Origin: Cohnella faecalis
GTDB taxonomy: Bacteria > Bacillota > Bacilli > Paenibacillales > Paenibacillaceae
Assembly (NCBI RefSeq): GCF_003570905.1
Contig: NZ_QXJM01000052.1
Span: 1-64,000 of the forward strand
Direction: 5' to 3'
Length of the DNA: 64,000 bases
Part shown: positions 1 to 64,000 of the stretch, piece by piece
Numbering within the stretch: the first letter of the stretch is position 1
Layout of the letters: every line of letters begins with the position of its first letter
Translations under genes and position numbers: made by a program
Notes under the pieces: generated by a model
The model's database searches: none
Told to the model about the DNA's origin: nothing
Seen by the model: only the letters and a program-made list of their open reading frames with translations

Positions 1-406
1 GCGAGGAATTCGGGTTTCAAGGCGCTGCATTGCTTATTGCTGCTGTATTTCATATTTATTTACAGGCTCATCATTATCGCCTATCAATGCTACGATTTGC
101 GAGGCTCGTTCATTATTATCGGCATCGCATCGATGCTCGTGTTCCAAATTTTTTCAGAATATCGGATGATGATCGGGTACCAGAGGATCAATACTGCATC
201 CATCACGAGCTCCGCGGGACAAACCGCAGCTATGAAGATCATGCTCCGGCATCGTCCGGAGACGGCTATTTGAAGGGCGAATCGAAGAACAAGCTTCCTT
301 ACACATACTCGTTCGATCTTCGTCGTCGTTGGCGAGGAATTCGATGGCGCTGCGCTATGATGCTGTATTTCATATTTAGCGGCTCATCATTATCGGTCTA
401 TCAATG
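1..406 (+). repeat. Imperfect direct repeat inside the rodA remnant (1-89 and 332-406)
   Basis: Both copies start with gcgaggaattcg and end with tatcaatg. They share the blocks gctgtatttcatattta and ggctcatcattatcg. The second copy is about 14 bases shorter, so the two have diverged by indels since duplication. Confidence 0.75.
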
Positions 407-407
407 A
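1..407 (+). pseudogene. rodA: Decayed rodA/ftsW-type gene, 3' part with internal duplication
   Basis: Peptide fragments of a FtsW/RodA/SpoVE peptidoglycan polymerase can be read in shifting frames. Frame 3 gives EEFGFQGAALL. Frame 1 then gives LLLLYFIFIYRLIIIA and DLRGSFIIIGIASMLVFQIF. With two more shifts this becomes QNIGMMIG, where the family continues into its PITGI..PF.SYGG motif, which is badly eroded here. From about 255 the sequence returns to an earlier part of the protein (YLKGESKNKLPYTYS, then IFVVVGEEF) and repeats the EEF..GAAL..LLYFIF segment before stopping at 405-407. The gene therefore carries a partial tandem duplication plus several indels. In Paenibacillaceae a gene of this family commonly sits between minD and spoIVFA, which fits the position. 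It begins outside the window. Assembly error is possible, but the lesions include insertions as well as deletions. Confidence 0.7.
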
Positions 408-482
408 CGGAAGAGGCTCTTTTTTCGCCGCATTGGTCATAATCGTATCGTCCGCCAAGCGTTGCGTAAGGGCGTGCGGACG

Positions 483-796
483 ATGGAATCCGGGCAATGT
501 CCGTCAACGAAGGCGGGAAAGAATCGAGCTATCATCGGGACGACAGCAGCGCGGGAGAGGCGTCATGATCGAGCAGCCTGCCAAAGCGTCTTCGATCGCA
601 CGCCGACCGCCGCGGACCGATCCGGAGCTGGGTGGATCGCCAGCAGAGGTGGAAAGATCGGCAGGCGCGCGGCAACCGGCGATCCGGAGGAAAAAGGCGG
701 AGAGGCAAGCCGTGACCCCTCCGGAAAGCTTGCAGACGCGCGTTCGTTGCGCGGTTCGCGCAAGGCTTCCTGCTTCGGCTGATCGGGTCGATCGCC
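483..796 (+). pseudogene. spoIVFA: Broken 5' part of spoIVFA
   Basis: The N-terminal cytoplasmic region expected upstream of the spoIVFA membrane segment can be pieced together only by changing frame twice and passing one stop. Frame 3 offers ATG at 483 (MESG). Frame 1 then gives NVRQRRRERIE, the basic start typical of Paenibacillus SpoIVFA-like proteins, and reads to TDPEL. Frame 2 continues WVDRQQRWKDRQARG up to a TGA at 713-715. After that stop the same frame runs ARFAQGFLLRLIGSIAVFA, which is the membrane anchor. Both shifts look like extra bases, unlike the single-base losses elsewhere in the window. Confidence 0.5.
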
Positions 797-1390
797 GTGT
801 TCGCGATTTGCTGGGGCTGGATTCGTTCGGATATTCCGGGCGGCGAGGAAGCTCGCCAATGGACGGTTCGCGCCGTTACGCAAGATATGGACTTTGAGGC
901 CGTGGAGGCATGGTACGGACAAACGTTCGGAGGCTCTCCCTCGTTTCTGCCGAGCTTTCGGGGAGACGATCCGGCTGCGGAGGCGTCCGCGGGCTGGAGC
1001 CGCGATGCGACGGTGCTCCCGGTCGACGGAAGGGTCGTTCAATCGTTCGCCCAGAGCGATACCGGCATCATTCAAATCGCGGCGCCGCTAGGCAGCGATA
1101 TACTGGCCGTTCATGCAGGACGAGTGACGCAGGTGACGACGGACAACGGCGGGAAAGCGACGATTATCGTGCAGCATTCCAATCGCGTAATGACCGTGTA
1201 CGGAGATATTTCCAGCCCTGTCGTCAAGACGAACGACTGGGTACAAGCCGGTCAGAAGCTCGGAGTGATCGGAGCCGCGAACGAGGATGCCGCCGCAATC
1301 GGCGATCGGGACGGGGAAGGTACGCTGCGCTTCGCAGTCAAACAGAACAATAACTACCTCGATCCGGCGGAAGTGATTCCGTTTGATTAA
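797..1390 (+). CDS. spoIVFA: SpoIVFA-like M23/LytM-domain membrane protein (open part)
   Basis: The ORF encodes the end of a transmembrane helix (FAICWGWI) and then an extracytoplasmic M23/LytM fold with the typical run PVDGRVVQSF, GSDILAVHAGRV, GGKATIIVQHSNRVMTVYG, VQAGQKLGVIG and LRFAVKQNNNYLDP. The catalytic YAHL-type histidine is replaced by YGDI, so it should be a non-enzymatic LytM protein. In Bacillus, SpoIVFA anchors and restrains the SpoIVFB protease in the outer forespore membrane. The next gene is spoIVFB, which starts 8 bases before this stop, so the two are coupled. The frame is open back to 716, so the native protein probably begins much earlier and this ATG is only the first one after the damage. 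Confidence 0.75.
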   Translation: MFAICWGWIRSDIPGGEEARQWTVRAVTQDMDFEAVEAWYGQTFGGSPSFLPSFRGDDPAAEASAGWSRDATVLPVDGRVVQSFAQSDTGIIQIAAPLGSDILAVHAGRVTQVTTDNGGKATIIVQHSNRVMTVYGDISSPVVKTNDWVQAGQKLGVIGAANEDAAAIGDRDGEGTLRFAVKQNNNYLDPAEVIPFD

Positions 1391-2258
1391 GTGGCGCGGA
1401 ATTGTTTTTCGGCTGCATCCTTTATTCGTGTTAATTATGCTGGCATCGCTCCTAACCGGGCGATTCGTGGAGCTAGTCACTTTGTTTTTCATCGTACTTT
1501 TCCATGAGCTTGGTCATCTGGCCATGGCGCTGAGATTCGGCTGGACCGTTCGCGAAGTGAAGCTGCTGCCTTTCGGCGGCGTCGTAGAGGTGGAAGAAGC
1601 GGGCTCCGTGCCGGCAAGGGAAGAGCTGGCTGTCGCGCTTGCCGGTCCCGCCCAGAACGTTTTTCTGGCGGGGGTCGGCTGGGCGCTCGGCCATTTGGGC
1701 TGGGTGGACAGTCTTTGGGCGGAGCATTTCGTTCGCGCGAACGTGCTGATCGGCCTTTTTAATTTTTTGCCGATTTTGCCGTTGGACGGCGGACGGATTG
1801 CTCAAGCCTGGATCAGTCTGCGCGTGCCGTATCATCGGACGCTGCTGTGGAGCGCGCGAATAAGCCTTCTTTTCAGCGTTCTCGTCGTTTTGTATGCGGT
1901 GTACCCGCTGCTGCGCGGCGACTTGCTGCAATTGAATCTTCTTGCCGTCGGCCTGTTTCTTTGCTTTTCCAACTGGACGTATTTGCGCAATGTCCCTTTC
2001 GTATTTCTTCGTTTTCTCGTTCATCGCAATCGCCGTTCCGAAGTCCGCTTCGATCAGGGCACGCTGGCACGTCCGATCGTCATCGGCGACGATGGATCGC
2101 TGTCGCTCGTCGTCCGATTGTTCATGAAAGAAAGCTACCATCTCGTCTATGTGATGAAACAAGGCCGAATCGCGAACGTCGTGCCCGAAAAAACCGTTCT
2201 CGACCGATTTCTCGGACGACTGTCTTCGGGGAATGCGGATTTGCGTTTTTTCATGTAA
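1383..2258 (+). CDS. spoIVFB: SpoIVFB, M50 intramembrane metalloprotease (pro-sigma-K processing)
   Basis: A 291-residue site-2-protease-family enzyme. The zinc motif is FHELGHLAM near residue 42 and the second active-site motif is NFLPILPLDGGRI near residue 127. About six hydrophobic helices come first, then a C-terminal cytoplasmic region resembling the CBS-type tail of SpoIVFB. In Bacillus it cleaves pro-sigma-K in the mother cell when released from SpoIVFA/BofA. The start is a TTG overlapping the end of spoIVFA. No ATG precedes the conserved first helix, so translational coupling is likely. A BofC homologue is encoded elsewhere in the window (16452), which fits an intact sigma-K checkpoint. 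Confidence 0.9.
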   Translation: MIKWRGIVFRLHPLFVLIMLASLLTGRFVELVTLFFIVLFHELGHLAMALRFGWTVREVKLLPFGGVVEVEEAGSVPAREELAVALAGPAQNVFLAGVGWALGHLGWVDSLWAEHFVRANVLIGLFNFLPILPLDGGRIAQAWISLRVPYHRTLLWSARISLLFSVLVVLYAVYPLLRGDLLQLNLLAVGLFLCFSNWTYLRNVPFVFLRFLVHRNRRSEVRFDQGTLARPIVIGDDGSLSLVVRLFMKESYHLVYVMKQGRIANVVPEKTVLDRFLGRLSSGNADLRFFM

Positions 2259-2293
2259 AATGAAGGGAAAACGGACGATTAACGGAGGTCAGC

Positions 2294-3528
2294 ATGAAAA
2301 GGTTGCTTATCCACACTTCGCGAAACGTAACCCAGGCTGCTGTCCTCGAGGACGGAAAACTGGCGGAATTCAGTGTCGAACGGTCGGAAGGAACGTCTGT
2401 TGTCGGAAATATTTATAAAGGCCGGGTCGTGAACGTGCTGCCGGGAATGCAAGCGGCGTTCGTCGACATCGGTTTGCAGAGAAACGCTTTTTTATATATC
2501 GATGACGCGCTTCACCCGCATTTGGACAAACAACCGAAGGTCAAGCCGTCGATTGCCGAGCTGTTGAAACCGGGAACCGAATTGTTCGTTCAAGTTATGA
2601 AGGAGCCGCTGGGAGGCAAGGGAGCCCGCGTCACGACCCACTTCTCGCTGCCCGGCCGATGGCTCGTCTATATGCCCGAAGCGGATTACGTCGGCATTTC
2701 CAAAAAAATCGAGAACGAAGCGGAGCGCAGCCGTCTGAAATCGTTGGCGGAAGAAATTCGCGGAGACGGTGAAGGCGTTATTTTGCGGACGAATGCGGAA
2801 GGCGAAAGCCGGGAGGCTCTCGAAGACGATTTGAACGCGTTGCGCCGAATATGGCTTAACGTGCAGCGAACCGGCCAGACCGGCGCCGCCCCGTCGGAGC
2901 TCCATCGCGACTTCGGTCTCGTTCAGCGAATGATCAGGGACGTGACGACGGTCGATACGGAGGAGCTTATCGTGGACGACCGCGGAAGCTTGCGGGATGC
3001 GGTCGCTTATTTGCATCAGACGGCCCGGCTCTGGAGGGGCGGGTCCGTCTGTATCGCGAAGCGACGCCTCTGTTCGAGAAATTCGGAGTGAGCGAGCAGC
3101 TCGATCGGGCGTTTCAATCGAAAATATGGCTGGATAGCGGCGGCTACCTCGTCTGGGACCAGACGGAGGCGCTTACGGTCATCGATGTGAACACCGGCAA
3201 ATATACGGGAACCGACGATCTGGAGGATACCGTGTTCCGCACGAACGTCGAAGCGGCGGACGAAATCGCGAGGCTGCTGCGGCTGCGCGACGTCGGGGGC
3301 ATCATTATCGTCGATTTTATCGATATGGGGACGGAGGAGCATCGTCACCAGGTCGTCCATAGGCTGGAGGCGACGATGAAGCGGGATCGGACGAAGTGTC
3401 AGGTCGTCGGCTGGACTCGCCTCGGGTTGCTGGAGATGACGCGCAAAAAGGCGCGTGAAAGCGTTTCGACTTTCTTTTTCGAGACTTGCCGGGCTTGTCA
3501 GGGACGAGGAAAACTTCCGGTCAGGTAG
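2294..3528 (+). pseudogene. rng: Ribonuclease G (Rne/Rng family), one apparent frameshift
   Basis: RNase E/G-type endoribonuclease for rRNA and mRNA processing. The S1-like domain is near residues 35-110 (SVVGNIYKGRVVNVLPGMQA). After the shift come the catalytic aspartate segments VIDVNTGKYTG and IIIVDFIDM, and the zinc-link cysteines CRACQGRG near the C-terminus. The first frame ends at 3091. The second runs from about 3030 to 3528. Adding one C to the CCC at 3024-3026 joins them as QTAPALEGRVRLYREATPLF and gives a normal 411-residue protein. As written, the product would lose the whole catalytic domain. A one-base homopolymer sequencing error is the simplest reading. It lies between spoIVFB and rplU, as in related genomes. 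Confidence 0.85.
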
Positions 3529-3531
3529 GGA

Positions 3532-3560
3532 TTGAATGTCCCGGCATTATGTGATAATAT
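3532..3560 (+). promoter_or_regulatory. Possible promoter of rplU-prp-rpmA
   Basis: TTGAAT at 3532-3537 and TAATAT at 3555-3560 are 17 bases apart, just after the rng stop and before the presumed L21 leader. Confidence 0.4.
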
Positions 3561-3574
3561 ACTTGGGTGCGTGC

Positions 3575-3680
3575 AAAAGGTTTGCATGCTGTAACCGCTC
3601 TTTACCGGGTCGGCAAGCCCGGCAGCCCGACCGATTAGGCCGCGAGCTCCGGCACCCTGCGAGGCGAGTCTAAGTATGAG
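3575..3680 (+). ncRNA. Probable L21 ribosomal-protein leader
   Basis: About 130 non-coding bases precede rplU and contain GC-rich self-complementary stretches (gggtcgg...cccgacc around 3607-3631, gagctccgg nearby). Bacilli carry a conserved structured leader (the L21 leader family) at this place in the rplU-prp-rpmA operon. The call rests on position and the visible hairpin, not on a covariance-model match. Confidence 0.45.
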
Positions 3681-3692
3681 GAGGTGCACCAA

Positions 3693-4004
3693 ATGTACGC
3701 AATTATCGAAACCGGCGGAAAGCAATACAAAGTTCAAGCGGGCGACGTCATTTTCGTGGAGAAACTTTCCGCTAACGAAGGCGACAGCGTAACGTTCGAC
3801 AAAGTGTTGTTCGTTTCCAAAGAAGGCGGTTTGACGACGGGATCCCCGCTCGTGTCCGGCGCGTCCGTAACGGGCAAAGTCGAGCAACACGTGAAAGGCG
3901 AGAAAATCATCGTCTACAAGTACAAACCGAAGAAAAACTACAAGCGCAAGCAAGGCCATCGCCAACCGTACACGAAAGTGACGATCGAAGCCATCAAGGC
4001 TTAA
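3693..4004 (+). CDS. rplU: 50S ribosomal protein L21
   Basis: 103 residues beginning [18 protein letters not shown], the canonical L21 N-terminus, with the basic rRNA-binding [17 protein letters not shown] segment at the C-terminus. The ATG at 3693 is chosen because a strong gaggaggtg Shine-Dalgarno lies just upstream. An in-frame GTG at 3684 falls inside that ribosome site and is unlikely to be used. First gene of rplU-prp-rpmA. Confidence 0.97.
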
Positions 4005-4017
4005 GAGGTCTCTTACG

Positions 4018-4347
4018 ATGATCACGGTAACGATCGTGCGAAGCGCAGAAGGCCGGATTCGGCGGTTTTCTATCGCGGGACATGCGAACTACGACAAGAT
4101 CGGCAAAGATATCGTCTGCGCCGGAGTGTCGGCGGTTACCGTAGGCGCCGTTAATGCGATCGAGAAGCTGACGGGATTCGTTCCCGAAGCGACGATCCGC
4201 TCGGGCTGGCTTACCGCACAGTTCCCGATATGCGAAGAAGCCGCGCGCGAGGCCAACGTCCAGCTTTTGCTGGAAGGTATGGTCGTAGCGCTCGAAACCA
4301 TCGTGGACGAATATGGGAAATACGTGAGAATACAACAATCTGAATAG
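4018..4347 (+). CDS. prp: Ribosomal-processing cysteine protease Prp
   Basis: 109 residues of the YsxB/Prp family. The catalytic histidine lies in [15 protein letters not shown] and the cysteine in IVCAGVSAV. Prp removes the N-terminal extension of ribosomal protein L27 in Firmicutes. The gene sits between rplU and rpmA, and the rpmA product here carries the matching cleavage sequence (LNLQLFA before SKKG), so enzyme and substrate are encoded side by side. Confidence 0.93.
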
Positions 4348-4364
4348 CAAAGGAGGGTGACACC

Positions 4365-4676
4365 ATGTTGAAGCTGAATCTTCAGTTGTTCGCCTCGAAA
4401 AAAGGGGTCGGTTCGACGAAGAACGGACGCGACAGCCAATCGAAACGTCTTGGCGTGAAGCGTTCGGACGGTCAAGCCGTTACTGCGGGCAGCATCCTCG
4501 TGCGCCAACGCGGCACGAAGATCCACCCGGGCAACAACGTCGGCATCGGCAAAGACGATACGCTGTTCGCGAAAGTGGAAGGCGTCGTGAAATTCGAGCG
4601 CTGGGGACGCGACCGTAAGAAAGTCAGCGTTTATCCGGTTGCTGTAGCGCCCGTTGCGGCTGCTCTCGAAGGTTAA
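4365..4676 (+). CDS. rpmA: 50S ribosomal protein L27 with Prp-cleaved leader
   Basis: 103 residues starting [20 protein letters not shown]. The extension up to FA is the Firmicute-type peptide removed by Prp to expose the mature SKKG N-terminus near the peptidyl-transferase centre. The remainder ([32 protein letters not shown]) is standard L27. A strong aaaggagggtg ribosome site precedes the ATG, and a terminator follows directly. Confidence 0.97.
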
Positions 4677-4688
4677 TAAGGCATCTAG

Positions 4689-4720
4689 AACCCCGGCCTG
4701 CGAATATGGCCGGGGTTTTT
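4689..4720 (+). terminator. Intrinsic terminator after rpmA
   Basis: aaccccggcc and ggccggggtt form a 10-bp stem around a short AT-rich loop, followed by a T run. Confidence 0.85.
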
Positions 4721-4834
4721 GCGTTAAGGGATGCATCTTTCCCAATCCATGGTATAATGGGAGCGGTCAATCGATTCCCGCAATCCGGAGCGGTTTGCAA
4801 GGAGAAGAGGAACGAAACGGGGAAGGTTTCAACG

Positions 4835-5590
4835 ATGGATAAGAAAAAGTGGCAGATAGGGGCGGCGGCATCCCTTGTCGTTCCCATTACCGCTCTTTTG
4901 CTTTGGCGCGAGGCAGGGTGGTCTCTCATCCTGTTCGTCGTGTGGACGATAGCGGCCGCTGCGGCTGCGGTAGCGCTCGAACGGCGCCATGGTCGCGAAC
5001 AGACGATTCGCATGCGCGAGCATTCCAATCGGACCTTGATCCGAACGCTTAGTCATCACCGGCACGACTGGCTGAACGAGCTTCAGCTCGTCTACGGGTA
5101 TTTGCGGATGAGCAAGTCCGATAAAGCGGTCGGCGTCGTGGAAAGAATAAGAGAACGGATGAACCATGACAGCAAGGTGACGCATCTGGGCTCGCCGGAG
5201 CTGATCGCGTATTTTTTAACCTTCCGGACGCTTTGCAATACGATGCGGCTGGACGTTGAGGTCGAGGAAGGGATTTATTTGGATCGGCTCTTTCCGAATT
5301 CGGATAAATTGCCGGATGTCATCATCGGTCTCGTCAATGCGTTTCGTCGGAGAGCCGCAAGTGCGGAGGTTAGTGCGAATGTGCTTAAGGTGTCGTTCAG
5401 CAAGCTGGAAAAGGAACGCCGACTCGTTATCGCTTTAGGGTACGAAGGAGAATTGGCATCGATAGACAGTCTGGAAAGCGAACTGAACGGTTTGCTGGAC
5501 GGATGGGGTACGATAGCATCGGAAGAAGCCGGGGCGGAAGAACACACGAAGGCGCATCGAATGGCCGCGCACATTCCGCTGCCCGCATAA
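4835..5590 (+). CDS. spo0B: Sporulation initiation phosphotransferase Spo0B
   Basis: 251 residues. Two N-terminal hydrophobic segments (ASLVVPITALLLW, LILFVVWTIAAAAAAVAL) come before the helical-hairpin H-box LSHHRHDWLNELQLVYGYLR, whose second-motif histidine (HDWLNELQ) is the phosphoacceptor position. A degenerate kinase-like C-terminal domain follows. Spo0B passes phosphate from Spo0F to Spo0A in the sporulation phosphorelay. The ATG at 4835 is preferred; the frame is open upstream to 4706 but that part overlaps the rpmA terminator. A TATAAT at 4753-4758 may be its -10 element. It sits between rpmA and obgE, as in Bacillus. Confidence 0.9.
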   Translation: MDKKKWQIGAAASLVVPITALLLWREAGWSLILFVVWTIAAAAAAVALERRHGREQTIRMREHSNRTLIRTLSHHRHDWLNELQLVYGYLRMSKSDKAVGVVERIRERMNHDSKVTHLGSPELIAYFLTFRTLCNTMRLDVEVEEGIYLDRLFPNSDKLPDVIIGLVNAFRRRAASAEVSANVLKVSFSKLEKERRLVIALGYEGELASIDSLESELNGLLDGWGTIASEEAGAEEHTKAHRMAAHIPLPA

Positions 5591-5605
5591 CGGAGTGAAC
5601 TCAGC

Positions 5606-6940
5606 ATGTTTGTAGACAAAGCGAAAGTGTATGTAAAAGGCGGAGACGGAGGCGACGGACTCGTTGCGTTCCGACGCGAGCTTTATGTACCGGAAGGCGG
5701 ACCTGCCGGAGGAGACGGAGGCAAGGGCGGCAACGTCATTTTCCGTGTCGACGAAGGACTGCGCACGCTTATGGACTTCCGGTATCAGAAGCATTTCAAG
5801 GCGACCCGCGGAGAAAAAGGCCGGAACAAAACGCAGCACGGAGCGAATGCCGACGATATGATCGTTCGGGTCCCTCCCGGTACGGTCGTTATCGATGACG
5901 ATTCGGGCGAGACGGTGGCCGATTTGACGCGTCACGGTCAGGAAGTGATCGTGGCGAAGGGAGGCCGGGGCGGCCGCGGCAACACGCGTTTCAAAACCTC
6001 GGTCAACACCGCGCCCAGCATCGCCGAGAACGGAGAGGAAGGCCAGGAGCGCTGGGTCAATCTGGAGCTGAAGGTTATGGCCGACGTCGGCCTCGTCGGA
6101 TTTCCGAGCGTGGGCAAGTCGACGCTGCTCTCGGTCGTCTCCGGAGCGCGTCCGAAAATCGGCGCTTATCACTTCACGACGCTCACTCCGAATCTCGGAG
6201 TTGTCGATTTGGGCGACGAGCGGAGCTTCGTCATGGCCGACTTGCCCGGCTTGATCGAAGGCGCGCATACGGGAGTCGGACTCGGTCACGAGTTCCTCCG
6301 CCACGTGGAACGTACCCGCATTATCGTGCACGTCGTCGATATGTCGGGCATGGAAGGCCGCGATCCGTTCGAGGATTGGACAAAAATCAATGACGAGCTG
6401 AAGCTGTACAATCCGAAGCTGGCGCAGCGTCCGCAGATTGTCGCGGCCAACAAGATGGACATGCCGGATTCGGAAGCGAACCTGGACGAATTCCGCAAGC
6501 GGGTCGAGGAGACGAGCCCCGGCGTCGAAATTCTCGCGATTTCGTCATTGACGCGGCAGGGCATCCCCGAGCTGCTCTATCGGGTGGGAGATCTGCTCGA
6601 TTCTTTACCGGAGCCTTCCGCGCTCGAAGAGACGGCGGAAGCGGGCGGAGACGAAGGCGTCGTATACCGGTTCGAATCGAAGGATTCCCAGGATTTCACG
6701 ATCCGTCGCGAGAACGATACGTTCGTCGTCGAGAGCGAGTCCATCGAAAGATTGCTTAGACGGACGCAGTTCGGTTCTTACGAGGCCGTCATGCGTTTCG
6801 CCAAAATTTTGCGCACCATGGGCGTCGACGCGGAGCTTCGCAAACGCGGAGCGAAGGACGGCAATCTGATCCGCATCGGCGAATTCGAATTTGAATTTTT
6901 CGAAGGCGGAGCGGACAGCTACTTGTACGAGGATCAATAG
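5606..6940 (+). CDS. obgE: GTPase ObgE/CgtA
   Basis: 444 residues in the usual three-part layout. The glycine-rich Obg fold is at about 1-158 ([23 protein letters not shown]). The G domain has P-loop [11 protein letters not shown], switch motif DLPGLIEGA and NKMD. The C-terminal OCT domain includes [13 protein letters not shown]. Obg acts in 50S assembly, ppGpp sensing and, in Bacillus, sporulation through the phosphorelay, consistent with its place after spo0B. The spacing to spo0B is 15 bases, so they are co-transcribed. Confidence 0.97.
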
Positions 6941-6945
6941 AGCAA

Positions 6946-6984
6946 AAAAGGGCTGGGCAGAAGGTTATTCTGCTCGGCCCTTTT
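6946..6984 (+). terminator. Intrinsic terminator after obgE
   Basis: aagggctgggcag pairs imperfectly with ctgctcggccctttt around the loop aaggttatt. It has an A tract before and a T tract after, so it could work on both strands. The first 51-bp repeat array starts about 45 bases later. Confidence 0.8.
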
Positions 6985-7028
6985 GCGTACCGGATGGACG
7001 GCAATTGTTGCGATTTCGCCGGATGTAG

Positions 7029-7733
7029 GGTACCTCTTCCCACTGTTGCGCCGATCCGCCAGCCAACCGCCGAAAGAATGGTACCTCTTCCCACTGTTGC
7101 ACCGATCCGCCAGCCAACCGCCGAAAGAATGGTACCTCTTCCCACAGATGCGTCGATCCGCTAGCCAACCGCCGAAAGAACGGTACCTCCTCCCACTGTT
7201 GCGCCGATCCGCCAGCCAACCGCCGAAAGAAAGGTACCTCTTCCCATTGTTGCGCCGATCCACCAGCCAACCGCCGAAAGAACGGTACCTCGTCCCACTG
7301 TTGCGCCGATCCGCCAGCCAACCGCCGAAAGAAAGGTACCTCTTCCCATTGTTGCGCCGATCCACCAGCTAACCGCCGAAAGAATGGTACCTCTTCCCAC
7401 AGATGCGTCGATCCGCCAGCCAACCGCCGAAAGAATGGTACCTCGTCCCACTGTTGCGCCGATCCGCCAGCCAACCGCCGAAAGAATGGTACCTCGTCCC
7501 ACTGTTGCGCCGATCCGCCAGTCAACCGCCGAAAGAAAGGTACCTCGTCCCACTGTTGCGCCGATCCGCCAGCCAACCGTCGAAAGAATGGTACCTCTTC
7601 CCATTGTTGCGCCGATCCGCCAGCCAACCGCCGAAAGAACGGTACCTCGTCCCACTGTTGCGTCTGTGCGCACACATTATGTCGGATGTATGGTAGTGCG
7701 TCCCACTGTTGCGTCTTTGCGGACATAGCTTCT
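7029..7733 (+). repeat. Array 1: thirteen-plus tandem copies of a 51-bp repeat
   Basis: The unit begins ggtacctcttcccactgttg, continues cgccgatccgccagccaacc and ends gccgaaagaat. Starts fall every 51 bases at 7029, 7080, 7131, 7182, 7233, 7284, 7335, 7386, 7437, 7488, 7539, 7590 and 7641, with a diverged copy at 7692. Most copies differ at only one to four positions; copies at 7131 and 7386 share the variant cccacagatgcgtcg. There are no unique spacers, so it is not a CRISPR. It fills the space between the convergent genes obgE and the HD-GYP gene. Because 51 is a multiple of three and the unit is stop-poor, several frames stay open by default. Its core is related to the array at 58609. Confidence 0.95.
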
Positions 7734-7798
7734 TAAAGTTACTTCGCTGGCTCATGGTCCGATTTCGGCAGCTGCGGGGCCCTTGATCTAGGCAGACT

Positions 7799-8833
7799 TT
7801 ATCCCACGATTTGCTCCATGCGGATTCCCGGTTCCCGGCTCAAATCGAGAAATTGCCGGCCGATTTGAATAAGAGGCCTCGTCGGATCGACCGGATTGAT
7901 CAGAACGACTTTGCCCACCCGGCCGTCGGTCAGTTCGACCTCGCTTCCGACAAGAGCATTCATAAGTCTGCGGGTAAACGTTCGCAAGATGGCGCGATCG
8001 AACGGACCGAGCGTTCCGGTGTACATGCGATGAAGGATTTCATAAAAAGGCGAGGCGGCCCGATAGACCCGGTTGCTCGAGAGGGCATGGAACACGTCCG
8101 CTACGGAAACGATTTTGCTCAAATAGTCGATTTTGTCGGAAGCAATTCGCAGAGGATACCCCGTCCCGTCGTCTCTCTCGTGGTGCTGCAGAGCGATCAA
8201 CGCCGAGCGCCGGGATAAGCCTACGCAACTTTGAAGCATCTCGTACCCGTAGATAGTATGCTTTTTCATAATATCGTATTCTTCGTCGGTCAATTTTCCT
8301 TTTTTGTTCAGGATGCTCTCGGGTACGCGCATTTTGCCGACATCGTGAAGCAAGGCGCCGACGGTTAAGACGGCGAGCTCGTTCTCGGGAAGCCCGAGCC
8401 AACGGCCGAGCATGGAAGAAATCGCTCCGACGGCGACGTTATGGCGATAAGTATATTCGTCTTTAGCTTGGAGGGACAGGAGCAGTGGGAACACTCGCAC
8501 ATTTTCCGTCGATTCGTAGATGGCGGGCAGCACTTCGTTTCGGATTTCCAGCAGCGGTATTTGGCCCTTCAGACGGATGTTTTTAAAGATATCCTCCATC
8601 TGGGATACCGACTGCTCCAACGCTCGTAGTATTTCCGACTCATGCTTCGGTTTTTCGATATCTTGCTCGGACAATACAATTCCGTGCTCTGCGAGTCTGG
8701 ACAAATCGTCCGGAGAAAGGCGGTGGGAGGCGTTCAGAATGAGCACGCCATTCGGTTTGAACAGATCGCGGCCAAGCCTCTTACCGACCCATTTCAAGGC
8801 AGAAGCTTCCCGGGAAGAAGGTTCCGGATTCAT
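7799..8833 (-). CDS. HD-GYP domain protein, probable c-di-GMP phosphodiesterase
   Basis: 344 residues. The C-terminal half carries the HD-GYP signature: YRHNVAVG, the metal-binding ALLHDVGKMRVPESILNK, KKHTIYGYEML, LQHHERDDGTGYP and VSVADVFHALSSNR. All metal ligands and the GYP triad look intact, so cleavage of cyclic di-GMP is likely. The N-terminal 130 residues have no recognised sensor fold. The ATG at 8833 is chosen; the frame extends to 8983 but the added residues look unlike protein and run toward the divergent pheB promoter. Single-gene unit facing array 1. It may set c-di-GMP levels relevant to the polysaccharide operon at 38874-48461, though nothing in the sequence links them directly. 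Confidence 0.85.
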   Translation of the reverse strand: MNPEPSSREASALKWVGKRLGRDLFKPNGVLILNASHRLSPDDLSRLAEHGIVLSEQDIEKPKHESEILRALEQSVSQMEDIFKNIRLKGQIPLLEIRNEVLPAIYESTENVRVFPLLLSLQAKDEYTYRHNVAVGAISSMLGRWLGLPENELAVLTVGALLHDVGKMRVPESILNKKGKLTDEEYDIMKKHTIYGYEMLQSCVGLSRRSALIALQHHERDDGTGYPLRIASDKIDYLSKIVSVADVFHALSSNRVYRAASPFYEILHRMYTGTLGPFDRAILRTFTRRLMNALVGSEVELTDGRVGKVVLINPVDPTRPLIQIGRQFLDLSREPGIRMEQIVG

Positions 8834-8998
8834 CGATGGCACCGCCCTTCGGTTGGTGGTAAAACAAGGAATAGGATGAATCGCTACGAGTATAGCACCG
8901 GGCGCTGACAAATTTCTTACAAGACGATTACCGGCCGAACGTTTGCATCCTGTCGCAGATTGGCAAGAAAAATGTCGACGCATTCGGGAAACAACCTA

Positions 8999-9027
8999 TT
9001 GCCGCCAGGCGCGCATTCCGATATAAT
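8999..9027 (+). promoter_or_regulatory. Promoter of pheB-hom-thrB-pheA-ilvE
   Basis: TTGCCG at 8999-9004, a 17-base spacer and TATAAT at 9022-9027 form a sigma-A type promoter about 45 bases before pheB. A gggagg ribosome site follows near 9058. Confidence 0.65.
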
Positions 9028-9071
9028 GTCCACTATATATAAACATTCGTCTTTCCTGGGAGGACGCAAAA

Positions 9072-9509
9072 ATGGCGGAACGGTATTATGTCGTCCGCGA
9101 GGATTTGCTGCCGGAAGGCATTCTGAAGACGGAGCAGGCCAAAGAGCTGCTGCGTCGAGGAGAAGCGGCCACCATCCACGAGGCGGCTGAACGGGTAGGA
9201 CTTAGCAGAAGCGCGTTCTATAAGTACAAAGACGGCGTCTACTTGCTGGAGCAAACGAACCGGGAACGGATCGTTACGCTGTCCACGGATCTGGAGCATC
9301 GCTCCGGCGTTCTGTCGAAGGTGCTCGGAACGCTCGCTTCAAGCGAAGGCAACGTGCTGACGATCCATCAGTCCATACCGCTTCAAGGGATGGCTAACGT
9401 CGTCGTATCGTTGGACACTTCCAATATGGCCGGCACGCTGACGGAGCTGTCCGATCGGCTGCGCAATATAGACGGAGTGAAACGGGTAGCGATTATCGGA
9501 CGAAGCTAG
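9072..9509 (+). CDS. pheB: ACT-domain protein PheB (UPF0735)
   Basis: 145 residues. A helix-turn-helix-like N-terminus (TIHEAAERVGLSRSAFYKYKDG) is followed by an ACT domain (LEHRSGVLSKVLGTLASSEG, GMANVVVSLD). In Bacillus, pheB sits beside pheA and is thought to be regulatory in phenylalanine/threonine metabolism; the exact role is not established. Here it leads hom-thrB-pheA-ilvE, so an amino-acid-sensing regulatory role fits. Confidence 0.88.
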   Translation: MAERYYVVREDLLPEGILKTEQAKELLRRGEAATIHEAAERVGLSRSAFYKYKDGVYLLEQTNRERIVTLSTDLEHRSGVLSKVLGTLASSEGNVLTIHQSIPLQGMANVVVSLDTSNMAGTLTELSDRLRNIDGVKRVAIIGRS

Positions 9510-9570
9510 GCTAGGCGGCACGAGCAAGATCAACATACGGATTTACGAGAGAGCGGAGGATTACACGAAT

Positions 9571-10857
9571 ATGAAACAAGTTAACGTAGGGCTTCTAGGT
9601 CTGGGCACAGTCGGAACTGGCGTTGTACGCATAGTGGAAGGTCATCGCGAGGATTTGCAAAGCCAGACGGGTTCTCCAATACACATCTCCAAAATATTGG
9701 TGAAGGATCGCGCCAAAACTCGAAGCATTTCCGTAGACAGCTCCAAGCTGACGGAAGATCCGTGGGAAATCGTTCGCGACCCGGCGATTGACGTCATAGT
9801 CGAAGTAATGGGCGGAGTCGGGGAAACGAAGCAATATATTTTGGAAGCGCTGGAGCTGGGCAAGCACGTCGTTACGGCGAACAAGGATTTGATGGCTCTC
9901 CACGGGCAGGAGCTTCTTGCCAAAGCCCGCGAAAAAGGCTGCGACATCTACTATGAAGCGAGCGTAGCCGGAGGCATTCCGATCATCCGCACGCTGATCG
10001 AAGGCTTCTCGTCCGATCGCATCACCAAAATTATGGGGATCGTCAACGGAACGACCAACTACATTTTGACGAAAATGAGCCAAGAGGGCGCGGCGTACGG
10101 CGACGTGCTCAAAGAGGCGCAAGCTCTCGGCTATGCGGAATCGGATCCGACCTCGGATGTCGAAGGATTGGATGCCGCGCGAAAAATGACCATTTTGTCG
10201 ACGCTGGGCTTCCGTGCTAACGTGGCTCTCGACGATGTCGATGTCAAGGGGATCAGCTCCGTCACCCAGGAGGATATCCAATATGCGAAGCAGTTGGGCT
10301 ATGAGGTTAAGCTGCTGGGAATCGCCGAACGTCAGGACGAATATATCAGCGTAGCCGTGGAGCCTACGCTAGTGAAGAAGAGCCATCCGATCGCTTCCGT
10401 TAACGGCGTTTTCAATGCGGTGTACGTATACGGCGAAGCGGTAGGAGAGACGATGTTCTACGGACCCGGCGCAGGAGAGCTTCCGACGGCAACGTCGATC
10501 GTCGCCGACCTGGTCGCCGTCGTCAAAAACTTGAAGCTTGGCGTCAACGGCAAACAAGCTGTCACTTCCTACAAAGAGAAGAAGCTGAAGACCGACGAGC
10601 AGATCGCTTCCAAGTATTTTCTGCTTCTTCATGTGGAGGATCGCGCCGGCGTGCTGGCGCAAATCGCTCAAGTGTTCTCCGACTGCGACGTCAGCATCGA
10701 ATCGGTTATGCAGCCGGCTCCGCCCAACAAAGCGGGAGCGGAGCTCATCATTATTTCGCATAACGCAAGCAAGGCGGCGATGAGCACGGTTCTGAAATCG
10801 TTCGAAAGCTTGTCCGCCGTCCGCGAAATCAAAAGCGTCTATCGGGTTGAAGGCTAA
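9571..10857 (+). CDS. hom: Homoserine dehydrogenase
   Basis: 428 residues. The NAD(P)-binding Rossmann start is GLLGLGTVGTGVVRI. The catalytic-domain segments are GKHVVTANKDLMA, EASVAGGIPIIRTL, GIVNGTTNYILTKM and SDPTSDVEGLDAARK. A C-terminal ACT domain (LLHVEDRAGVLAQIAQVFSD) gives feedback control, probably by threonine. It reduces aspartate semialdehyde to homoserine for threonine and methionine synthesis. Next in the operon is thrB. Confidence 0.96.
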   Translation: MKQVNVGLLGLGTVGTGVVRIVEGHREDLQSQTGSPIHISKILVKDRAKTRSISVDSSKLTEDPWEIVRDPAIDVIVEVMGGVGETKQYILEALELGKHVVTANKDLMALHGQELLAKAREKGCDIYYEASVAGGIPIIRTLIEGFSSDRITKIMGIVNGTTNYILTKMSQEGAAYGDVLKEAQALGYAESDPTSDVEGLDAARKMTILSTLGFRANVALDDVDVKGISSVTQEDIQYAKQLGYEVKLLGIAERQDEYISVAVEPTLVKKSHPIASVNGVFNAVYVYGEAVGETMFYGPGAGELPTATSIVADLVAVVKNLKLGVNGKQAVTSYKEKKLKTDEQIASKYFLLLHVEDRAGVLAQIAQVFSDCDVSIESVMQPAPPNKAGAELIIISHNASKAAMSTVLKSFESLSAVREIKSVYRVEG

Positions 10858-10918
10858 GCGCCGCCGACGGCATCCATTGTCCAAGGGCGAACATTGAAGG
10901 ATTGGAAGAGGTACATTT

Positions 10919-11962
10919 ATGAATAGTGAAACGAATCGCACCGATAGGAAAGACGTCAAAGAAGCGGCTATTCGGCCGGATCGCGCCGTCGTCGTCAAAG
11001 TGCCGGCAAGCACGGCTAATCTCGGCCCTGGCTTCGATACGCTCGGAATGGCGCTGTCGCTGTACGCGTGGGTTTCCCTTCGTCCGTCCTCCGAGACACG
11101 GGTAACTCTCGTTGGCGGCAATCTGGACGGGGTAGCTGTCGATAAGTCCAATCTCATCTATGAGGTTGCGCAATCGGTGTTCCGGCGCGTTGGCGTCGAC
11201 ATCCCGGAGCTTGACATTATTATTAAGAGCGATATTCCGCTGACAAGAGGGCTCGGAAGCAGCGCCTCCGCCATCGTCGGAGCTCTCGTTGCCGCCAACG
11301 AGCTTATCGGGGGCGTACTGTCCGAGCACGAGCTGTTCCAAATGGCGACGGCGCTGGAAAAGCATCCCGACAACGTTGGGGCATCCTTGTTTGGAGGCAT
11401 CATAGCATCGGCGTGGGACGGAACCCGCGCGGAAGCTGTTCGTTTGGAACCGCCGGCAGGCATGGACGTACTGGTGGCTATTCCAGCATTCGAATTGTCG
11501 ACCAAGAAGGCTCGCAACGTCCTTCCGCAGAGCGTCGCGATGGGCGACGCGGTATTCAACGTGAGCCATAGCTCGCTGCTGACGGCTGCGCTTGCGACGG
11601 GAAGGCTCGACCTGCTTAAGATGGCGATGCGAGACCGGCTTCACCAGCCCTATCGCGCGGCGCTCATCCCGGGAATGACGACAATACTGGAAGAAGCGAC
11701 GAACCATGGCGCGCTCGGCGCGGTGCTGTCGGGGGCGGGGCCTACTCTTCTTATGCTGACGGATCGTGCGGAAGCGCGAGGCGGAGAGCTCGAATCGTTC
11801 GTGCGGGAAGTCATGGCGGCGGAAGGAATCGAAGTCGATGCCCGCTGGTTGGAGCCATGCTTGCACGGACCGGCTCATTGGGAGCTGGATACGAGCGCGG
11901 CAGACTATCGCGAACAGCTTGGCCGGCTTCTCGAAGCCGCTCCAGAGGAGGTGCAAGTATGA
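10919..11962 (+). CDS. thrB: Homoserine kinase
   Basis: 347 residues of the GHMP kinase superfamily: VVKVPASTANLGPGFDTLG at the N-terminus, the ATP-binding PLTRGLGSSASAIVGAL loop near residue 102, and the third GHMP motif GAVLSGAGPTLLML. It phosphorylates homoserine on the way to threonine. The N-terminus has about 20 extra charged residues before the conserved start; the ATG used has an agagg ribosome site. The stop overlaps the pheA ATG (ATGA), so translation is coupled. thrC is not in the window. Confidence 0.94.
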   Translation: MNSETNRTDRKDVKEAAIRPDRAVVVKVPASTANLGPGFDTLGMALSLYAWVSLRPSSETRVTLVGGNLDGVAVDKSNLIYEVAQSVFRRVGVDIPELDIIIKSDIPLTRGLGSSASAIVGALVAANELIGGVLSEHELFQMATALEKHPDNVGASLFGGIIASAWDGTRAEAVRLEPPAGMDVLVAIPAFELSTKKARNVLPQSVAMGDAVFNVSHSSLLTAALATGRLDLLKMAMRDRLHQPYRAALIPGMTTILEEATNHGALGAVLSGAGPTLLMLTDRAEARGGELESFVREVMAAEGIEVDARWLEPCLHGPAHWELDTSAADYREQLGRLLEAAPEEVQV

Positions 11963-12846
11963 GTAGAACCGACAAACGGCGATCCGTTGCCGTATTGCCG
12001 CAAGGCACCGTATCCGATGAAGCCATTCGTTATTTTTTCCCGGACGGCGCCACGGATTTCGTCTATTGCAAAATGATATCAGACGTCTTCCAATCGACGG
12101 CAAGCGGAAATACGGACTGGAGCTGCATTCCGATCGAAAATACGATTGACGGATCGGTCAGCCTTCATCTGGACTGGCTTGTCCATGAAGTCGATCTTCC
12201 GATTCGTGCGGAATGGGTTTACCCTTCCATCCAGAATCTGATCGGAAGCTCGAAGGAATTAGGCGGGGAGAACGGTTCGTGGGATCCGTTGAAAATAACG
12301 AAAGTGATGAGCCATCCGGTCGCAATGGCGCAATGCTATCAATTTTTGCGTGCCCGCCTGCCGCATGCCGAGCTGGAGACGCTGCCGAGCACTTCGACGG
12401 CGGTGCGCGCGGTGAAGGATAACCCGGGCAAAGGCTGGGCCGCGATTGGAACGAAGCTGGCTGCTGCGGACAACGAGCTCGATTTGCTTGAGGAAGGCAT
12501 CACCGATCACGACAACAATTTTACGCGGTTTTTGCTGGTCGGCTCCGTTCCTTACGAAAGGCCGGCAACGAAGTTGCTCAAAACGACGATATTGGTCAAC
12601 TTGCCGGAGGACTATCCGGGAGCGCTTCATCAAGTGCTGTCCGCGTTCGCTTGGCGCCGCATCAACCTCTCGAAGATTGAATCGCGCCCTACGAAGAAGA
12701 AGCTGGGCAACTCGTATTTTTACATCGATATCGAGCTTTCTCTCGACAGCGTATTGCTGCCGGCGGCTATCGCCGAAATCGAAGCGATCGGCTGTCAGGT
12801 TCGAATTTTAGGTTCCTACCCTAGCGTGCCTTACGTCAAACGTTAA
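11959..12846 (+). CDS. pheA: Prephenate dehydratase
   Basis: 295 residues. The dehydratase domain holds [31 protein letters not shown] and the catalytic [12 protein letters not shown] motif. The C-terminal ACT domain has the phenylalanine-binding ESRP sequence ([20 protein letters not shown]). It converts prephenate to phenylpyruvate. The N-terminus is atypical: it reads [16 protein letters not shown] where the family normally has a GP.GTFSE-like sequence. The start is the ATG in the ATGA overlap with thrB, preceded by gaggaggtg. Confidence 0.93.
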
Positions 12847-12865
12847 CCGGAGGTGTTCGAGCGGC

Positions 12866-13790
12866 ATGGACGAGCAATGGATATACTTGAACGGGGATTT
12901 CGTCACGAAGGAGAACGCGAAAATATCGGTTTACGACCACGGTTTCTTATACGGGGACGGTATTTTCGAAGGAATCCGGATTTACGACGACAATATTTTC
13001 AGATGCAAGGAGCATTTGGACAGGCTCTACGATTCGGCCAAATCGATCATGCTGGAAATCCCGCTCTCCTACGCGGAGATGCAAGCTGCATTAGTAGAAA
13101 CCATTCGCAAAAACGGCCTGCGCGACGGCTATATCCGACTCATCGTTTCGAGAGGCCCGGGCAATCTGGGGCTTGATCCGACTCATCGTTTCGAGAGGCC
13201 CGGGCAATCTGGGGCTTGATCCGACTCGTTGCCCGAAGGCGTTCGTCATCATTATCGTCGAGCAGCTGTCGATTTACCCGGAAGAGGCTTACCGCGACGG
13301 CCTTCGTTCCGTGTCCGTCAGCCAACGGCGCAACATCCCGGACGCTCTCAACCCTAAGATCAAATCGCTCAATTACTTGAACAATATCCTCGTTAAGCTG
13401 CAAGCGAATCTCGCCGACGTCGGCGAAGCCATTATGCTGAACTCGCAAGGCTATGTGGCGGAAGGGTCCAGCGACAATATTTTCATCGTGAAAAAGGGAG
13501 TCGTATGGACGCCGCCCACGTATGTCGGGGCGCTTGAAGGAGTTACGCGGGGAGCGATCATGGATTTGTGCGGGCGGCTTGGCATTCCATTGAAGGAAGA
13601 GCCGTTCACGCTTCATGACGTTTATACGGCCGACGAGGTGTTTTTTACAGGTACGGCTGCCGAAGTCATCGCCGTTCGCGAGGTTGACGGCCGTGTGATC
13701 GGCGAAGGCAAAGCCGGACCGGTCACGACGGAATTGTTAAGGCAGTTCCGGGCCATCGTGTCGCAAGAAGGAGTTCGAGTGTACGACTAA
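12866..13790 (+). pseudogene. ilvE: Branched-chain amino-acid aminotransferase IlvE, interrupted by a 43-bp tandem duplication
   Basis: Class IV PLP aminotransferase. The first frame opens [20 protein letters not shown] and has the [15 protein letters not shown] motif. The second holds LNPKIKSLNYLNN with the PLP lysine, EGSSDNIFIV, EGVTRGAIMDLC and DEVFFTGTAAEV. The frames are separated because 13135-13177 is repeated exactly at 13178-13220. The unit is 43 bases, so the frame moves by one and the first reading stops at 13219. Removing one copy gives an uninterrupted 293-residue protein reading [22 protein letters not shown] seven-base repeat (ccgactc) bounds the duplicated block, typical of slippage. 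Last gene of the pheB operon. Confidence 0.9.
13135..13220 (+). repeat. 43-bp perfect tandem duplication inside ilvE
   Basis: Copies at 13135-13177 and 13178-13220 are identical, starting ccgactcatcgtttcgagag and ending ggggcttgat. The next bases (ccgactc) begin a third partial copy of seven bases. Confidence 0.98.
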
Positions 13791-13797
13791 GCTTGTA

Positions 13798-13838
13798 TAG
13801 GAACCGTCCGGCCATTGGAAGATGGCTGGGCGGTTTTT
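13798..13838 (+). terminator. Intrinsic terminator after ilvE
   Basis: aaccgtccggccat pairs with atggctgggcggtt around tggaag, followed by a T run. Array 2 starts about 23 bases later. Confidence 0.75.
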
Positions 13839-13860
13839 ATATTTCATTGTATAACCGGCC

Positions 13861-14620
13861 AGTAACCCGCCCAAACCTCGCTAAATCGCCGAAACCTCCG
13901 TCCGCGTTGCCAGTAACCCAACGATACCCGGCTAAATTGCCGAAGCCTCTGATGGCACTGCCAGTAACCCGCCCAAACCTCGCTAAATCACCGAAACCTC
14001 CGTCCGCGTTGCCAGTAACCCAACGCTACCCGGCTAAATTGCCGGAACCTCTGATGGCACTGCCAGTAACCCGCCCAAACCTCGCTAAATCGCCGAAACC
14101 TCCGTCCGCGTCGCCAGTAACCCAACGATACCCGAATAAATTGCCGAAGCCTCTGATGGCACTGCCAGTAACCCGCCCAAACCTCGCTAAATCGCCGAAA
14201 CCTCCGTCCACGTTGCAAGTAAAACCCAACGATACCCGGCTAAATTGCCGGAACCTCTGATGGCACTGCCAGTAACCCGCCCAAACCTCACTAAATCGCC
14301 GAAACCTCCGTCCGCGTTGCCAGTAACCCAACGATACCCGGCTAAATTGCCGGAACCTCTGATGGCACTGCCAGTAACCCGCCCAAACCTCGCTAAATCA
14401 CCGAAACCTCCGTTCGCGTTGCCAGTAACCCAACGATACCCGGCTAAATTGCCGAAGCCTCTGATGGCACTGCCAGTAACCCGCCCAAACCTCGCTAAAT
14501 CACCGAAACCTCCGTCCGCGTTGCCAGTAACCCAACGATACCCGGCTAAATTGCCGAAGCCTCTGATGGCACTGCCAGTAACCTGCCCAACCCTCGCTAA
14601 ATCGCCAAGCACCACTGATA
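13861..14620 (+). repeat. Array 2: 102-bp composite tandem repeat made of two 51-bp half-units
   Basis: Half-unit A starts agtaacccgcccaaacctcg and half-unit B starts agtaacccaacgatacccgg. Each is 51 bases, and both contain ctaaat.gccgaa.cctc, so B probably arose from A. A and B alternate from 13861 (A 13861, B 13912, A 13963 and so on) for about fifteen half-units, the last (14576) degenerate. The only period slip is one extra base in the B copy at 14218. It lies between ilvE and the safA-like gene. Open frames across it are a by-product of the 51-base period; one copy has a stop in the best minus frame. I see no other feature between the array end and 14775 apart from an AT-rich stretch near 14627-14665. 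Confidence 0.95.
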
Positions 14621-14775
14621 CTTTATTCAATAACAGGGCCGATATTTTAAATATAAATTGTGCAGCTTTTTTCCGGTAATGATGTCAAATGCCCAACACC
14701 TGCATAGGATGTAAAGATTGAGAGAGGGCTAATGCCCCGCTCGTGAATGACGACAAGCTATCAGGAGGGAACGGC

Positions 14776-16398
14776 GTGAAAATCCATATGGTTAAAAAAG
14801 GGGATACGTTGTATCTGATTGCGCAAAAGTACAACGTATCGCTCGAAGACGTTTTGAAGGCGAATCCGGAAATCGAAAACCCAGACGTCATCGACGTCGG
14901 AATGAAGGTGAAGATTCCGGGGCCTCCAACGCCGGCGCTATTGCACCAGCATATCGTTCAGCAGGGCGATACGTTATGGAAGCTGTCCAAAGCGTGGGAA
15001 TACCGCTGGAGGAAATGATCAAAGCCAATAAACAGCTCAAAAATCCCAACGTGCTGTTAACGGGAGAAGTCGTCAATATTCCGAAGCTTGCTCCGGCGGG
15101 GAACATCACGATTCAACTGGCGGGCAACATCACGACATGAGTCATCATGGCAAAGCCAATACGGGAGTCATGCACGGCGGAACGGAAAAGCCGAGCACCT
15201 CCGTCAAACCGAGCACGGAAGTGCTGCCGGAGGTGCCAACTCCACTGCCCGCACCGACTCCATTGCCCGCACCGACTCCGCTCCCGGTCGCTCCGATTGC
15301 GCCAGCGCCATATCCTATCGCACCAATTGCGCCAATCGTGCATGCGCCAGCGCCATACCCCGTCGCCCCTGTATCGCCTATCGCAAACGCCCCAATGCCG
15401 ATCCATCATGCGCCTTCTTACGGTTATGGCGTTCAAGAGCATGTCGATCTGTTCAAGCAATACAATGTGCCTGCGGTGGAAGCAATGGCACCGATCGCTT
15501 CGCCCGTCTACCCGTACCCTATGCCTGTTAGCCCTGTTTCGACGGGGGGCACGGTTACGGTCATTACGACCACACAACCGCCGTTGCGCCGGTCACCTCT
15601 CCGGTTGAAGAAGAATGCTATGAATATACGCAAGGCATAGGCACGCTCCCGGGCTTGCCGATTGCTCCGATCGGCACTCTCCCGGGTCTTCCGGTCGCGC
15701 CGATCGGTACACTTCCGGGCTATCCGATAGCGCCAATCGGTACGCTGCCAGGTTTGCCGATCGCGCCGATCGGTACGATTCCGGGCTATCCGATCGCGCC
15801 GATCGGTACGCTCCCGGGCTTGCCGACTGCGCCTATCGGCGGAATCCCGAATATGCCGATAGCGCCAATTGGCACGCTTCCTGGGCTGCCGATCACGCCA
15901 ATCGGCACTCTTCCGGGCTTCCCGGTCTACGCAGCCCCTGTCAAGCATGGCTGCAAGCCTTGCCAAGCGCCGACTCCGGTATGGCCGACTCCGTTAGCGG
16001 CTAGTCCGCTGGCGGTCAGTCCGTCTTCCGTCGGTCCGGCCGGTGTCGGTCCCAACGGCTATTACGACGGAGGGTACGGGTCCAATGTCGCAGCCGCAAA
16101 TGTTCATGTCCACGCTGCGCATGCAGCCCATGCCCATTACCCGTATGGAGCTCCGACGAGCGTGTCGCCGTTATCGGCTGCCCCGGTCGAATACCCTTAT
16201 TACTCGGATCAGCAGCATGGGCTGTCTTCCTCCAGCGGCTATTACGATCCGAAGGAGCCGCGTCTACATGCCTCGGAGGAAGAAGATCAGCTTGAACAAA
16301 CGACAAAGCGGGTCTCCGTTAAACCTAAGTCCAAATCGTCAGCCGCCAGACAGAGCAAGCCCAAACGCAGGGGAAGCTTGCCTTGGATTAAAAGTTAA
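14776..16398 (+). pseudogene. safA: SafA-like LysM spore coat/cortex protein with Pro-rich repeats, three apparent frameshifts
   Basis: The GTG at 14776 follows a strong tcaggaggga site. Two LysM domains (HMVKKGDTLYLIAQKYNVSL and HIVQQGDTLWKLSKAWGIPL) would bind peptidoglycan. A Pro/Ala-rich linker and about nine copies of an 11-residue repeat around LPGLPIAPIGT (15640-15930) follow, then a basic Ser/Lys tail. The layout matches SafA/SpoVID-associated morphogenetic proteins of the spore coat-cortex interface. The frame breaks near 14996 (GGG), 15122 (GGG) and 15571-15582. Each is cured by one added base and together they give a 541-residue protein ending at 16398, consistent with sequencing error. 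It lies just upstream of the sporulation gene bofC. Confidence 0.75.
15640..15930 (+). repeat. 33-bp coding repeats (LPGLPIAPIGT) in the safA-like gene
   Basis: Successive units encode GTLPGLPIAPI, GTLPGLPVAPI, GTLPGYPIAPI and close variants, changing mainly at synonymous sites. It is a protein-level low-complexity repeat. Confidence 0.85.
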
Positions 16399-16451
16399 CG
16401 AATAGCGAATATTGCCGGAATCCCCAGGGAACACTGGAAAAAAAGGCAGGG

Positions 16452-17159
16452 ATGGGGATTCCGGTGCTGCGCTCACGTGTAATGAAGGAACTTAAAAAAA
16501 GACTTAAGCGGAAAAAATGGCCCGTCTGGTCACTAGGTTTAGTGGCGGCGATCTTTCTGATTTCGGCGGCGGTCGGAGCGGCTTCCGTTTATTTGATCGT
16601 TTCATCCGGCAAGACGGAACGGGTGGCCGAAGCTTGGTCTCCGGTTATTTCGGCGGACGAGCCCGGGGTGGACGCCACGCCGCGAGAACGGACGCTTCAC
16701 TCGTTGTCCAGGTGGAACGGCGAAGTCGAGGTCGTGCTCCACCGCGTTTATTTATGCGGGGAAGAGACGCGCATGTTAGGCCGGCACGCGACGTCCGAAG
16801 CTCGCGATCTGCTGATCTCCCATTTGGATTGGGACGCGAAGTTCGATCGAACAGGAACCGTCGTTATGGAGGAGAAGATCGACGATTTGTCACCAGCCTG
16901 CAGAAGCACCTCCTATATCGGTCTGGACGAGGACGGCAATCTGTCGCTGTTCGACGGTCCGCCGCGCAAAGATAACGTTGTGCGCACTTTTTTTCAGCTT
17001 GACGTTGGTTTGCTCGAATCCAGCCTTTCCAAAGAACGGCTGCACGAGCTGGCCAACGGGATCAAAGTATCGGACAAGGACGAATATAACAGCGTTCTGT
17101 CTACTTTCAGCGATTATGCGCTGGAAAGATCGGAAAGCGTTCTGCAGCCCAGGACGTAA
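16452..17159 (+). CDS. bofC: BofC, forespore regulator of the sigma-K checkpoint
   Basis: 235 residues. A single hydrophobic anchor or signal (VWSLGLVAAIFLISAAVGAA) is followed by the BofC core: VVLHRVYLCGEETRMLG, EEKIDDLSPACRSTSYIGLD, GNLSLFDGPP, VVRTFFQLDV and GIKVSDKDEYNSVLSTFSDY. BofC is secreted from the forespore and restrains SpoIVB, the protease that triggers SpoIVFA/SpoIVFB. The start could also be the ATG 27 bases downstream (MKELKKRLKRKK), which would give a more usual signal sequence. It precedes ruvC, separated by a terminator. Confidence 0.9.
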   Translation: MGIPVLRSRVMKELKKRLKRKKWPVWSLGLVAAIFLISAAVGAASVYLIVSSGKTERVAEAWSPVISADEPGVDATPRERTLHSLSRWNGEVEVVLHRVYLCGEETRMLGRHATSEARDLLISHLDWDAKFDRTGTVVMEEKIDDLSPACRSTSYIGLDEDGNLSLFDGPPRKDNVVRTFFQLDVGLLESSLSKERLHELANGIKVSDKDEYNSVLSTFSDYALERSESVLQPRT

Positions 17160-17222
17160 CGGGACAAGCGGACTCGAAAACCATAGCATCCCATACGAAA
17201 ATGAGCACAGACCACGTCACGG

Positions 17223-17253
17223 AAAAGACGCTCGAACGCGAACGTCTTTTTTT
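17223..17253 (+). terminator. Intrinsic terminator after bofC
   Basis: aaaagacg and cgtctttt form a stem with additional pairing in the loop, followed by T residues. Confidence 0.7.
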
Positions 17254-17522
17254 GCCGTTCAATCATTGCTAGGCGACTGCTTGCAGGTTAAAACTCCCCA
17301 TTCGATAAAATGACGGAACGAGAGGTGCCGCTTTTCAGCAAAAATTTGGCGGTTGGCCGGGGTTTCATGAGAGGGAACGGCGCTTTAGGGCGCATCTTCG
17401 CGTTTCATTGCGGCCTCGTGCTGGCGCCGTTATGTTCTCCTTCCGTTCTCATTGGCGGCAACATTTGATATAATCAGATGAACGCGAAAGAGAACGATAC
17501 ATAAGAACGGGGGAACATCCCT
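17254..17522 (+). promoter_or_regulatory. Non-coding region before ruvC with a possible promoter
   Basis: No gene is apparent here. A TATAAT lies at 17469-17474 with a weak TTCTCA 17 bases upstream at 17446-17451. This may drive ruvCAB. The ruvC ribosome site is cgggggaac just before its ATG. Confidence 0.4.
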
Positions 17523-18026
17523 ATGCGGGTGCTTGGAATCGACCCCGGAATCGCCATAATGGGCTTCGGATTCATCGATAAAATCGGGCATAAGCTCGTG
17601 CCGGTGCAATACGGCTGCATCGAGACGGAAGCGGGCACGCTTCCCGAGGTGCGGCTCAAACAAATCTATGAAGCTTCCTGCTCGCTGCTAGACAAGTATA
17701 AGCCGGATACGGTAGCGGTAGAGAAGCTGTTCTTCAATCGCAACGTCACAACCGCATTCAGCGTCGGACAAGCGCGCGGAGTGTTGTTGCTCGCCGCCGC
17801 CCAGAGAGGCTTGCCGATCGGGGAATACACGCCGATGCAGGTTAAGCAAGCCGTCGTCGGTTACGGAGCCGCGGAGAAGAAGCAGGTGCAGGAGATGGTC
17901 AAAATGTTTCTGAAGCTGTCCGTCGTACCCAAGCCGGACGACGTTGCGGACGCGCTCGCGGTCGCCGTCTGTCATGCGCATTCCTACTCGTTGAACGATA
18001 AGCTGAACGGAGCGAAGCGTAGATGA
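17523..18026 (+). CDS. ruvC: Holliday junction resolvase RuvC
   Basis: 167 residues. The N-terminal strand carries the first catalytic aspartate (VLGIDPGIAIMG). The second acidic site is in AVEKLFFNRNV, and the C-terminal pair is in KPDDVADALAVAVCHAH. It cleaves Holliday junctions with RuvAB. The stop overlaps the ruvA ATG, so the two are coupled. Confidence 0.96.
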   Translation: MRVLGIDPGIAIMGFGFIDKIGHKLVPVQYGCIETEAGTLPEVRLKQIYEASCSLLDKYKPDTVAVEKLFFNRNVTTAFSVGQARGVLLLAAAQRGLPIGEYTPMQVKQAVVGYGAAEKKQVQEMVKMFLKLSVVPKPDDVADALAVAVCHAHSYSLNDKLNGAKRR

Positions 18027-18649
18027 TCGATTTTTTGCGCGGGCGGGTTGCCCATCTGGAGACAGAATACGTCGTGCTGGACGTTCATGACGTCGGCTAC
18101 AGAGTGTTTACGCCTAACCCATACGGACTGTCTCGTACGAACGAGGCCGTCCAATTGTTTATTCACCATCACGTCCGCGAGGATGCCATTCAATTGTTCG
18201 GATTTACGACGAGGGAAGAGCAGGCTATGTTCCGGAAGCTGCTGGACGTATCGGGAATCGGACCGAGAGTGGCGCTGGGCGTGCTGGCGGGAGGGCGGCC
18301 GGATTCGATCGTGGCGGCTATCCAGCAGGAGAACATCACCTTTTTGACCAAGCTGCCTGGAATAGGGAAGAAGACGGCGCAGCGGATGATTCTCGATCTG
18401 AAGGACAAGCTCGGCATTTCCGGCAGCGTGCCTTCCGACGCTCTGGCCGGTTTCATCGTCGTCGATGAAGCGGCGTCTGCCTCGGGCGGAGAATCGTCAT
18501 GGGCATCCGCGAAGGAAGCGTTGTCCGGGCTGGGCTATCGCGAAGCGGAGCTCGACAAGGCTTGGCATTCCATGAAAAATTCCGTAACCGGAGACGAGAC
18601 TGTGGACGTCCTTATGAAAAAAGCGCTTCAGCAATTGTTCCAAGGATAA
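18023..18649 (+). CDS. ruvA: Holliday junction branch-migration protein RuvA
   Basis: 208 residues with the OB-fold start MIDFLRGRVAHLETEYVVLD, two helix-hairpin-helix motifs (LLDVSGIGPRVALGVL and LTKLPGIGKKTAQRMILDLK) and the small C-terminal RuvB-binding domain (AKEALSGLGYREAELDKA). It recognises Holliday junctions and loads RuvB. Confidence 0.96.
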   Translation: MIDFLRGRVAHLETEYVVLDVHDVGYRVFTPNPYGLSRTNEAVQLFIHHHVREDAIQLFGFTTREEQAMFRKLLDVSGIGPRVALGVLAGGRPDSIVAAIQQENITFLTKLPGIGKKTAQRMILDLKDKLGISGSVPSDALAGFIVVDEAASASGGESSWASAKEALSGLGYREAELDKAWHSMKNSVTGDETVDVLMKKALQQLFQG

Positions 18650-18670
18650 TAAGCAGGGAGGCATTCGAGG

Positions 18671-19681
18671 GTGGAGGATGACCGGATCGTCACGGCTCAT
18701 TTGATGATGGAGGACCAAGCGGTCGAATATAGCCTGCGTCCTCGTTATTTGGCCGAATATATCGGCCAGGAGCAAGTCAAAGACAATTTGAAAATTTACA
18801 TAGAGGCGGCCAAAATGCGGCGCGAGCCGCTTGACCACGTCCTTCTGTACGGGCCTCCGGGTTTGGGCAAGACGACGCTGTCTAATATTATCGCGAACGA
18901 GCTTGGCGTCAATCTTCGCACGACGAGCGGACCGGCTATCGAAAGGCCGGGAGACCTGGCCGCGATTCTCACGAATCTTCAAGAGAACGACGTTCTGTTC
19001 ATCGACGAGATTCATCGGCTTCACCGCACCGTGGAGGAAGTGCTGTACCCGGCCATGGAGGATTTCGCCCTGGACTTCATTATCGGCAAAGGCCCCAGCG
19101 CCCGTTCCGTCAGGCTCGATTTGCCGAAATTCACGCTGATCGGCGCGACGACGAGAGCGGGGCTGTTGTCCGCTCCTTTGCGGGATCGCTTCGGCGTCGT
19201 CAGCAGGCTCGAATTTTACAACATCGACGAACTGGCTTATATCGTGTCCCGGACGGCGGACATTCTGGGGGTCGGCATTGTCGGAGAGGCATCCGTCGAG
19301 GTGGCCCGCAGATCGCGCGGAACGCCCCGGATCGCGAACCGGCTGTTGAAGAGGGTGCGGGATTACGCTCAGGTGCGCGGGGATGGCATCATTACGGACG
19401 AGATCGCGCACGATTCGCTGGAAAGAATCCAGGTCGATCCGATGGGGCTGGACGCCATTGACCATAAGATGCTCCGGTCGATGATCCAGAATTACCGGGG
19501 AGGACCCGTCGGTCTCGACACGATTGCCGCTTCTATCGGTGAAGAGAGCCAGACGATCGAGGACGTGTACGAGCCGTATCTTATGCAGATCGGTTTTTTG
19601 CAGAGGACGCCGCGCGGCCGGGTCGTCTCGCCGCTTGCTTACCGTCATCTCGGACTGCCGATTCCGGATAATAACGTCTGA
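18671..19681 (+). CDS. ruvB: Holliday junction branch-migration ATPase RuvB
   Basis: 336 residues. Walker A is [10 protein letters not shown] and Walker B is [10 protein letters not shown]; sensor segments include [20 protein letters not shown], and the C-terminal winged helix contains [16 protein letters not shown]. The start is GTG at 18671, preceded by agggaggcattcgag. Together with ruvC and ruvA it forms one operon. Confidence 0.97.
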
Positions 19682-19711
19682 TCAGTCATGAAGCGGGAGG
19701 AATCGACGCGT

Positions 19712-20176
19712 ATGGGCAACTTTCCCAAGCTTACGCTCGTCTATGACGGCGAATGCAATTTGTGCTTGGCTGCCGTGGACAAGATCAAGTCGATGAAGGT
19801 GCGGGCGAACGTCACATTCGTACCGCTTCAGGCGCTTGTCAACGGCAAGCTTCAGCCTTGGCCGGGAATCGCAGACGTCCCGCTGGACGAGCTTGCCGGG
19901 CAGATGCACGTTACGGATGAAAGCGGAAGAAGACATAGCGGCTCGGACGGCGTGCTGTTGTTGCTGAGGCACGTCCCCTCGCTCGCTTGGCTGGGAGTGC
20001 TCGGTAATATCCCCGGGCTGCGCGGCATAAGCCGACTGGCGTACCGCATCGTCGCACGCAACCGCTACCGGCTGTTCGGCCGAGCGTCCTGTTCGGACGG
20101 AGTCTGCTCGCTTCCTCGCGGCAACCAAACAAATCTACAAGATGGAGGCGCGCCCCCTCATGACGAACGACGGTAA
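19712..20176 (+). CDS. DCC-type thiol-disulfide oxidoreductase family protein (DUF393)
   Basis: 154 residues starting from the ATG at 19712, which has a gggaggaa ribosome site; an in-frame ATG at 19688 lacks one. The N-terminus has LTLVYDGECNLCLAAVDKI, the DGxCxxC signature of the DCC/DUF393 family. The C-terminus ends in a Cys-containing RASCSDGVCSL. Members are thioredoxin-fold proteins of unclear substrate. It overlaps the next gene by 17 bases, so it is co-translated with the SpoIID-like protein. Confidence 0.8.
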   Translation: MGNFPKLTLVYDGECNLCLAAVDKIKSMKVRANVTFVPLQALVNGKLQPWPGIADVPLDELAGQMHVTDESGRRHSGSDGVLLLLRHVPSLAWLGVLGNIPGLRGISRLAYRIVARNRYRLFGRASCSDGVCSLPRGNQTNLQDGGAPPHDERR

Positions 20177-22286
20177 CCGTTTTTTCAAACGAATACTTTT
20201 ATTGGCATCCGCTGCACTGATCGCTTCGTCGGGATCGACGGGAATCGTATCCTACGGAGCGGGTACGTTCTCGGTTCCGAGTCAAATACGCGTCGGACTG
20301 TTCCTTAATCTCGGAGCGGGCAAATTTCAGTCGCTTACGAACGCCGCGACGCTGCAGTCGGCCGGAGGCTTGAAGCTCTTATGGAGAGAGCCCGGAGGCA
20401 GCTATAATATCGGGAATGCCGCGCCCGGGCAATCGATCCGGTTTGCCCTTGACGGCTACAAAGCTTTGGTGCTGGAAACCGGCGATTTGAGCGGTGCTAT
20501 TGCGGCGCTGAAGAAGATGCAGGCTTCTTCCTCGGCCGCCTTCATTACGAAGGTGACCAAGAGGGGAGCGCCCGTCTATCAAGTGACGGAAGGCGTCTAC
20601 TCGACGGCCGCAGCCGCATCGACCGCATTGGAAAAATGGAAGAACGCGGGAGTTGCCGCAAGCGTTACAGCTCTCGCTCCACCGAAAATTGCCGGTCCAT
20701 GGGCGGTGGAAGCCGGTCCGTACGGAAGCATGGCCGAAGCGTCCGCCGCCGCCGATCGTCTCGGAGCGGCCGGACTTGACGCTTTCGTTACCTTGAAGCT
20801 GCAAAGCGGCGGCATCGCTTTCGGCGTGCGAATCGGCCAAGAGAGCTCCGCCGCCGCGCTGCCCGCGCTGCAGCAAGCGGCAGCGGCAGCCGGAGCTCCT
20901 AATGTCGTCATTCCCGAACCATCTGCGAAATATGCGGTCGTTCGCAACGACATGACGGTGAACGGAGCGGCCGGAAGCCCGATGCAGCTCTACGCAGTGC
21001 CTCTGGCGGCCGGAGTTACGCTCCGGGCGGATCCGGCCGCAGACGCTCCTATCCAACTTGTCGAACGGTCCAAGAGAAATTACCGGGGAAGCATGGAAGC
21101 AAGCGCGCTGAACGGTTCGCTTGCCATTATCAATGAAGTAGGCTTGGAGCCGTATTTGTATTCGGTCGTTGGGGCGGAAGTAGGCTCGGGGTGGCCGGCG
21201 GAAGCGCAGAAAGCGCAAGCCGTCGCGGCTCGCTCGTACGCGGTGTCTTCGGGAATGGGCTTTCAAATTGCGAACGTCGTCGACACGACGTTAAGCCAGG
21301 CCTACAACGGAACAAGCTCCGAGAACGCCAATTCGACGTCGGGAGTAAACGCGACGGCCGGCGAAGTGGTTATATCGGGCGGGAAAGTGTTCAACGCCAT
21401 GTTCTCTTCGAACGCGGGCGGAATTACGGCCGACAGCAAAACCGAAGTGTGGGGCAACGATGTTCCCGGCTTGGCCAGCGCTGTGATTAGCCCCGACTCC
21501 GGAGCGGGCGCCGGTCAGTTGAATTGGTACAATGTCTTGCTGGCTTCGGGTCAAACCGGCTATATTCGCGAGGATTTGCTTGTGGACGACGGCCAAAAGA
21601 ACGCCGCGGGTCTTAAGCTGCTTCGGGTAAAGGGAGAGGCGACGACCGTTCGGACGAAGCCGATCATCGATAACACGATTGCTCCCGTCGATAAGCTGTC
21701 GGCGGGCACGATAGTCGTATCGCTCGACAAGGTTCCGGCTAACGGCGACTATAGCTGGATCGAAGGGCCGTATACATCGGAGCAGATGGCTGCTCTCGCC
21801 AAGTTCGTAAACGCGACGGGACCGGTGAAAACCGTGGAAATTACGGGCGTAGGCCCGTCGGGCCGCATTACCGAGGTTACGGTGAACGGAGTGCCGTACA
21901 AGCCGTCGTCTCCCTACGGCTTCAGAGCGGCGTTCGGCGGGCTGAAGAGCACGCTGATTTCGGTGGAGCAGACCGGGAAATATACGGTTCTGGATGGCAA
22001 CGGAACGAAGAGGGAGCTGCCCCAAGCCGTCGGAGCCGTTCATGTCATCGATGGTGACGGCAACGTCAGTCCGTCCGACGGCAATCTCGTTATTATGGAC
22101 GACAAGGCTCAAGTACGCGTCGTAACCGGAGAGCCGACCTTTGTCATCCACGGCAAAGGCAACGGCCACGGGCTCGGAATGTCCCAATGGGGAGCGCGCG
22201 GGCTGGCCGAACAAGGGTATGACTACAAATCCATTCTGCTATACTATTACAAGAACGTTACAATCGAGAAGGATGCAGCCATATGA
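20160..22286 (+). CDS. SpoIID/LytB-domain protein with SPOR-like repeats
   Basis: 708 residues. An N-terminal signal or anchor ([14 protein letters not shown]) is followed by two alanine-rich SPOR-like segments (about 95-250: [40 protein letters not shown]). The SpoIID/LytB domain starts near residue 325 ([42 protein letters not shown]) and ends with [20 protein letters not shown]. SpoIID-type enzymes are lytic transglycosylases acting on denuded peptidoglycan during engulfment. This long SPOR-bearing form between ruvB and queA is probably a paralogue of the classical SpoIID. The start at 20160 is preferred because the ggagg at 20144-20148 precedes it. Confidence 0.85.
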
Positions 22287-23329
22287 ACGTAAGCGACTTT
22301 GATTTTGAACTGCCCGAGAGTTTAATCGCGCAGACGCCTTTGAAGGAGCGAACCTCGTCGCGTCTGCTCGTGCTCCATCGGGAGAACGGGCTAACGGAGC
22401 ATCGTTCGTTCACCGATTTGAAATCGTATTTGAAGCCGGGGGACACGCTCGTATTGAACGATACGAGAGTGCTCCCCGCCCGTCTGTTCGGAGTGAAAGC
22501 GGACACCGGCGCGAAGGCGGAAGTGCTGCTGCTGAAACGGCTGGAGGCCGATCGCTGGGAAGCGCTCGTCAAGCCGGGCAAACGAATTCGCAAAGGAACG
22601 GAGCTGCATTTCGGTTCGGACGAGAACGGGAAGCCTTTGCTCGTCGCCGAAGTGGAAGAGGAAGGCGAGCTGGGCGCGCGCACGATCGCGTTCCGGTACG
22701 AAGGAATATTCCACGAGCTGCTCGACAAGCTCGGGCATATGCCGCTGCCTCCATATATCAAAGAGACGCTGGACGATCGAGACCGTTATCAGACCGTCTA
22801 TGCAGCGCACGAAGGGTCGGCGGCCGCTCCTACGGCGGGGCTTCATTTTACGGAGCCGTTTCTGGACGAACTGGCGCAATACGGAGTGAAGCTGTGCCGT
22901 ATTACTCTGCATGTCGGACTAGGGACGTTCCGGCCCGTATCCGCCGACACAATCGAAGAACACGAGATGCATGCGGAATGGTATTCGGTAAGCGATGAAA
23001 GCGCCCGTCTGCTGAACGATGCGAAAGCAAGCGGAGGCCGGATCGTGGCGGTCGGCACGACCTCAGCCCGTACGCTGGAATCGATCGGCCAACGGTTCGC
23101 GCCGGGGCAGATTGAAGCTTGCAGCGGCTGGACGGACATCTTCATCTATCCGGGCTACAAGTTCACGATGGTAGACGCCATGCTGACCAATTTCCATCTG
23201 CCGCGTTCAACGCTCGTAATGCTCATTAGCGCTCTGGCCGGAAGGGAAGCCGTGCTCGCCGCTTATGCCGAGGCGGTGGACCGGCAATACCGGTTTTTCA
23301 GCTTTGGCGATGCCATGTTTATAACATAA
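22283..23329 (+). CDS. queA: S-adenosylmethionine:tRNA ribosyltransferase-isomerase QueA
   Basis: 348 residues with the QueA signatures [54 protein letters not shown] and [15 protein letters not shown]. It transfers and isomerises the ribosyl moiety of SAM to make epoxyqueuosine on tRNA. It overlaps the SpoIID-like stop by four bases and is followed by tgt, the preceding step of the same pathway. Confidence 0.97.
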
Positions 23330-24484
<1,155 letters not shown>

Positions 24485-24502
24485 AGAAGGGAGGGGACAT
24501 CG

Positions 24503-24817
24503 ATGTGGTTGGCAGAAGGCGGCGGCAGCAGTATTTGGGGAATGATTCTTCCTTTCGTGCTTATGTTCGCGATTTTTTACTTCTTGTTGATTCGTCCTCA
24601 ACAGAGGAAATCGCGGGAGCGCGGAAGCATGCTGAGCGCTCTTAAGAAGGGCGATAAAGTCACGACGATCGGCGGCCTTCACGGTACGATCGACACCATC
24701 ACCGACGATACGATCGTACTGAAAGTGAACGACGTATCGAAGCTTACATTCGATCGCTCCGCGATCAACAATGTGACGGCGCGTTCGACCGAAGTTAAAT
24801 CGGAGAGCGAAAGCTAG
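24503..24817 (+). CDS. yajC: Preprotein translocase subunit YajC
   Basis: 104 residues. One N-terminal membrane helix (GMILPFVLMFAIFYFLLIRP) is followed by QQRKSRER and a small soluble domain (LKKGDKVTTIGGLHGTIDTI). It associates with SecDF-YidC. It lies in the usual queA-tgt-yajC order; secDF follow at 29366. Confidence 0.95.
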   Translation: MWLAEGGGSSIWGMILPFVLMFAIFYFLLIRPQQRKSRERGSMLSALKKGDKVTTIGGLHGTIDTITDDTIVLKVNDVSKLTFDRSAINNVTARSTEVKSESES

Positions 24818-24828
24818 AACGGATTATG

Positions 24829-24877
24829 AAAAAGCTGCCCGAAAGCCGAATGAATATCGGCATCGGGCAGCTTTTTT
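24829..24877 (+). terminator. Intrinsic terminator after yajC
   Basis: aaaaagctgcccga pairs with tcgggcagcttttt, followed by T residues. The A tract on the other side lets it serve the convergent PAP2 gene as well. Confidence 0.85.
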
Positions 24878-24907
24878 GTACGCGGCGAGCGCTCTCCGAA
24901 ATCGAAA

Positions 24908-25765
24908 TTACGACCCGAGAGACCTCGACGTCTGCATCTTCGACTTTTTGCGCCGGAGCAGAGGATCGGGAGATGTACGGTCCGCCCATGCACCTATTTT
25001 GAGCCCGATCGTCGCGGCAAAGACGGACAGAGCGCATCCGGCCAGCATATCCGTCATCCAGTGAATGCCCAAGTAGAAAATCGACAAAATAATGATCCCC
25101 GCATTGATCCAGGCGAATATCATCCACCTTCGGTTGCCCGAACGGCTGGCGATCAGCGCCATCGTAACGGATATGGACGTATGCAGGCTCGGAAAGCAAT
25201 TGTCCAGTCCCGACAAGCTCCGATATGCATGCTCGAATGTAGGGAAGGAATCGAGCATTAGAAACCGCACTTGCGGCTCCGCGAACCATACTTCGTTTAC
25301 GGGAACGAACAAATAGAAGGGAACGGCGATGCAATAGTTGAGAAGCAGCGCGATGCAGAACGAGTAATACATTTTCAAGTTGCGATCTGCCGTATAGACT
25401 CCGATGGACGCGATCATGACCGATTGGAAGACAACGACGTAAAAAAATACGCAGACGGCGGTCAACCAGTCCGAATGTAGAAAGCTTTGAAAGCCGGCGT
25501 GCCACGAGCCTTCCCAGCCGGTTAACGTTTTGGTCAGGTCGTAAGAGACGTCAAAATGGCGCTCCAGCTTTAATTCGTTCTTGTTCAGCATAAGAATCGC
25601 AGACATCGAAACGAAGAAAAGCAAATACTTACGGGATGTCGCCAAGGAGCGTAATAACAAATAAGCGGTTCCGAACGGCTGCCGCGAGGTTCCGTACCAG
25701 ATCAGAATGGTCACGGTCAGCGCGGACCACATGGTGACGGATGACATGGATTGAAACAAAATCAT
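24908..25765 (-). CDS. PAP2-family membrane phosphatase (inositolphosphotransferase-like)
   Basis: 285 residues with about six membrane helices. The phosphatase motifs are CFPSLHTS (middle PSxxH motif) and YLGIHWMTDMLAG (third motif SRxxxxxHxxxD-like), with an upstream K/R motif less clear. The arrangement resembles the AUR1/inositolphosphotransferase-like PAP2 branch. It probably acts on lipid phosphates or undecaprenyl-pyrophosphate; the substrate cannot be told from sequence. Monocistronic, convergent with yajC. Confidence 0.8.
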   Translation of the reverse strand: MILFQSMSSVTMWSALTVTILIWYGTSRQPFGTAYLLLRSLATSRKYLLFFVSMSAILMLNKNELKLERHFDVSYDLTKTLTGWEGSWHAGFQSFLHSDWLTAVCVFFYVVVFQSVMIASIGVYTADRNLKMYYSFCIALLLNYCIAVPFYLFVPVNEVWFAEPQVRFLMLDSFPTFEHAYRSLSGLDNCFPSLHTSISVTMALIASRSGNRRWMIFAWINAGIIILSIFYLGIHWMTDMLAGCALSVFAATIGLKIGAWADRTSPDPLLRRKKSKMQTSRSLGS

Positions 25766-25832
25766 TCTGAGTCCCCCGGCTATCGTAATGCCTGTCCAAA
25801 CGCCGTCTTAGTATAGCATATTTATGCCCGCA

Positions 25833-26237
25833 TTATCGAACGCGAGAGCTTCCTCCGGAATTAACCCCCAGCATTCCTCCGAAAGCGCCGGTCAAGCTCG
25901 TTAGTCCAAGTACGACGAGCACTCGCAGCGTCCAATCGATATCTGTGGCAAGAAAGCTTGTGAGCAGAATCAAAAGCGTGTACAGCAGTCCGTTCACAAA
26001 GCCGAAATACCAGCCTCTGCGGCCGGCGCGCCGAGCGGATACAAAACCGCCGCACAAGGAAGCGAAGCCGTGTATCCCGATTGCAAGCGATGGGATGCCG
26101 TCTTCTTTGACGGATGTGCTCGCAAGCAGGAAAGACAGAAAGAGCGCACCGATTCCTAGCCAAATGAACGACCAAATCAAACCAGATAAGACCGGGGAAG
26201 CAATTCGAATTCCGAACAGCCGGGAAATTGCGCTCAT
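25833..26237 (-). CDS. TIGR04086-type small membrane protein
   Basis: 134 residues with four hydrophobic helices (LIWSFIWLGIGALFLSFLLA, a Gly-rich IGIHGFASLCGGFVSARR, WYFGFVNGLLYTLLILLTSF, VLVVLGLTSLTGAFGGMLGV). Proteins of this length and pattern are common near yajC/secDF in Paenibacillaceae and carry no assigned function. A ggagtgtttcc-type ribosome site precedes the ATG. Confidence 0.7.
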   Translation of the reverse strand: MSAISRLFGIRIASPVLSGLIWSFIWLGIGALFLSFLLASTSVKEDGIPSLAIGIHGFASLCGGFVSARRAGRRGWYFGFVNGLLYTLLILLTSFLATDIDWTLRVLVVLGLTSLTGAFGGMLGVNSGGSSRVR

Positions 26238-26478
26238 AAGGAAACACTCCTTTTTCCTATTCGTGCTTTGTACAGCTTATGGCGGCTGCCGCCAATCTAG
26301 TACAAGCTTTCCGTCGGAAGAAAATTCAGGGAGCCTGCCCTTGCATACGAACGTTCTGCCACATATTCCGTTCGAATGACTTGCATGATGCCAAGGACGC
26401 GCGGTGAAACTACAGGCTCAAGCGGCCGCCGGCGGCGCTGCGGACCACGCTAACCGATATTGCCATGGAGGGATCGAC

Positions 26479-27099
26479 ATGGAGCTCACGGCCATCCTGC
26501 TGCGCACGGTGATCATGTATTTCATCGTTTTTGCTTCTCTCCGTCTAATGGGCAAGCGCGAAATCGGCAAGCTGTCCGTCTTCGACCTCGTTATTTCCTT
26601 CATGATCATCGAGATCGCCGTTATCGTCATCGAAGAACCGGCTAGACCGTTTGTTAACGGAGCTGCGCCAATTATACTTCTTGCGTTCATGCAATTAGGC
26701 ATCGCCATCGTTACGCTCAAAAATCGCAAAGCAAGGGACTGGTTCGACGGGAAAGCAAGCGTGCTGATCAGCCAAGGCCATCTGAATAAAGACGAAATGC
26801 GCAGGCAGCGTTACAATTTGAACGATTTGATGATGCAGCTTCGGGAAAATAAACTGACGAGCGTCGAAGAGGTGGAGCTGGCGGTGCTGGAATCTTCGGG
26901 GAAATTATCGGTTATTCCGCGCGACCCGAAGGAGGAGAAGCCTTCGGATCGAATCGGGAAAGAACCTTTGTCGTGGAAAATCAGATACGAGCTGCTCCCT
27001 TTGCCGCTCATTATGGATGGCAAAGTTCAAGACGAGAGCTTGGAGAAAATCGGAAAAAACCGTTTTTGGCTGAACAAGGAATTGAAGGAGCAGGAGTAG
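26479..27099 (+). CDS. DUF421 (YetF-like) membrane protein
   Basis: 206 residues from the ATG at 26479, preceded by atggaggga. The frame is open upstream to 26404 but that part is not conserved in character. Three N-terminal helices (AILLRTVIMYFIVFASLRLM, VFDLVISFMIIEIAVIVIEE, AAPIILLAFMQLGIAIVTL) come before the cytoplasmic DUF421 domain (RDWFDGKASVLISQGHLNKD, LNDLMMQLRENKLTSVEEVE, AVLESSGKLSV). The family is frequent in spore formers; YetF-type members have been linked to germinant-receptor-independent membrane roles only loosely, so no function is assigned. Confidence 0.82.
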   Translation: MELTAILLRTVIMYFIVFASLRLMGKREIGKLSVFDLVISFMIIEIAVIVIEEPARPFVNGAAPIILLAFMQLGIAIVTLKNRKARDWFDGKASVLISQGHLNKDEMRRQRYNLNDLMMQLRENKLTSVEEVELAVLESSGKLSVIPRDPKEEKPSDRIGKEPLSWKIRYELLPLPLIMDGKVQDESLEKIGKNRFWLNKELKEQE

Positions 27100-27170
27100 A
27101 AGGTTTCAAAAGCGTCTTTTTTTGCAGCGTCGATCACAGGGGCAAAATGTACGTCGACCGCAAAGACTGA

Positions 27171-28745
27171 TTACCGGAACAATCGGCCGAGCAGAGGAAT
27201 GCGCTCGACGTCGTGCCGGTCAACGAGACGGAACAGGATGAGCAGCAGCAAATAGACGAGCGTCGACAGCAGCGATGCGGTACCGAGCTCGATGCCGTCT
27301 CCCGGGAGCCAATTTCGATTCCATATCCAGAGAGCGACGGCGCTCATTATCGTCATAGCTCCGGTTACTTTCAGAAAATCGAAGGGCTGCATTCGAAAGC
27401 CCGTTAACCGGGCGATGCTGAACCAGTGGAGCACGGTGACAAGAGCCATATTAGCGGCGATGGCGATAACGGCTCCGAGTATGCCAAGCTTGGGATCGGT
27501 CGCCAATTGGACGATCAGTGCCAGCTTGACGGCAGCTCCGGCGAACGTATTGAACAAAGCGGTTCCCGGACGGTTGAGCGCTTGAAGCGCTGCTTGCAAA
27601 GGGGCTTGCATGTACAAAAATATCGCGATGGGAGCAAGCCAGCGCAGCATGCTCGCCATGGAATCGTCCCCGTACAAAAGCGTACATATCGGATCGGCGA
27701 GCATGCCCAGAAGGACGACGAATGGCGCTCCGGTTACGATGGCAAGGCGCATCGACTGATGGAGCCGCTTGTGAATCGTCGGCCAATCCTCTCTGGCGGC
27801 TGCCTCCGACAGTGAGGGAACAAGCGAGACGGCTAGCGAATAGGTCAACGCGCCGGGCAAAAGCAACAGAGGAATGACCATGCCTTGAAGAGCCCCGTAT
27901 TGGGCGGTAGCCGCAGCCGCCGTAAGTCCGGCCGCCGCAAGGCTTCGGGCGGTAAGAATCGATTCCAGCAAGTACGAGAGAGAGCCGATCAGCTTGCTGC
28001 CGGTTACCGGAACGGCTATTCGAAGCAACTGGCGGGTATAAGAGTTGGCGCGCCTCGGAGCCGCTGTCTTCGCCTCCGGATCGGCGTTCGTCTTTTCCGG
28101 CTTTCTGTCCCGAACGATCTGAATCCAGAGAACGAACAGTCCCGCGAGCTCGCCGGTTACCATACCGACAACCGCCCCGGCCGCTGCGGCTTCAAGTCCG
28201 TATGGGATAAGCGCGGCAGCCCCAATGAGGGTCATTACAATCCGAAAGATCGTTTCTACCGTCTGGGAGAGCGCCGTCGGAATCATGTTCTGTTTTCCTT
28301 GAAAATAACCTCGCCATATGGACGAAATTCCGACGAGCGGCAGCACGGGAATCATCGTCAAAAACGCGGCATGAACTCTCGGGTCCGTCATGACTCGGCT
28401 AGAAATCCAGTCGGCCAGCGCGATGCAAATCGCGGCTGCGGTCAAGCTTAAGCCGATAGCGAGCGACATCGCCGTCCTGACGATCGGCCGAATTGCATCT
28501 TTGTCGTTTCTTGAATTGGCTTCGGCAACCAGCTTGGCGACGGCCAGCGGCAAGCCGCCGGCTATAATCGTAAGCAGGACGATGGTGAACGGATAGACAA
28601 GCTGGACGAGCCCGACGCCTTCGGCGCCGATCATTCTAGGAAGCGCGATTCGGGGCACGAAGCCGAGCAGCCTGTTCAGCACTCCCGCGGCCAGAAGGAT
28701 CATCGCCCCTTGAATAAACGATTGCTTGCGCAGAGTCAAGGCCAT
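27171..28745 (-). CDS. spoVB: SpoVB-like polysaccharide/lipid II flippase (MOP superfamily)
   Basis: 524 residues with about fourteen hydrophobic helices. Landmarks include FIQGAMILLAAGVLNRLLGF at the N-terminus, GVGLVQLVYPFTIVLLTI, SSIWRGYFQGKQNM and ALQALNRPGTALFN, all typical of the SpoVB/MurJ-like MATE-fold exporters. SpoVB is needed for spore cortex synthesis. It is divergent from comN across 166 bases. Confidence 0.85.
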   Translation of the reverse strand: MALTLRKQSFIQGAMILLAAGVLNRLLGFVPRIALPRMIGAEGVGLVQLVYPFTIVLLTIIAGGLPLAVAKLVAEANSRNDKDAIRPIVRTAMSLAIGLSLTAAAICIALADWISSRVMTDPRVHAAFLTMIPVLPLVGISSIWRGYFQGKQNMIPTALSQTVETIFRIVMTLIGAAALIPYGLEAAAAGAVVGMVTGELAGLFVLWIQIVRDRKPEKTNADPEAKTAAPRRANSYTRQLLRIAVPVTGSKLIGSLSYLLESILTARSLAAAGLTAAAATAQYGALQGMVIPLLLLPGALTYSLAVSLVPSLSEAAAREDWPTIHKRLHQSMRLAIVTGAPFVVLLGMLADPICTLLYGDDSMASMLRWLAPIAIFLYMQAPLQAALQALNRPGTALFNTFAGAAVKLALIVQLATDPKLGILGAVIAIAANMALVTVLHWFSIARLTGFRMQPFDFLKVTGAMTIMSAVALWIWNRNWLPGDGIELGTASLLSTLVYLLLLILFRLVDRHDVERIPLLGRLFR

Positions 28746-28911
28746 CCCTCATCTTTACGTTCGGATAGTTCCATATGTATGCCCCGATCCGATCGCTTCA
28801 TGACTGCCCGTCCCTTCATTATTTCAGAGACCGGAAGGAAATCGGGCAGCGGGCGGAGAACAACAAGTAGACGGAAAGCAAACGCGCGACAGAGCAGGAG
28901 GGATCAATCAG

Positions 28912-29190
28912 GTGAGCGATACTGACGAAGCGAAGGCATCTCCCATCGACGACGAGATGAACAAAACCATTGAAAGTCTATGCGAGAGCAAGGCCGAGGA
29001 GTTCAAGCTCATCGGCTACGATCACGTAAGCGGGGCGGATGTGTGGGAATGCGTCAGCGACAAGTACCACGTCAAGGGAACGCCTGCGCTGCACGTGATT
29101 GTGAACGATATTTTGTCGTTGAAGGTGAATCAGTTCATGAATTTTATTACGTTGAACATGTATCGGGGAGATTACCGCCCCAAGCGGTAG
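28912..29190 (+). CDS. comN: ComN-like post-transcriptional regulator
   Basis: 92 residues: a helical N-terminus and the conserved block ESLCESKAEEFKLIGYDHVS, ADVWECVSDKYHVKG and LSLKVNQFMNFITLNMYRGD. The family matches Bacillus ComN, which affects comE mRNA and binds DivIVA. The start is GTG at 28912 with an aggaggg site. It lies between spoVB and secD, as in related genomes. Confidence 0.85.
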   Translation: MSDTDEAKASPIDDEMNKTIESLCESKAEEFKLIGYDHVSGADVWECVSDKYHVKGTPALHVIVNDILSLKVNQFMNFITLNMYRGDYRPKR

Positions 29191-29222
29191 GCGATCTTTC
29201 GCCGCGCTCTCCCAATAATTGG

Positions 29223-29261
29223 CGGCTTCTGCGCCCTGTCCGGGCGGCGAAGCCGTTTTTT
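29223..29261 (+). terminator. Intrinsic terminator after comN
   Basis: cggcttc and gaagccg close a hairpin with an internal GC-rich stem (cgccctgtccgggcg), followed by six T residues. Confidence 0.8.
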
Positions 29262-29299
29262 GCTTGTTATTTCGGAGCTTTTCACCTCTTTTCGGCAAA

Positions 29300-29329
29300 T
29301 TGACTTCCATTTCCGGCGATAGGTATAAT
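29300..29329 (+). promoter_or_regulatory. secDF promoter
   Basis: TTGACT at 29300-29305, an 18-base spacer and TATAAT at 29324-29329, about 37 bases before the secD ATG. Confidence 0.7.
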
Positions 29330-29365
29330 AGGAACATTGAGAATCGAAAGGGGATCGCACCACCA

Positions 29366-30619
29366 ATGAATCGACTTCTTGCTTTCGTGCTCGTCGTTGT
29401 CGTAACTTTCGGGGTTATTGGCTTCACTACTCCCGGATTGCTGCACAACACGAAGCTCGGGCTTGACCTGAAAGGCGGCTTCGAAATTTTGTATGAAGCC
29501 GAACCCTTGACCCCCGGCGGGCAAGTGACGAAAGATTCGCTCAAACAAACGGCCATCAGTCTGGAAGCGCGGGCCAACAAATCCGGCGTATCCGAGCCTG
29601 AGGTGACGACGGAGGGCGAAAACCGGATCCGCGTCAAAATCGCGACGGGCAAAGGCGACGAAGACGCGGTTCGCGACTTGATGAAGCGTCCCGCGGATTT
29701 GGAATTCCGCAGCGCTTCGGGCTGCTCATCCGCCACCGATTACTGCAAGGTTGAGCTTGTAGGCGGAGACTTCAAGGAGAACGCCGCGACGACGGGCTTT
29801 GACAGCCTCAATCGTCCGCTCGTCAACATTGTCGTCAAAGAAAAATCCAAGCTGGCCGAAGTATCTTCCCGATTGGTCGGACAGAATCTGGCTATCTTCC
29901 TTGACGGAGTGCTTCAATCCGACCCCGTCGTTCAATCGGCTTTGACGGATGGAACCGCTCAGATCACGATGATAGAGTCGATGGATAAGGCTCGCGAGCT
30001 GGCAAAAGTTATTAACTTGGGCGCGTTGCCGCTCAAGCTGACGGAGAAATATACGCAAAGCGTCGGCGCTTCTCTAGGCCAGAAATCGCTCGATCAGACG
30101 CTGTTCGCCGGAGGCCTCGCTTCCATCCTGATTTTGCTGTTCATGCTCGCGCTGTACCGGCTTCCGGGCCTGATCGCGTCGATCTGCTTGATTACGTTCG
30201 TCTGGCTGCTGCTCGGCGTATTCTGGCTCATGGGCGCGACGCTCACGCTTCCGGGCATCGCGGCGTTCGTTCTCGGAATCGGGATTGCCGTCGACTCCAA
30301 CATCATTACGGCCGAACGGATCAAGGATGAGATCCGGCACGGCAAGACAGTCGCTTCGGCGCTTCGTTCCGGCGCGAAGAACAGCTTCCGTACGATTATC
30401 GACGCGCATATTACGACGATAATCGCGGCCGGCGTCCTGTACTTCATGGGACACGGCATCGTAAAAAGCTTCGCGATCGTCTTGATCGCAAGTATTATCG
30501 CGAACATCTTGACCAACGTGTTCATGCCGCGTTTCCTGCTTCAGCTCCTCGTGCGCAGCGGACGCTTCACCAAGCCTGGCTTATATGGCGTGAAGGAGAG
30601 TGAAATCGGTGCACTCTAA
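29366..30619 (+). CDS. secD: Protein translocase subunit SecD
   Basis: 417 residues from the ATG at 29366; the upstream open frame crosses the promoter and is excluded. The first helix (LLAFVLVVVVTFGVIGF) is followed by the SecD signature LGLDLKGGFEILYEAEP, a periplasmic-type domain and five further helices (ILILLFMLALYRLPGLIASI, LTLPGIAAFVLGIGIAVDSN). It uses the proton motive force to help late-stage protein export with SecF. It runs into the secF start. Confidence 0.95.
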   Translation: MNRLLAFVLVVVVTFGVIGFTTPGLLHNTKLGLDLKGGFEILYEAEPLTPGGQVTKDSLKQTAISLEARANKSGVSEPEVTTEGENRIRVKIATGKGDEDAVRDLMKRPADLEFRSASGCSSATDYCKVELVGGDFKENAATTGFDSLNRPLVNIVVKEKSKLAEVSSRLVGQNLAIFLDGVLQSDPVVQSALTDGTAQITMIESMDKARELAKVINLGALPLKLTEKYTQSVGASLGQKSLDQTLFAGGLASILILLFMLALYRLPGLIASICLITFVWLLLGVFWLMGATLTLPGIAAFVLGIGIAVDSNIITAERIKDEIRHGKTVASALRSGAKNSFRTIIDAHITTIIAAGVLYFMGHGIVKSFAIVLIASIIANILTNVFMPRFLLQLLVRSGRFTKPGLYGVKESEIGAL

Positions 30620-31514
30620 TAAAAAATTCAATTTCGTACACACGAGTCGCACTTTTTTGATGATCTCTCTGATCATTACCGTTCTCGGAATCGCAGCCGT
30701 CGGCATTTTCGGCTTGAATTACGGAATTGATTTCAGCGCGGGCACCGCACTGGATATTACAACGAACAAGCAAGTCGAAAAAGCCAAAATCGAATCGTTC
30801 CTCGACGAACAAAAGCTGGGCGAGTATACGCTCGTCACTTCGGACAACCGGGCATCCGTTCGGTTCAAGGCGGCGCTTAACGACGTTCAGGAAAAGAAGA
30901 TCAAAGCCGATTTCAGCAAGCAGCTGGACGACAAAGCGGACTACGAAATGCATATCGTAGACGCCGAGATCGCCCGGGAGCAGCAGCGGAGCGCATTGAT
31001 CGGAATGGCCGTCGCCTGCCTCGGGATCGTTCTCTACGTCAGCATTCGGTTCGAGTGGCGCTTTGCCATTGCGGCGGTATTGTCGCTTATTTACAACGCC
31101 TTTTTCGTTATCGCCGTCTTCTCGATTTTCCGGCTTGAAGTAAACTTGCCGTTCATCTTGGCGGTATTGACCATTATAGGTTATTCCATCAACGATACGG
31201 TCGTTATCTTCGACCGGATTCGCGAAAACCTGCGGTTCGCCAAAATCAAATCGACGTCCGATCTGGACGTCCTGGTCAACAAGAGCATCTGGCAGACGCT
31301 CGCGCGTTCGATCAACACGGTTATTACGGTATTGATCGCAGCCGTCTGCTTGTTCATCTTCGGCAGCGAATCGATCAAGCTGTTCTCGCTCGCCATGATT
31401 CTGGGTCTCGTCAGCGGAGCTTATTCCTCGATCTTCATCGCAAGTCCGATCTGGCTGTACCTGAAGAAAAAAGAACCGTTGAAAAAAGCGGTCAAAACGT
31501 CCAACGCGCAGTAA
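30609..31514 (+). CDS. secF: Protein translocase subunit SecF
   Basis: 301 residues. The GTG at 30609 is preferred over the GTG at 30600 because the aaggagag ribosome site would overlap the latter. The SecF signature NYGIDFSAGTALDI comes after the first helix, and the C-terminal membrane domain includes FILAVLTIIGYSINDTVVIFDRIREN. It overlaps the end of secD, so translation is coupled. Confidence 0.95.
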   Translation: MHSNKKFNFVHTSRTFLMISLIITVLGIAAVGIFGLNYGIDFSAGTALDITTNKQVEKAKIESFLDEQKLGEYTLVTSDNRASVRFKAALNDVQEKKIKADFSKQLDDKADYEMHIVDAEIAREQQRSALIGMAVACLGIVLYVSIRFEWRFAIAAVLSLIYNAFFVIAVFSIFRLEVNLPFILAVLTIIGYSINDTVVIFDRIRENLRFAKIKSTSDLDVLVNKSIWQTLARSINTVITVLIAAVCLFIFGSESIKLFSLAMILGLVSGAYSSIFIASPIWLYLKKKEPLKKAVKTSNAQ

Positions 31515-31540
31515 TCGCATGTAAAAAAGGGGTGGCTCTT

Positions 31541-32467
31541 GTGAAGATGGAGCAACGTTACGCATCTGCGGAACGAAGCGCTCTCGTTTCCCTGCTGGGG
31601 CTGCTCGGCTTGACGGTGGCCAAAGGCGCAGCCGGCTGGCTGACCGGAAGCAAGGCGCTTCTCGCCGACGCTTGCCATTCGGCCGCGGATTGCGCCGGCT
31701 CGTTGACCTCCTTCATGGGCATTCGAAATTCGAAGCAGTCCGAAGCGAAAAAGCAGACCGAGTCGGCTATTGCCATCGTCCTGTCCGCGTTTTTGCTCGT
31801 CGCGGGCATCGAAATCGGCGTTTCGTCCGTCCGGAGCATGGCTGCCGGCGCGGATCAGCCTCCGGAGTGGGGATCGGTCATCGTTATCGTCGCGGGCATA
31901 GGAGCCCGCGAAGCTCTGGCCCGTTACAAGCGCAGCAAGGACATTCAGCTTGGCATCCGCGCGGAACGTTCGGGCGAAAGCCGTTCCGACATCTTCGCCT
32001 CCATAACCGCCTTGGTCGGAACGACGGGGGCAATAGCGGGGGATTTGCTGGATATTCCGATTTTGTACGTCATGGACCCGGCAGCGGGAATTGTAATCGC
32101 CGCATTCGTCTTGAGAATGGGCTACCAGCTTATTACGACCGTTCTTCAATCGACAGGCCGGAGCGCTCTTAACGAAATCGACGCGCAGACGCTATTGGAA
32201 TCGATGCAGCGTATCGACGGAGTTGTGGCCGTGGAGGAATTGAGGGCTCGGGAGCAAGGGCATTATCTCGTTCTCGATGTCGTCATTCGCGTCAATCCCC
32301 GTATTAGCGTTACGGAAGGACAAGAAATCGCCTTAAGGGTCAAACGGCATTTGACGAAGAGGTTTCTGCACATTTGCGACGCTTGCGTTCAAGTCCAGCC
32401 CTATGATCCGGGTTTTCCTTATAAATCCAATCATCACGAAGAAGAACTGCCGTCCTTTATCCAATAA
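31541..32467 (+). CDS. Cation diffusion facilitator family transporter
   Basis: 308 residues from the GTG at 31541 (aaggggtgg site upstream). The membrane domain holds the CDF metal-site sequence SKALLADACHSAADCAGSL, with more helices at IAIVLSAFLLVAGIEIGVSS and SVIVIVAGIGAREALAR. The C-terminal cytoplasmic domain has the ferredoxin-like segment MQRIDGVVAVEELRAREQGH and a Cys-containing RFLHICDACVQVQP. It should export zinc, iron or manganese; specificity is not evident. Co-directional with secDF, 26 bases after secF. Confidence 0.88.
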   Translation: MKMEQRYASAERSALVSLLGLLGLTVAKGAAGWLTGSKALLADACHSAADCAGSLTSFMGIRNSKQSEAKKQTESAIAIVLSAFLLVAGIEIGVSSVRSMAAGADQPPEWGSVIVIVAGIGAREALARYKRSKDIQLGIRAERSGESRSDIFASITALVGTTGAIAGDLLDIPILYVMDPAAGIVIAAFVLRMGYQLITTVLQSTGRSALNEIDAQTLLESMQRIDGVVAVEELRAREQGHYLVLDVVIRVNPRISVTEGQEIALRVKRHLTKRFLHICDACVQVQPYDPGFPYKSNHHEEELPSFIQ

Positions 32468-32475
32468 GACATCGA

Positions 32476-32510
32476 ATTCCGCCGCGCATCTGCTGGCGGA
32501 TTTTGATTTT
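32476..32510 (+). terminator. Probable terminator before recJ
   Basis: aattccgcc pairs with ggcggattt across an 11-base loop, followed by a T-rich tract. Confidence 0.5.
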
Positions 32511-32526
32511 ACTCTGGGGGTTTCCA

Positions 32527-34986
32527 ATGTTTGCATCCCGTTACCGATGGGAATGGCGCGAGCCCGATGAAGCGGGAGCTCGCGATTTGGCAGAGAAGCT
32601 GGGCTTGCCGATGCTCGTGGCGAAGGTGCTCTCGTCCCGTGGCTGGACCGATCCGGACGCTGTCGAACGTTTTTTGAATGCCGGCGAACAGGGCTTGGAG
32701 GATCCGTTCCTTATGAAAGGGATGACCGAAGCCGTCGAACGGATTCGGAGAGCGCTGAAAGAAGGCGAACGAATTCGGGTTTACGGCGATTACGATGCGG
32801 ACGGAGTAACCTCCACCGCACTAATGAGCCGTCTGCTTGCCAAGCTTGGGGCGAGCTTCGATACATACGTTCCCCATCGCAGCCGGGAAGGATACGGCTT
32901 GAATAACGGTGCGATCGATCTGGCTGCGGAAGCCGGGGTCAAGCTGATCGTAACGGTCGATAACGGAATAAGCGCAGCGGCGCAAATCGCTTATGCGCGA
33001 GAGATAGGGATAGACGTCGTCGTCACCGACCATCATGAGCCGCCGGAGCTGCTGCCCGAAAGCGCATGCGCGATCGTGAATCCGAAGCAGCGCGATTGTC
33101 CTTACCCTTACAAGGGATTAGCAGGTGCGGGGGTCGCTTATAAGCTTGCCCATGCCTTGCTCGGAAGGCCTGCGACGGAATATTCCGATTTGGCCGCCAT
33201 AGGCACCATAGCCGACTTGATGCCGCTGACCGGCGAGAATCGAATCATCGCTCGATTAGGGCTGTCTATGATGCGCAACGATCCTTCGCTCGGCATTCAA
33301 GCGCTGGCCGCCGTTTGCGGAATTGAAGCGAAAGAGCTGTCGAGCGGGCGAATCGGCTTTGGCGTCGCTCCTAGATTGAATGCCGGAGGCCGGCTCGACA
33401 GCGCGGAAAGCGCCGTGCGTCTGCTCGTTACCGAGGATCGGTCGGAGGCGGAGCGGATTGCGGGCGAGCTGGACTTGCTCAATTCGGAGCGTCAAAGACT
33501 GGTGGAGGAAACGGTTAAGGAAGCGGAAGCCAAGTGGGAGCAACGTCGCTCGGATTGGGGAGGCCAAGGCCCGCGGGTCATCGTTCTGACCGGAGAAGGC
33601 TGGAATGCGGGAGTGGCGGGGCTTGTCGCTTCCAAGCTGGTCGAGAAGCATTACCGTCCGGCTATCGTTCTGGCGTACGATGCGGGGACGGGCAAGTGCA
33701 AAGGCTCGGCCCGTTCCATAGAAGGCTTCGATATTCATGCCGCGCTCTCGGAATGCTCCTCTCTCATGGATCATTTCGGCGGTCATCAGGCGGCGGCGGG
33801 AATGACTCTGGCGATCGACAAGGTTCCGGAGCTGGAGCTCGCCTTGGACCGGATAGCGGGCGAGAGGCTGACTGCCGAAGATTGGCAGCCGAAGAAAAGG
33901 GTCGATCTCGTCTGCGAGCTGACCGATGCGTCTCTCTCTGCGGTGGAAGAGCTGTCTCGCCTGGAGCCCTTCGGCAGCGGCAATGCGACGCCCCGGGTGC
34001 TGATTCGGGATTTGAGCTTGCGCGAATGCCGCACGCTGGGCAAGGACGGCAAGCATCTCCGCATGACCGTCGTGCGGGAGGGACGTCCGCTTGAGGCGGT
34101 CGGCTTCGGTCTGGGCGAATGCGTCGAGCGTCTCGCCGGCGGAGTTTCCGTCGATTTGCTTGGAGAGCTCTCCGTCAACGAGTGGAACGGCAATCGGAAG
34201 GTTCAACTGATTTTGCAAGATTTTCGCTCGGATGAGCTTCAAGTATTCGATCTCCGGGATGCGAAGGATGCGTGGAAAGAGCTGGACAAGCTCGCTCGCA
34301 GCCGCAGGGGAAGCTTGCTTGCGCTAAGTCCGTCTCCTCGGACGGCCGGCGAAGCGAAGGAGCGGGAAGGTTTGGAAGGCATTGCCGTTCTGCCGTACGA
34401 TTTCGATCGATCCGGAATAGCAGCGACGTTAAGAGAAGTAGCCGCAGGCTCGATGCTTGAAGCCGAACAAAGCGGAGGCCCGCGGCACCTCGCTTTGCTG
34501 GGACTGCCCGAAAAGCCGGAGGAAGCGGAAGCGCTAGGGCAAGTTCTCTCCGAACTGAAACGCCTGGAGAGCGTTCATATTTTCAAGCTTCCCGGCAGGC
34601 GAAGCGAACCCGGCGCCTCTGGCTCGTCGTTTCCCGACCGGAGCCGATTCGGTGAAGCGTACGCGATGTTCCGCGAACGCGGCGCATGGATAGACGGTCC
34701 GGACGGCTATTTGCGTCAAATCTCGATCCGGACGGGCATGTCTCTCGCGGTCGTTCGAATGATGCAAGAAGTGTTCGAGGAGTTGGGATTCATCAGGGCG
34801 CGCGGAGCGGAACGGAAGATGAACGACAACCCGCCGCGCAAGCCTTTGGAGGAATCGGAAAGGTATCGCAAGGCCAAGCGGCAGGCGGAAGCGTTGCGCT
34901 TGGCGGACATGCCGAAGGAGCGGCTGGCGGAATGGCTGACGGGGTTGAAAACAGAGGGTAGTCAGACGACGGTCAAAAGGGTATAA
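32527..34986 (+). CDS. recJ: Single-stranded-DNA exonuclease RecJ
   Basis: 819 residues from the ATG at 32527 (ctggggg site). DHH-family motifs are all present: VYGDYDADGVTSTALMSRLL, TVDNGISAAAQIAYAR and VVTDHHEPPELLPES, then the DHHA1 region KGSARSIEGFDIHAALSECS with GGHQAAAGM. The OB fold follows, then a long C-terminal domain typical of Firmicute RecJ. It degrades single-stranded DNA 5' to 3' in recombination and mismatch repair. It is followed closely by apt, as in Bacillus. Confidence 0.96.
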   Translation: MFASRYRWEWREPDEAGARDLAEKLGLPMLVAKVLSSRGWTDPDAVERFLNAGEQGLEDPFLMKGMTEAVERIRRALKEGERIRVYGDYDADGVTSTALMSRLLAKLGASFDTYVPHRSREGYGLNNGAIDLAAEAGVKLIVTVDNGISAAAQIAYAREIGIDVVVTDHHEPPELLPESACAIVNPKQRDCPYPYKGLAGAGVAYKLAHALLGRPATEYSDLAAIGTIADLMPLTGENRIIARLGLSMMRNDPSLGIQALAAVCGIEAKELSSGRIGFGVAPRLNAGGRLDSAESAVRLLVTEDRSEAERIAGELDLLNSERQRLVEETVKEAEAKWEQRRSDWGGQGPRVIVLTGEGWNAGVAGLVASKLVEKHYRPAIVLAYDAGTGKCKGSARSIEGFDIHAALSECSSLMDHFGGHQAAAGMTLAIDKVPELELALDRIAGERLTAEDWQPKKRVDLVCELTDASLSAVEELSRLEPFGSGNATPRVLIRDLSLRECRTLGKDGKHLRMTVVREGRPLEAVGFGLGECVERLAGGVSVDLLGELSVNEWNGNRKVQLILQDFRSDELQVFDLRDAKDAWKELDKLARSRRGSLLALSPSPRTAGEAKEREGLEGIAVLPYDFDRSGIAATLREVAAGSMLEAEQSGGPRHLALLGLPEKPEEAEALGQVLSELKRLESVHIFKLPGRRSEPGASGSSFPDRSRFGEAYAMFRERGAWIDGPDGYLRQISIRTGMSLAVVRMMQEVFEELGFIRARGAERKMNDNPPRKPLEESERYRKAKRQAEALRLADMPKERLAEWLTGLKTEGSQTTVKRV

Positions 34987-35025
34987 TGCTCTTCGGAAAT
35001 AGAAAGCAAAAGGAGCTCGATTCCA

Positions 35026-35538
35026 GTGGATTTTAAAGAGTATATCCGGGTTATTCCCGATTATCCGCAGCCAGGAATTCGTTTTAAGGATATTACGACG
35101 CTGTTGAAGGACGGGCCCGCTTACCGGGCGGCCATCGAAGCTCTTAAAGAAAAAGTGGCGGGACTCGAAATCGATCTCGTGGCGGGTCCGGAAGCGCGCG
35201 GCTTCGTCGTCGGCGCCCCTCTTGCGATAGCGCTTGGAGTCGGCTTTGTTCCGATTCGCAAAAGCGGCAAGCTGCCGAGCGAGACGATCGAAGCGTCTTA
35301 CGATCTGGAGTATGGCAAAGACAAGCTGGCCATCCACACGGATTCGATCAAGCCCGGTCAGAAAGTGTTGATCGCGGACGATCTGCTCGCTACCGGCGGC
35401 ACGATCGCCACGACGGTGAACCTGATCCGTCAGCTCGGCGGGGAAATCGTCGGCGCCGCATTCCTCATTGAGCTCGGGTATTTGGACGGCCGCGACAAAA
35501 TCCAAGGGATCGAGGTTTCCTCGCTGGTTACCTATTAA
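35026..35538 (+). CDS. apt: Adenine phosphoribosyltransferase
   Basis: 170 residues. [20 protein letters not shown] is the family N-terminus; [20 protein letters not shown] and the PRPP loop [17 protein letters not shown] are intact. It salvages adenine to AMP. The start is GTG at 35026 with an aaaggagctcg site. Order recJ-apt-relA-dtd is conserved in Bacilli. Confidence 0.97.
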
Positions 35539-35548
35539 TACGCCCCCA

Positions 35549-35596
35549 GACTCCTGCGAGAGACGCTTCATAGCCGTCCGCAGGAGTCTTTTGTTT
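35549..35596 (+). terminator. Intrinsic terminator after apt
   Basis: agactcctgcg and cgcaggagtct form an 11-bp stem followed by tttt. Confidence 0.8.
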
Positions 35597-35765
35597 TCTA
35601 ACGGAATAGTTGTCGACACGGAATGACAATTGGGCAATTCTTTCTCTTGATTTCAGAGGCGGAAGTCCCGTATGCGGTTGACGTTTCACGTCGCAAAGAG
35701 GCATAATGAAAGGAATACCTCATGGGAAGTTCACGGCGGGAGGCGCCGACGGAAAGGAAACAGGC

Positions 35766-37966
35766 ATGGGCATGGAGCAGTTGCTCGAGAAGGCTTCCAC
35801 CTATATGAAAGAGCCGGATTTGAACCGCGTTCGGATCGCCTATGAATATGCGGAGGAAGCGCATAGGGGGCAGACGAGGAAGTCCGGCGAACCTTATATT
35901 TTGCATCCGGTAGCCGTTGCCGATATTTTGGTGAACATGCAGATGGATGTCATCACCGTAGAAGCGGCGCTGCTGCACGACGTCGTCGAGGATACGAAAG
36001 TAACGCTCGATGATCTTCGCGATAGATTCGGCGATACGCTGGCCGGACTCGTGGACGGATTGACCAAGCTGGAAAGAATTCAATTCCGCTCCAAGGAAGA
36101 ACAGCAGAACGAGAACTATCGCAAAATGTTCGTGGCGATGGCCAACGACATTCGCGTTATTCTGATCAAGCTGGCGGACCGCCTGCACAATATGCGGACG
36201 CTTAAGTTCCAATCCGAGGAGAGCCAGCGGCGAATCGCGCACGAGACGCTCGAAATCTATTGCCCGATCGCCCACCGCCTCGGGATGAGCGCGATCAAGT
36301 GGGAGATGGAGGACATCGCTCTCCGCTTTCTCAATCCGCAGCAATATTATCGCGTCGCCCACCTAATGAAGAAGAAGCGGGCCGAACGCGAGCAGTATAT
36401 TTCCGAGCTGATCGGCAAAATTCGCGAGAAGCTCGAAGAGATGGGCATTCAAGGCGATATTAGCGGGCGCCCTAAGCATATTTACAGCATTTTCAAAAAG
36501 ATGACGACGAAGAACAAGCAGTTCAACGAAATTTACGATCTTCTGGCGATTCGCATATTGGTCGAGAACGTGAAGGATTGCTACGCGACGCTCGGCATTA
36601 TTCATACGCTTTGGAAGCCGATGCCCGGCCGCTTCAAGGATTATATCGCTATGCCGAAGGCGAATATGTACCAGTCGCTCCATACGACGATCGTAGGACC
36701 TACGGGCGAACCGACGGAGGTGCAAATCCGCACCTGGGATATGCACCGGACGAGCGAGTACGGGATCGCGGCTCACTGGTCCTACAAAGACGGCAATTCG
36801 GGGGAGTCACTCCGGGTACGTTCGGCGACAAAATGAACTGGTTCCGCGAAATTATCGAGCTTCAGCACGAAACCCGCGATGCGGCCGAGTTCATGGAATC
36901 GGTCAAAATGGATTTTTTCACCGACCTCGTCTTCGTGTTCACGCCAAAAGGCGAAGTGTTCGAATTGCCTTCGGGAGCGGTTCCGCTCGATTTTGCTTAT
37001 CGCATTCATACCGAGGTCGGCAACCGGACGATCGGCGCGAAGGTGAACGGTCGGATCGTGCCGCTCGACCACAAGCTTAAGACGGGCGACATCGTCGAAA
37101 TATTGACGTCCAAGCATTCTTACGGTCCGAGTCAGGACTGGCTTAAGGTTGCCCAGTCCTCGCATGCCCGCGCCAAAATCAAGCAATGGTTCAAAAAGGA
37201 AAAGCGCGAGGAGAACGTCGAGAAAGGCCGCGACCTTCTGGAAAGAGAGCTGAAGCGGATCGGTCTGGAGCCTCACGAGTGGATGTCGGACGACAAGCTT
37301 CTGGAAGCGGCCAAAAAATTCACGTTCAACGATCTTGAAGATATGATGTCGGCGATCGGCTTCGGCGGCATTACGGCGGCGCAAGTGTGCACGAAGCTGA
37401 CGGAGAAGCTCCGCAAGGAGGCCGAGGAAGCTCAGCAAATCCAGCTTACGAGCGCCGTCAAAGAAATGAAGCAGTCCGCCGCCGCTCAAGCGGCTGCCGA
37501 GCGCAAGCGCCCGACTCACGGCGTCAGCGTCAAAGGCGTGGACAATCTGTTAGTCAGGTTCGCTCGCTGCTGCAATCCGGTGCCGGGCGACGACATTATC
37601 GGATATATTACTCGCGGGCGCGGCGTGTCGGTTCACCGGACGGATTGCGCGAACATACCGACCGCATCGGACGGCGAGGAAGCTGCGCGCGTCATCGAGG
37701 TCGATTGGGAAAACGCGGTGGAAGCGAATTACAGCGTGGAAATTGAAATTCTCGGCCATAACCGGAACGGGCTTCTGAACGAAGTGCTGGCGACGGTATC
37801 GGAGAGCAAAACGAACATTTCGGCCGTCTCCGGACGGTCCGACAAAAACAAGATGGCGATCATCCATATGACCATTCTTATCCGCAACAAAGACCATTTG
37901 CATTCGGTCGTGGAGAAAATCAAGCGGGTTAAGGACATTTTTTCCGTTCAGCGGATGATGCAATAG
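35766..37966 (+). pseudogene. relA: Bifunctional (p)ppGpp synthetase/hydrolase RelA, one apparent frameshift
   Basis: Rel/RSH stringent-response enzyme. The hydrolase HD domain (HPVAVADILVNMQMD, AALLHDVVEDT) and synthetase domain (GRPKHIYSIFKKM, AMPKANMYQSLHTTIVGP) are in the first frame, which stops at 36836. The TGS domain (VFVFTPKGEVFELPSGAVPL), the zinc-finger RCCNPVPGDDIIGYITRGRG and the ACT domain are in the second. Adding one G to the GGGGG at 36801-36805 joins them (GNSGGVTPGTFGDKMNWFRE) and yields a 733-residue RSH protein. If the shift were real, a 356-residue protein with both catalytic domains but no regulatory half would result. The ATG at 35766 is preferred; the frame is open from 35706. 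Confidence 0.92.
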
Positions 37967-37984
37967 ACGGAGGCCCTTCAGCAT

Positions 37985-38428
37985 ATGAAAGTCGTTGTTC
38001 AACGCGTCTCGCAGGCGCGGGTTACCGTAGAGGAGAACGTCGTCGGAGAGATCGGCTACGGTCTCTTGCTGCTCGTCGGTATCGGTCACGAGGACGGGGA
38101 TGCCGATTTGGCGTGGATGGCGGATAAGCTTGCGGGTTTGCGGATTTTCGAGGACGAGGACGGCAAAATGAATTTGTCGGTCGTTGACTCGAAGGGAGCG
38201 ATTCTGTCCGTATCTCAATTCACGCTGTATGGCGACGTTCGCAAAGGAAAGCGTCCAAATTTCATGGCGGCGGCTCGTCCCGAACAAGCGGAGGCTCTGT
38301 ATGAGCGGTTCAATGCCATGCTGAGGGAGCGCGGCCTGCAAGTGGAGACCGGACGCTTCGGCACTATGATGGACGTGTCGCTCGTCAATGACGGTCCCGT
38401 AACGCTGATCGTGGACAGCAAGTCTTAG
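37985..38428 (+). CDS. dtd: D-aminoacyl-tRNA deacylase
   Basis: 147 residues starting [20 protein letters not shown]. Both catalytic signatures are intact: [19 protein letters not shown] and the cross-subunit proline motif [14 protein letters not shown]. It removes D-amino acids mischarged on tRNA. It follows relA by 18 bases and belongs to the same operon. Confidence 0.96.
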
Positions 38429-38516
38429 CCTCTAGGCGACGCCAAGATTGAAGATGCCGACTTGCGGCAACACTACATGTCGAGATCACTTTTTCCATGT
38501 GGAAAGGATGAGCGGC

Positions 38517-38699
38517 ATGCGGCAATCGCGCAAGGAAGCCAAATTGGAATGGATGATGAGGGAAGGGCTGTTTCCGGAGCGCCGGGAAGCGATGGCTTTT
38601 CATGAGGGGAGCCGGACGGAGTTCGCGGACGAGTGGTCCTCGGGTTCTCCCGCAGGCTCTAGAAGCGGCAAGCGCAACTCGCCGGGCGGCAGAGGGTAA
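38517..38699 (+). CDS. Small basic protein of unknown function
   Basis: A 60-residue frame starting at an ATG with an aaagga site eight bases before it. It reads MRQSRKEAKLEWMMREGLFP and ends in a Ser/Gly/Arg-rich tail. It is charged, has no membrane segment, and I recognise no family. It lies just after dtd; an upstream ATG at 38508 is also possible. It could be a spurious frame. Confidence 0.35.
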   Translation: MRQSRKEAKLEWMMREGLFPERREAMAFHEGSRTEFADEWSSGSPAGSRSGKRNSPGGRG

Positions 38700-38835
38700 A
38701 GCTTCTGTCCCAAGCTTAGGTGACAAATTGCAGCGCTTACTTTATTGTAATCTAACTGTAATCTCTTTAACATCAATCCTTAACCTAATTGGACTAGGAT
38801 AAAGAAGACCCCCTTTTTTCAATAGAGTGAAATTG

Positions 38836-38862
38836 AACCTGCCGGATTCCCGGCAGGTTATT
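38836..38862. terminator. Shared terminator between dtd region and the polysaccharide operon
   Basis: aacctgccgg and ccggcaggtt make a perfect 10-bp stem around attc. T-rich sequence follows on the plus strand and A-rich sequence precedes, so it may end transcription from both sides. Confidence 0.7.
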
Positions 38863-38873
38863 TTCTGTTCATT

Positions 38874-40436
38874 TTACGGATGCGGCTCGCCAACGATGCG
38901 ATAGAGCTTCCAACGGTCGTCAATATCGAACACAAGCTTTGCCCAATCGGCGTTACCCTCGTACAGCAAAGGGTATTTGACGTGAACGGCGTTAAGAGCG
39001 GAGAGCCCTTCCGGCTTCGGAACCAATAAATATTCGACATGGAATTTCAACGGTTGATCCAGCACGGCTTTGAAATCGCGGTCTGTCGTATTCACGAAAC
39101 GGCGGGGATTCCGGCTGTTCAGGATAATCTCGAAAGCGTTGAAGGAATCTGCAATAACCAAGGCGTTCGGATCGCTGTCGAAAATTTCACGATCGAGCTT
39201 TTGCGATATTTTCCGGTTCAGCAGCGTCTTTTGATAAGTTGCGCTGTCGCGATAATGGATAACCGAATATTCCTCGGGCGACAGAGAGGCGTTGTTCATG
39301 ACGGGAACGACCAGAACGGCGGAAACGGCTAGTGCCGCGAGCATGCTTGGCTTCAGAGCCCGGGCCATGCTCGGCTGGGCGTTCGAAGATAATTCGTAGG
39401 GAAGCCAGGCGATCGTTATGAGCAGCGGATAATAGAAAAACCGGAGCCAGCCGAAGGACAGGCCGCCGTACAGCATATACCATTGAAAAAGAGGGATGGA
39501 AAACGTTAAAACGGTGAATACGAGAAAATCCCAGCGAAGCGCCGTCCGCGAAAGCAAACGAAACAGGAGGAGGACGGCATAAGGAATCGCAAATACGGCA
39601 ATTCTTTTGCATACGAATTTGAAGCTGGCCTCAGGATTTCCGATTAGGACCGACATAACGGGGTTGTCGGCCAGAAATTCCGATTGTCCCGCATTGGAAT
39701 ATGAAGAATGCAAAAAGTAAAGAGCATCTCCCATAATCGTGTAATTAAGCACTAGCCAAACGGTTACCGTAAAGAGGACAGGCAGCAATAACATAAGCAG
39801 AGTGCTTTCGATTTTTGCGAATACTGATTTTTTGGCGAGCATGTACCAGAAGGTCGCAAAAACGATTGCAGCGCTGAACGGTATAGCTTCGTAACGGGTA
39901 AGGAAGGCCAAGCTGAGCATGAGGGATACCATCGTAAGCGAATGGACGCTGTTATCGCGAATCCATTGCGTCCAGTGAATGACGGAGACAAGGAGAAAAA
40001 AACCGAATAACGCTTCGCTCATGCCGTTGGCCCCGTACCAGAACTGGAAGGGATTCAAAACGAAGAGCAGCGTGCAGGCGATCCCGAAAAACGTCGCGGA
40101 GCCCAGATTTTTATAGAAGGCTTGCAAGAGGACAACCGCCGTCAATCCGGCGAACGCGGAAGTTATAATGACGCTTGAAAGCCCGGCGGAAGATAAAGTC
40201 GGCAGCCACGGTTGGAACAGCAAAACGGGCATTGCCAAAAAGCTCGGCAGAGGGTTCCAAATAAATCCGACAGCGGCGAGATGCGGATCGCGGCTGTAGA
40301 GCACGTAGAAGGCGTTCGCAACCCTGCTGATTGCGTCTCCATTAATATAGGGAAGATGCACGGCAACATAATATCCGAAGATAACTTCCAAGATGAATAT
40401 GAATGCGAACACGACCGTATATGTTTTTTTGGTCAT
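38874..40436 (-). CDS. GT39/PMT-like membrane glycosyltransferase
   Basis: 520 residues with about ten membrane helices (TVVFAFIFILEVIFGYYVAV, FFGIACTLLFVLNPFQFWYG, LLMLLLPVLFTVTVWLVLNY). An early acidic loop (LPYINGDAISRVANAFYVLY) sits where GT-C enzymes carry their catalytic Asp. It ends in a soluble domain (LVIADSFNAFEIILNSRNP). It should use a polyprenyl-phosphate sugar, plausibly made by the adjacent GT2-GtrA protein. The ATG at 40436 follows ggtgattgaa; the frame extends to 40526 but overlaps the preceding gene. Last gene of the seven-gene operon. Confidence 0.7.
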   Translation of the reverse strand: MTKKTYTVVFAFIFILEVIFGYYVAVHLPYINGDAISRVANAFYVLYSRDPHLAAVGFIWNPLPSFLAMPVLLFQPWLPTLSSAGLSSVIITSAFAGLTAVVLLQAFYKNLGSATFFGIACTLLFVLNPFQFWYGANGMSEALFGFFLLVSVIHWTQWIRDNSVHSLTMVSLMLSLAFLTRYEAIPFSAAIVFATFWYMLAKKSVFAKIESTLLMLLLPVLFTVTVWLVLNYTIMGDALYFLHSSYSNAGQSEFLADNPVMSVLIGNPEASFKFVCKRIAVFAIPYAVLLLFRLLSRTALRWDFLVFTVLTFSIPLFQWYMLYGGLSFGWLRFFYYPLLITIAWLPYELSSNAQPSMARALKPSMLAALAVSAVLVVPVMNNASLSPEEYSVIHYRDSATYQKTLLNRKISQKLDREIFDSDPNALVIADSFNAFEIILNSRNPRRFVNTTDRDFKAVLDQPLKFHVEYLLVPKPEGLSALNAVHVKYPLLYEGNADWAKLVFDIDDRWKLYRIVGEPHP

Positions 40437-40465
40437 TTCAATCACCAGCTTTTTCGTTTCATCCG

Positions 40466-41575
40466 TTAGAGGGGCGGGTCTTTGGAAATCGGAGACAGAA
40501 TCGCCGGCAGTTTCTTGAACGTCCAAACGTTATTCAACGCGAAGTTGGAGCCGGTCGAGACAAGTATGCCTATTAAGCCGGCTACCAAGTAATGGACGCC
40601 GAACCAGGAATGAAAGCAGGTCACAATGAAGCTCGACAAGCATAGTCCGCTTAGGCTTACCAACGAAAACTTGAAAATACGATACCAAAGCTTGTCGCTC
40701 TTGCTATCCTTCCACGTTAACAGGTTGTTCCAGGTGAAGTTGTTGAAGGTGGCGACGATCGTTGCTCCGGCAAAAGAAAATCCGATGGGAACGCCGAGGT
40801 GAACAAGCAGCACATAGACTAGCGTATTAACCGCTACCCCGCTGAGCCCTACGGCACAAAATATCCAAAACCGCATATCCGATTCGCTGCTTCTTAGCAG
40901 CCTGCCCAGATGACGAATATAGTTCCATTGCTCCTTCAAGTTGAGCTTGGAGCTGCCGAGGTCTCTTGAGTGGAAGGAGTACGGAATTTCCCTGACGTTC
41001 GAATAATCGGAGCGTACCAACAGCTCCAGCAATATTTTCCAACCGATCGGCTGAAGGGGCCGACTGAAGGCGACGTCGCGGCGCACGGCGAAATAGCCGC
41101 TGGTCGGATCGGTAACCTTCCATACTTTGCGTATAAGCAAACGGGCCATCATCCGAGCCGTCCACGAGACGAGTCGTCTCCATGCGTTAAGGCCGCCGTC
41201 GCTGCCTCCCGGAATGAATCTGGAAGGAACGATGACTTCGGACCGTTCCGATCGGATCTCCTCGATGAGGGCGGGCAAGCTTTCCGGAGGATGCTGCAGG
41301 TCGGCGTCCATGACGATAAACCAATCGCCCTTGGCCATCCGACAGCCTTCCAAGATGGCGGAGCTTAAGCCTCCTCCGTTCTCGCGATGCAAATATCGAA
41401 CGAACGAAAATTGCCGACTCATCCGATCCAATCTTTCGGGAGTATCGTCGGAGCTGTCGTCCACGAATACGATCTCATAGGTGACGTCGCCAGGAACGGC
41501 GCGCAAAATCCGATTCGTCAATATTTCCACGTTAGCTCCCTCATTGCGGCAGGGAACGATTATGCTAATTTCCAT
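40466..41575 (-). CDS. GT2 polyprenyl-phosphate glycosyltransferase with GtrA-like membrane domain
   Basis: 369 residues. The GT-A fold has EISIIVPCRNEGANVEILTN, VFVDDSSDDTPERL, GDWFIVMDADLQHPPESLP and DPTSGYFAVRRDVA, as in dolichol-phosphate mannose synthases. The C-terminal third has four helices of the GtrA type (FWIFCAVGLSGVAVNTLVYV, FSFAGATIVATFNNFTWNNL). It likely makes and flips a polyprenyl-phosphate hexose, for example mannose, given the guanylyltransferase at the head of the operon. The ATG at 41575 starts exactly at the fold. Confidence 0.85.
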   Translation of the reverse strand: MEISIIVPCRNEGANVEILTNRILRAVPGDVTYEIVFVDDSSDDTPERLDRMSRQFSFVRYLHRENGGGLSSAILEGCRMAKGDWFIVMDADLQHPPESLPALIEEIRSERSEVIVPSRFIPGGSDGGLNAWRRLVSWTARMMARLLIRKVWKVTDPTSGYFAVRRDVAFSRPLQPIGWKILLELLVRSDYSNVREIPYSFHSRDLGSSKLNLKEQWNYIRHLGRLLRSSESDMRFWIFCAVGLSGVAVNTLVYVLLVHLGVPIGFSFAGATIVATFNNFTWNNLLTWKDSKSDKLWYRIFKFSLVSLSGLCLSSFIVTCFHSWFGVHYLVAGLIGILVSTGSNFALNNVWTFKKLPAILSPISKDPPL

Positions 41576-41618
41576 AATGACCAGTCCTTGCTTAAGAAGT
41601 ATGGAATGCCGGTCGCGA

Positions 41619-44044
41619 CTACAGGTTGGCCTGCTCGCTTTTCGTCTTTTCGTACGGCATCGCCGTCGATCCGTGCGGTTCGTCCGATTGATCGAGTCCA
41701 TGCGTCGTTTTTTCCCAGTAGAAGGGCTTCGTAATCAATTGCCAAGCCGCTTTGTAAGCGGAGATGCTCATCATGATCCAATAAAAGGGCGTTAGCAGGG
41801 CATATTTGACGAGCCTGTGGGAGATGTACGGCTGCGATTTTTTCTCCATATCGTTAATGACCCAATAGACGCCGGCGATATTGCTGTATACGAAAAAGAA
41901 ATTGGCGACGAACAGTTCGAGTGCAGCCAGATAATAGATGATGCCGGGAAACAGCTGCGGAATAAAGTCGAATTTCCAGCCGAACCAGAGCAAAACCATG
42001 AGCCAGTAGACCGGATTCAGCAAAGGAATGACAGGGGTAGCCAGCACCATGACCTGGAATCCGAAAAAGCCTTTGGCGCCGATGTCTTTCCACAGCTGAA
42101 TCGGATTGCGCATATGGACAAGCCATGTTTGCATATAGCCTTTGATCCATCGCGAGCGTTGGCGGATCCAGTTGCCGAAGCGGCTGTTCGCCTCTTCCCA
42201 AGTCCGGGAATCGACGATGGCCGTTTTGTGTCCCGCTTTGTACAAGCGAATGCCCAAATCGGCATCTTCCGTTACGTTGTAAGGATCCCAGGCGTTCAGC
42301 TCTTTCAACACGGATGTCTTGAAGTGATTGGACGTGCCTCCGAGAGGGATGGGGATATCCAGCCTCATAATGCCGGGAAGCAGCAGTTCGAACCACATGC
42401 TGTATTCCTGGGTAAACCAGCGGGTCAGCAAATTTTGCTCGCTGTTGAAATAATTCAGCTTCGCCTGCACGCAAGCGGTGCTCTCCGAGCAGCTTTCGAA
42501 CGTCAAATGCACTTTTTTTAGCTGATCAGGGTCCGGCCGGTCTTCCGCATCATAGATGACGGTATATTTCCCCGCGCGCGGATCAAACCGAAGTTGCATG
42601 CCTTTGGTTTCGTTTTCGGCAAGCTGTCAGGGACGACAAGCACGGTGTAATAAGAAGGAAGCTTCATTTTCTGGATAAGCTCCTGAGCCTCGATGTCGTC
42701 CGTTTCGATCAATAGCCGAACGTCCAGCTTCGCTTTCGGGTAATCGAGTTTTTCCAGGTTCCGAATAAGCTGAGGGATAACTCCGCTTTCTTTATACATA
42801 GGGACGAGTATCGTATAGGGCGGCAAATCGCGCTCGTCTATGCTTTTGATTTGTTCGTCGGTGAAGCGGTACTGCGCGCCGCTGCGCGATCCGTACATGA
42901 TGATCATGAATTTGAACAAGGTCATGAAGAAATAAAAGATTTGAACAAGTACGTTGACCAAGACGATCGTCGCAAAAAAGTTCCAGAACAAACCGCCGAC
43001 GAATAGAGCGACGGTTAATGCGAGCGACAAAATCTGCGGCTTCGTAAAAGTGGTGCTGGCCGAGTTGTGCGGCTGCTCGATCGCGAGCTTGGAAGTGCTC
43101 TCTTCGAGCATCTCGTCGCCGTATACCTCCGACCAGAACAGCTCCATCTCGTTCTTGGTTGCGAGAACTTGTTCGATCGGCATTTCGAGCCTATGCTCCA
43201 GCACGGATATGATTTCGTCGGACAGCGGTTCATTGACGGCTACAAGCAAACGGTTCTCGTATTGATGGATAATGACAGCGCCGTATTCTCGGGCAATCGG
43301 CTCCGGCAGCTTCATATCCGGATCGAAGCTGATTTCGTTGCCGATGCGTCCGATGTTGTTCTGGTTAGCGATAGCGCGGTAAAGCTGCTCGGGCTCAAGA
43401 AACTGAAGCGACAGCAGCACGTCTCCGAGCATCCCGCCGCTTTTGCGTTGGAAGGACAATGCTTTTTCCAATTGATCCTTGGTCAGATAACCTAATTGAA
43501 GGAGTACGTCGCCCAATCTGCCCTTGTTGGGCTGGTTGCTGATGTAAGGCAGCAGTTGCTCGGCCGATACGTACCCGAGATCGATTAGAATGTCTCCGAG
43601 ACGTCCTCCCGTCTCCTCTTGCTTAGCCATCGCCTCTTCCAATTGCTCGACAGAGATGATTCGGTCCCGAATGAGCAGCTCACCCATTTTGGCGCGAGGC
43701 TTCGCATTAACCGGAGCTTCTTTGGGCGGAAGAGGCGCTTCTCGTTGAGTGACCGTTTCGGATGGGGGCAATTCCGCTGCCGCCGCTGCGGAATTGTCCG
43801 GTCGAAGCGGCAGCCAATCGCGGCCTTCTCCTTGCTTGAGATAATAGATTCGTGTCTGCGCGGCCAACAACCGGCGCTTGAGCTCTTCCGTTTCCCATTC
43901 TTGACGAAGAAGCAGCGCCGCGTGCATGGCTCGCTGCCGTCGCAGCTCGTTTTTCCTCTCCTCGAGCACCCACTGTTCCCATCGAACGCTTTCCCGAGCG
44001 GATCGCGGCCATAAGCTTCGAATTCCGTCCTTCAGCAGGCTCAC
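41619..44044 (-). pseudogene. Processive GT2 glycosyltransferase with N-terminal MshEN repeats, one apparent frameshift
   Basis: The GTG start overlaps the previous gene (GTGA). Residues 1-75 are Arg/Glu-rich coiled coil. Residues about 115-330 carry MshEN/GspE-N repeats (KMGELLIRDRIISVEQLEEA, GRLGDILIDLGYVSAEQL, GRLGDVLLQLGYLTKDQLEK, GMLGDVLLSLQFLEPEQL), a fold that binds c-di-GMP in MshE and NfrB. Two helices come next, then a BcsA-like catalytic domain with ETDD, VIYDAEDRPDPDQL, NVTEDADLGIRLY and RQRSRWIKGYMQTW, and about four C-terminal helices. No PilZ domain follows. The frame breaks near 42567-42573 (TTT or CCCC on the plus strand); one added base gives 808 residues. Inferred role: c-di-GMP-controlled polysaccharide synthase. 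Confidence 0.85.
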
Positions 44045-44289
44045 CTTGCACCCCAGCTTTCCAGAAGCCGACGTTCCTCGGAGAGAGCTTCCTCCAGCTG
44101 CAGGGACAGTCGATCGCCGAAAATTCGCTTTTGCTCTTGCAGCTCAAGGAAAGCGGTCTGCTCCTGTTTCATGACGGACTCCACGAGATGAATGCGAGCT
44201 CGTATCGCATCGATTTGACGGTTGGCGGCTTCGGGCTTGAACCAGGCGGATGAACGGCTTTTTTTTCGGCTTGACCGCGGTTTTCTCAT
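44041..44289 (-). CDS. Small coiled-coil protein of the polysaccharide operon
   Basis: 82 residues: a very basic N-terminus (MRKPRSSRKKSRSS) and then a heptad-rich helix (IDAIRARIHLVESVMKQEQT, LQLEEALSEERRLLESW). The ATG at 44289 has an excellent agggaggg ribosome site; an upstream in-frame ATG at 44316 lacks one. No family is recognised. Tight coupling to the MshEN-glycosyltransferase, whose own N-terminus is also coiled coil, suggests it contacts that enzyme. Confidence 0.65.
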   Translation of the reverse strand: MRKPRSSRKKSRSSAWFKPEAANRQIDAIRARIHLVESVMKQEQTAFLELQEQKRIFGDRLSLQLEEALSEERRLLESWGAR

Positions 44290-44334
44290 TGGATGTACCC
44301 TCCCTCTGAACGGCATTGGCGGGTTAGCCGGTCA

Positions 44335-46504
44335 TTAATCTAGCTTGCCTTTGCGTTTGCGAAGTACGACGAACAGGGCGGCTAAAGAGACGACTACTGC
44401 CACGAACACTCCGGCAAAAACATAGCGGCTGTAGGGCAGCGGACGATTGACTGCGGGAGGGTCGACGATTACCGGGCACTAGGCTTCCTGGCGTCGATCG
44501 TATCGTTGAAGGAATACACTTGCTCGCGTTCGTCAATGACGACCAATCGGCCTCTTATTTGGTTGCTTTTTTCGACGTCCGTCCATATTTTTCCCATCGA
44601 CAGAAGACGATTCCGATCCGGAGCGACGAGCAAAAGCACGCTTCTGTCCGGATTAAGCGGGGAAGACGTCAACTGCAGGATCGTCGATTTTTTCGTTAGC
44701 TCCGCTAATATTTCGGCCTTGTCGGAGATGGATTGAACGGCATCCGGGGAAAAGATGACGTAGCTGTTGTCGTAGCCATTCAAGAAATCGGGCAGTTCCT
44801 TGGAAGAGCCGACAAAAATCACGTTGCGGTCCTTCAGCTTGTCCTGAAGCTGGCCGGACGCGATGTCGGCCAATTGAAAGTCCGATCGATCGGTTATGAC
44901 CGTATCCATCCTATTGATCAAGGAGATTGCGGAGCTTAGCTCCTCCGAGCCGCGATTGTTCATTAGAATCGTCGTAGAATTCCATTCGTCGCCTGCAACG
45001 AATGGATAAGGGAGCGAATCCAAATTGTAAGTCAGCCTGTCGGACGGCGTAAAAGTAAGATAGGAAGACTTGTCGACGACGGCCCAATTGCCCAGCAGCG
45101 TATCCGAGCAGAACGAGGAGGCTGCTGCACTGGCGGTATTGTCCGAGCCGTTCACAAATTGGAAGCCGATTTCCACCGACAGCGTTCTATTCGTTCCGAT
45201 CACCGTTGGATCGAGCGGGACGTCCAAGGTGCCTCCGTCGCTTGTAGCCTTGCCGAGCTTAACACTTTGGACGGGAACTCCGTTCAGCTTGACCGTCATA
45301 ACCGATTTGTCGTATGAGATCGATTTGGAGTGCTTGTAGGATAGGTGGAGGAGCGCTCCGTTCGTTAAATCCCAGTTGTTCGGAATCGGATAATTAATGG
45401 ACGAAGCTCCTTGCAGCACTTCAGCGGTTACGAGATTCCCATAACCGAGCTGCTCCAAAGTCAACGCCTTGGAATTGTCCGAAGCCGCGTTGGAATCAGA
45501 CGAAGCGACGTTTCCGGTCAGAACTTCCGGGATGACCGAATAACTCCCTCGCAGCTGCGCGTACAGCGTGTCTGTCGTTAAAATAGTTGCGGCGTTCGCA
45601 AGCTGTTTGCCTGTTCCGCTTACGAGCATCATCGTATTTTTGGCATTCCAGGGTGAAGGCGTTTCGCCGACAATCCTTTTGCCAGCTGGTCCGCATCCTT
45701 CGACTGGGCGAACGCTTCCGTCACGGATTTCCCTTTGGCCAGCCATCGGTCGGCTTTTCCTATCCAGACGATGGAATGGCTTCGAGCCAAAGCATCGGTT
45801 ACGTCCGATTCCACGTAGACGGGGACGTTCAGACGATGGTTAGGCGTTTGGAGCGCGAAAAATCGAGAGATCCGCGCTGCCGCTTTGAATTCATCCTGAT
45901 TGAATTTGTCCGGAAGAACGATGATTGCCCGAAGCGGGTCCGGAGATCCCCGTTCGATGAAAGGGCTAGGGTATTGGGTAAGATCCGCTTTTTCATAGCT
46001 TTGCTCCAAATGAAGAGCGACGGCGCTTTTCTTGTGGATGACGAGCCACGCGGCGCTGTTCTCCGGATCCTCGCAAATAACGTTGGAAACTTTCATTTTT
46101 CCCCAGAACGACAGCTTATGGAACCCGGGCTTCAAAGAGAGGTTCGAAAGATCGATGCTCCATAGCGTTTCCTTCTCGTTCTCTTTGCTCAAAGTAACGC
46201 TCCCTAGAGGAACGTCGTCCAGAAGGACGGTTAAGTTCGAATACTCGGGCAGCAGCGTCTCGGAATGGGAGTAATAAATATTGATCGAAGAGCCTTGTCG
46301 AGCCTCAAGGCCTTTGCCGATTTCAAAATAAGAATCTTGCCGCGCGTTTTCTCCTCGAAAAACCCGTTCTTCGGAAAAGATGCTGCGCGATTCGTTAGCA
46401 GACGAGCTCTGAGCGCCTGTTTCCGCATATGCCGCCGATTGCGAGGACAGGATGACGACGATCATCGCAACCATTAGGATCCAATTAGATGCCGTTCTTT
46501 TCAT
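44335..46504 (-). pseudogene. BcsB-like polysaccharide synthase partner, two apparent frameshifts
   Basis: A signal peptide (WILMVAMIVVILSSQSAAYA) leads into a large extracytoplasmic beta-rich protein of the BcsB type (SINIYYSHSETLLPEYSNLT, GFHKLSFWG, then after a shift YLTFTPSDRLTYNLDSLPYP, GSSKELPDFLNGYDNSYVIF). The C-terminal anchor YVFAGVFVAVVVSLAALFVV and RKRKGK tail lie in a third frame ending at 44335. One missing base at TTTT 45677-45680 and one near 44472-44476 explain both breaks; restored, it is 723 residues. BcsB binds and guides the nascent glycan beside the synthase. It precedes the coiled-coil and synthase genes. Confidence 0.8.
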
Positions 46505-46526
46505 GCAAGCGGTCCTTCCTTCATTC

Positions 46527-47390
46527 TTATGTTTCTTTCCATCTAAGCACGGACTGGGCGCTTTCCATCAGCGATCGGGCTTCAATGCCGTCCTCCGGGC
46601 ACTCCGAGACTCCAAACCTCAGCTGCAGCTTTACGTTCGCTTCTCTGCGCGGGCGATTCATCCGCATATCCAGAAACAAGCCCGCCAATTGCTGCTGCAT
46701 CTCGTCTACGACCGAGCGATCCTCTTCCGGAACGATGCAAGCCAGCATCGACTCTCCTACTTTTGCTTTCGCGCTTAGAGAATATTTCTGAAGCCATTCG
46801 GCCAGTTGGTTTAGCAGAATTGCGGCTTGGACTCCGCCGAAAATACGTTTGAATTCCTGCAGCCTTTCGACTTCGATCAGTACCAAGTGAAACTTCTGGC
46901 GGTCTCTGAGCGCCTTGATTACTTCTTCTTCCAGCTTATACAAGAAGGCAGGGCCGCTTAAGAAGCCGAAGCGTTCCTCGATCCCTAAAGCCTCATCTTG
47001 CTGGATACCCGGCGCGTCCAGAGGATCGAGAAAAGCGAATGCCGAGTCCTCTTGCGACGTAAATCGCTCTTTGTTCATTCCTCCAAGCAAGGAGACGGCA
47101 GGGAACGAGACGAGCCAGATCAGATCGTTCCAGTCGGCATCGACAGGCGAGGCGGCGAACCAAAGGCTATATGTAGCAAGCCCACCGTAAATCAAGACGA
47201 ACCCGAGTGAAACCAGAATCGTTTCGACGGTCGGGCGGAGCAGGCCATACAAGAAGAGCAGGCCGGAAGCGGCAAGCCAGTAGCCGTTATTCGGTTCGTC
47301 CGGAATCGTCATATAGACATACAGGGCAAGGAGCGTTAGAGCGGCCAATTGGACGAATAAGTTCGCGTAAAATCGTTCCGGGGCAGACAA
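46527..47390 (-). CDS. Membrane protein with degenerate GGDEF domain
   Basis: 287 residues. Three to four hydrophobic helices in the first 100 residues (LFVQLAALTLLALYVYM, ILVSLGFVLIYGGLATYSLW) are followed by a diguanylate-cyclase-like fold: LYKLEEEVIKALRDRQKFHL, VLIEVERLQEFKRIFGGVQA, and a late LRFGVSECPEDGIEARSLME typical of the GGDEF C-terminus. The active-site loop reads KVGESMLACIV where an active enzyme has a GG[DE]EF motif, so it should not make c-di-GMP. It is more likely a binding or scaffolding partner of the synthase. It lies 22 bases from the bcsB-like gene. Confidence 0.8.
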   Translation of the reverse strand: MSAPERFYANLFVQLAALTLLALYVYMTIPDEPNNGYWLAASGLLFLYGLLRPTVETILVSLGFVLIYGGLATYSLWFAASPVDADWNDLIWLVSFPAVSLLGGMNKERFTSQEDSAFAFLDPLDAPGIQQDEALGIEERFGFLSGPAFLYKLEEEVIKALRDRQKFHLVLIEVERLQEFKRIFGGVQAAILLNQLAEWLQKYSLSAKAKVGESMLACIVPEEDRSVVDEMQQQLAGLFLDMRMNRPRREANVKLQLRFGVSECPEDGIEARSLMESAQSVLRWKET

Positions 47391-47432
47391 AAGGGTTCAC
47401 TCCTATCGTAACTGTTGCTCTTATTTGGGATA

Positions 47433-48461
47433 TTAACCGTTCTCGGCTCGGCCGATACTCGACTTGAGAGATTCGACTTGATCGACCAAGGGTTTGATCA
47501 GATGGGAATAGTCTTTGTCGCTGATCAGTATACCGTCGGGGCCGGCGGCGATTACGGCGTTAGGGATACCGGCGACGATAATCGGCAAATGCAGCTGATT
47601 AATGACGTAAGTGCCGTCGCAATTGCCGTCCTTGATGACATTGCTGTCGTTATCGTGGTCGAGCAAATGAATCATTTCCGTCCAGGATCCGAGATCCGTC
47701 CATACGCCCTCGTAACGGATGCACGCGATGCGGGTCTCGGGCTCGACAACCATATAGTCGAAGCTTATTCTTGGAATCTGATGATAGGAGCCGGTTAATT
47801 CCGTGTAATCCCATGGTTGGTTAAGACGTTTGAGAGTTTCTTCCATATAGCGGAGCCGAAACGTAAATACGCCGCCGTTCCATAGAGCTCCCTGCTCGAT
47901 CAGCTCTGCCGCGGTTTCCGTTTCCGGTTTTTCGTGAAAACGGCTGACGTCGAAGGAAGAGGGATCGCCGGCAGGCGCAAAAGGAATAATGTAGCCGAAC
48001 TTTTCCGACGGATAGGTGGGCCGGATTCCAATCAGCCCGAGATTGGCGCGGTCTTGCCCGATCAATCGGTCCAAATCTTCAAGCTTGTCGTAAAAGTCGG
48101 GATCCACGTAGGCATCGACGGGCAGGACGGCAATCGTCTCGTCCGGGTTCACGCCAATGGACGAAAGATAGGAGCAGGCGACAGCTATTGCGGCGAACGT
48201 ATCGCGCTGCGACGGCTCAAGAATCAAATTCGCGTCCTCGCCTAATTGTTCGGCAAGGATCGAGTGATGATGGAGCCCTGCGGCGACGAAGACGTTGTCC
48301 GTGCCGAATTTGCCGGAGAGGATGTCGTGAGTCCGTTGGATCATGGAAATCGAATGGTTATATTTACTTTTAATTACTTTCAAAAATTGCTTTGGCAACA
48401 TTTCACTGGACAAGGGCCATAATCTTTTGCCGGCGCCCCCGGATAACAATACGATTTTCAT
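47433..48461 (-). CDS. manC: Mannose-1-phosphate guanylyltransferase-like nucleotidyltransferase
   Basis: 342 residues starting MKIVLLSGGAGKRLWPLSSE, the nucleotide-binding signature, with GRAxx-type lysine context MLPKQFLKVI. Further motifs are NLILEPSQRDTFAAIAVAC, FGYIIPF, RFHEKPETETAAELIEQG, LWNGGVFTFR and GVWTDLGSWTEM. It lacks the C-terminal isomerase domain of bifunctional ManC. It should make GDP-mannose or a related sugar nucleotide for the operon's transferases. First gene of the operon; a caaggggggt ribosome site precedes the ATG. Confidence 0.85.
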   Translation of the reverse strand: MKIVLLSGGAGKRLWPLSSEMLPKQFLKVIKSKYNHSISMIQRTHDILSGKFGTDNVFVAAGLHHHSILAEQLGEDANLILEPSQRDTFAAIAVACSYLSSIGVNPDETIAVLPVDAYVDPDFYDKLEDLDRLIGQDRANLGLIGIRPTYPSEKFGYIIPFAPAGDPSSFDVSRFHEKPETETAAELIEQGALWNGGVFTFRLRYMEETLKRLNQPWDYTELTGSYHQIPRISFDYMVVEPETRIACIRYEGVWTDLGSWTEMIHLLDHDNDSNVIKDGNCDGTYVINQLHLPIIVAGIPNAVIAAGPDGILISDKDYSHLIKPLVDQVESLKSSIGRAENG

Positions 48462-48484
48462 CGCGTAACCCCCCTTGCAACGAA

Positions 48485-48700
48485 GTACGGCTTTTTAATG
48501 CGGAACAGGGCTGCGTATCATGTCGAAATATAGGCTATTAGAACTATATTAACAAATTAGGTCTATAATACTATAACACAATTTCGAACAACTAGTTATC
48601 AATATATCAACGTGATCTGAACATTATCTGAACAAAATAACAGAATCAAATTAGCTATTTTCGACAAAAATTCGACAAAATACTACAAAATCTATTATGG
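48485..48700 (-). promoter_or_regulatory. AT-rich control region of the polysaccharide operon with paired 11-bp-spaced repeats
   Basis: Sharply AT-rich compared with its surroundings and free of genes. Two direct-repeat pairs are visible on the plus strand: atctgaaca at 48615-48623 and 48626-48634, and ttcgacaaaa at 48660-48669 and 48671-48680, with a looser copy (tactacaaaa) next to the latter. Both pairs have an 11-base period, as expected for tandem response-regulator sites. A clear minus-strand promoter could not be fixed. Confidence 0.45.
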
Positions 48701-48762
48701 CTTATTAGACAACGAATCGAATGAGAAAAAGGTCGCGAATTTTGTGTCCTATTCCGGGCAGC

Positions 48763-48792
48763 TTGACACTGTCGGATGTTGATCGGTACAAT
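48763..48792 (+). promoter_or_regulatory. hisS-aspS promoter
   Basis: TTGACA at 48763-48768, an 18-base spacer and TACAAT at 48787-48792, directly upstream of the T-box leader. Confidence 0.75.
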
Positions 48793-48799
48793 AGATAGC

Positions 48800-49113
48800 A
48801 ATTGTATCCTGCCCCTGATTCGATGACGGGAAAGAGTACTCCGGCTCCACGCCCCCAGAGAGGAAAGCCTTCGGCTGCAAGCTTTCCGGCGATGATCGGA
48901 CGAACGACCTCCCCGAGAACCTGACGCGAAAGGACGCGCGCGCCGTTCGGCGCAATGCGGCTCATTAGCGTATTGGCGTATACCGGGCGTTAACCGGATT
49001 AAGCTGCGGAAGCGCGTCGGCATGTCATGCGCCGTTTCCGAACACGGGTGGTACCGCGGGAGAATTAACGCTCTCGTCCCTGACGATGTTTGTTGGGGGC
49101 GGGAGCTTTTTTA
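48800..49113 (+). promoter_or_regulatory. T-box riboswitch leader of hisS-aspS
   Basis: The hallmark T-box sequence gggtggtaccgcggg is at 49046-49060, just before a terminator hairpin (gctctcgtccc ... gggcgggagc, 49070-49106, then a T run). The 5' part has an AGTA and an agagag typical of Stem I. Uncharged tRNA pairing with the T-box would favour read-through into hisS. I could not fix the specifier codon: a GAC (Asp) occurs after GAAC near 48900, but a His reading is not excluded. Confidence 0.85.
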
Positions 49114-49136
49114 TTTGTCGGAAGAGAAGGTGAACG

Positions 49137-50429
49137 ATGATGGCTTTTCAAAAACCAAGGGGTACGCAGGATGTCCTTCCCGGCAGCTCGGGAACCTGGC
49201 AATTCGTCGAACGGACGGCCCGGGACGTTTGCCGCCGATTCGGCTTCGGTGAAATCCGCACGCCGATTTTCGAAGCGACCGAGCTATTCAAGCGCGGCGT
49301 CGGCGAGACGACGGACATCGTCGAGAAAGAAATGTACACCTTCACGGATCGCGGGGACCGCAGCATGACGCTGCGTCCCGAAGGGACGGCGGGCGTCGTC
49401 CGTTCTTATGTGGAGAACAAGCTTTACGGAGAGCCCGATCTTGCCAAGCTGTACTACATCGGCCCGATGTTCCGGTACGAGCGGGCGCAAGCCGGAAGGT
49501 ACCGCCAGTTCCATCAGTTCGGGGTCGAAGCGATCGGATCGAGCGATCCCGCTCTCGATGCGGAAGTGATTGCGCTCGGCTATTCGTTCTACCGCGAGCT
49601 TGGACTGACTGGAATAACGGTGGAGGTCAATTCGGTCGGAACGCCGGAGGTAAGAGCGGCCTTCCGCGCGAAGCTGCTCGAATTTCTGGAGCCGATGCGC
49701 GGAGAGCTGTGCGAAGATTGCCAGTCGAGAATGGACCGCAATCCGCTTCGCGTGCTCGACTGCAAGGTCGACCAGGCGAAGTTCGAAGGGGCTCCGTCCA
49801 TTCTGGACAGTCTGGACGAGGAATGCGAAAGGCATTTCGCAGCGGTCAAGGAGCACCTCGATGCGGCGAATATTCCTTATCTCGTCAATCCGCGCATGGT
49901 GCGCGGGCTCGATTACTACACGCACACGGCTTTCGAATACAAGGCGCAGGGCATTGGCTCGATCGACACGATCGGCGGGGGCGGGCGTTATAACGGCCTG
50001 GTCGCGGAAATCGGCGGAGACGACCGTCCGGGCGTCGGTCTTGGACTCGGTCTAGAACGCACGCTGCTGCTGCTTGAGAGCCAAGGAGTCAAGCCGAATG
50101 TCGAGGCGGGCGTCGATTTGTTCGTTATTCCGCTCGGCGAACGGGCGGAGAAGGCGGTCACCGGCATCGTGCAGCAGCTTCGGCTGGAGGGCATAGCGGT
50201 CGAACGCGATTATCAAGGACGCAAGCTGAAGACGCAGTTCAAAGCCGCAGAGCGCGCAGGCGCCGCGTTCACGGTCGTCATCGGAGACGATGAGCTGGAC
50301 AAAGGCGAGGTCGCGCTGAAGCCGCTGAAAGAAACGGCGTCGGGAGAGCAGCGGCTCGTGCCGATTGCCGAGCTTGCCCGGACGATTCGCATTTCTATAC
50401 AAGATGAAAAGGGGAACAACAACCAATGA
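49137..50429 (+). CDS. hisS: Histidyl-tRNA synthetase
   Basis: 430 residues. Class II motif 1 is in [19 protein letters not shown], motif 2 in [20 protein letters not shown], and the histidine-specific segments are [14 protein letters not shown] and [18 protein letters not shown]. The C-terminal anticodon-binding domain starts near [15 protein letters not shown]. It is controlled by the upstream T-box and overlaps aspS by four bases (ATGA). Confidence 0.97.
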
Positions 50430-52273
50430 TGCTCAAAAACCATGATTGCGGAACGCTTGGACAACAAAACGTCGGGGAAACCGTCGTCCTTAACGGATGG
50501 GTGCAAGGCTGGCGCGACTTCGGAGGCATTCTGTTCATCGACTTGCGCGACCGCACCGGCATCGTGCAAATCGTCTTCAACCCGGCCTTCTCGGGGCAGG
50601 CGCTTGATCTCGGCGCCCGCGCCCGCAACGAATACGTCCTCGCGGTCAAAGGCGTTGTCGTCGGACGCGATCCGGAGACGTACAACCCGAACATCGCCAC
50701 CGGTGAAATCGAGCTGCAGGTGCACGAGGTGGAAATCATCAACTCCGCGAAGACGCCTCCGTTCCCGATCGAGGACGGCGTCGAAGTCGATGAATCGCTT
50801 CGCCTGAAATACCGTTATCTGGATTTGCGTCGTCCGGAAATGCAAAAGACGCTGCGCTTGCGCTCGAAAGCGACCAAGGTGTTCCGCGATTTCCTCGACG
50901 AGAACGATTTTATCGACGTTGAGACTCCGATCCTGACGAAGAGCTCACCGGAAGGCGCGCGAGACTACCTTGTACCGAGCCGCGTGCACCCGGGCGAATT
51001 TTTCGCTTTGCCGCAATCGCCGCAGCTGTTCAAGCAGTTGCTGATGGTCGGCGGTCTTGAGCGTTACTACCAAGTCGCCCGCTGCTTCCGCGACGAAGAC
51101 CTTCGCGCGGACCGTCAGCCGGAATTCACGCAGGTCGACATCGAGACGTCGTTCCTGACTCAGGATCAACTGCTTGCCATGATGGAGAGCTTGATGGCGA
51201 GATTGTTCCGCGAAACGATCGGCGTCGAAATTCCGACTCCGTTCCAACGTCTCACTTACAACGATGCCATTCATAAATACGGCTCCGACAAGCCGGATCT
51301 TCGTTTCGGACTCGAAATCGAAGACGTAACCGATATCGTCAAGAACAGCGACGTGAAAGTGTTCGCATCCGTTGCTTCGTCCGGCGGCGTCGTGAAGGCT
51401 CTTAACGCCAAGGGCTGCGCAAGCTGGAGCCGCAAGGAGCTGGACGACCTGCAGCCGTTCGCGACCCGTTACGGCGGCAAAGGAATAGCTTGGATTACCG
51501 TCAAGGAAGGCGAATGGCGCGGTCCGATCGTCAAGTTCTTCAAGCCGGAGGAAATCGCGGCACTGACCGAGAAGCTCGGAGTAGAGGAAGGCGACTTGCT
51601 CTGCTTCTCCGCGGACAAGCTGAAGACGGCTGCCGACGTGATGGGCAACCTGCGTTTGAAGGTCGGCCGCGAGCTTGGCCTGATCGACAACAGCGCGTTC
51701 AAATTTCTGTGGGTCGTCGACTTCCCGCTGCTCGGCTACGACGAGGAAGCGAAGCGCTGGGTTGCCGAACATCACCCGTTCACCCGTCCGCGCGACGAGG
51801 ATTTGGAACTGTTCGCGACCGACCCGGGCGCGATTCGCGCGCAAGCTTACGATATCGTGCTTAACGGCTACGAGGTCGGCGGCGGCTCGATGCGTATTTA
51901 CCGCCGCGAAGTGCAAGAGCAAATGTTCTCCGCGCTTGGCTTTACGCAGGAGGAAGCGAAGAAGCAGTTCGGCTACTTCATGGACGCGTTCGAATACGGT
52001 ACGCCTCCGCACGGAGGCATCGCGTTCGGCCTCGACCGTCTGATCATGCTGCTCACTGGCCGAACAAACCTTCGCGAGACGATCGCTTTCCCGAAAACCG
52101 CGAGCGCGACGGATTTGCTATGCGACGCTCCGTCGGCGGTCTTCGATCGTCAGCTTGACGATCTGCACATCCGCCTGTCGGCCAAGGCGATCGCTGCGCA
52201 AACCAAACCGAACGCATCCCAAGAGGGAGCCCCGCAGGATTCGCAGAACGCCGAACCCGCGGCGCAGTCTTAA
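50426..52273 (+). CDS. aspS: Aspartyl-tRNA synthetase
   Basis: 615 residues: N-terminal OB fold ([20 protein letters not shown]), class II motif 2 ([20 protein letters not shown]), the bacterial GAD insertion and motif 3 ([20 protein letters not shown]). The C-terminus has about 25 extra Ala/Gln/Pro-rich residues after the conserved DLHIRL end. It may be a non-discriminating enzyme, which the sequence alone does not settle. Co-transcribed with hisS. Confidence 0.96.
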
Positions 52274-52300
52274 TACGCCAAAAGGAGCGTCGATGCGAAG

Positions 52301-53050
52301 ATGCTGCATCCATTTTCCCGCACGGAGCTTGCGATAGGCCCCGAAGGGATTGAGAAGTTGAAAGGGAGTACCGTCGCCGTTCTCGGAATCGGCGGCGTCG
52401 GCTCCATCGCCGCTGAGGCGCTTGCCCGTTCCGGCGTCGGCCGGCTGATCTTGATCGACAAGGACGTCGTCGACATTACGAACATCAACCGGCAGATTCA
52501 TGCGCTGACGACGACGGTCGGCCAGCCGAAGGCGGATCTGATGCGCGACCGGATCAAGCTGATCAACCCGGAATGCGACGCGATTTCGCTTCGGATGTTC
52601 TATACCGAGGAGACGTATGAGGAGCTGTTCAAGTATCCGCTCGATTATGTGCTCGACGCCTCGGACACCATTTCGTACAAAATCCATCTGATCAAGGAAT
52701 GCTTGCGCCGCGGAATTCCGCTTATTTCCAGCATGGGAGCGGCTAACAAGATGGATCCCACTCGCTTTCAAGTGGCGGATATTTCGAAAACAAGCGTCGA
52801 TCCTATCGCTCGGGTCATTCGGCAAAAGCTTCGCAAGGAAGGCATCAAGAAGGGCGTCAAGGTCGTCTTCTCGACCGAAGACCCGATGAAGCCGCGCGAG
52901 GACGTCACTCAGCGGATCGTTCCGGATACCGCTCCGAAGGACATCCGCAAGGCGCAGCAGCCGCCGTCCAGCAATGCGTTCGTGCCGCCGGTCGCCGGTC
53001 TGATCATGGTTAGCGTCGCGGTCAAAGAGCTGGTAGAGCGAGGGAGCTGA
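52301..53050 (+). CDS. tcdA: tRNA threonylcarbamoyladenosine dehydratase
   Basis: 249 residues of the E1-like ThiF/MoeB superfamily. The ATP site is VAVLGIGGVGSIAAEALARS; LILIDKDVVDITNINRQIHA and YVLDASDTISYKIHLIKECL match TcdA/CsdL. It dehydrates t6A to the cyclic form in tRNA. It follows aspS by 27 bases, an arrangement usual in Bacilli. Confidence 0.93.
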   Translation: MLHPFSRTELAIGPEGIEKLKGSTVAVLGIGGVGSIAAEALARSGVGRLILIDKDVVDITNINRQIHALTTTVGQPKADLMRDRIKLINPECDAISLRMFYTEETYEELFKYPLDYVLDASDTISYKIHLIKECLRRGIPLISSMGAANKMDPTRFQVADISKTSVDPIARVIRQKLRKEGIKKGVKVVFSTEDPMKPREDVTQRIVPDTAPKDIRKAQQPPSSNAFVPPVAGLIMVSVAVKELVERGS

Positions 53051-53055
53051 TTCGG

Positions 53056-53712
53056 ATGGATGAGGCGCTGGTCAAAAAGCTGAAGCTGCCGCATGGAGGC
53101 CATATCGCGATTGTGCAGCCGCCCGAAGGGTATTTGGCTTCGCTCGGCTTGTCGCCGGAGGAAACGAGGCTGGACGTAGCGCGAGTCGGCGAGTACGATT
53201 TCGTGCAGCTGTTCGCCTACGGCTCCGGGGACGTGGAACGGCTCGGGCCCGCCGCCGCAAGAGCGGTTAAGCCGGGCGGCTTGCTGTGGGTGTGCTACCC
53301 GAAGGGAACTTCCGCCATCAAGGCGGACATCAACCGCGATCGGGGCTGGGGCCCTCTGGCCGAGGCGGGCTTCGAGGGAGTTGCCCTCGTTTCCTTGGAC
53401 GAGACGTGGTCGTCCATGCGGTTTCGTCCGGCATCGGGCAAGCCTCGCGTCACCCCTGCGGAGCGCAAAGCCGCTGTCGCCGGGGAGCCATCCGCCTCCG
53501 AAGGCGTCTTGGACACGCCGGAGGATTTGCTGGCCGAGCTGATCAAGCATCCGGAGCAGGCCGCTTTGTTCGAGAAGCTTGCGCCTTCCCATAAGAAGGA
53601 GTACGTCCGCTGGATCGTAGAAGCGAAGAAAGCCGAAACGCGGGCTTCAAGGATCGGAAAAGCGATCGAGAAGCTCAGCCAAGGGCTCAAGCGTCCATCC
53701 GACAAGATCTGA
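53056..53712 (+). CDS. DUF3052-like / YdeI-OmpD-associated family protein
   Basis: 218 residues in two parts. The N-terminal half (about 1-125) resembles DUF3052-type proteins (GEYDFVQLFAYGSGDVERLG, KPGGLLWVCYPKGTS, DETWSSMRFRP). The C-terminal half has the YdeI pattern (LIKHPEQAALFEKLAPSHKK, EYVRWIVEAKKAETRASRIG, KAIEKLSQG). Function is unknown; YdeI relatives have been linked to resistance to antimicrobial peptides. It is the last gene of the hisS operon and is followed by a terminator. Confidence 0.75.
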   Translation: MDEALVKKLKLPHGGHIAIVQPPEGYLASLGLSPEETRLDVARVGEYDFVQLFAYGSGDVERLGPAAARAVKPGGLLWVCYPKGTSAIKADINRDRGWGPLAEAGFEGVALVSLDETWSSMRFRPASGKPRVTPAERKAAVAGEPSASEGVLDTPEDLLAELIKHPEQAALFEKLAPSHKKEYVRWIVEAKKAETRASRIGKAIEKLSQGLKRPSDKI

Positions 53713-53728
53713 TTCTCCCATGCATCGC

Positions 53729-53777
53729 AGAAAGCCCGTCAAGTCCTTAGTGGACATGGCGGGCTTTCGCCCTTTTT
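53729..53777 (+). terminator. Intrinsic terminator after the ydeI-like gene
   Basis: gaaagcccgtc pairs with ggcgggctttc (one mismatch region), and a T-rich tract (cccttttttc) follows. Confidence 0.7.
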
Positions 53778-53860
53778 TCAGGGATGCCTGCACCTGTCTC
53801 TATCCGCGAAAGACCCGCCTACATAGACTGAATCATCTTCGCAAAGGAGGCGTTGCCCTG

Positions 53861-54370
53861 TTGAGCATCAAACTGCAATCGACCAAACGCTGCTCTTGCC
53901 ATCATCCCCCCAAAAAAAGACGCCGCAAACGTCGCCATAACACGTATCAAGGCAATACCGTCACTTCACCCGCAGAAACGGTGTATCCTCCGGGAGCGGG
54001 CGGAACCGGCGATTGGGTCGACGGTTTTGGAGGACTTGGATTGGGAGACCTGGGCGGCAGCTGGCCTGCCGGAGAGGGAGAGAATACCTACGCGGCTAAT
54101 CCGGTCGATCATCGTACGGCCGGCCGCCACCATACGGGAGGCCATCACCGCACGGGAGGGCATCATCGCACGGGAGGCCATCACCGCACGGGAGGCCATC
54201 ATCGCACGGAAGGACATCACCGCACGGCAGGGCACCATACGGCGGGACATCGTACGGCCGGCTATGAGACGGAGCATCGTACGCAGGGTTATGTGGCGGG
54301 CCGTCTGGCCGTTCCGCGTAAGCGGTCGAAGCCGGCAAGCAAGAAATGCGGCTGCAAAGGCCGCAAGTAA
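53861..54370 (+). CDS. His/Thr-repeat protein, candidate spore-coat substrate of CotH
   Basis: 169 residues from the TTG at 53861, which follows a strong gcaaaggagg site; the frame is open to 53720 but that part overlaps the preceding terminator. The N-terminus is Cys/Arg/Lys-rich (KRCSCHHPPKKRRRKRRH). A Gly-rich middle is followed by six or seven six-residue units GGHHRT / EGHHRT / AGHHTA (about 54110-54260). It ends SKPASKKCGCKGRK. It has no known fold. CotH kinase is the next gene, 161 bases downstream on the same strand. In Bacillus, CotH phosphorylates low-complexity basic repeat proteins (CotB, CotG), so this is a likely substrate. Confidence 0.6.
   Translation: MSIKLQSTKRCSCHHPPKKRRRKRRHNTYQGNTVTSPAETVYPPGAGGTGDWVDGFGGLGLGDLGGSWPAGEGENTYAANPVDHRTAGRHHTGGHHRTGGHHRTGGHHRTGGHHRTEGHHRTAGHHTAGHRTAGYETEHRTQGYVAGRLAVPRKRSKPASKKCGCKGRK
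54110..54260 (+). repeat. 18-bp coding repeats (GGHHRT)
   Basis: Successive units of the form catcaccgcacgggaggc differ mainly at the third base of the histidine codons and encode GGHHRT. Confidence 0.85.
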
Positions 54371-54382
54371 AAGGCCGCACGA

Positions 54383-54432
54383 ACGGCAGCCTTCAGGGAG
54401 CGATCGATTCGATCCCGGAGGCTGCTTTCTTT
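54383..54432 (+). terminator. Intrinsic terminator after the His/Thr-repeat gene
   Basis: ggcagcctt pairs with aggctgctt around a partly paired loop (gggagcgatcgattcgatccc), then a T-rich tract. Confidence 0.65.
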
Positions 54433-54531
54433 TGCGTTCGTTGCGGGACGATCGCCGTTTCCTTGCCTGCCGGATAGCATACGTTACGGATACGCGGCAC
54501 AGCCGATCAAGGAAGCGAGGCGGACGACGGA

Positions 54532-55587
54532 ATGGCACTGCCGGTTGTTCATTTGAGACTGAATGCCTCGACTGTAGCGGCGATGGAGAAAAATGTGTGG
54601 AGCGATCGGTTCGCGACGGCTCATATGCTGACGGAGTCCGGTCAGGATCCGATTCGAGTTCGTTACAGGGGAGGCCATACGCGAAATTATCCGAAGCGTT
54701 CGTACGAGGTCGTTCGGAACGGTCGCATTTGGCATTATAATGCGGAATACGACGATCCTTCGATGATCAGGAACGCGCTGTCCTTCGCCTTCTTTCCTTG
54801 GCTTGGCGTAAGCGCGCCGCGTACCCAGCATGTGCTGCTCTATCGCAACGGGGAGCGCCTGGGCGTTTATTTGGAAATCGAAGGCGTCGACCGCTCGTTT
54901 TTCCGAAGGCGAAACATTGGCGCGACCGCTTTGTTTTATGCGAGCAGCAGCAAAGCGGACTTCGAGCTTAACGCGCCCGGGACGGATAAACCTAAGCGAA
55001 CGCTTCTGGCGGGCTACGAGCATCGTTTCGGCGGGTTAGAGGGTAAGGAGCTGCTGACCGGCTTCATCGCAGGCTTGCATCGGGGGACGGGGAGGCAGCT
55101 CGCTTCGTTCATTCGCTCCAGGCTCGACACCGACGCTTATCTACGTTGGCTTGCCGGGGCGGTGCTGACGGGCAACTTCGACGGCTTTGAGCAAAACTAC
55201 GCGATTTATCGGCATCGCAATTCCGGCAAGTGGAGAGTTTTGCCATGGGACTACGAAGGTACGTGGGGGCGGAATTGCTATGGCCGTCTGGTCGAAGCGG
55301 GACTCGTATCGGTAACCGGCTACAATGCCTTGACGCGCAAGCTATGGGAGCATCGTCCGTTCCGGCGAGCGTACGCGGGCATTCTCAAGGAAGCTTTGGA
55401 CGGTCCGTTCACGGAGCTGCGGCTCATGCCGCTCGTCGATAGAATGCTCGGTAACGTTTCGGCCGAAATTCGCAAGGATGCCGCAAGACGGTATTCCGCC
55501 TCTGAATTTTCGGGCGAGGCAAGCGTTATCCGGCGCTATATTCGGGAGAGGCGCGCAATTGTCGCCCGCGAGGCGGAACGATTGTAA
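54532..55587 (+). CDS. cotH: CotH-family spore coat protein kinase
   Basis: 351 residues. The CotH pattern is visible: IRVRYRGGHTRNYPKRSYEV at the N-terminus, YLEIEGVDRSFFRRRNIG (lysine/glutamate region), and the catalytic stretch LTGNFDGFEQNYAIYRHRNS followed by WRVLPWDYEGTWGRN, where conserved aspartates would bind metal. CotH proteins are atypical kinases that phosphorylate coat proteins during sporulation. The first residues (MALPVVHLRL) are shorter than in some members. It faces a candidate substrate gene upstream. Confidence 0.88.
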   Translation: MALPVVHLRLNASTVAAMEKNVWSDRFATAHMLTESGQDPIRVRYRGGHTRNYPKRSYEVVRNGRIWHYNAEYDDPSMIRNALSFAFFPWLGVSAPRTQHVLLYRNGERLGVYLEIEGVDRSFFRRRNIGATALFYASSSKADFELNAPGTDKPKRTLLAGYEHRFGGLEGKELLTGFIAGLHRGTGRQLASFIRSRLDTDAYLRWLAGAVLTGNFDGFEQNYAIYRHRNSGKWRVLPWDYEGTWGRNCYGRLVEAGLVSVTGYNALTRKLWEHRPFRRAYAGILKEALDGPFTELRLMPLVDRMLGNVSAEIRKDAARRYSASEFSGEASVIRRYIRERRAIVAREAERL

Positions 55588-55643
55588 TTCAAAAGCGGCT
55601 GGCCGATCTGCTATGATAGAGAAAGCGGAAAGGCGGGAGCAAG

Positions 55644-56951
55644 ATGGATTTGTTCAGCTACAGGGAAGAAGCGGAGCCGCGCAGAAGGCTGCTGGCGGAC
55701 CGGATGCGTCCGGAGACGCTTGACGAATATATTGGCCAAGAGCATATCGTGGGGCAGGGCAAGCTGCTCCGGCGCGCGATCGAGAACGATGCGGTAACCT
55801 CGATACTGCTGTTCGGCCCTCCGGGCTGCGGCAAGACGACGCTCGCTCATATCATATCGAAGCAAACCTCCGGCGATTTCGTCCGGCTTAATGCGGTGGA
55901 CGCCTCCGTGAAGGATGTCAGGGAAGTGATCGAGCAGGCGGAAAAAAACAAAAACATGTACGGCCGCAAAACGATACTGTTTCTGGACGAGGTGCATCGC
56001 TTCAATTCGGCGCGTCAGGATGCGCTGCTGCCGGCGGTGGAGAAAGGAATTATCGTCTTCATCGGGGCGACGACGGAGAATCCGTTTCACTCCATCAACG
56101 GGGCGTTGCTGTCCCGCTCGACGTTGTTCCGGCTTCAGCCGCTGACAAAGGAGCATTCGCTGGCGGCGATGCGCCGGGCGTTGGAGGATCCGGTCAAAGG
56201 GTTGGCTTTCATGAAGCTTTCCGTTGACGAGGAGGCGCTGGACCATATCGCTTCGATGGCGAACGGCGACATCCGGCGCGCTCTTACGGCGTTGGAGCTG
56301 GCTGCCGTCACGACTCCTTCGCAGCCCGACGGCTCGGTGCGGGTGACGGTAGAGGTCGCGGAGGAATCGATCCGACAGCCGACCGTGATTGCCGACGAAT
56401 CGACCCAGTACGATGTGCTGTCGGCTTTTCATAAAAGTGTCAGAGGCTCCAGCGACGCGGCTCTATTCTGGTTTTTGTACGCGGTCGAAAAGCTGGGCAT
56501 GGATCCGATGACGTTCCTTCGCCGCTTGACGGTCGCGTGCAGCGAAGATATCGGCCTTGCGAATCCGCAAGCGATGGTTCAGGCGGTCAGCGCCATGGAA
56601 GCTTATCACCGGATCGGCTGGCCGGAATCCAAATATATCGCGGCCCAAGCCATTTTGTTTGCGGTGGAGAGTCCCAAGTCTAATGCGGTGGCGACAGCCA
56701 TAGGACGAATCACGACCACGCTCGACCAGGCGAAGTCCGCCGAAGTTCCGCTGCATCTTCGGGACGGTCATTACAGCGGCGCCGCAAAGCTCGGGCATGT
56801 CGGCTATCAATATCCGCACGATTTTCCAGGACATTACGTCGACCAGAACTATTTGCCGGACAAGCTTCAAGGGGCCGTGTTTTATGAAGCCACGGAGCAA
56901 GGAACGGAAGATAAAATCAGGCAAAATCAAGCGAGAAGAAGAAAAAGGTAA
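55644..56951 (+). CDS. rarA: Replication-associated recombination protein RarA (MgsA)
   Basis: 435 residues. The clamp-loader-like AAA+ ATPase has LADRMRPETLDEYIGQEHIV, Walker A FGPPGCGKTTLAHI, Walker B ILFLDEVHRFN and sensor GATTENPFHSINGALLSR. The C-terminal tetramerisation region contains CSEDIGLANPQAM and GYQYPHDFPGHYV. It acts at stalled forks. A gcgggag ribosome site precedes the ATG. Confidence 0.95.
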   Translation: MDLFSYREEAEPRRRLLADRMRPETLDEYIGQEHIVGQGKLLRRAIENDAVTSILLFGPPGCGKTTLAHIISKQTSGDFVRLNAVDASVKDVREVIEQAEKNKNMYGRKTILFLDEVHRFNSARQDALLPAVEKGIIVFIGATTENPFHSINGALLSRSTLFRLQPLTKEHSLAAMRRALEDPVKGLAFMKLSVDEEALDHIASMANGDIRRALTALELAAVTTPSQPDGSVRVTVEVAEESIRQPTVIADESTQYDVLSAFHKSVRGSSDAALFWFLYAVEKLGMDPMTFLRRLTVACSEDIGLANPQAMVQAVSAMEAYHRIGWPESKYIAAQAILFAVESPKSNAVATAIGRITTTLDQAKSAEVPLHLRDGHYSGAAKLGHVGYQYPHDFPGHYVDQNYLPDKLQGAVFYEATEQGTEDKIRQNQARRRKR

Positions 56952-57191
56952 ATGCGGAACGTCGTTATTTTCCGGTTTTGCGCCTTCTGAGCCGAAAATC
57001 GGCATAGGGGGCAGGCTCAGACGAATAGAGATGGGTACTACGGCGAATTACGCGGCGAAACGAGGTTTGACGGGCACGAGCAAAACGTCTAAGCTATAGA
57101 AAAGCTATGCGGATTGCATTTTTCCAACGATTATATTTTTTTAATTATAAAGGAGGTGTACCTATTCTCCGAATCGGGGAATAGGGTTTTA

Positions 57192-58532
57192 TTGGACAGT
57201 GACCCCTTTCCGCTAGTCGTGGACTTGATCCTGATAGTGCTTTTGGTGTTTTTGAACGGCTTTTTCGTAGCGGCCGAATTCGCCATGGTGAAAGTACGCG
57301 GTACCCGGATCGACACGCTTGTGCAGGAAGGCAACTCAAGAGCGAAGTTAGCCTCCAGAATTACGAATCATCTCGACGCTTATTTATCGGTCTGCCAGCT
57401 TGGCATTACGCTGGCGTCTCTCGGGCTCGGCTGGCTTGGCGAGCCTGCCATTTCGCGCATGCTGGAGCCCGTGTTCGAATGGCTGGATATCGGCGAATCC
57501 TACGTTCATCCGGTTTCGTTTCTAGTCGGGTTCTCCGTCATCACGGTCATGCATATCGTACTCGGCGAGCTCGCTCCGAAGTCGTTCGCGATTCGCAAGG
57601 CGGAGTCGGTCACGATGTGGACCGCCATTCCGTTGATCGGATTCCGCAAGCTAATGAATCCGTTCATCTGGCTGTTGAACGGGACGGCCAATTTGCTTCT
57701 CCGGCCGTTCGGCATCGATACGTCGGAAGTGTCCTCTTCCGCCCATACGGAGGAAGAAATTCGGATACTCGTGAAGGAAAGCCACAAGAGCGGCCTGATC
57801 GACAACAACGAGATGACGCTGGTGGACAATATATTCGATTTTTCCGACACGACATCGCGCGAGATTATGATTCCCCGGACGGAGATGACGTGCCTCTACG
57901 GCAATCTGACTTACGAGGAGAACAAGGAAATTGCCTTGCGCGAGATGCATACCCGATATCCGGTGTGCGAGAAAGACAAAGACAATATTATCGGTTTCGT
58001 ACACATTAAGGATTTGCTGAAAGTCGCCGACGGATCCATTACCGATATCCGGCAGTTGACCCGCCCGATTACGACCGTGCCGGAGAGCATGCCGATCAGC
58101 GCTCTGCTGAAGCTGATGCAGAAGCGGAAGACACAGATCGCCATTCTGATAGACGAATACGGCGGAACCTCCGGGCTCGTCACGCTCGAGGATATTATGG
58201 AAGAGATCGTAGGCGAAATTCAGGACGAATTCGATGAAGAGCGCCCAGAAATCGAGCAAAAGGAAGACGGCATTTATTCGATCAACGGATTGATGCTGAT
58301 CGAGGAAGTGAACAGCTTCTTTAATCTCGATATCCCGACCGACGACTACGATACGATCGGGGGGTGGATCTACTCCCAGATCGAAATTCCGCCGAAGAAG
58401 AACCAATCGGTTCATACGGAGGACGGGTCGTACCGGTTCACGATTGAGGAGACCGATCATTTGAGAATATCCCGGGTAACCGTATCCCGCGAGGCGAACG
58501 CCGAGTGGGAGCCGGAAGCGGAAACCGGTTAA
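57192..58532 (+). CDS. CNNM/hemolysin-C-type membrane protein with CBS domains
   Basis: 446 residues. The DUF21 membrane domain (DLILIVLLVFLNGFFVAAEF, QLGITLASLGLGWLGEPA, HIVLGELAPKSFAIRKAE) is followed by two CBS domains (IMIPRTEMTCLYGNLTYEEN, ITTVPESMPISALLKLMQKR) and a C-terminal CorC/HlyC domain (YSINGLMLIEEVNSFFNLDI). Relatives export magnesium or other cations. The start is uncertain: the TTG at 57192 gives the family-like MDSDPFPL, but the strong aaaggaggtg site is at 57149-57158, with an in-frame GTG inside it (57156). A TTG at 57114 is less likely. Confidence 0.85.
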   Translation: MDSDPFPLVVDLILIVLLVFLNGFFVAAEFAMVKVRGTRIDTLVQEGNSRAKLASRITNHLDAYLSVCQLGITLASLGLGWLGEPAISRMLEPVFEWLDIGESYVHPVSFLVGFSVITVMHIVLGELAPKSFAIRKAESVTMWTAIPLIGFRKLMNPFIWLLNGTANLLLRPFGIDTSEVSSSAHTEEEIRILVKESHKSGLIDNNEMTLVDNIFDFSDTTSREIMIPRTEMTCLYGNLTYEENKEIALREMHTRYPVCEKDKDNIIGFVHIKDLLKVADGSITDIRQLTRPITTVPESMPISALLKLMQKRKTQIAILIDEYGGTSGLVTLEDIMEEIVGEIQDEFDEERPEIEQKEDGIYSINGLMLIEEVNSFFNLDIPTDDYDTIGGWIYSQIEIPPKKNQSVHTEDGSYRFTIEETDHLRISRVTVSREANAEWEPEAETG

Positions 58533-58536
58533 TGTT

Positions 58537-58591
58537 AAAAAAGGTCGAGCAGAGTTGAGGGGTCAGTCCCTTGATCTGCTCGGCCTTTTTT
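58537..58591 (+). terminator. Intrinsic terminator after the CNNM gene
   Basis: aaaaaaggtcgagcag pairs with ctgctcggccttttt around a partly complementary loop (aggggtcagtccctt). It is similar in layout to the obgE terminator. Array 3 starts about 18 bases later. Confidence 0.8.
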
Positions 58592-58608
58592 GATGTTGAT
58601 CAACAGGA

Positions 58609-58872
58609 GTGCGTCCCACTGGTGAGCACCCGCACACCAATTTCGTCGAAAGAATGGCAGCACGTCCCACTAATGAGCGCCCGCACACCAATTTCGTCGA
58701 AAGAATGGCAGCACGTCCCACTGATGAGCGCGCGCACACCAATTTCGCCAAAAGAATGGCAGCACGTCCCACTAATGAGCGCCCGCACACCAATTTCGTC
58801 GAAAGAATGGCAGCACGTCCCACTAATGAGCGCCCGCACACCAATTTCGCCGAAAAAATGGTAGCACGTCCC
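58609..58872 (+). repeat. Array 3: five-plus tandem copies of a 51-bp repeat related to array 1
   Basis: The unit is gcacgtcccactaatgagcg plus cccgcacaccaatttcgtcg plus aaagaatggca, 51 bases. The block cgtcccact recurs at 58612, 58663, 58714, 58765 and 58816, with cgtcccgct at 58867. It shares cgaaagaatgg and gtcccact with array 1 at matching spacing (about 8 bases apart in both), and both arrays are in the same orientation. It fills the gap between convergent genes. In the minus frame corresponding to array 1, most copies have a stop (TAG), so translation across it is unlikely. Confidence 0.93.
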
Positions 58873-58881
58873 GCTAAAAGG

Positions 58882-60054
58882 TTATCCGCGATCCGCTCTC
58901 CGGGACGGAGAAATGTGCGAATAGAGAAAGCCTATAGCAGAGACGAGGGCGGTACACGCGCCGATCCGGTAAACGAAGGACAATCCTGCCGAATCGTACA
59001 GCCAGCCGCCGAGCAGGCCGGCGACAAGGCCGGCGATGCCCGACCAGACGACGGTGAACAGCGCTTGCCCGGAGGAGCGGTATTCGTCGGGAACAAGCGT
59101 AAGCAAATAGCGAAGCGCCGTAATATAGAAAATGCCGAACGTAACCGAATGCATCATTTGGAGCGCGACGAACATCCACGGCTCGTCGGCGAAGCTAAGG
59201 AGGCTAAGCCGAACGACGTACATGATGCTTGCGATGGCGAGCAGAGGAAGCTCCTTGAATCGTTGTCCGTACTTGGCGAGCAGGAAAAAAATAGGCATTT
59301 CGCTAACGGCCGAGGCGAGTGAAGCGGTACCGATCAGGAAGTCGCTCGCGCCGTTGTCGCGCATGGCTACGGACAAGAAGCCTTCGTTCATCCGATGGGA
59401 GATGGACACGAACGCGATAAACAGAAAAAACAGAACAACCTCCCGCCGCCGAAATAACGCCCATAATCCGCCGAACTCGAACTTTTTGACGGAAGCCTGA
59501 AAATTGCCGAGCAGGATCGAGAACAGGAGCGCGCATGCAGTCGTAGCTAGCCCGATCTTGAGCGTCAACGTCGAATCGCTTACTTTGAGCAAGTAACCGA
59601 AAGCGACCGCGCTTACGGCGTAGCCGAGGGAACCGAATACCCGAATGGATGGGAAGCTGATTTGCATCCTTTCGGCAGCAAGAAGGCTGACGCTGTCCAG
59701 CATCGAATTGACAGGTGTCTGAAACAAATAGAACAGCGCCATAACGCCCGCGACGAGGCCGAATTCCTTCTGGGGAAGCAGCAGGGCAAGCGCGAGAATT
59801 TGGCCGACAAACAGCAGGTTCAGCACTCGGCGGACGTTTTTTGTTTTGTCGCTGACGAAGCCGGCCAGAAGATTGGAGAAAATCGACAAGACTGGTCCGA
59901 TCGAGTAAATCGCCCCGATCTGCTGCTTCGAGAACCCGAGGCTGTCGAAGTACAGGGGGAAGAATGCGACGACTAGCGCCATGGTCGCGAAGCTGGCAAA
60001 TTGAAGGCTTCTTAATATCCATAGCTGGGCGCGAAGATTCATGTTGTCTTTCAT
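58882..60054 (-). CDS. MFS transporter (MFS_1-like)
   Basis: 390 residues with about twelve helices. The N-terminus is QLWILRSLQFASFATMALVV and SKQQIGAIYSIGPVLSIFSN; the loop GFVSDKTKNVRRVL is the conserved cytoplasmic 2-3 loop. SIRVFGSLGYAVSAVAFGYL is characteristic of the lactose-permease/nucleoside-permease-like branch found in Paenibacillaceae. Substrate is unknown. Its ATG overlaps the stop of the next upstream gene by four bases, so the two transporters are co-translated. Confidence 0.85.
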   Translation of the reverse strand: MKDNMNLRAQLWILRSLQFASFATMALVVAFFPLYFDSLGFSKQQIGAIYSIGPVLSIFSNLLAGFVSDKTKNVRRVLNLLFVGQILALALLLPQKEFGLVAGVMALFYLFQTPVNSMLDSVSLLAAERMQISFPSIRVFGSLGYAVSAVAFGYLLKVSDSTLTLKIGLATTACALLFSILLGNFQASVKKFEFGGLWALFRRREVVLFFLFIAFVSISHRMNEGFLSVAMRDNGASDFLIGTASLASAVSEMPIFFLLAKYGQRFKELPLLAIASIMYVVRLSLLSFADEPWMFVALQMMHSVTFGIFYITALRYLLTLVPDEYRSSGQALFTVVWSGIAGLVAGLLGGWLYDSAGLSFVYRIGACTALVSAIGFLYSHISPSRRADRG

Positions 60055-61382
60055 AGCTGCAGCTCCCGCATCGATGGTGGAACGGTTAATTTATGCTTTA
60101 AATTGCGGCGGTATAGCCAGAACAGAACGGACAATTCGGCTATAATGCCCCCGGAGAGCGCGTGAGAGCCCAAGGAGCCGTTCCATGAGGGCAGCAGAAT
60201 AGCCAGGACAATCATGACCAGAATGGTGACGACTGCGTTTGCCGTCTGGGAAGCGAACATAAGCTTGGTCTCGCCATTCGCCATCACAATGCCGTTCAAC
60301 GTGTCCAGCCATGGAAAGACGAGCACGAAGGGCAGAAAGCTGCGGAAGGCGTGAACGCTGGCTTCCAGCAGTTCGTTCTTGACTCCGAGAACGTGGGCCA
60401 GCAGCCAAGGAGTTGCCGGAGTGAAGCCGACAGCAATGATCAGCGCAGCGGGAACGAAGCCTAGCATCAGAGTAAACTTGCGCACTTGGGCCGGATCGGA
60501 CTTGATGAAAAGCAGCGAGATTTGGTGAAAATAAGTAAAGAAGCCGAGAATCAAGTTCATAAGACTGGACGCGATCGAAAAAGAAGCGACGGCAAGCGTA
60601 GCTTTGTTCGTCGTGCCGAGCAGCGTATTCAAGATCGGCATAATCCATACGACAACAAGAGAGGAATAAAGCAGCGGCTTATAGAAGAAAAGCACTTGCT
60701 TCGGACGCTTGATTTCGCAATCGGGCGCTTCCTTAGGCATTTCGCGAACGAGCTTGCGGCATTCCCACCAGCTGAGGGCGGCTTCGATTATCATGCCGAC
60801 TACGAAAATCATCGACCCTTGCGCCGCGCTCGAAACACCCGTCTGTATGAAATATTGGGATACCGCAAACATGCCCGCCAGCCGGAAGATCATTCCGATC
60901 GTCAGCCAGCGGGTTCTCATTTTATAAATAATAACGCCTTGAAAAAAGCAGCGAAGGCCGGAAAATACGGTCAAAAACATAAGGACGCGAAATACGCCGA
61001 TCGCTTCCTTCTCGACGTCGGCGCTGGCGCCGTATGCGATTCCAAAGATAAGGTGTCCGAGCGGACTGTAGGCGATTAGCGCGCCGAGGACGAGGGAGGC
61101 GCCGAATACGTAGTAGCCGATATGCAGTACGGCTTTGTAAGACAACTGATCCCTGACGAGAGCGGAGCAGGTTTGCCTGAGCAGAACCGCCGGTCTTTCG
61201 GAGACGGTCAGCAGGCTCATTCCGAGAGCGTAACCTGCAATGATCATCTCCGGATTGGCCGATCTCGCGAGAGTCCCGTTAATAATAACGTGGGAGAGGT
61301 TGATCAGGACGACGGACAATCCCATCGGGATGAAGAACAGGAACAATTTTTTTAGCGTGACGGGCTCTTGTGATGTGGGCAT
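60051..61382 (-). CDS. MATE-like multi-antimicrobial/Ank-type membrane transporter
   Basis: 443 residues with about twelve helices in two similar halves (LFLFFIPMGLSVVLINLSHV, ISLLFIKSDPAQVRKFTLML in the second half). The pattern and length fit the MOP flippase superfamily, possibly the progressive-ankylosis-like group. The substrate is not evident. It is transcribed with the MFS gene from a probable promoter near 61439. Confidence 0.7.
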   Translation of the reverse strand: MPTSQEPVTLKKLFLFFIPMGLSVVLINLSHVIINGTLARSANPEMIIAGYALGMSLLTVSERPAVLLRQTCSALVRDQLSYKAVLHIGYYVFGASLVLGALIAYSPLGHLIFGIAYGASADVEKEAIGVFRVLMFLTVFSGLRCFFQGVIIYKMRTRWLTIGMIFRLAGMFAVSQYFIQTGVSSAAQGSMIFVVGMIIEAALSWWECRKLVREMPKEAPDCEIKRPKQVLFFYKPLLYSSLVVVWIMPILNTLLGTTNKATLAVASFSIASSLMNLILGFFTYFHQISLLFIKSDPAQVRKFTLMLGFVPAALIIAVGFTPATPWLLAHVLGVKNELLEASVHAFRSFLPFVLVFPWLDTLNGIVMANGETKLMFASQTANAVVTILVMIVLAILLPSWNGSLGSHALSGGIIAELSVLFWLYRRNLKHKLTVPPSMRELQL

Positions 61383-61438
61383 CGGGCGAACTCCTTCATA
61401 AGTCTGGTGCTTGCGCCAAGCGACATGTTGTTTATGGT

Positions 61439-61444
61439 ATTATA
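61439..61444 (-). promoter_or_regulatory. Possible -10 element for the transporter pair
   Basis: TATAAT on the minus strand, about 60 bases before the start codon; the -35 is weak. Confidence 0.35.
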
Positions 61445-61522
61445 GCAGATTCGACCGGTTTCGAGGCTGGATTGGCATACATTTAAGCTGGATTTCATAG
61501 GATTGAAATGATAAATTAAAGG

Positions 61523-61918
61523 ATGACGTATTTTGATAGTCTGGAATGGGAGAGACGGATGGAACGAACGATTGGAGACAACGGCAGCGAAAGCTGGCTG
61601 GCGCTTCAGTTCCGCCGGAGCGACAGGCTCGGCATCGAGCTTCCTCTATTTTCGCAGGATTGGGAAGAGATGAGCCGCGAGCGGCAAGCGCGGATACTCA
61701 CGAAATGGGAAACGATCCGAGGAACGATTCCGGATCATGTGAAGCGGTTCGAGGAGAGGATCAAGGCGCTGCAGGAGCGGTTGTTCAATGAAGACGATTT
61801 CGAGGCGTCGTGCCGCGTGAACGGCGATATCGCCGATCTGGCCAGCCGGATCAACGATTTGCACATCTGGTTTCGGACTCAGCAGGATTTGGACGAAGAC
61901 GCGAAGCGCCATAGCTAA
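61523..61918 (+). CDS. Conserved small acidic protein upstream of ytpB
   Basis: 131 residues, helical and highly charged (MTYFDSLEWERRMERTIGDN, LALQFRRSDRLGIELPLFSQ, RFEERIKALQERLFNEDDFE, DIADLASRINDLHIWFRTQQ). I recognise no domain. The ATG at 61523 has only aaagg immediately before it. The ATG at 61559 (MERTIGDNG) has a gggagag site five bases upstream and may be the true start. It is 24 bases from ytpB and likely co-transcribed. Confidence 0.65.
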   Translation: MTYFDSLEWERRMERTIGDNGSESWLALQFRRSDRLGIELPLFSQDWEEMSRERQARILTKWETIRGTIPDHVKRFEERIKALQERLFNEDDFEASCRVNGDIADLASRINDLHIWFRTQQDLDEDAKRHS

Positions 61919-61942
61919 ACCCGGGTTGGAGGATTTTGCAGC

Positions 61943-63019
61943 ATGAACCATAGCTTGCTAGCGGGACGATCCCCACGCGGGCCGGTCTCGCTAATGAAAA
62001 GGGTCTACAAGTATATTTTGCCGGAAGTCAGGAGCGAGCTGGCTTCATGGCGGAAAGTGGCGGAAACGATTCCGGATGCGGAGCTGCGCAAGCAGGCGCT
62101 CGACAGCATGAACGCCAAGCAGTTCCATTGCGAGGGCGGCGGAGTATACGCGGCAGCCAATCTGGAGCGCAGAGACATCCTTATACCGCTAATTGTGGCT
62201 TTGCAGACCATTAGCGACTATTTGGACAATTTGTGCGACCGCAGCACTTCACTCGACCCGGAGGATTTTCGATTGCTTCACCGAAGCATGCTGGACGCCG
62301 TGACGCCGGAAGCGCCGCTCGGCGATTATTATGCGTTCAGGGACGAGAAGGATGACGGAGGCTACTTGCATGCGCTTGTCCGCAAGTGCCAGACTTGCGT
62401 CTCCGCGCTTCCTTCGTATTCGCTCGTGCAGCGCCATGTGAGAGTAATGGTCTCGCTGTACGGCGATCTTCAGGTTTACAAGCATATCGATCGTTCCAAG
62501 AGAGAAGACGAGCTCCTCGCTTGGTGGGATAAGCACGCCGGTTCTTACCCGGAGCTCCGCTGGAATGAATTCGCGGCGGCGACGGGCTCGACGCTTGGAA
62601 TGTTCATGCTGTTTTTGGCGGCGAGCGACGAGAAGCTGGATGCAAGGCAAGCGGACTTGATCCGGGACGCGTACTTTCCATCGATCTGCGGCTTGCACAT
62701 TCTGCTCGATTACTTGATCGATCAAGCGGAGGACGAGTCGGGCGGAGACCTGAATTTTTGCAGCTACTACGCGGGCCAGGACGATCTGAACGAACGGATG
62801 GACCGAATGGTGAAGGCTGCCAGGAAATCCGCCGACGAGCTGCCGTTCTCTTCGTTTCATCGGATGATCGTCGAAGGATTGATCGCCTTGTATTTGTCCG
62901 ATCCGAAGGTGAAGGGGCAGCGCAGCGTAAGGGAAACGGCGCGTGTGCTCATGCGGGGAAGCCCATGGACCAGGCTTTTCTTCTGGCTGAACAGCCATTG
63001 GATTCGCAAAGCCATGTAG
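61943..63019 (+). CDS. ytpB: Tetraprenyl-beta-curcumene synthase (DUF2600, YtpB)
   Basis: 358 residues. The family's Asp-rich motif is TISDYLDNLCDR, and a second acidic site is HILLDYLIDQAEDESGGDLN. Other matches are YILPEVRSELASWRKVAETI and the Cys/His patch FHCEGGGVYAAA. In Bacillus, YtpB is a large terpene synthase making the C35 precursor of sesquarterpenes, lipids found in spores. The cyclase partner (sqhC type) is not in this window. Confidence 0.9.
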   Translation: MNHSLLAGRSPRGPVSLMKRVYKYILPEVRSELASWRKVAETIPDAELRKQALDSMNAKQFHCEGGGVYAAANLERRDILIPLIVALQTISDYLDNLCDRSTSLDPEDFRLLHRSMLDAVTPEAPLGDYYAFRDEKDDGGYLHALVRKCQTCVSALPSYSLVQRHVRVMVSLYGDLQVYKHIDRSKREDELLAWWDKHAGSYPELRWNEFAAATGSTLGMFMLFLAASDEKLDARQADLIRDAYFPSICGLHILLDYLIDQAEDESGGDLNFCSYYAGQDDLNERMDRMVKAARKSADELPFSSFHRMIVEGLIALYLSDPKVKGQRSVRETARVLMRGSPWTRLFFWLNSHWIRKAM

Positions 63020-63060
63020 CAACGAGATAGGCTTAACATAACGAGGAGGAATCGGTAAGA

Positions 63061-64000
63061 TGAGCGCAGTGAAGAAGATTGCCGTACTGACGAGCGGCGG
63101 GGATTCGCAAGGGATGAACGCGGCGGTTCGCGCGGTCGTAAGGAGCGCGTTGTTTCGGGGATTGGAGGTTTACGGAGTTCAACGGGGATACCAAGGACTT
63201 CTGAACAGAGATTTGCGTCAAATGGATTTGCGCAGCGTAGGCGATATTATCCAGCGCGGAGGCACGATATTGCAGACGGCCCGCTGCAAGGATTTCATGA
63301 CTTCCGAAGGGCAGCAGCGGGGAGCGGACATTCTTCGCGAGCTAGGCATCGACGGCCTGGTCGTTATCGGCGGAGACGGCTCCTATCAAGGGGCTAACAA
63401 GCTAAGCAAGCTCGGCATCAAGACGATGGGACTTCCCGGCACGATCGACAACGATATTCCGTTCACCGATTTCACGATCGGCTTTGACACGGCTGTCAGC
63501 ATCGTCGTCGACGCAATCAACAAGCTTCGCGATACGATGACTTCGCACGAGCGTTCCTCCGTCGTCGAGGTTATGGGACGTCATTGCGGAGATATCGCTT
63601 TGTATGCAGGTCTCGCCAGCGGTGCGGAAGCGATTCTCGTCCCTGAAGTTCCGTTCGACGTGAAAGAAATTTCGCTGCGAATGAAGGAAAACTTCCAAAA
63701 AGGCAAACGCCACGGCATCGTAGTTGTCGCCGAAGGCGCAGGCGGCGGCGAAGACGTCTCAAGGCAAATTACCGAGTACAGCGGAATCGAGCCGCGCGTA
63801 ACCGTCCTGGGCCATATTCAACGCGGAGGCGCTCCGACCCATAACGACCGGATTTTGGCCAGCCGACTTGGCGACTATGCGGTTAAGCGCTTGATCGAAG
63901 GCGATTCCGGCAAGGCGATCGGCATCGTTAACGGCGAGTTCGTGGCGACCGACATCGACAAAGTGGTTAATACGAAGAAGCAGTTCAACCTCGAAATGTA
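63061..64000 (+). CDS. pfkA: 6-phosphofructokinase, 5' part
   Basis: 313 codons are visible and the frame is still open at the window edge. The N-terminus KKIAVLTSGGDSQGMNAAVR carries the ATP-binding GGD motif (SQ replaces the common AP). GDIIQRGGTILQTAR, VVIGGDGSYQGANKL, the catalytic LPGTIDNDIPFTDFTIGFDT and EVMGRHCGDIALYAG are intact. It phosphorylates fructose-6-phosphate in glycolysis. A gaggagga ribosome site precedes the ATG. Confidence 0.96.

Follow-up and report, generated by a model that had tools for sequence, protein, structure and literature searches.

The window analysed here, a stretch of 64,000 nt from Cohnella faecalis (GCF_003570905.1, contig NZ_QXJM01000052.1, positions 1 to 64,000), carries a seven-gene operon running from 48461 to 38874 on the minus strand. 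In the list of open reading frames (ORFs), the gene number, order and coordinates agreed with those proposed in the first-pass annotation:

47433..48461, minus strand: ManC-like sugar-1-phosphate nucleotidyltransferase (GDP-mannose pyrophosphorylase-like), first gene; PF00483, 89.5 bits
46527..47390, minus strand: membrane protein whose GGDEF domain is degenerate (VGESM in place of GGDEF), without the RxxD I-site and with RPRRE; PF00990, 29.3 bits
44335..46504, minus strand: BcsB-like protein, frame-broken (N part 45629-46504, C part 44469-45746, last membrane segment to about 44335, an end read from the sequence); PF03170, 101.4 and 75.1 bits for the N and C parts
44041..44316, minus strand: small coiled-coil protein, an ORF overlapping the synthase start by 4 bases
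41619..44044, minus strand: MshEN-GT2 synthase (NF053729, PF05157, PF13632), frame-broken near 42570
40466..41574, minus strand: GT2-GtrA fusion, polyprenyl-phosphate-mannose-synthase-like; PF00535, 111.3 bits, and PF04138, 77.9 bits
38874..40526, minus strand: GT39-like polytopic glycosyltransferase of probable GT-C fold, last gene; PF13231, 19.2 bits, cut-off 26.1

Family profiles recovered the ManC-like NTP transferase, degenerate GGDEF, BcsB, MshEN-GT2 and GT2-GtrA domains as originally described; the match of the last gene, PMT_2/GT39-like, lay under the profile's cut-off. The nine operon ORFs scanned gave zero PilZ matches, as had been stated, and family profiles found among them no outer-membrane partner of the NfrA type. 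The small coiled-coil protein had no family match in the profile search, and homologues of 62-86 aa occupy the same place in four related loci (L032, L043, L044 and L187). For the GT2-GtrA fusion, the ATG at 41574 appears a likelier start than the 41701 of the ORF list.

The synthase is composed of a coiled coil, two MshEN_N units, an MshEN_C subdomain, membrane helices and a GT2 domain. NF053729, which describes the MshE-related c-di-GMP motif, matched two stretches of the protein (123.6 bits, cut-off 38), PF05157 recognized MshEN (38.7 bits vs. a cut-off of 23.1) and PF13632 scored 80.2 bits, in agreement with the N-terminal MshEN part previously suggested. Judged from these profiles, the protein is predicted to be a processive GT2 whose N-terminal part carries two c-di-GMP units of the MshEN type.

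Gene neighbourhoods and the ancestry of the BcsB-GGDEF pair

Co-occurrence of all seven genes in relatives would have made them a conserved unit. A four-gene core of pseudo-GGDEF, BcsB, coiled coil and MshEN-GT2 was indeed found together in five loci (the window and the four named above), but the full set was not conserved as such: L043 and L187 have the same order as the window, although DPMS and GtrA are two distinct genes in L043 and a GtrA gene could not be made out at the L187 locus, manC is placed between BcsB and the coiled coil in L044, and manC was not found at the L032 locus. BcsB next to MshEN-GT2 is rare, occurring in 4/197 family genomes and in G948 from a later, larger draw. Apart from the window, the family search gave 21 MshEN-GT2 loci, and at 18 of these the stretch taken contained no BcsB match; BcsB is dispensable to the MshEN-GT2 family, since 16/21 MshEN-GT2 genomes gave no PF03170 match at E 1e-5. 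The commonest neighbour of MshEN-GT2 in the loci examined was GT39, present within 3 kb at 19/21 other family loci, in 18 cases on the strand of the synthase, and beside it at 17/20 more distant ones, and the conserved unit is this pair. The manC gene lay within 4 kb in 18/21 family loci and in 4/20 distant loci, so that mannose is unsupported beyond the family. MshEN-GT2 itself was matched at E 1e-40 in 15/398 genomes of the class and 8/398 of the phylum, the window's own being counted in both.

In operons of the Yda/Pss type the GGDEF protein is described as a c-di-GMP receptor acting via its RxxD I-site (PMC5422440, PMC13274460, PMC4125290). The I-site columns of the window's pseudo-GGDEF were empty or changed in the alignment, with the position checked against WspR, a loss absent from the first-pass annotation. 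Within the family, RxxD was kept in 58/58 testable BcsB operons without MshEN and in 0/5 of those with an MshEN synthase, and RPRRE was identical in all five pseudo-GGDEF proteins of the latter. This sequence was not among the eight commonest variants listed at that place for the 39 Yda-type proteins compared. The five I-site-less proteins formed one clade in the tree, and the association between RxxD loss and MshEN therefore counts as one evolutionary event.

The window group was placed with the Yda-type operons L095/L104 in the GGDEF tree and in the BcsB tree (support 88/90, not starred), while the GT2 tree set the MshEN synthases apart from the Yda/Pss-type lineage with full support, on very long branches; the GT2 of the family's MshEN-less BcsB operons belongs to a short lineage of 416-441 aa. 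These phylogenies point to an operon of mosaic ancestry, with a BcsB-GGDEF pair of Yda/Pss type and a synthase from a wholly different GT2 lineage, and the earlier description as an Nfr/Bcs hybrid was abandoned.

The pseudo-GGDEF could still sense c-di-GMP at another surface, or another ligand, perhaps through the RPRRE region, and form a two-input gate together with MshEN. Functionless genes tend to disappear, as the many MshEN operons lacking a pseudo-GGDEF illustrate, and this one is retained, with an invariant RPRRE, in each of the five operons where it accompanies an MshEN synthase; nevertheless both RxxD and the GGDEF signature are gone and RPRRE is not known to correspond to a ligand site, which leaves such a gate unlikely. 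A hand-over of receptor function is a serious possibility, although not one we would call probable: a c-di-GMP-sensing MshEN synthase may have captured a Yda/Pss-type BcsB together with its I-site receptor, which lost the site and was kept, with the new RPRRE, as an obligatory non-sensing subunit.

The mannose-related genes

ManC scored 166 bits on TIGR01479, under the cut-off of 372.95, and matched the solved mannose-1-phosphate guanylyltransferase 2x5s by phmmer (E 1.2e-36 over residues 1-327). Against 5mlz, a solved dolichol monophosphate mannose synthase, the GT2-GtrA fusion gave E 5.1e-78, with a match that covered almost the entire length (residues 43-393 in the ORF as listed). The structure model of GT39 (pLDDT 80.2, pTM 0.82) had GT-C enzymes as its best fold matches, with DPY19, OST and ArnT among 12 Foldseek matches (E 1.3e-5 to 6.6e-4), and a GT-C fold is probable, with superpositions that are loose (TM 0.42-0.49, rmsd 11-16); a DxxSRVANAF motif was invariant in 11 rows. 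These matches support the lipid-linked mannose-type donor module first suspected, and ManC, GT2-GtrA and GT39 together look like a module for lipid-linked mannose decoration.

We infer from them both the identity of the sugar and the decoration of the operon's own polymer. Enzymes of the GT-C kind are described as decorating wall polymers in Gram-positives (PMC8035078) and decorate proteins elsewhere, and protein glycosyltransferases are among the fold matches of GT39, so the three enzymes might mannosylate a teichoic acid, a secondary cell-wall polymer or a secreted protein, being linked to the synthase by common expression only. This is doubtful in view of GT39 being the commonest neighbour of MshEN-GT2, both within the family and in distant loci. 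The operon's product is probably a surface sugar polymer decorated with mannose, and the linked module predicts a c-di-GMP-controlled, side-chain-mannosylated exopolysaccharide.

The MshEN repeats and the broken reading frames

The MshEN motif consists of two 24-residue motifs with Gly3, Leu17, Leu21 and Gln24, joined by a 5-residue linker. The synthase has motifs of this length, with the key residues and the linker, arranged as follows:

43619..43690, minus strand: repeat R1, residues 119-142, KMG...Q (repeat alignment)
43532..43603, minus strand: repeat R2, residues 148-171, last Gln in 8/23 rows only
43448..43519, minus strand: repeat R3, residues 176-199, c-di-GMP motif matched at key positions
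43361..43432, minus strand: repeat R4, residues 205-228, first Arg replaced by Met, Gly3 and Gln24 kept
43112..43324, minus strand: MshEN_C subdomain, residues 241-311, PF05157 profile positions 16-87

The binding residues on which a c-di-GMP sensor would depend proved conserved in repeats 3-4 and only in part in repeats 1-2, a unit that is degenerate in most relatives. Gly3 and Gln24 were found in 23/23 rows in both R3 and R4, and so was Leu21 of R3; R4 keeps Leu/Gly/Gln, with Ile at 21 in 20/23 rows, and its Arg1 is replaced in 22/23 (by a hydrophobic residue in 18, by Lys in 2). The full synthase model was poor (pLDDT 53), and the N-terminal MshEN part, when modelled, best matched c-di-GMP-bound PilF GSPII-B and MshE, in line with the profile matches to MshE 5htl (4.6e-15) and PilF 6f8l (1.7e-29). 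NF053729 was far above its cut-off in the window and close relatives, and reached 30.3 bits, under the cut-off of 38, in the distant relative L165. The genome carries 21 GGDEF-matching stretches, and the c-di-GMP signal is therefore probably available in the cell.

MshEN is able to lose c-di-GMP binding, as described for XpsE/GspE (PMC5013675), and the degenerate R1-R2, the missing Arg of R4 and the low score of L165 would suit a tandem acting as a structural or dimerisation module, with the synthase under transcriptional control or none. Such a reading is nonetheless improbable considering the invariant Gly3, Gln24 and Leu21 residues, and also because Lys or Leu at motif position 1 of PilF GSPII-B is reported to make c-di-GMP binding tighter, not weaker, and compatible with nanomolar affinity (PMC11731258). 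The conserved second unit thus suggests that MshEN binds c-di-GMP and that regulation passes through it.

Breaks in the synthase and BcsB frames had passed unmentioned in the first description of the locus. The synthase is split over two frames (42518-44044 and 41619-42599, with the change near 42570); the GT2 motifs DAED, TED and QRSRW are present in its C-terminal piece, as in the intact 794 aa homologue of L187, and the complete GT2 set previously claimed is thus distributed over two ORFs. According to tblastn of intact relatives, BcsB changes frame near 45700, and its C-terminal membrane segment lies in yet another frame. Sequencing indels are a likelier cause than decay because the 21 other MshEN-GT2 places found in the family search have open frames of 631-912 aa. 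That the operon is decaying in C. faecalis by real mutations would accord with two of its genes being broken, but is hard to credit when relA, just outside the operon, is likewise split, the remaining operon ORFs are open, the relatives' genes are intact and the assembly is 92.21% complete with 6.91% contamination.

Proposed mechanism and comparison with known systems

The operon probably encodes an exopolysaccharide machine gated by c-di-GMP via the synthase's own MshEN, in which a retired GGDEF receptor serves as a structural subunit. ManC would make a nucleotide-activated sugar, most likely GDP-mannose; c-di-GMP would bind mainly the R3-R4 unit, possibly also R1-R2, and activate the GT2 domain, which would polymerise and extrude the sugar backbone, while membrane-anchored BcsB, outside the membrane beside the exit, would guide the chain. 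GT2-GtrA may then make polyprenyl-phosphate-mannose and turn it outward, and GT39 may move the mannose onto the emerging chain. The membrane pseudo-GGDEF, its I-site lost, would remain as a subunit for assembly or coupling, a role perhaps shared with the coiled-coil protein.

In the literature found, MshEN was shown to act as the built-in control of a polysaccharide synthase in NfrB of Escherichia coli; here such control would extend to a family with scattered members across the window's phylum, in which the sensor lies at the opposite end, and the literature searched yielded no paper describing a Gram-positive polysaccharide synthase of the MshEN-GT2 kind. The contrast in RxxD between operons without and with MshEN offers a clean comparative test of c-di-GMP receptor swapping. 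Should the pseudo-GGDEF still be required, proteins of the YdaK/PssE type would have a structural job besides sensing, and the hand-over, if true, would be a natural experiment separating their structural from their sensing role.

NfrB (NfrBA-YbcH) is described as a c-di-GMP-activated exopolysaccharide synthase which, like the window synthase, joins a GT2 with DxD, TED and QxxRW to MshEN as a built-in c-di-GMP sensor, and the nfr cluster of Achromobacter xylosoxidans contains a BcsB homologue (PMC8669469, PMC8669472). In these accounts MshEN is C-terminal in NfrB and the operon has an outer-membrane partner, NfrA, whereas the window operon has none and its MshEN is doubled and precedes GT2 (residues 119-311), at the opposite end, as previously noted. 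Orthology with NfrB was rejected, the NfrB model giving 75.1 bits for the window N-part, a best score lying in MshEN, and 55.3 for the intact L043 synthase vs. a cut-off of 1170. PilF GSPII-B and MshE share the 24-residue repeat pairs, the 5-residue linker and the MshEN_C subdomain (PMC11731258, PMC5013675), with an ATPase as output there and a glycosyltransferase here. The BcsA-BcsB cellulose synthase similarly pairs GT2 with BcsB, with c-di-GMP control expected, and differs in its PilZ, which is missing from the window synthase pieces and from the L043 synthase; the CelA model scored far under its cut-off of 699.1 (29.3 and 21 bits for the window pieces and 45.5 for L043).

The nearest counterparts of the BcsB-GGDEF pair are ydaJKLMN of Bacillus subtilis and pssA-E of Listeria monocytogenes, where a BcsB-like protein and a membrane degenerate GGDEF stand beside GT2 in a monoderm, as here (PMC5422440, PMC13274460, PMC4125290); the link to YdaK, YdaN and Pss is through published descriptions, the sequences compared being those of Yda-type operons from the window's family. 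Because this pair is known in both species, the presence of BcsB in a monoderm has precedent. The window operon departs from them in lacking the RxxD that is described as essential to YdaK and as part of the c-di-GMP receptor PssE, in having a synthase of another GT2 lineage with MshEN, and in the addition of ManC, DPMS-GtrA and GT39. Multi-component transmembrane glycosylation systems of Gram-positives unite a polyprenyl-phosphate-sugar synthase, GtrA and a GT-C transferase in one operon (PMC8035078). The fusion supplies the first two and the Foldseek matches of GT39 agree with the third, its sequence matches lying below cut-off; in contrast to the teichoic acid genes of those descriptions, the partner of the module in the window is a c-di-GMP-type polysaccharide synthase.

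Operon layout and sequence integrity

The gene order and domains proposed in the first-pass annotation were confirmed by the ORF list and profile scans: seven ORFs encode, in order of transcription, a ManC-like protein, a GGDEF protein, BcsB, a small coiled-coil protein, the MshEN-GT2 synthase, a GT2-GtrA fusion and a GT39-like protein. The neighbours of the operon are plus-strand genes, relA-dtd at one end and hisS-aspS at the other; relA was identified by Pfam, and dtd, hisS and aspS are what we take the remaining three to be on recognition of their translations.

48461-38874, minus strand: seven-gene operon
35706-37966, plus strand: relA, as two ORFs, one with the HD and synthetase parts, the other with TGS and ACT
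48814-49084, plus strand: T-box leader of hisS (82.3 bits against a gathering score of 93, missed by a default Rfam scan)

No Rfam family reaches its gathering score in the window, c-di-GMP riboswitches included, and promoter-like (8 vs. 7.6 expected) and terminator-like sites (11 vs. 14.1 expected) were too close to expectation for any promoter or terminator to be claimed. In the window both the synthase and BcsB are frame-broken: intact relatives, aligned by tblastn, cover each in two frames, meeting near 42570 and near 45700, respectively, and the membrane tail of BcsB, read from the sequence, lies in yet another frame. The frame is open (631-912 aa) at the 21 other places in the family with an MshEN-GT2. 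The split of relA points to indel errors in the assembly (92.21% complete, 6.91% contamination, 65 contigs), and the breaks in the synthase and BcsB are probably sequencing indels as well.

Predicted perception of c-di-GMP: MshEN repeats and degenerate GGDEF protein

The synthase in the window carries four 24-residue repeats (R1-R4), paired through 5-residue linkers into two MshEN_N units, and after them one MshEN_C; R1-R4 are present in the synthase of locus L187 too. In an alignment of 23 rows, the window included and R1-R2 missing in one (L062), Gly3 and Gln24 are kept in all rows of both R3 and R4. R3 has Arg1 in 19/23 rows and Leu21 in 23/23, while R4 has Ile at position 21 in 20/23 and at position 1 a hydrophobic residue in 18 (Met 6, Leu 6, Val 3, Ile 3), otherwise Lys (2), Arg, Pro or Ser (1 each). 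Among the changes tested in V. cholerae MshE, that of the glycine hit hardest (PMC5013675), and in Thermus PilF GSPII-B Lys and Leu replace the first Arg, with binding about 83-fold tighter (PMC11731258). Given this conservation and the mutational precedent, the R3-R4 unit is predicted to bind c-di-GMP, whereas binding by R1-R2 is doubtful, with Gln24 of R2 present in 8/23 rows; the binding residues on which the first-pass reading of the repeats depended are kept in the second unit and, in part, in the first. An AlphaFold model of the whole L032 synthase (A3; pLDDT 53, pTM 0.26) is usable in its N-terminal part only, where two four-helix units and an alpha/beta unit are formed. The best fold matches of this part are c-di-GMP-bound PilF GSPII-B and MshE, in loose agreement (18 matches at E up to 0.001, TM 0.09-0.10 by query and 0.38-0.47 by target, rmsd 10-13).

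In ten proteins scanned, stretches matching NF053729, a MshE-related c-di-GMP motif model, ranged from one (L162, L175, L062) to three (L172). Three tandem MshEN_N units occur in two synthases, in L172 by its three NF053729 stretches and in L178 by eye, whose operons comprise manC, DPMS/GtrA (DPMS, a polyprenyl-P-mannose-synthase-like GT2), BcsB, the synthase and GT39, without GGDEF:

L172:8075-10309, minus strand: synthase with three MshEN_N units
L178:8493-10727, minus strand: synthase with three MshEN_N units

In distant GT2 and GT39 pairs (L165, L166, L168, L169, L174, L176, L179) an MshEN_C-like stretch lies, by eye, ahead of a weak MshEN_N, and L165 has two PF05157 stretches; c-di-GMP binding by these GT2s is doubtful.

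In Yda/Pss-type operons the c-di-GMP receptor is the degenerate GGDEF protein. In B. subtilis YdaK an RxxD motif (I-site) sits five residues before the dead GGDEF, and changing either residue abolished EPS production (PMC5422440); Listeria PssE has the RxxD motif as in YdaK and a c-di-GMP Kd of 0.79 uM (PMC4125290). For comparison, we used all 59 MshEN-less BcsB loci (L095-L134 and L188-L206) of the 62 BcsB-positive genomes of the family, of which G048 has two such loci and four have BcsB adjoining MshEN-GT2 instead (G000, G028, G082, G093). A GGDEF neighbour was found in 58 (L100, with neither GGDEF nor GT2 found in its 8-kb stretch, was dropped), and every one of the 58 has RxxD; the MshEN motif is absent from the GT2s beside them, as judged by motif pattern and length (only L101 was also profile-scanned). 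RxxD is missing from all five loci where BcsB, GGDEF and MshEN-GT2 occur together (the window, L032, L043, L044, L187), and a simple pattern search of the stretch agrees. The Fisher p of 1.4e-7 for RxxD against MshEN overstates the evidence, since the five pseudo-GGDEFs form one clade (100, starred, in a quick tree of 63 rows) and hence reflect one event. All five share RPRRE; aligned with WspR, the pseudo-GGDEF profile has a gap where the I-site residues of WspR lie. A phmmer search against solved structures returned nothing for the pseudo-GGDEF at E 0.01; a four-row profile did match. This type occurs in 4/394 family genomes (G000, G028, G082, G948) and in the named MAG of L032, two weaker search matches (G063, G048) being RxxD proteins. 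No GGDEF gene lies alongside four deeper-lineage MshEN and BcsB loci (L062, L172, L175, L178); in L175 an ORF some 6 kb off matches GGDEF. As to signal supply, GGDEF matches number 21 in the window's genome, a count that takes in the one within the operon and fragments of broken genes; PilZ matches fall at four places, of which three exceed the cut-off.

Neighbourhood and ancestry of the synthase

A full MshEN-GT2 (E below 1e-50) occurs at 22 places in 21/197 genomes of the family; in the other 59 matching genomes the match spans only some 140-170 residues within the MshEN part and presumably comes from PilB-type proteins. Of the 21 places besides the window (L043-L063), 19 have GT39 no more than 3 kb from the synthase (not L050 and L062; on the opposite strand in L051) and 18 have manC no more than 4 kb from it (not L050 and L059; about 7 kb off in L063), and both accompany it in ten named Paenibacillus loci (L033-L042, L037 being cut by the contig end). 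In a distant set of 20 loci from 19 genomes, drawn from class and phylum searches with G201 left out, GT39 is within 3 kb in 17, two of them on the opposite strand, L175 having a further one at only 22 bits, but just 4 of the 20 have manC at a distance of up to 4 kb; outside the window's family manC is no usual neighbour of the synthase. Of the 21 family genomes, just 4 have BcsB adjoining MshEN-GT2, and in 16 PF03170 matches nothing genome-wide at E 1e-5. These counts rule out the seven genes as a conserved unit.

Some loci depart from the common arrangement:

L032:13559-16885, plus strand: two consecutive GT39 genes beside the synthase
L045:12901-16220, plus strand: two consecutive GT39 genes beside the synthase
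L172:10338-14038, minus strand: two consecutive GT39 genes beside the synthase
L062:11061-12473, plus strand: protein of 470-476 aa after the synthase, in GT39's place
L175:6339-7769, plus strand: protein of 470-476 aa after the synthase, in GT39's place

The last two loci are deep-branching, and their protein has no Pfam match at E 0.01, the 22 bits in L175 being to a home-made GT39 profile. Genome G088 carries two MshEN-GT2 copies in unlike settings, L050 and L063, the former with neither GT39 nor manC in the stretch taken.

In a GT2 tree of 78 rows, hand-picked from the window and 92 loci (L034-L037, L039-L042, L054, L057, L100, L170, L171, L177 and L180 left out), a fully supported, very long branch parts the MshEN synthases from the GT2s of Yda-type operons, i.e., those with BcsB, a degenerate GGDEF and an MshEN-less GT2. 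Descent from a Yda GT2 that gained MshEN is ruled out by this distance, and it is the BcsB-GGDEF pair that would have moved instead. The pseudo-GGDEFs group with those of the Yda-type loci L095 and L104 (100, starred), and so do the accompanying BcsBs (90 in a quick tree; 88/90, not starred, in a careful one). Of these five BcsBs, four entered each tree: the quick one has the window's piece, and the careful one (27 rows, 19 of 39 Yda-type kept) has L187, the window row being omitted because its BcsB is broken. A single clade of all MshEN-operon BcsBs is disfavoured (p-AU 0.0105), with program warnings of long branches. The simplest reading of these trees is that an MshEN-GT2 operon captured a BcsB-GGDEF pair.

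Putative sugar supply and comparison with known systems

Residues 1-327 of ManC align with a mannose-1-phosphate guanylyltransferase of known structure (1.2e-36), although the protein scores under the TIGR01479 cut-off, and residues 43-393 of GT2-GtrA align with 5mlz, the structure of a dolichol monophosphate mannose synthase (5.1e-78). The sequence of GT39 gives only a weak profile match (19.2 bits, cut-off 26.1), and a sequence search with it (A4) against solved structures returned nothing at E 0.1. GT39 is modelled well, however (pLDDT 80.2), and its twelve fold matches at E up to 0.001 are all GT-C enzymes: complexes of oligosaccharyltransferase, DPY19, which uses Dol-P-Man, and ArnT (9n9j, presumably ArnT from its entry title), in loose superposition. 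The synthase falls far under the cellulose and PNAG model cut-offs, so that neither model assigns the backbone sugar.

By homology and analogy, the operon may be read as a c-di-GMP-controlled, synthase-dependent EPS system with a mannose decoration module, both regulation and chemistry being putative. As in NfrB, the c-di-GMP sensor would be built into the synthase, although MshEN stands at the opposite end in the window's protein; with the Yda/Pss systems the operon shares the BcsB-GGDEF pair, but its receptor is without the I-site.
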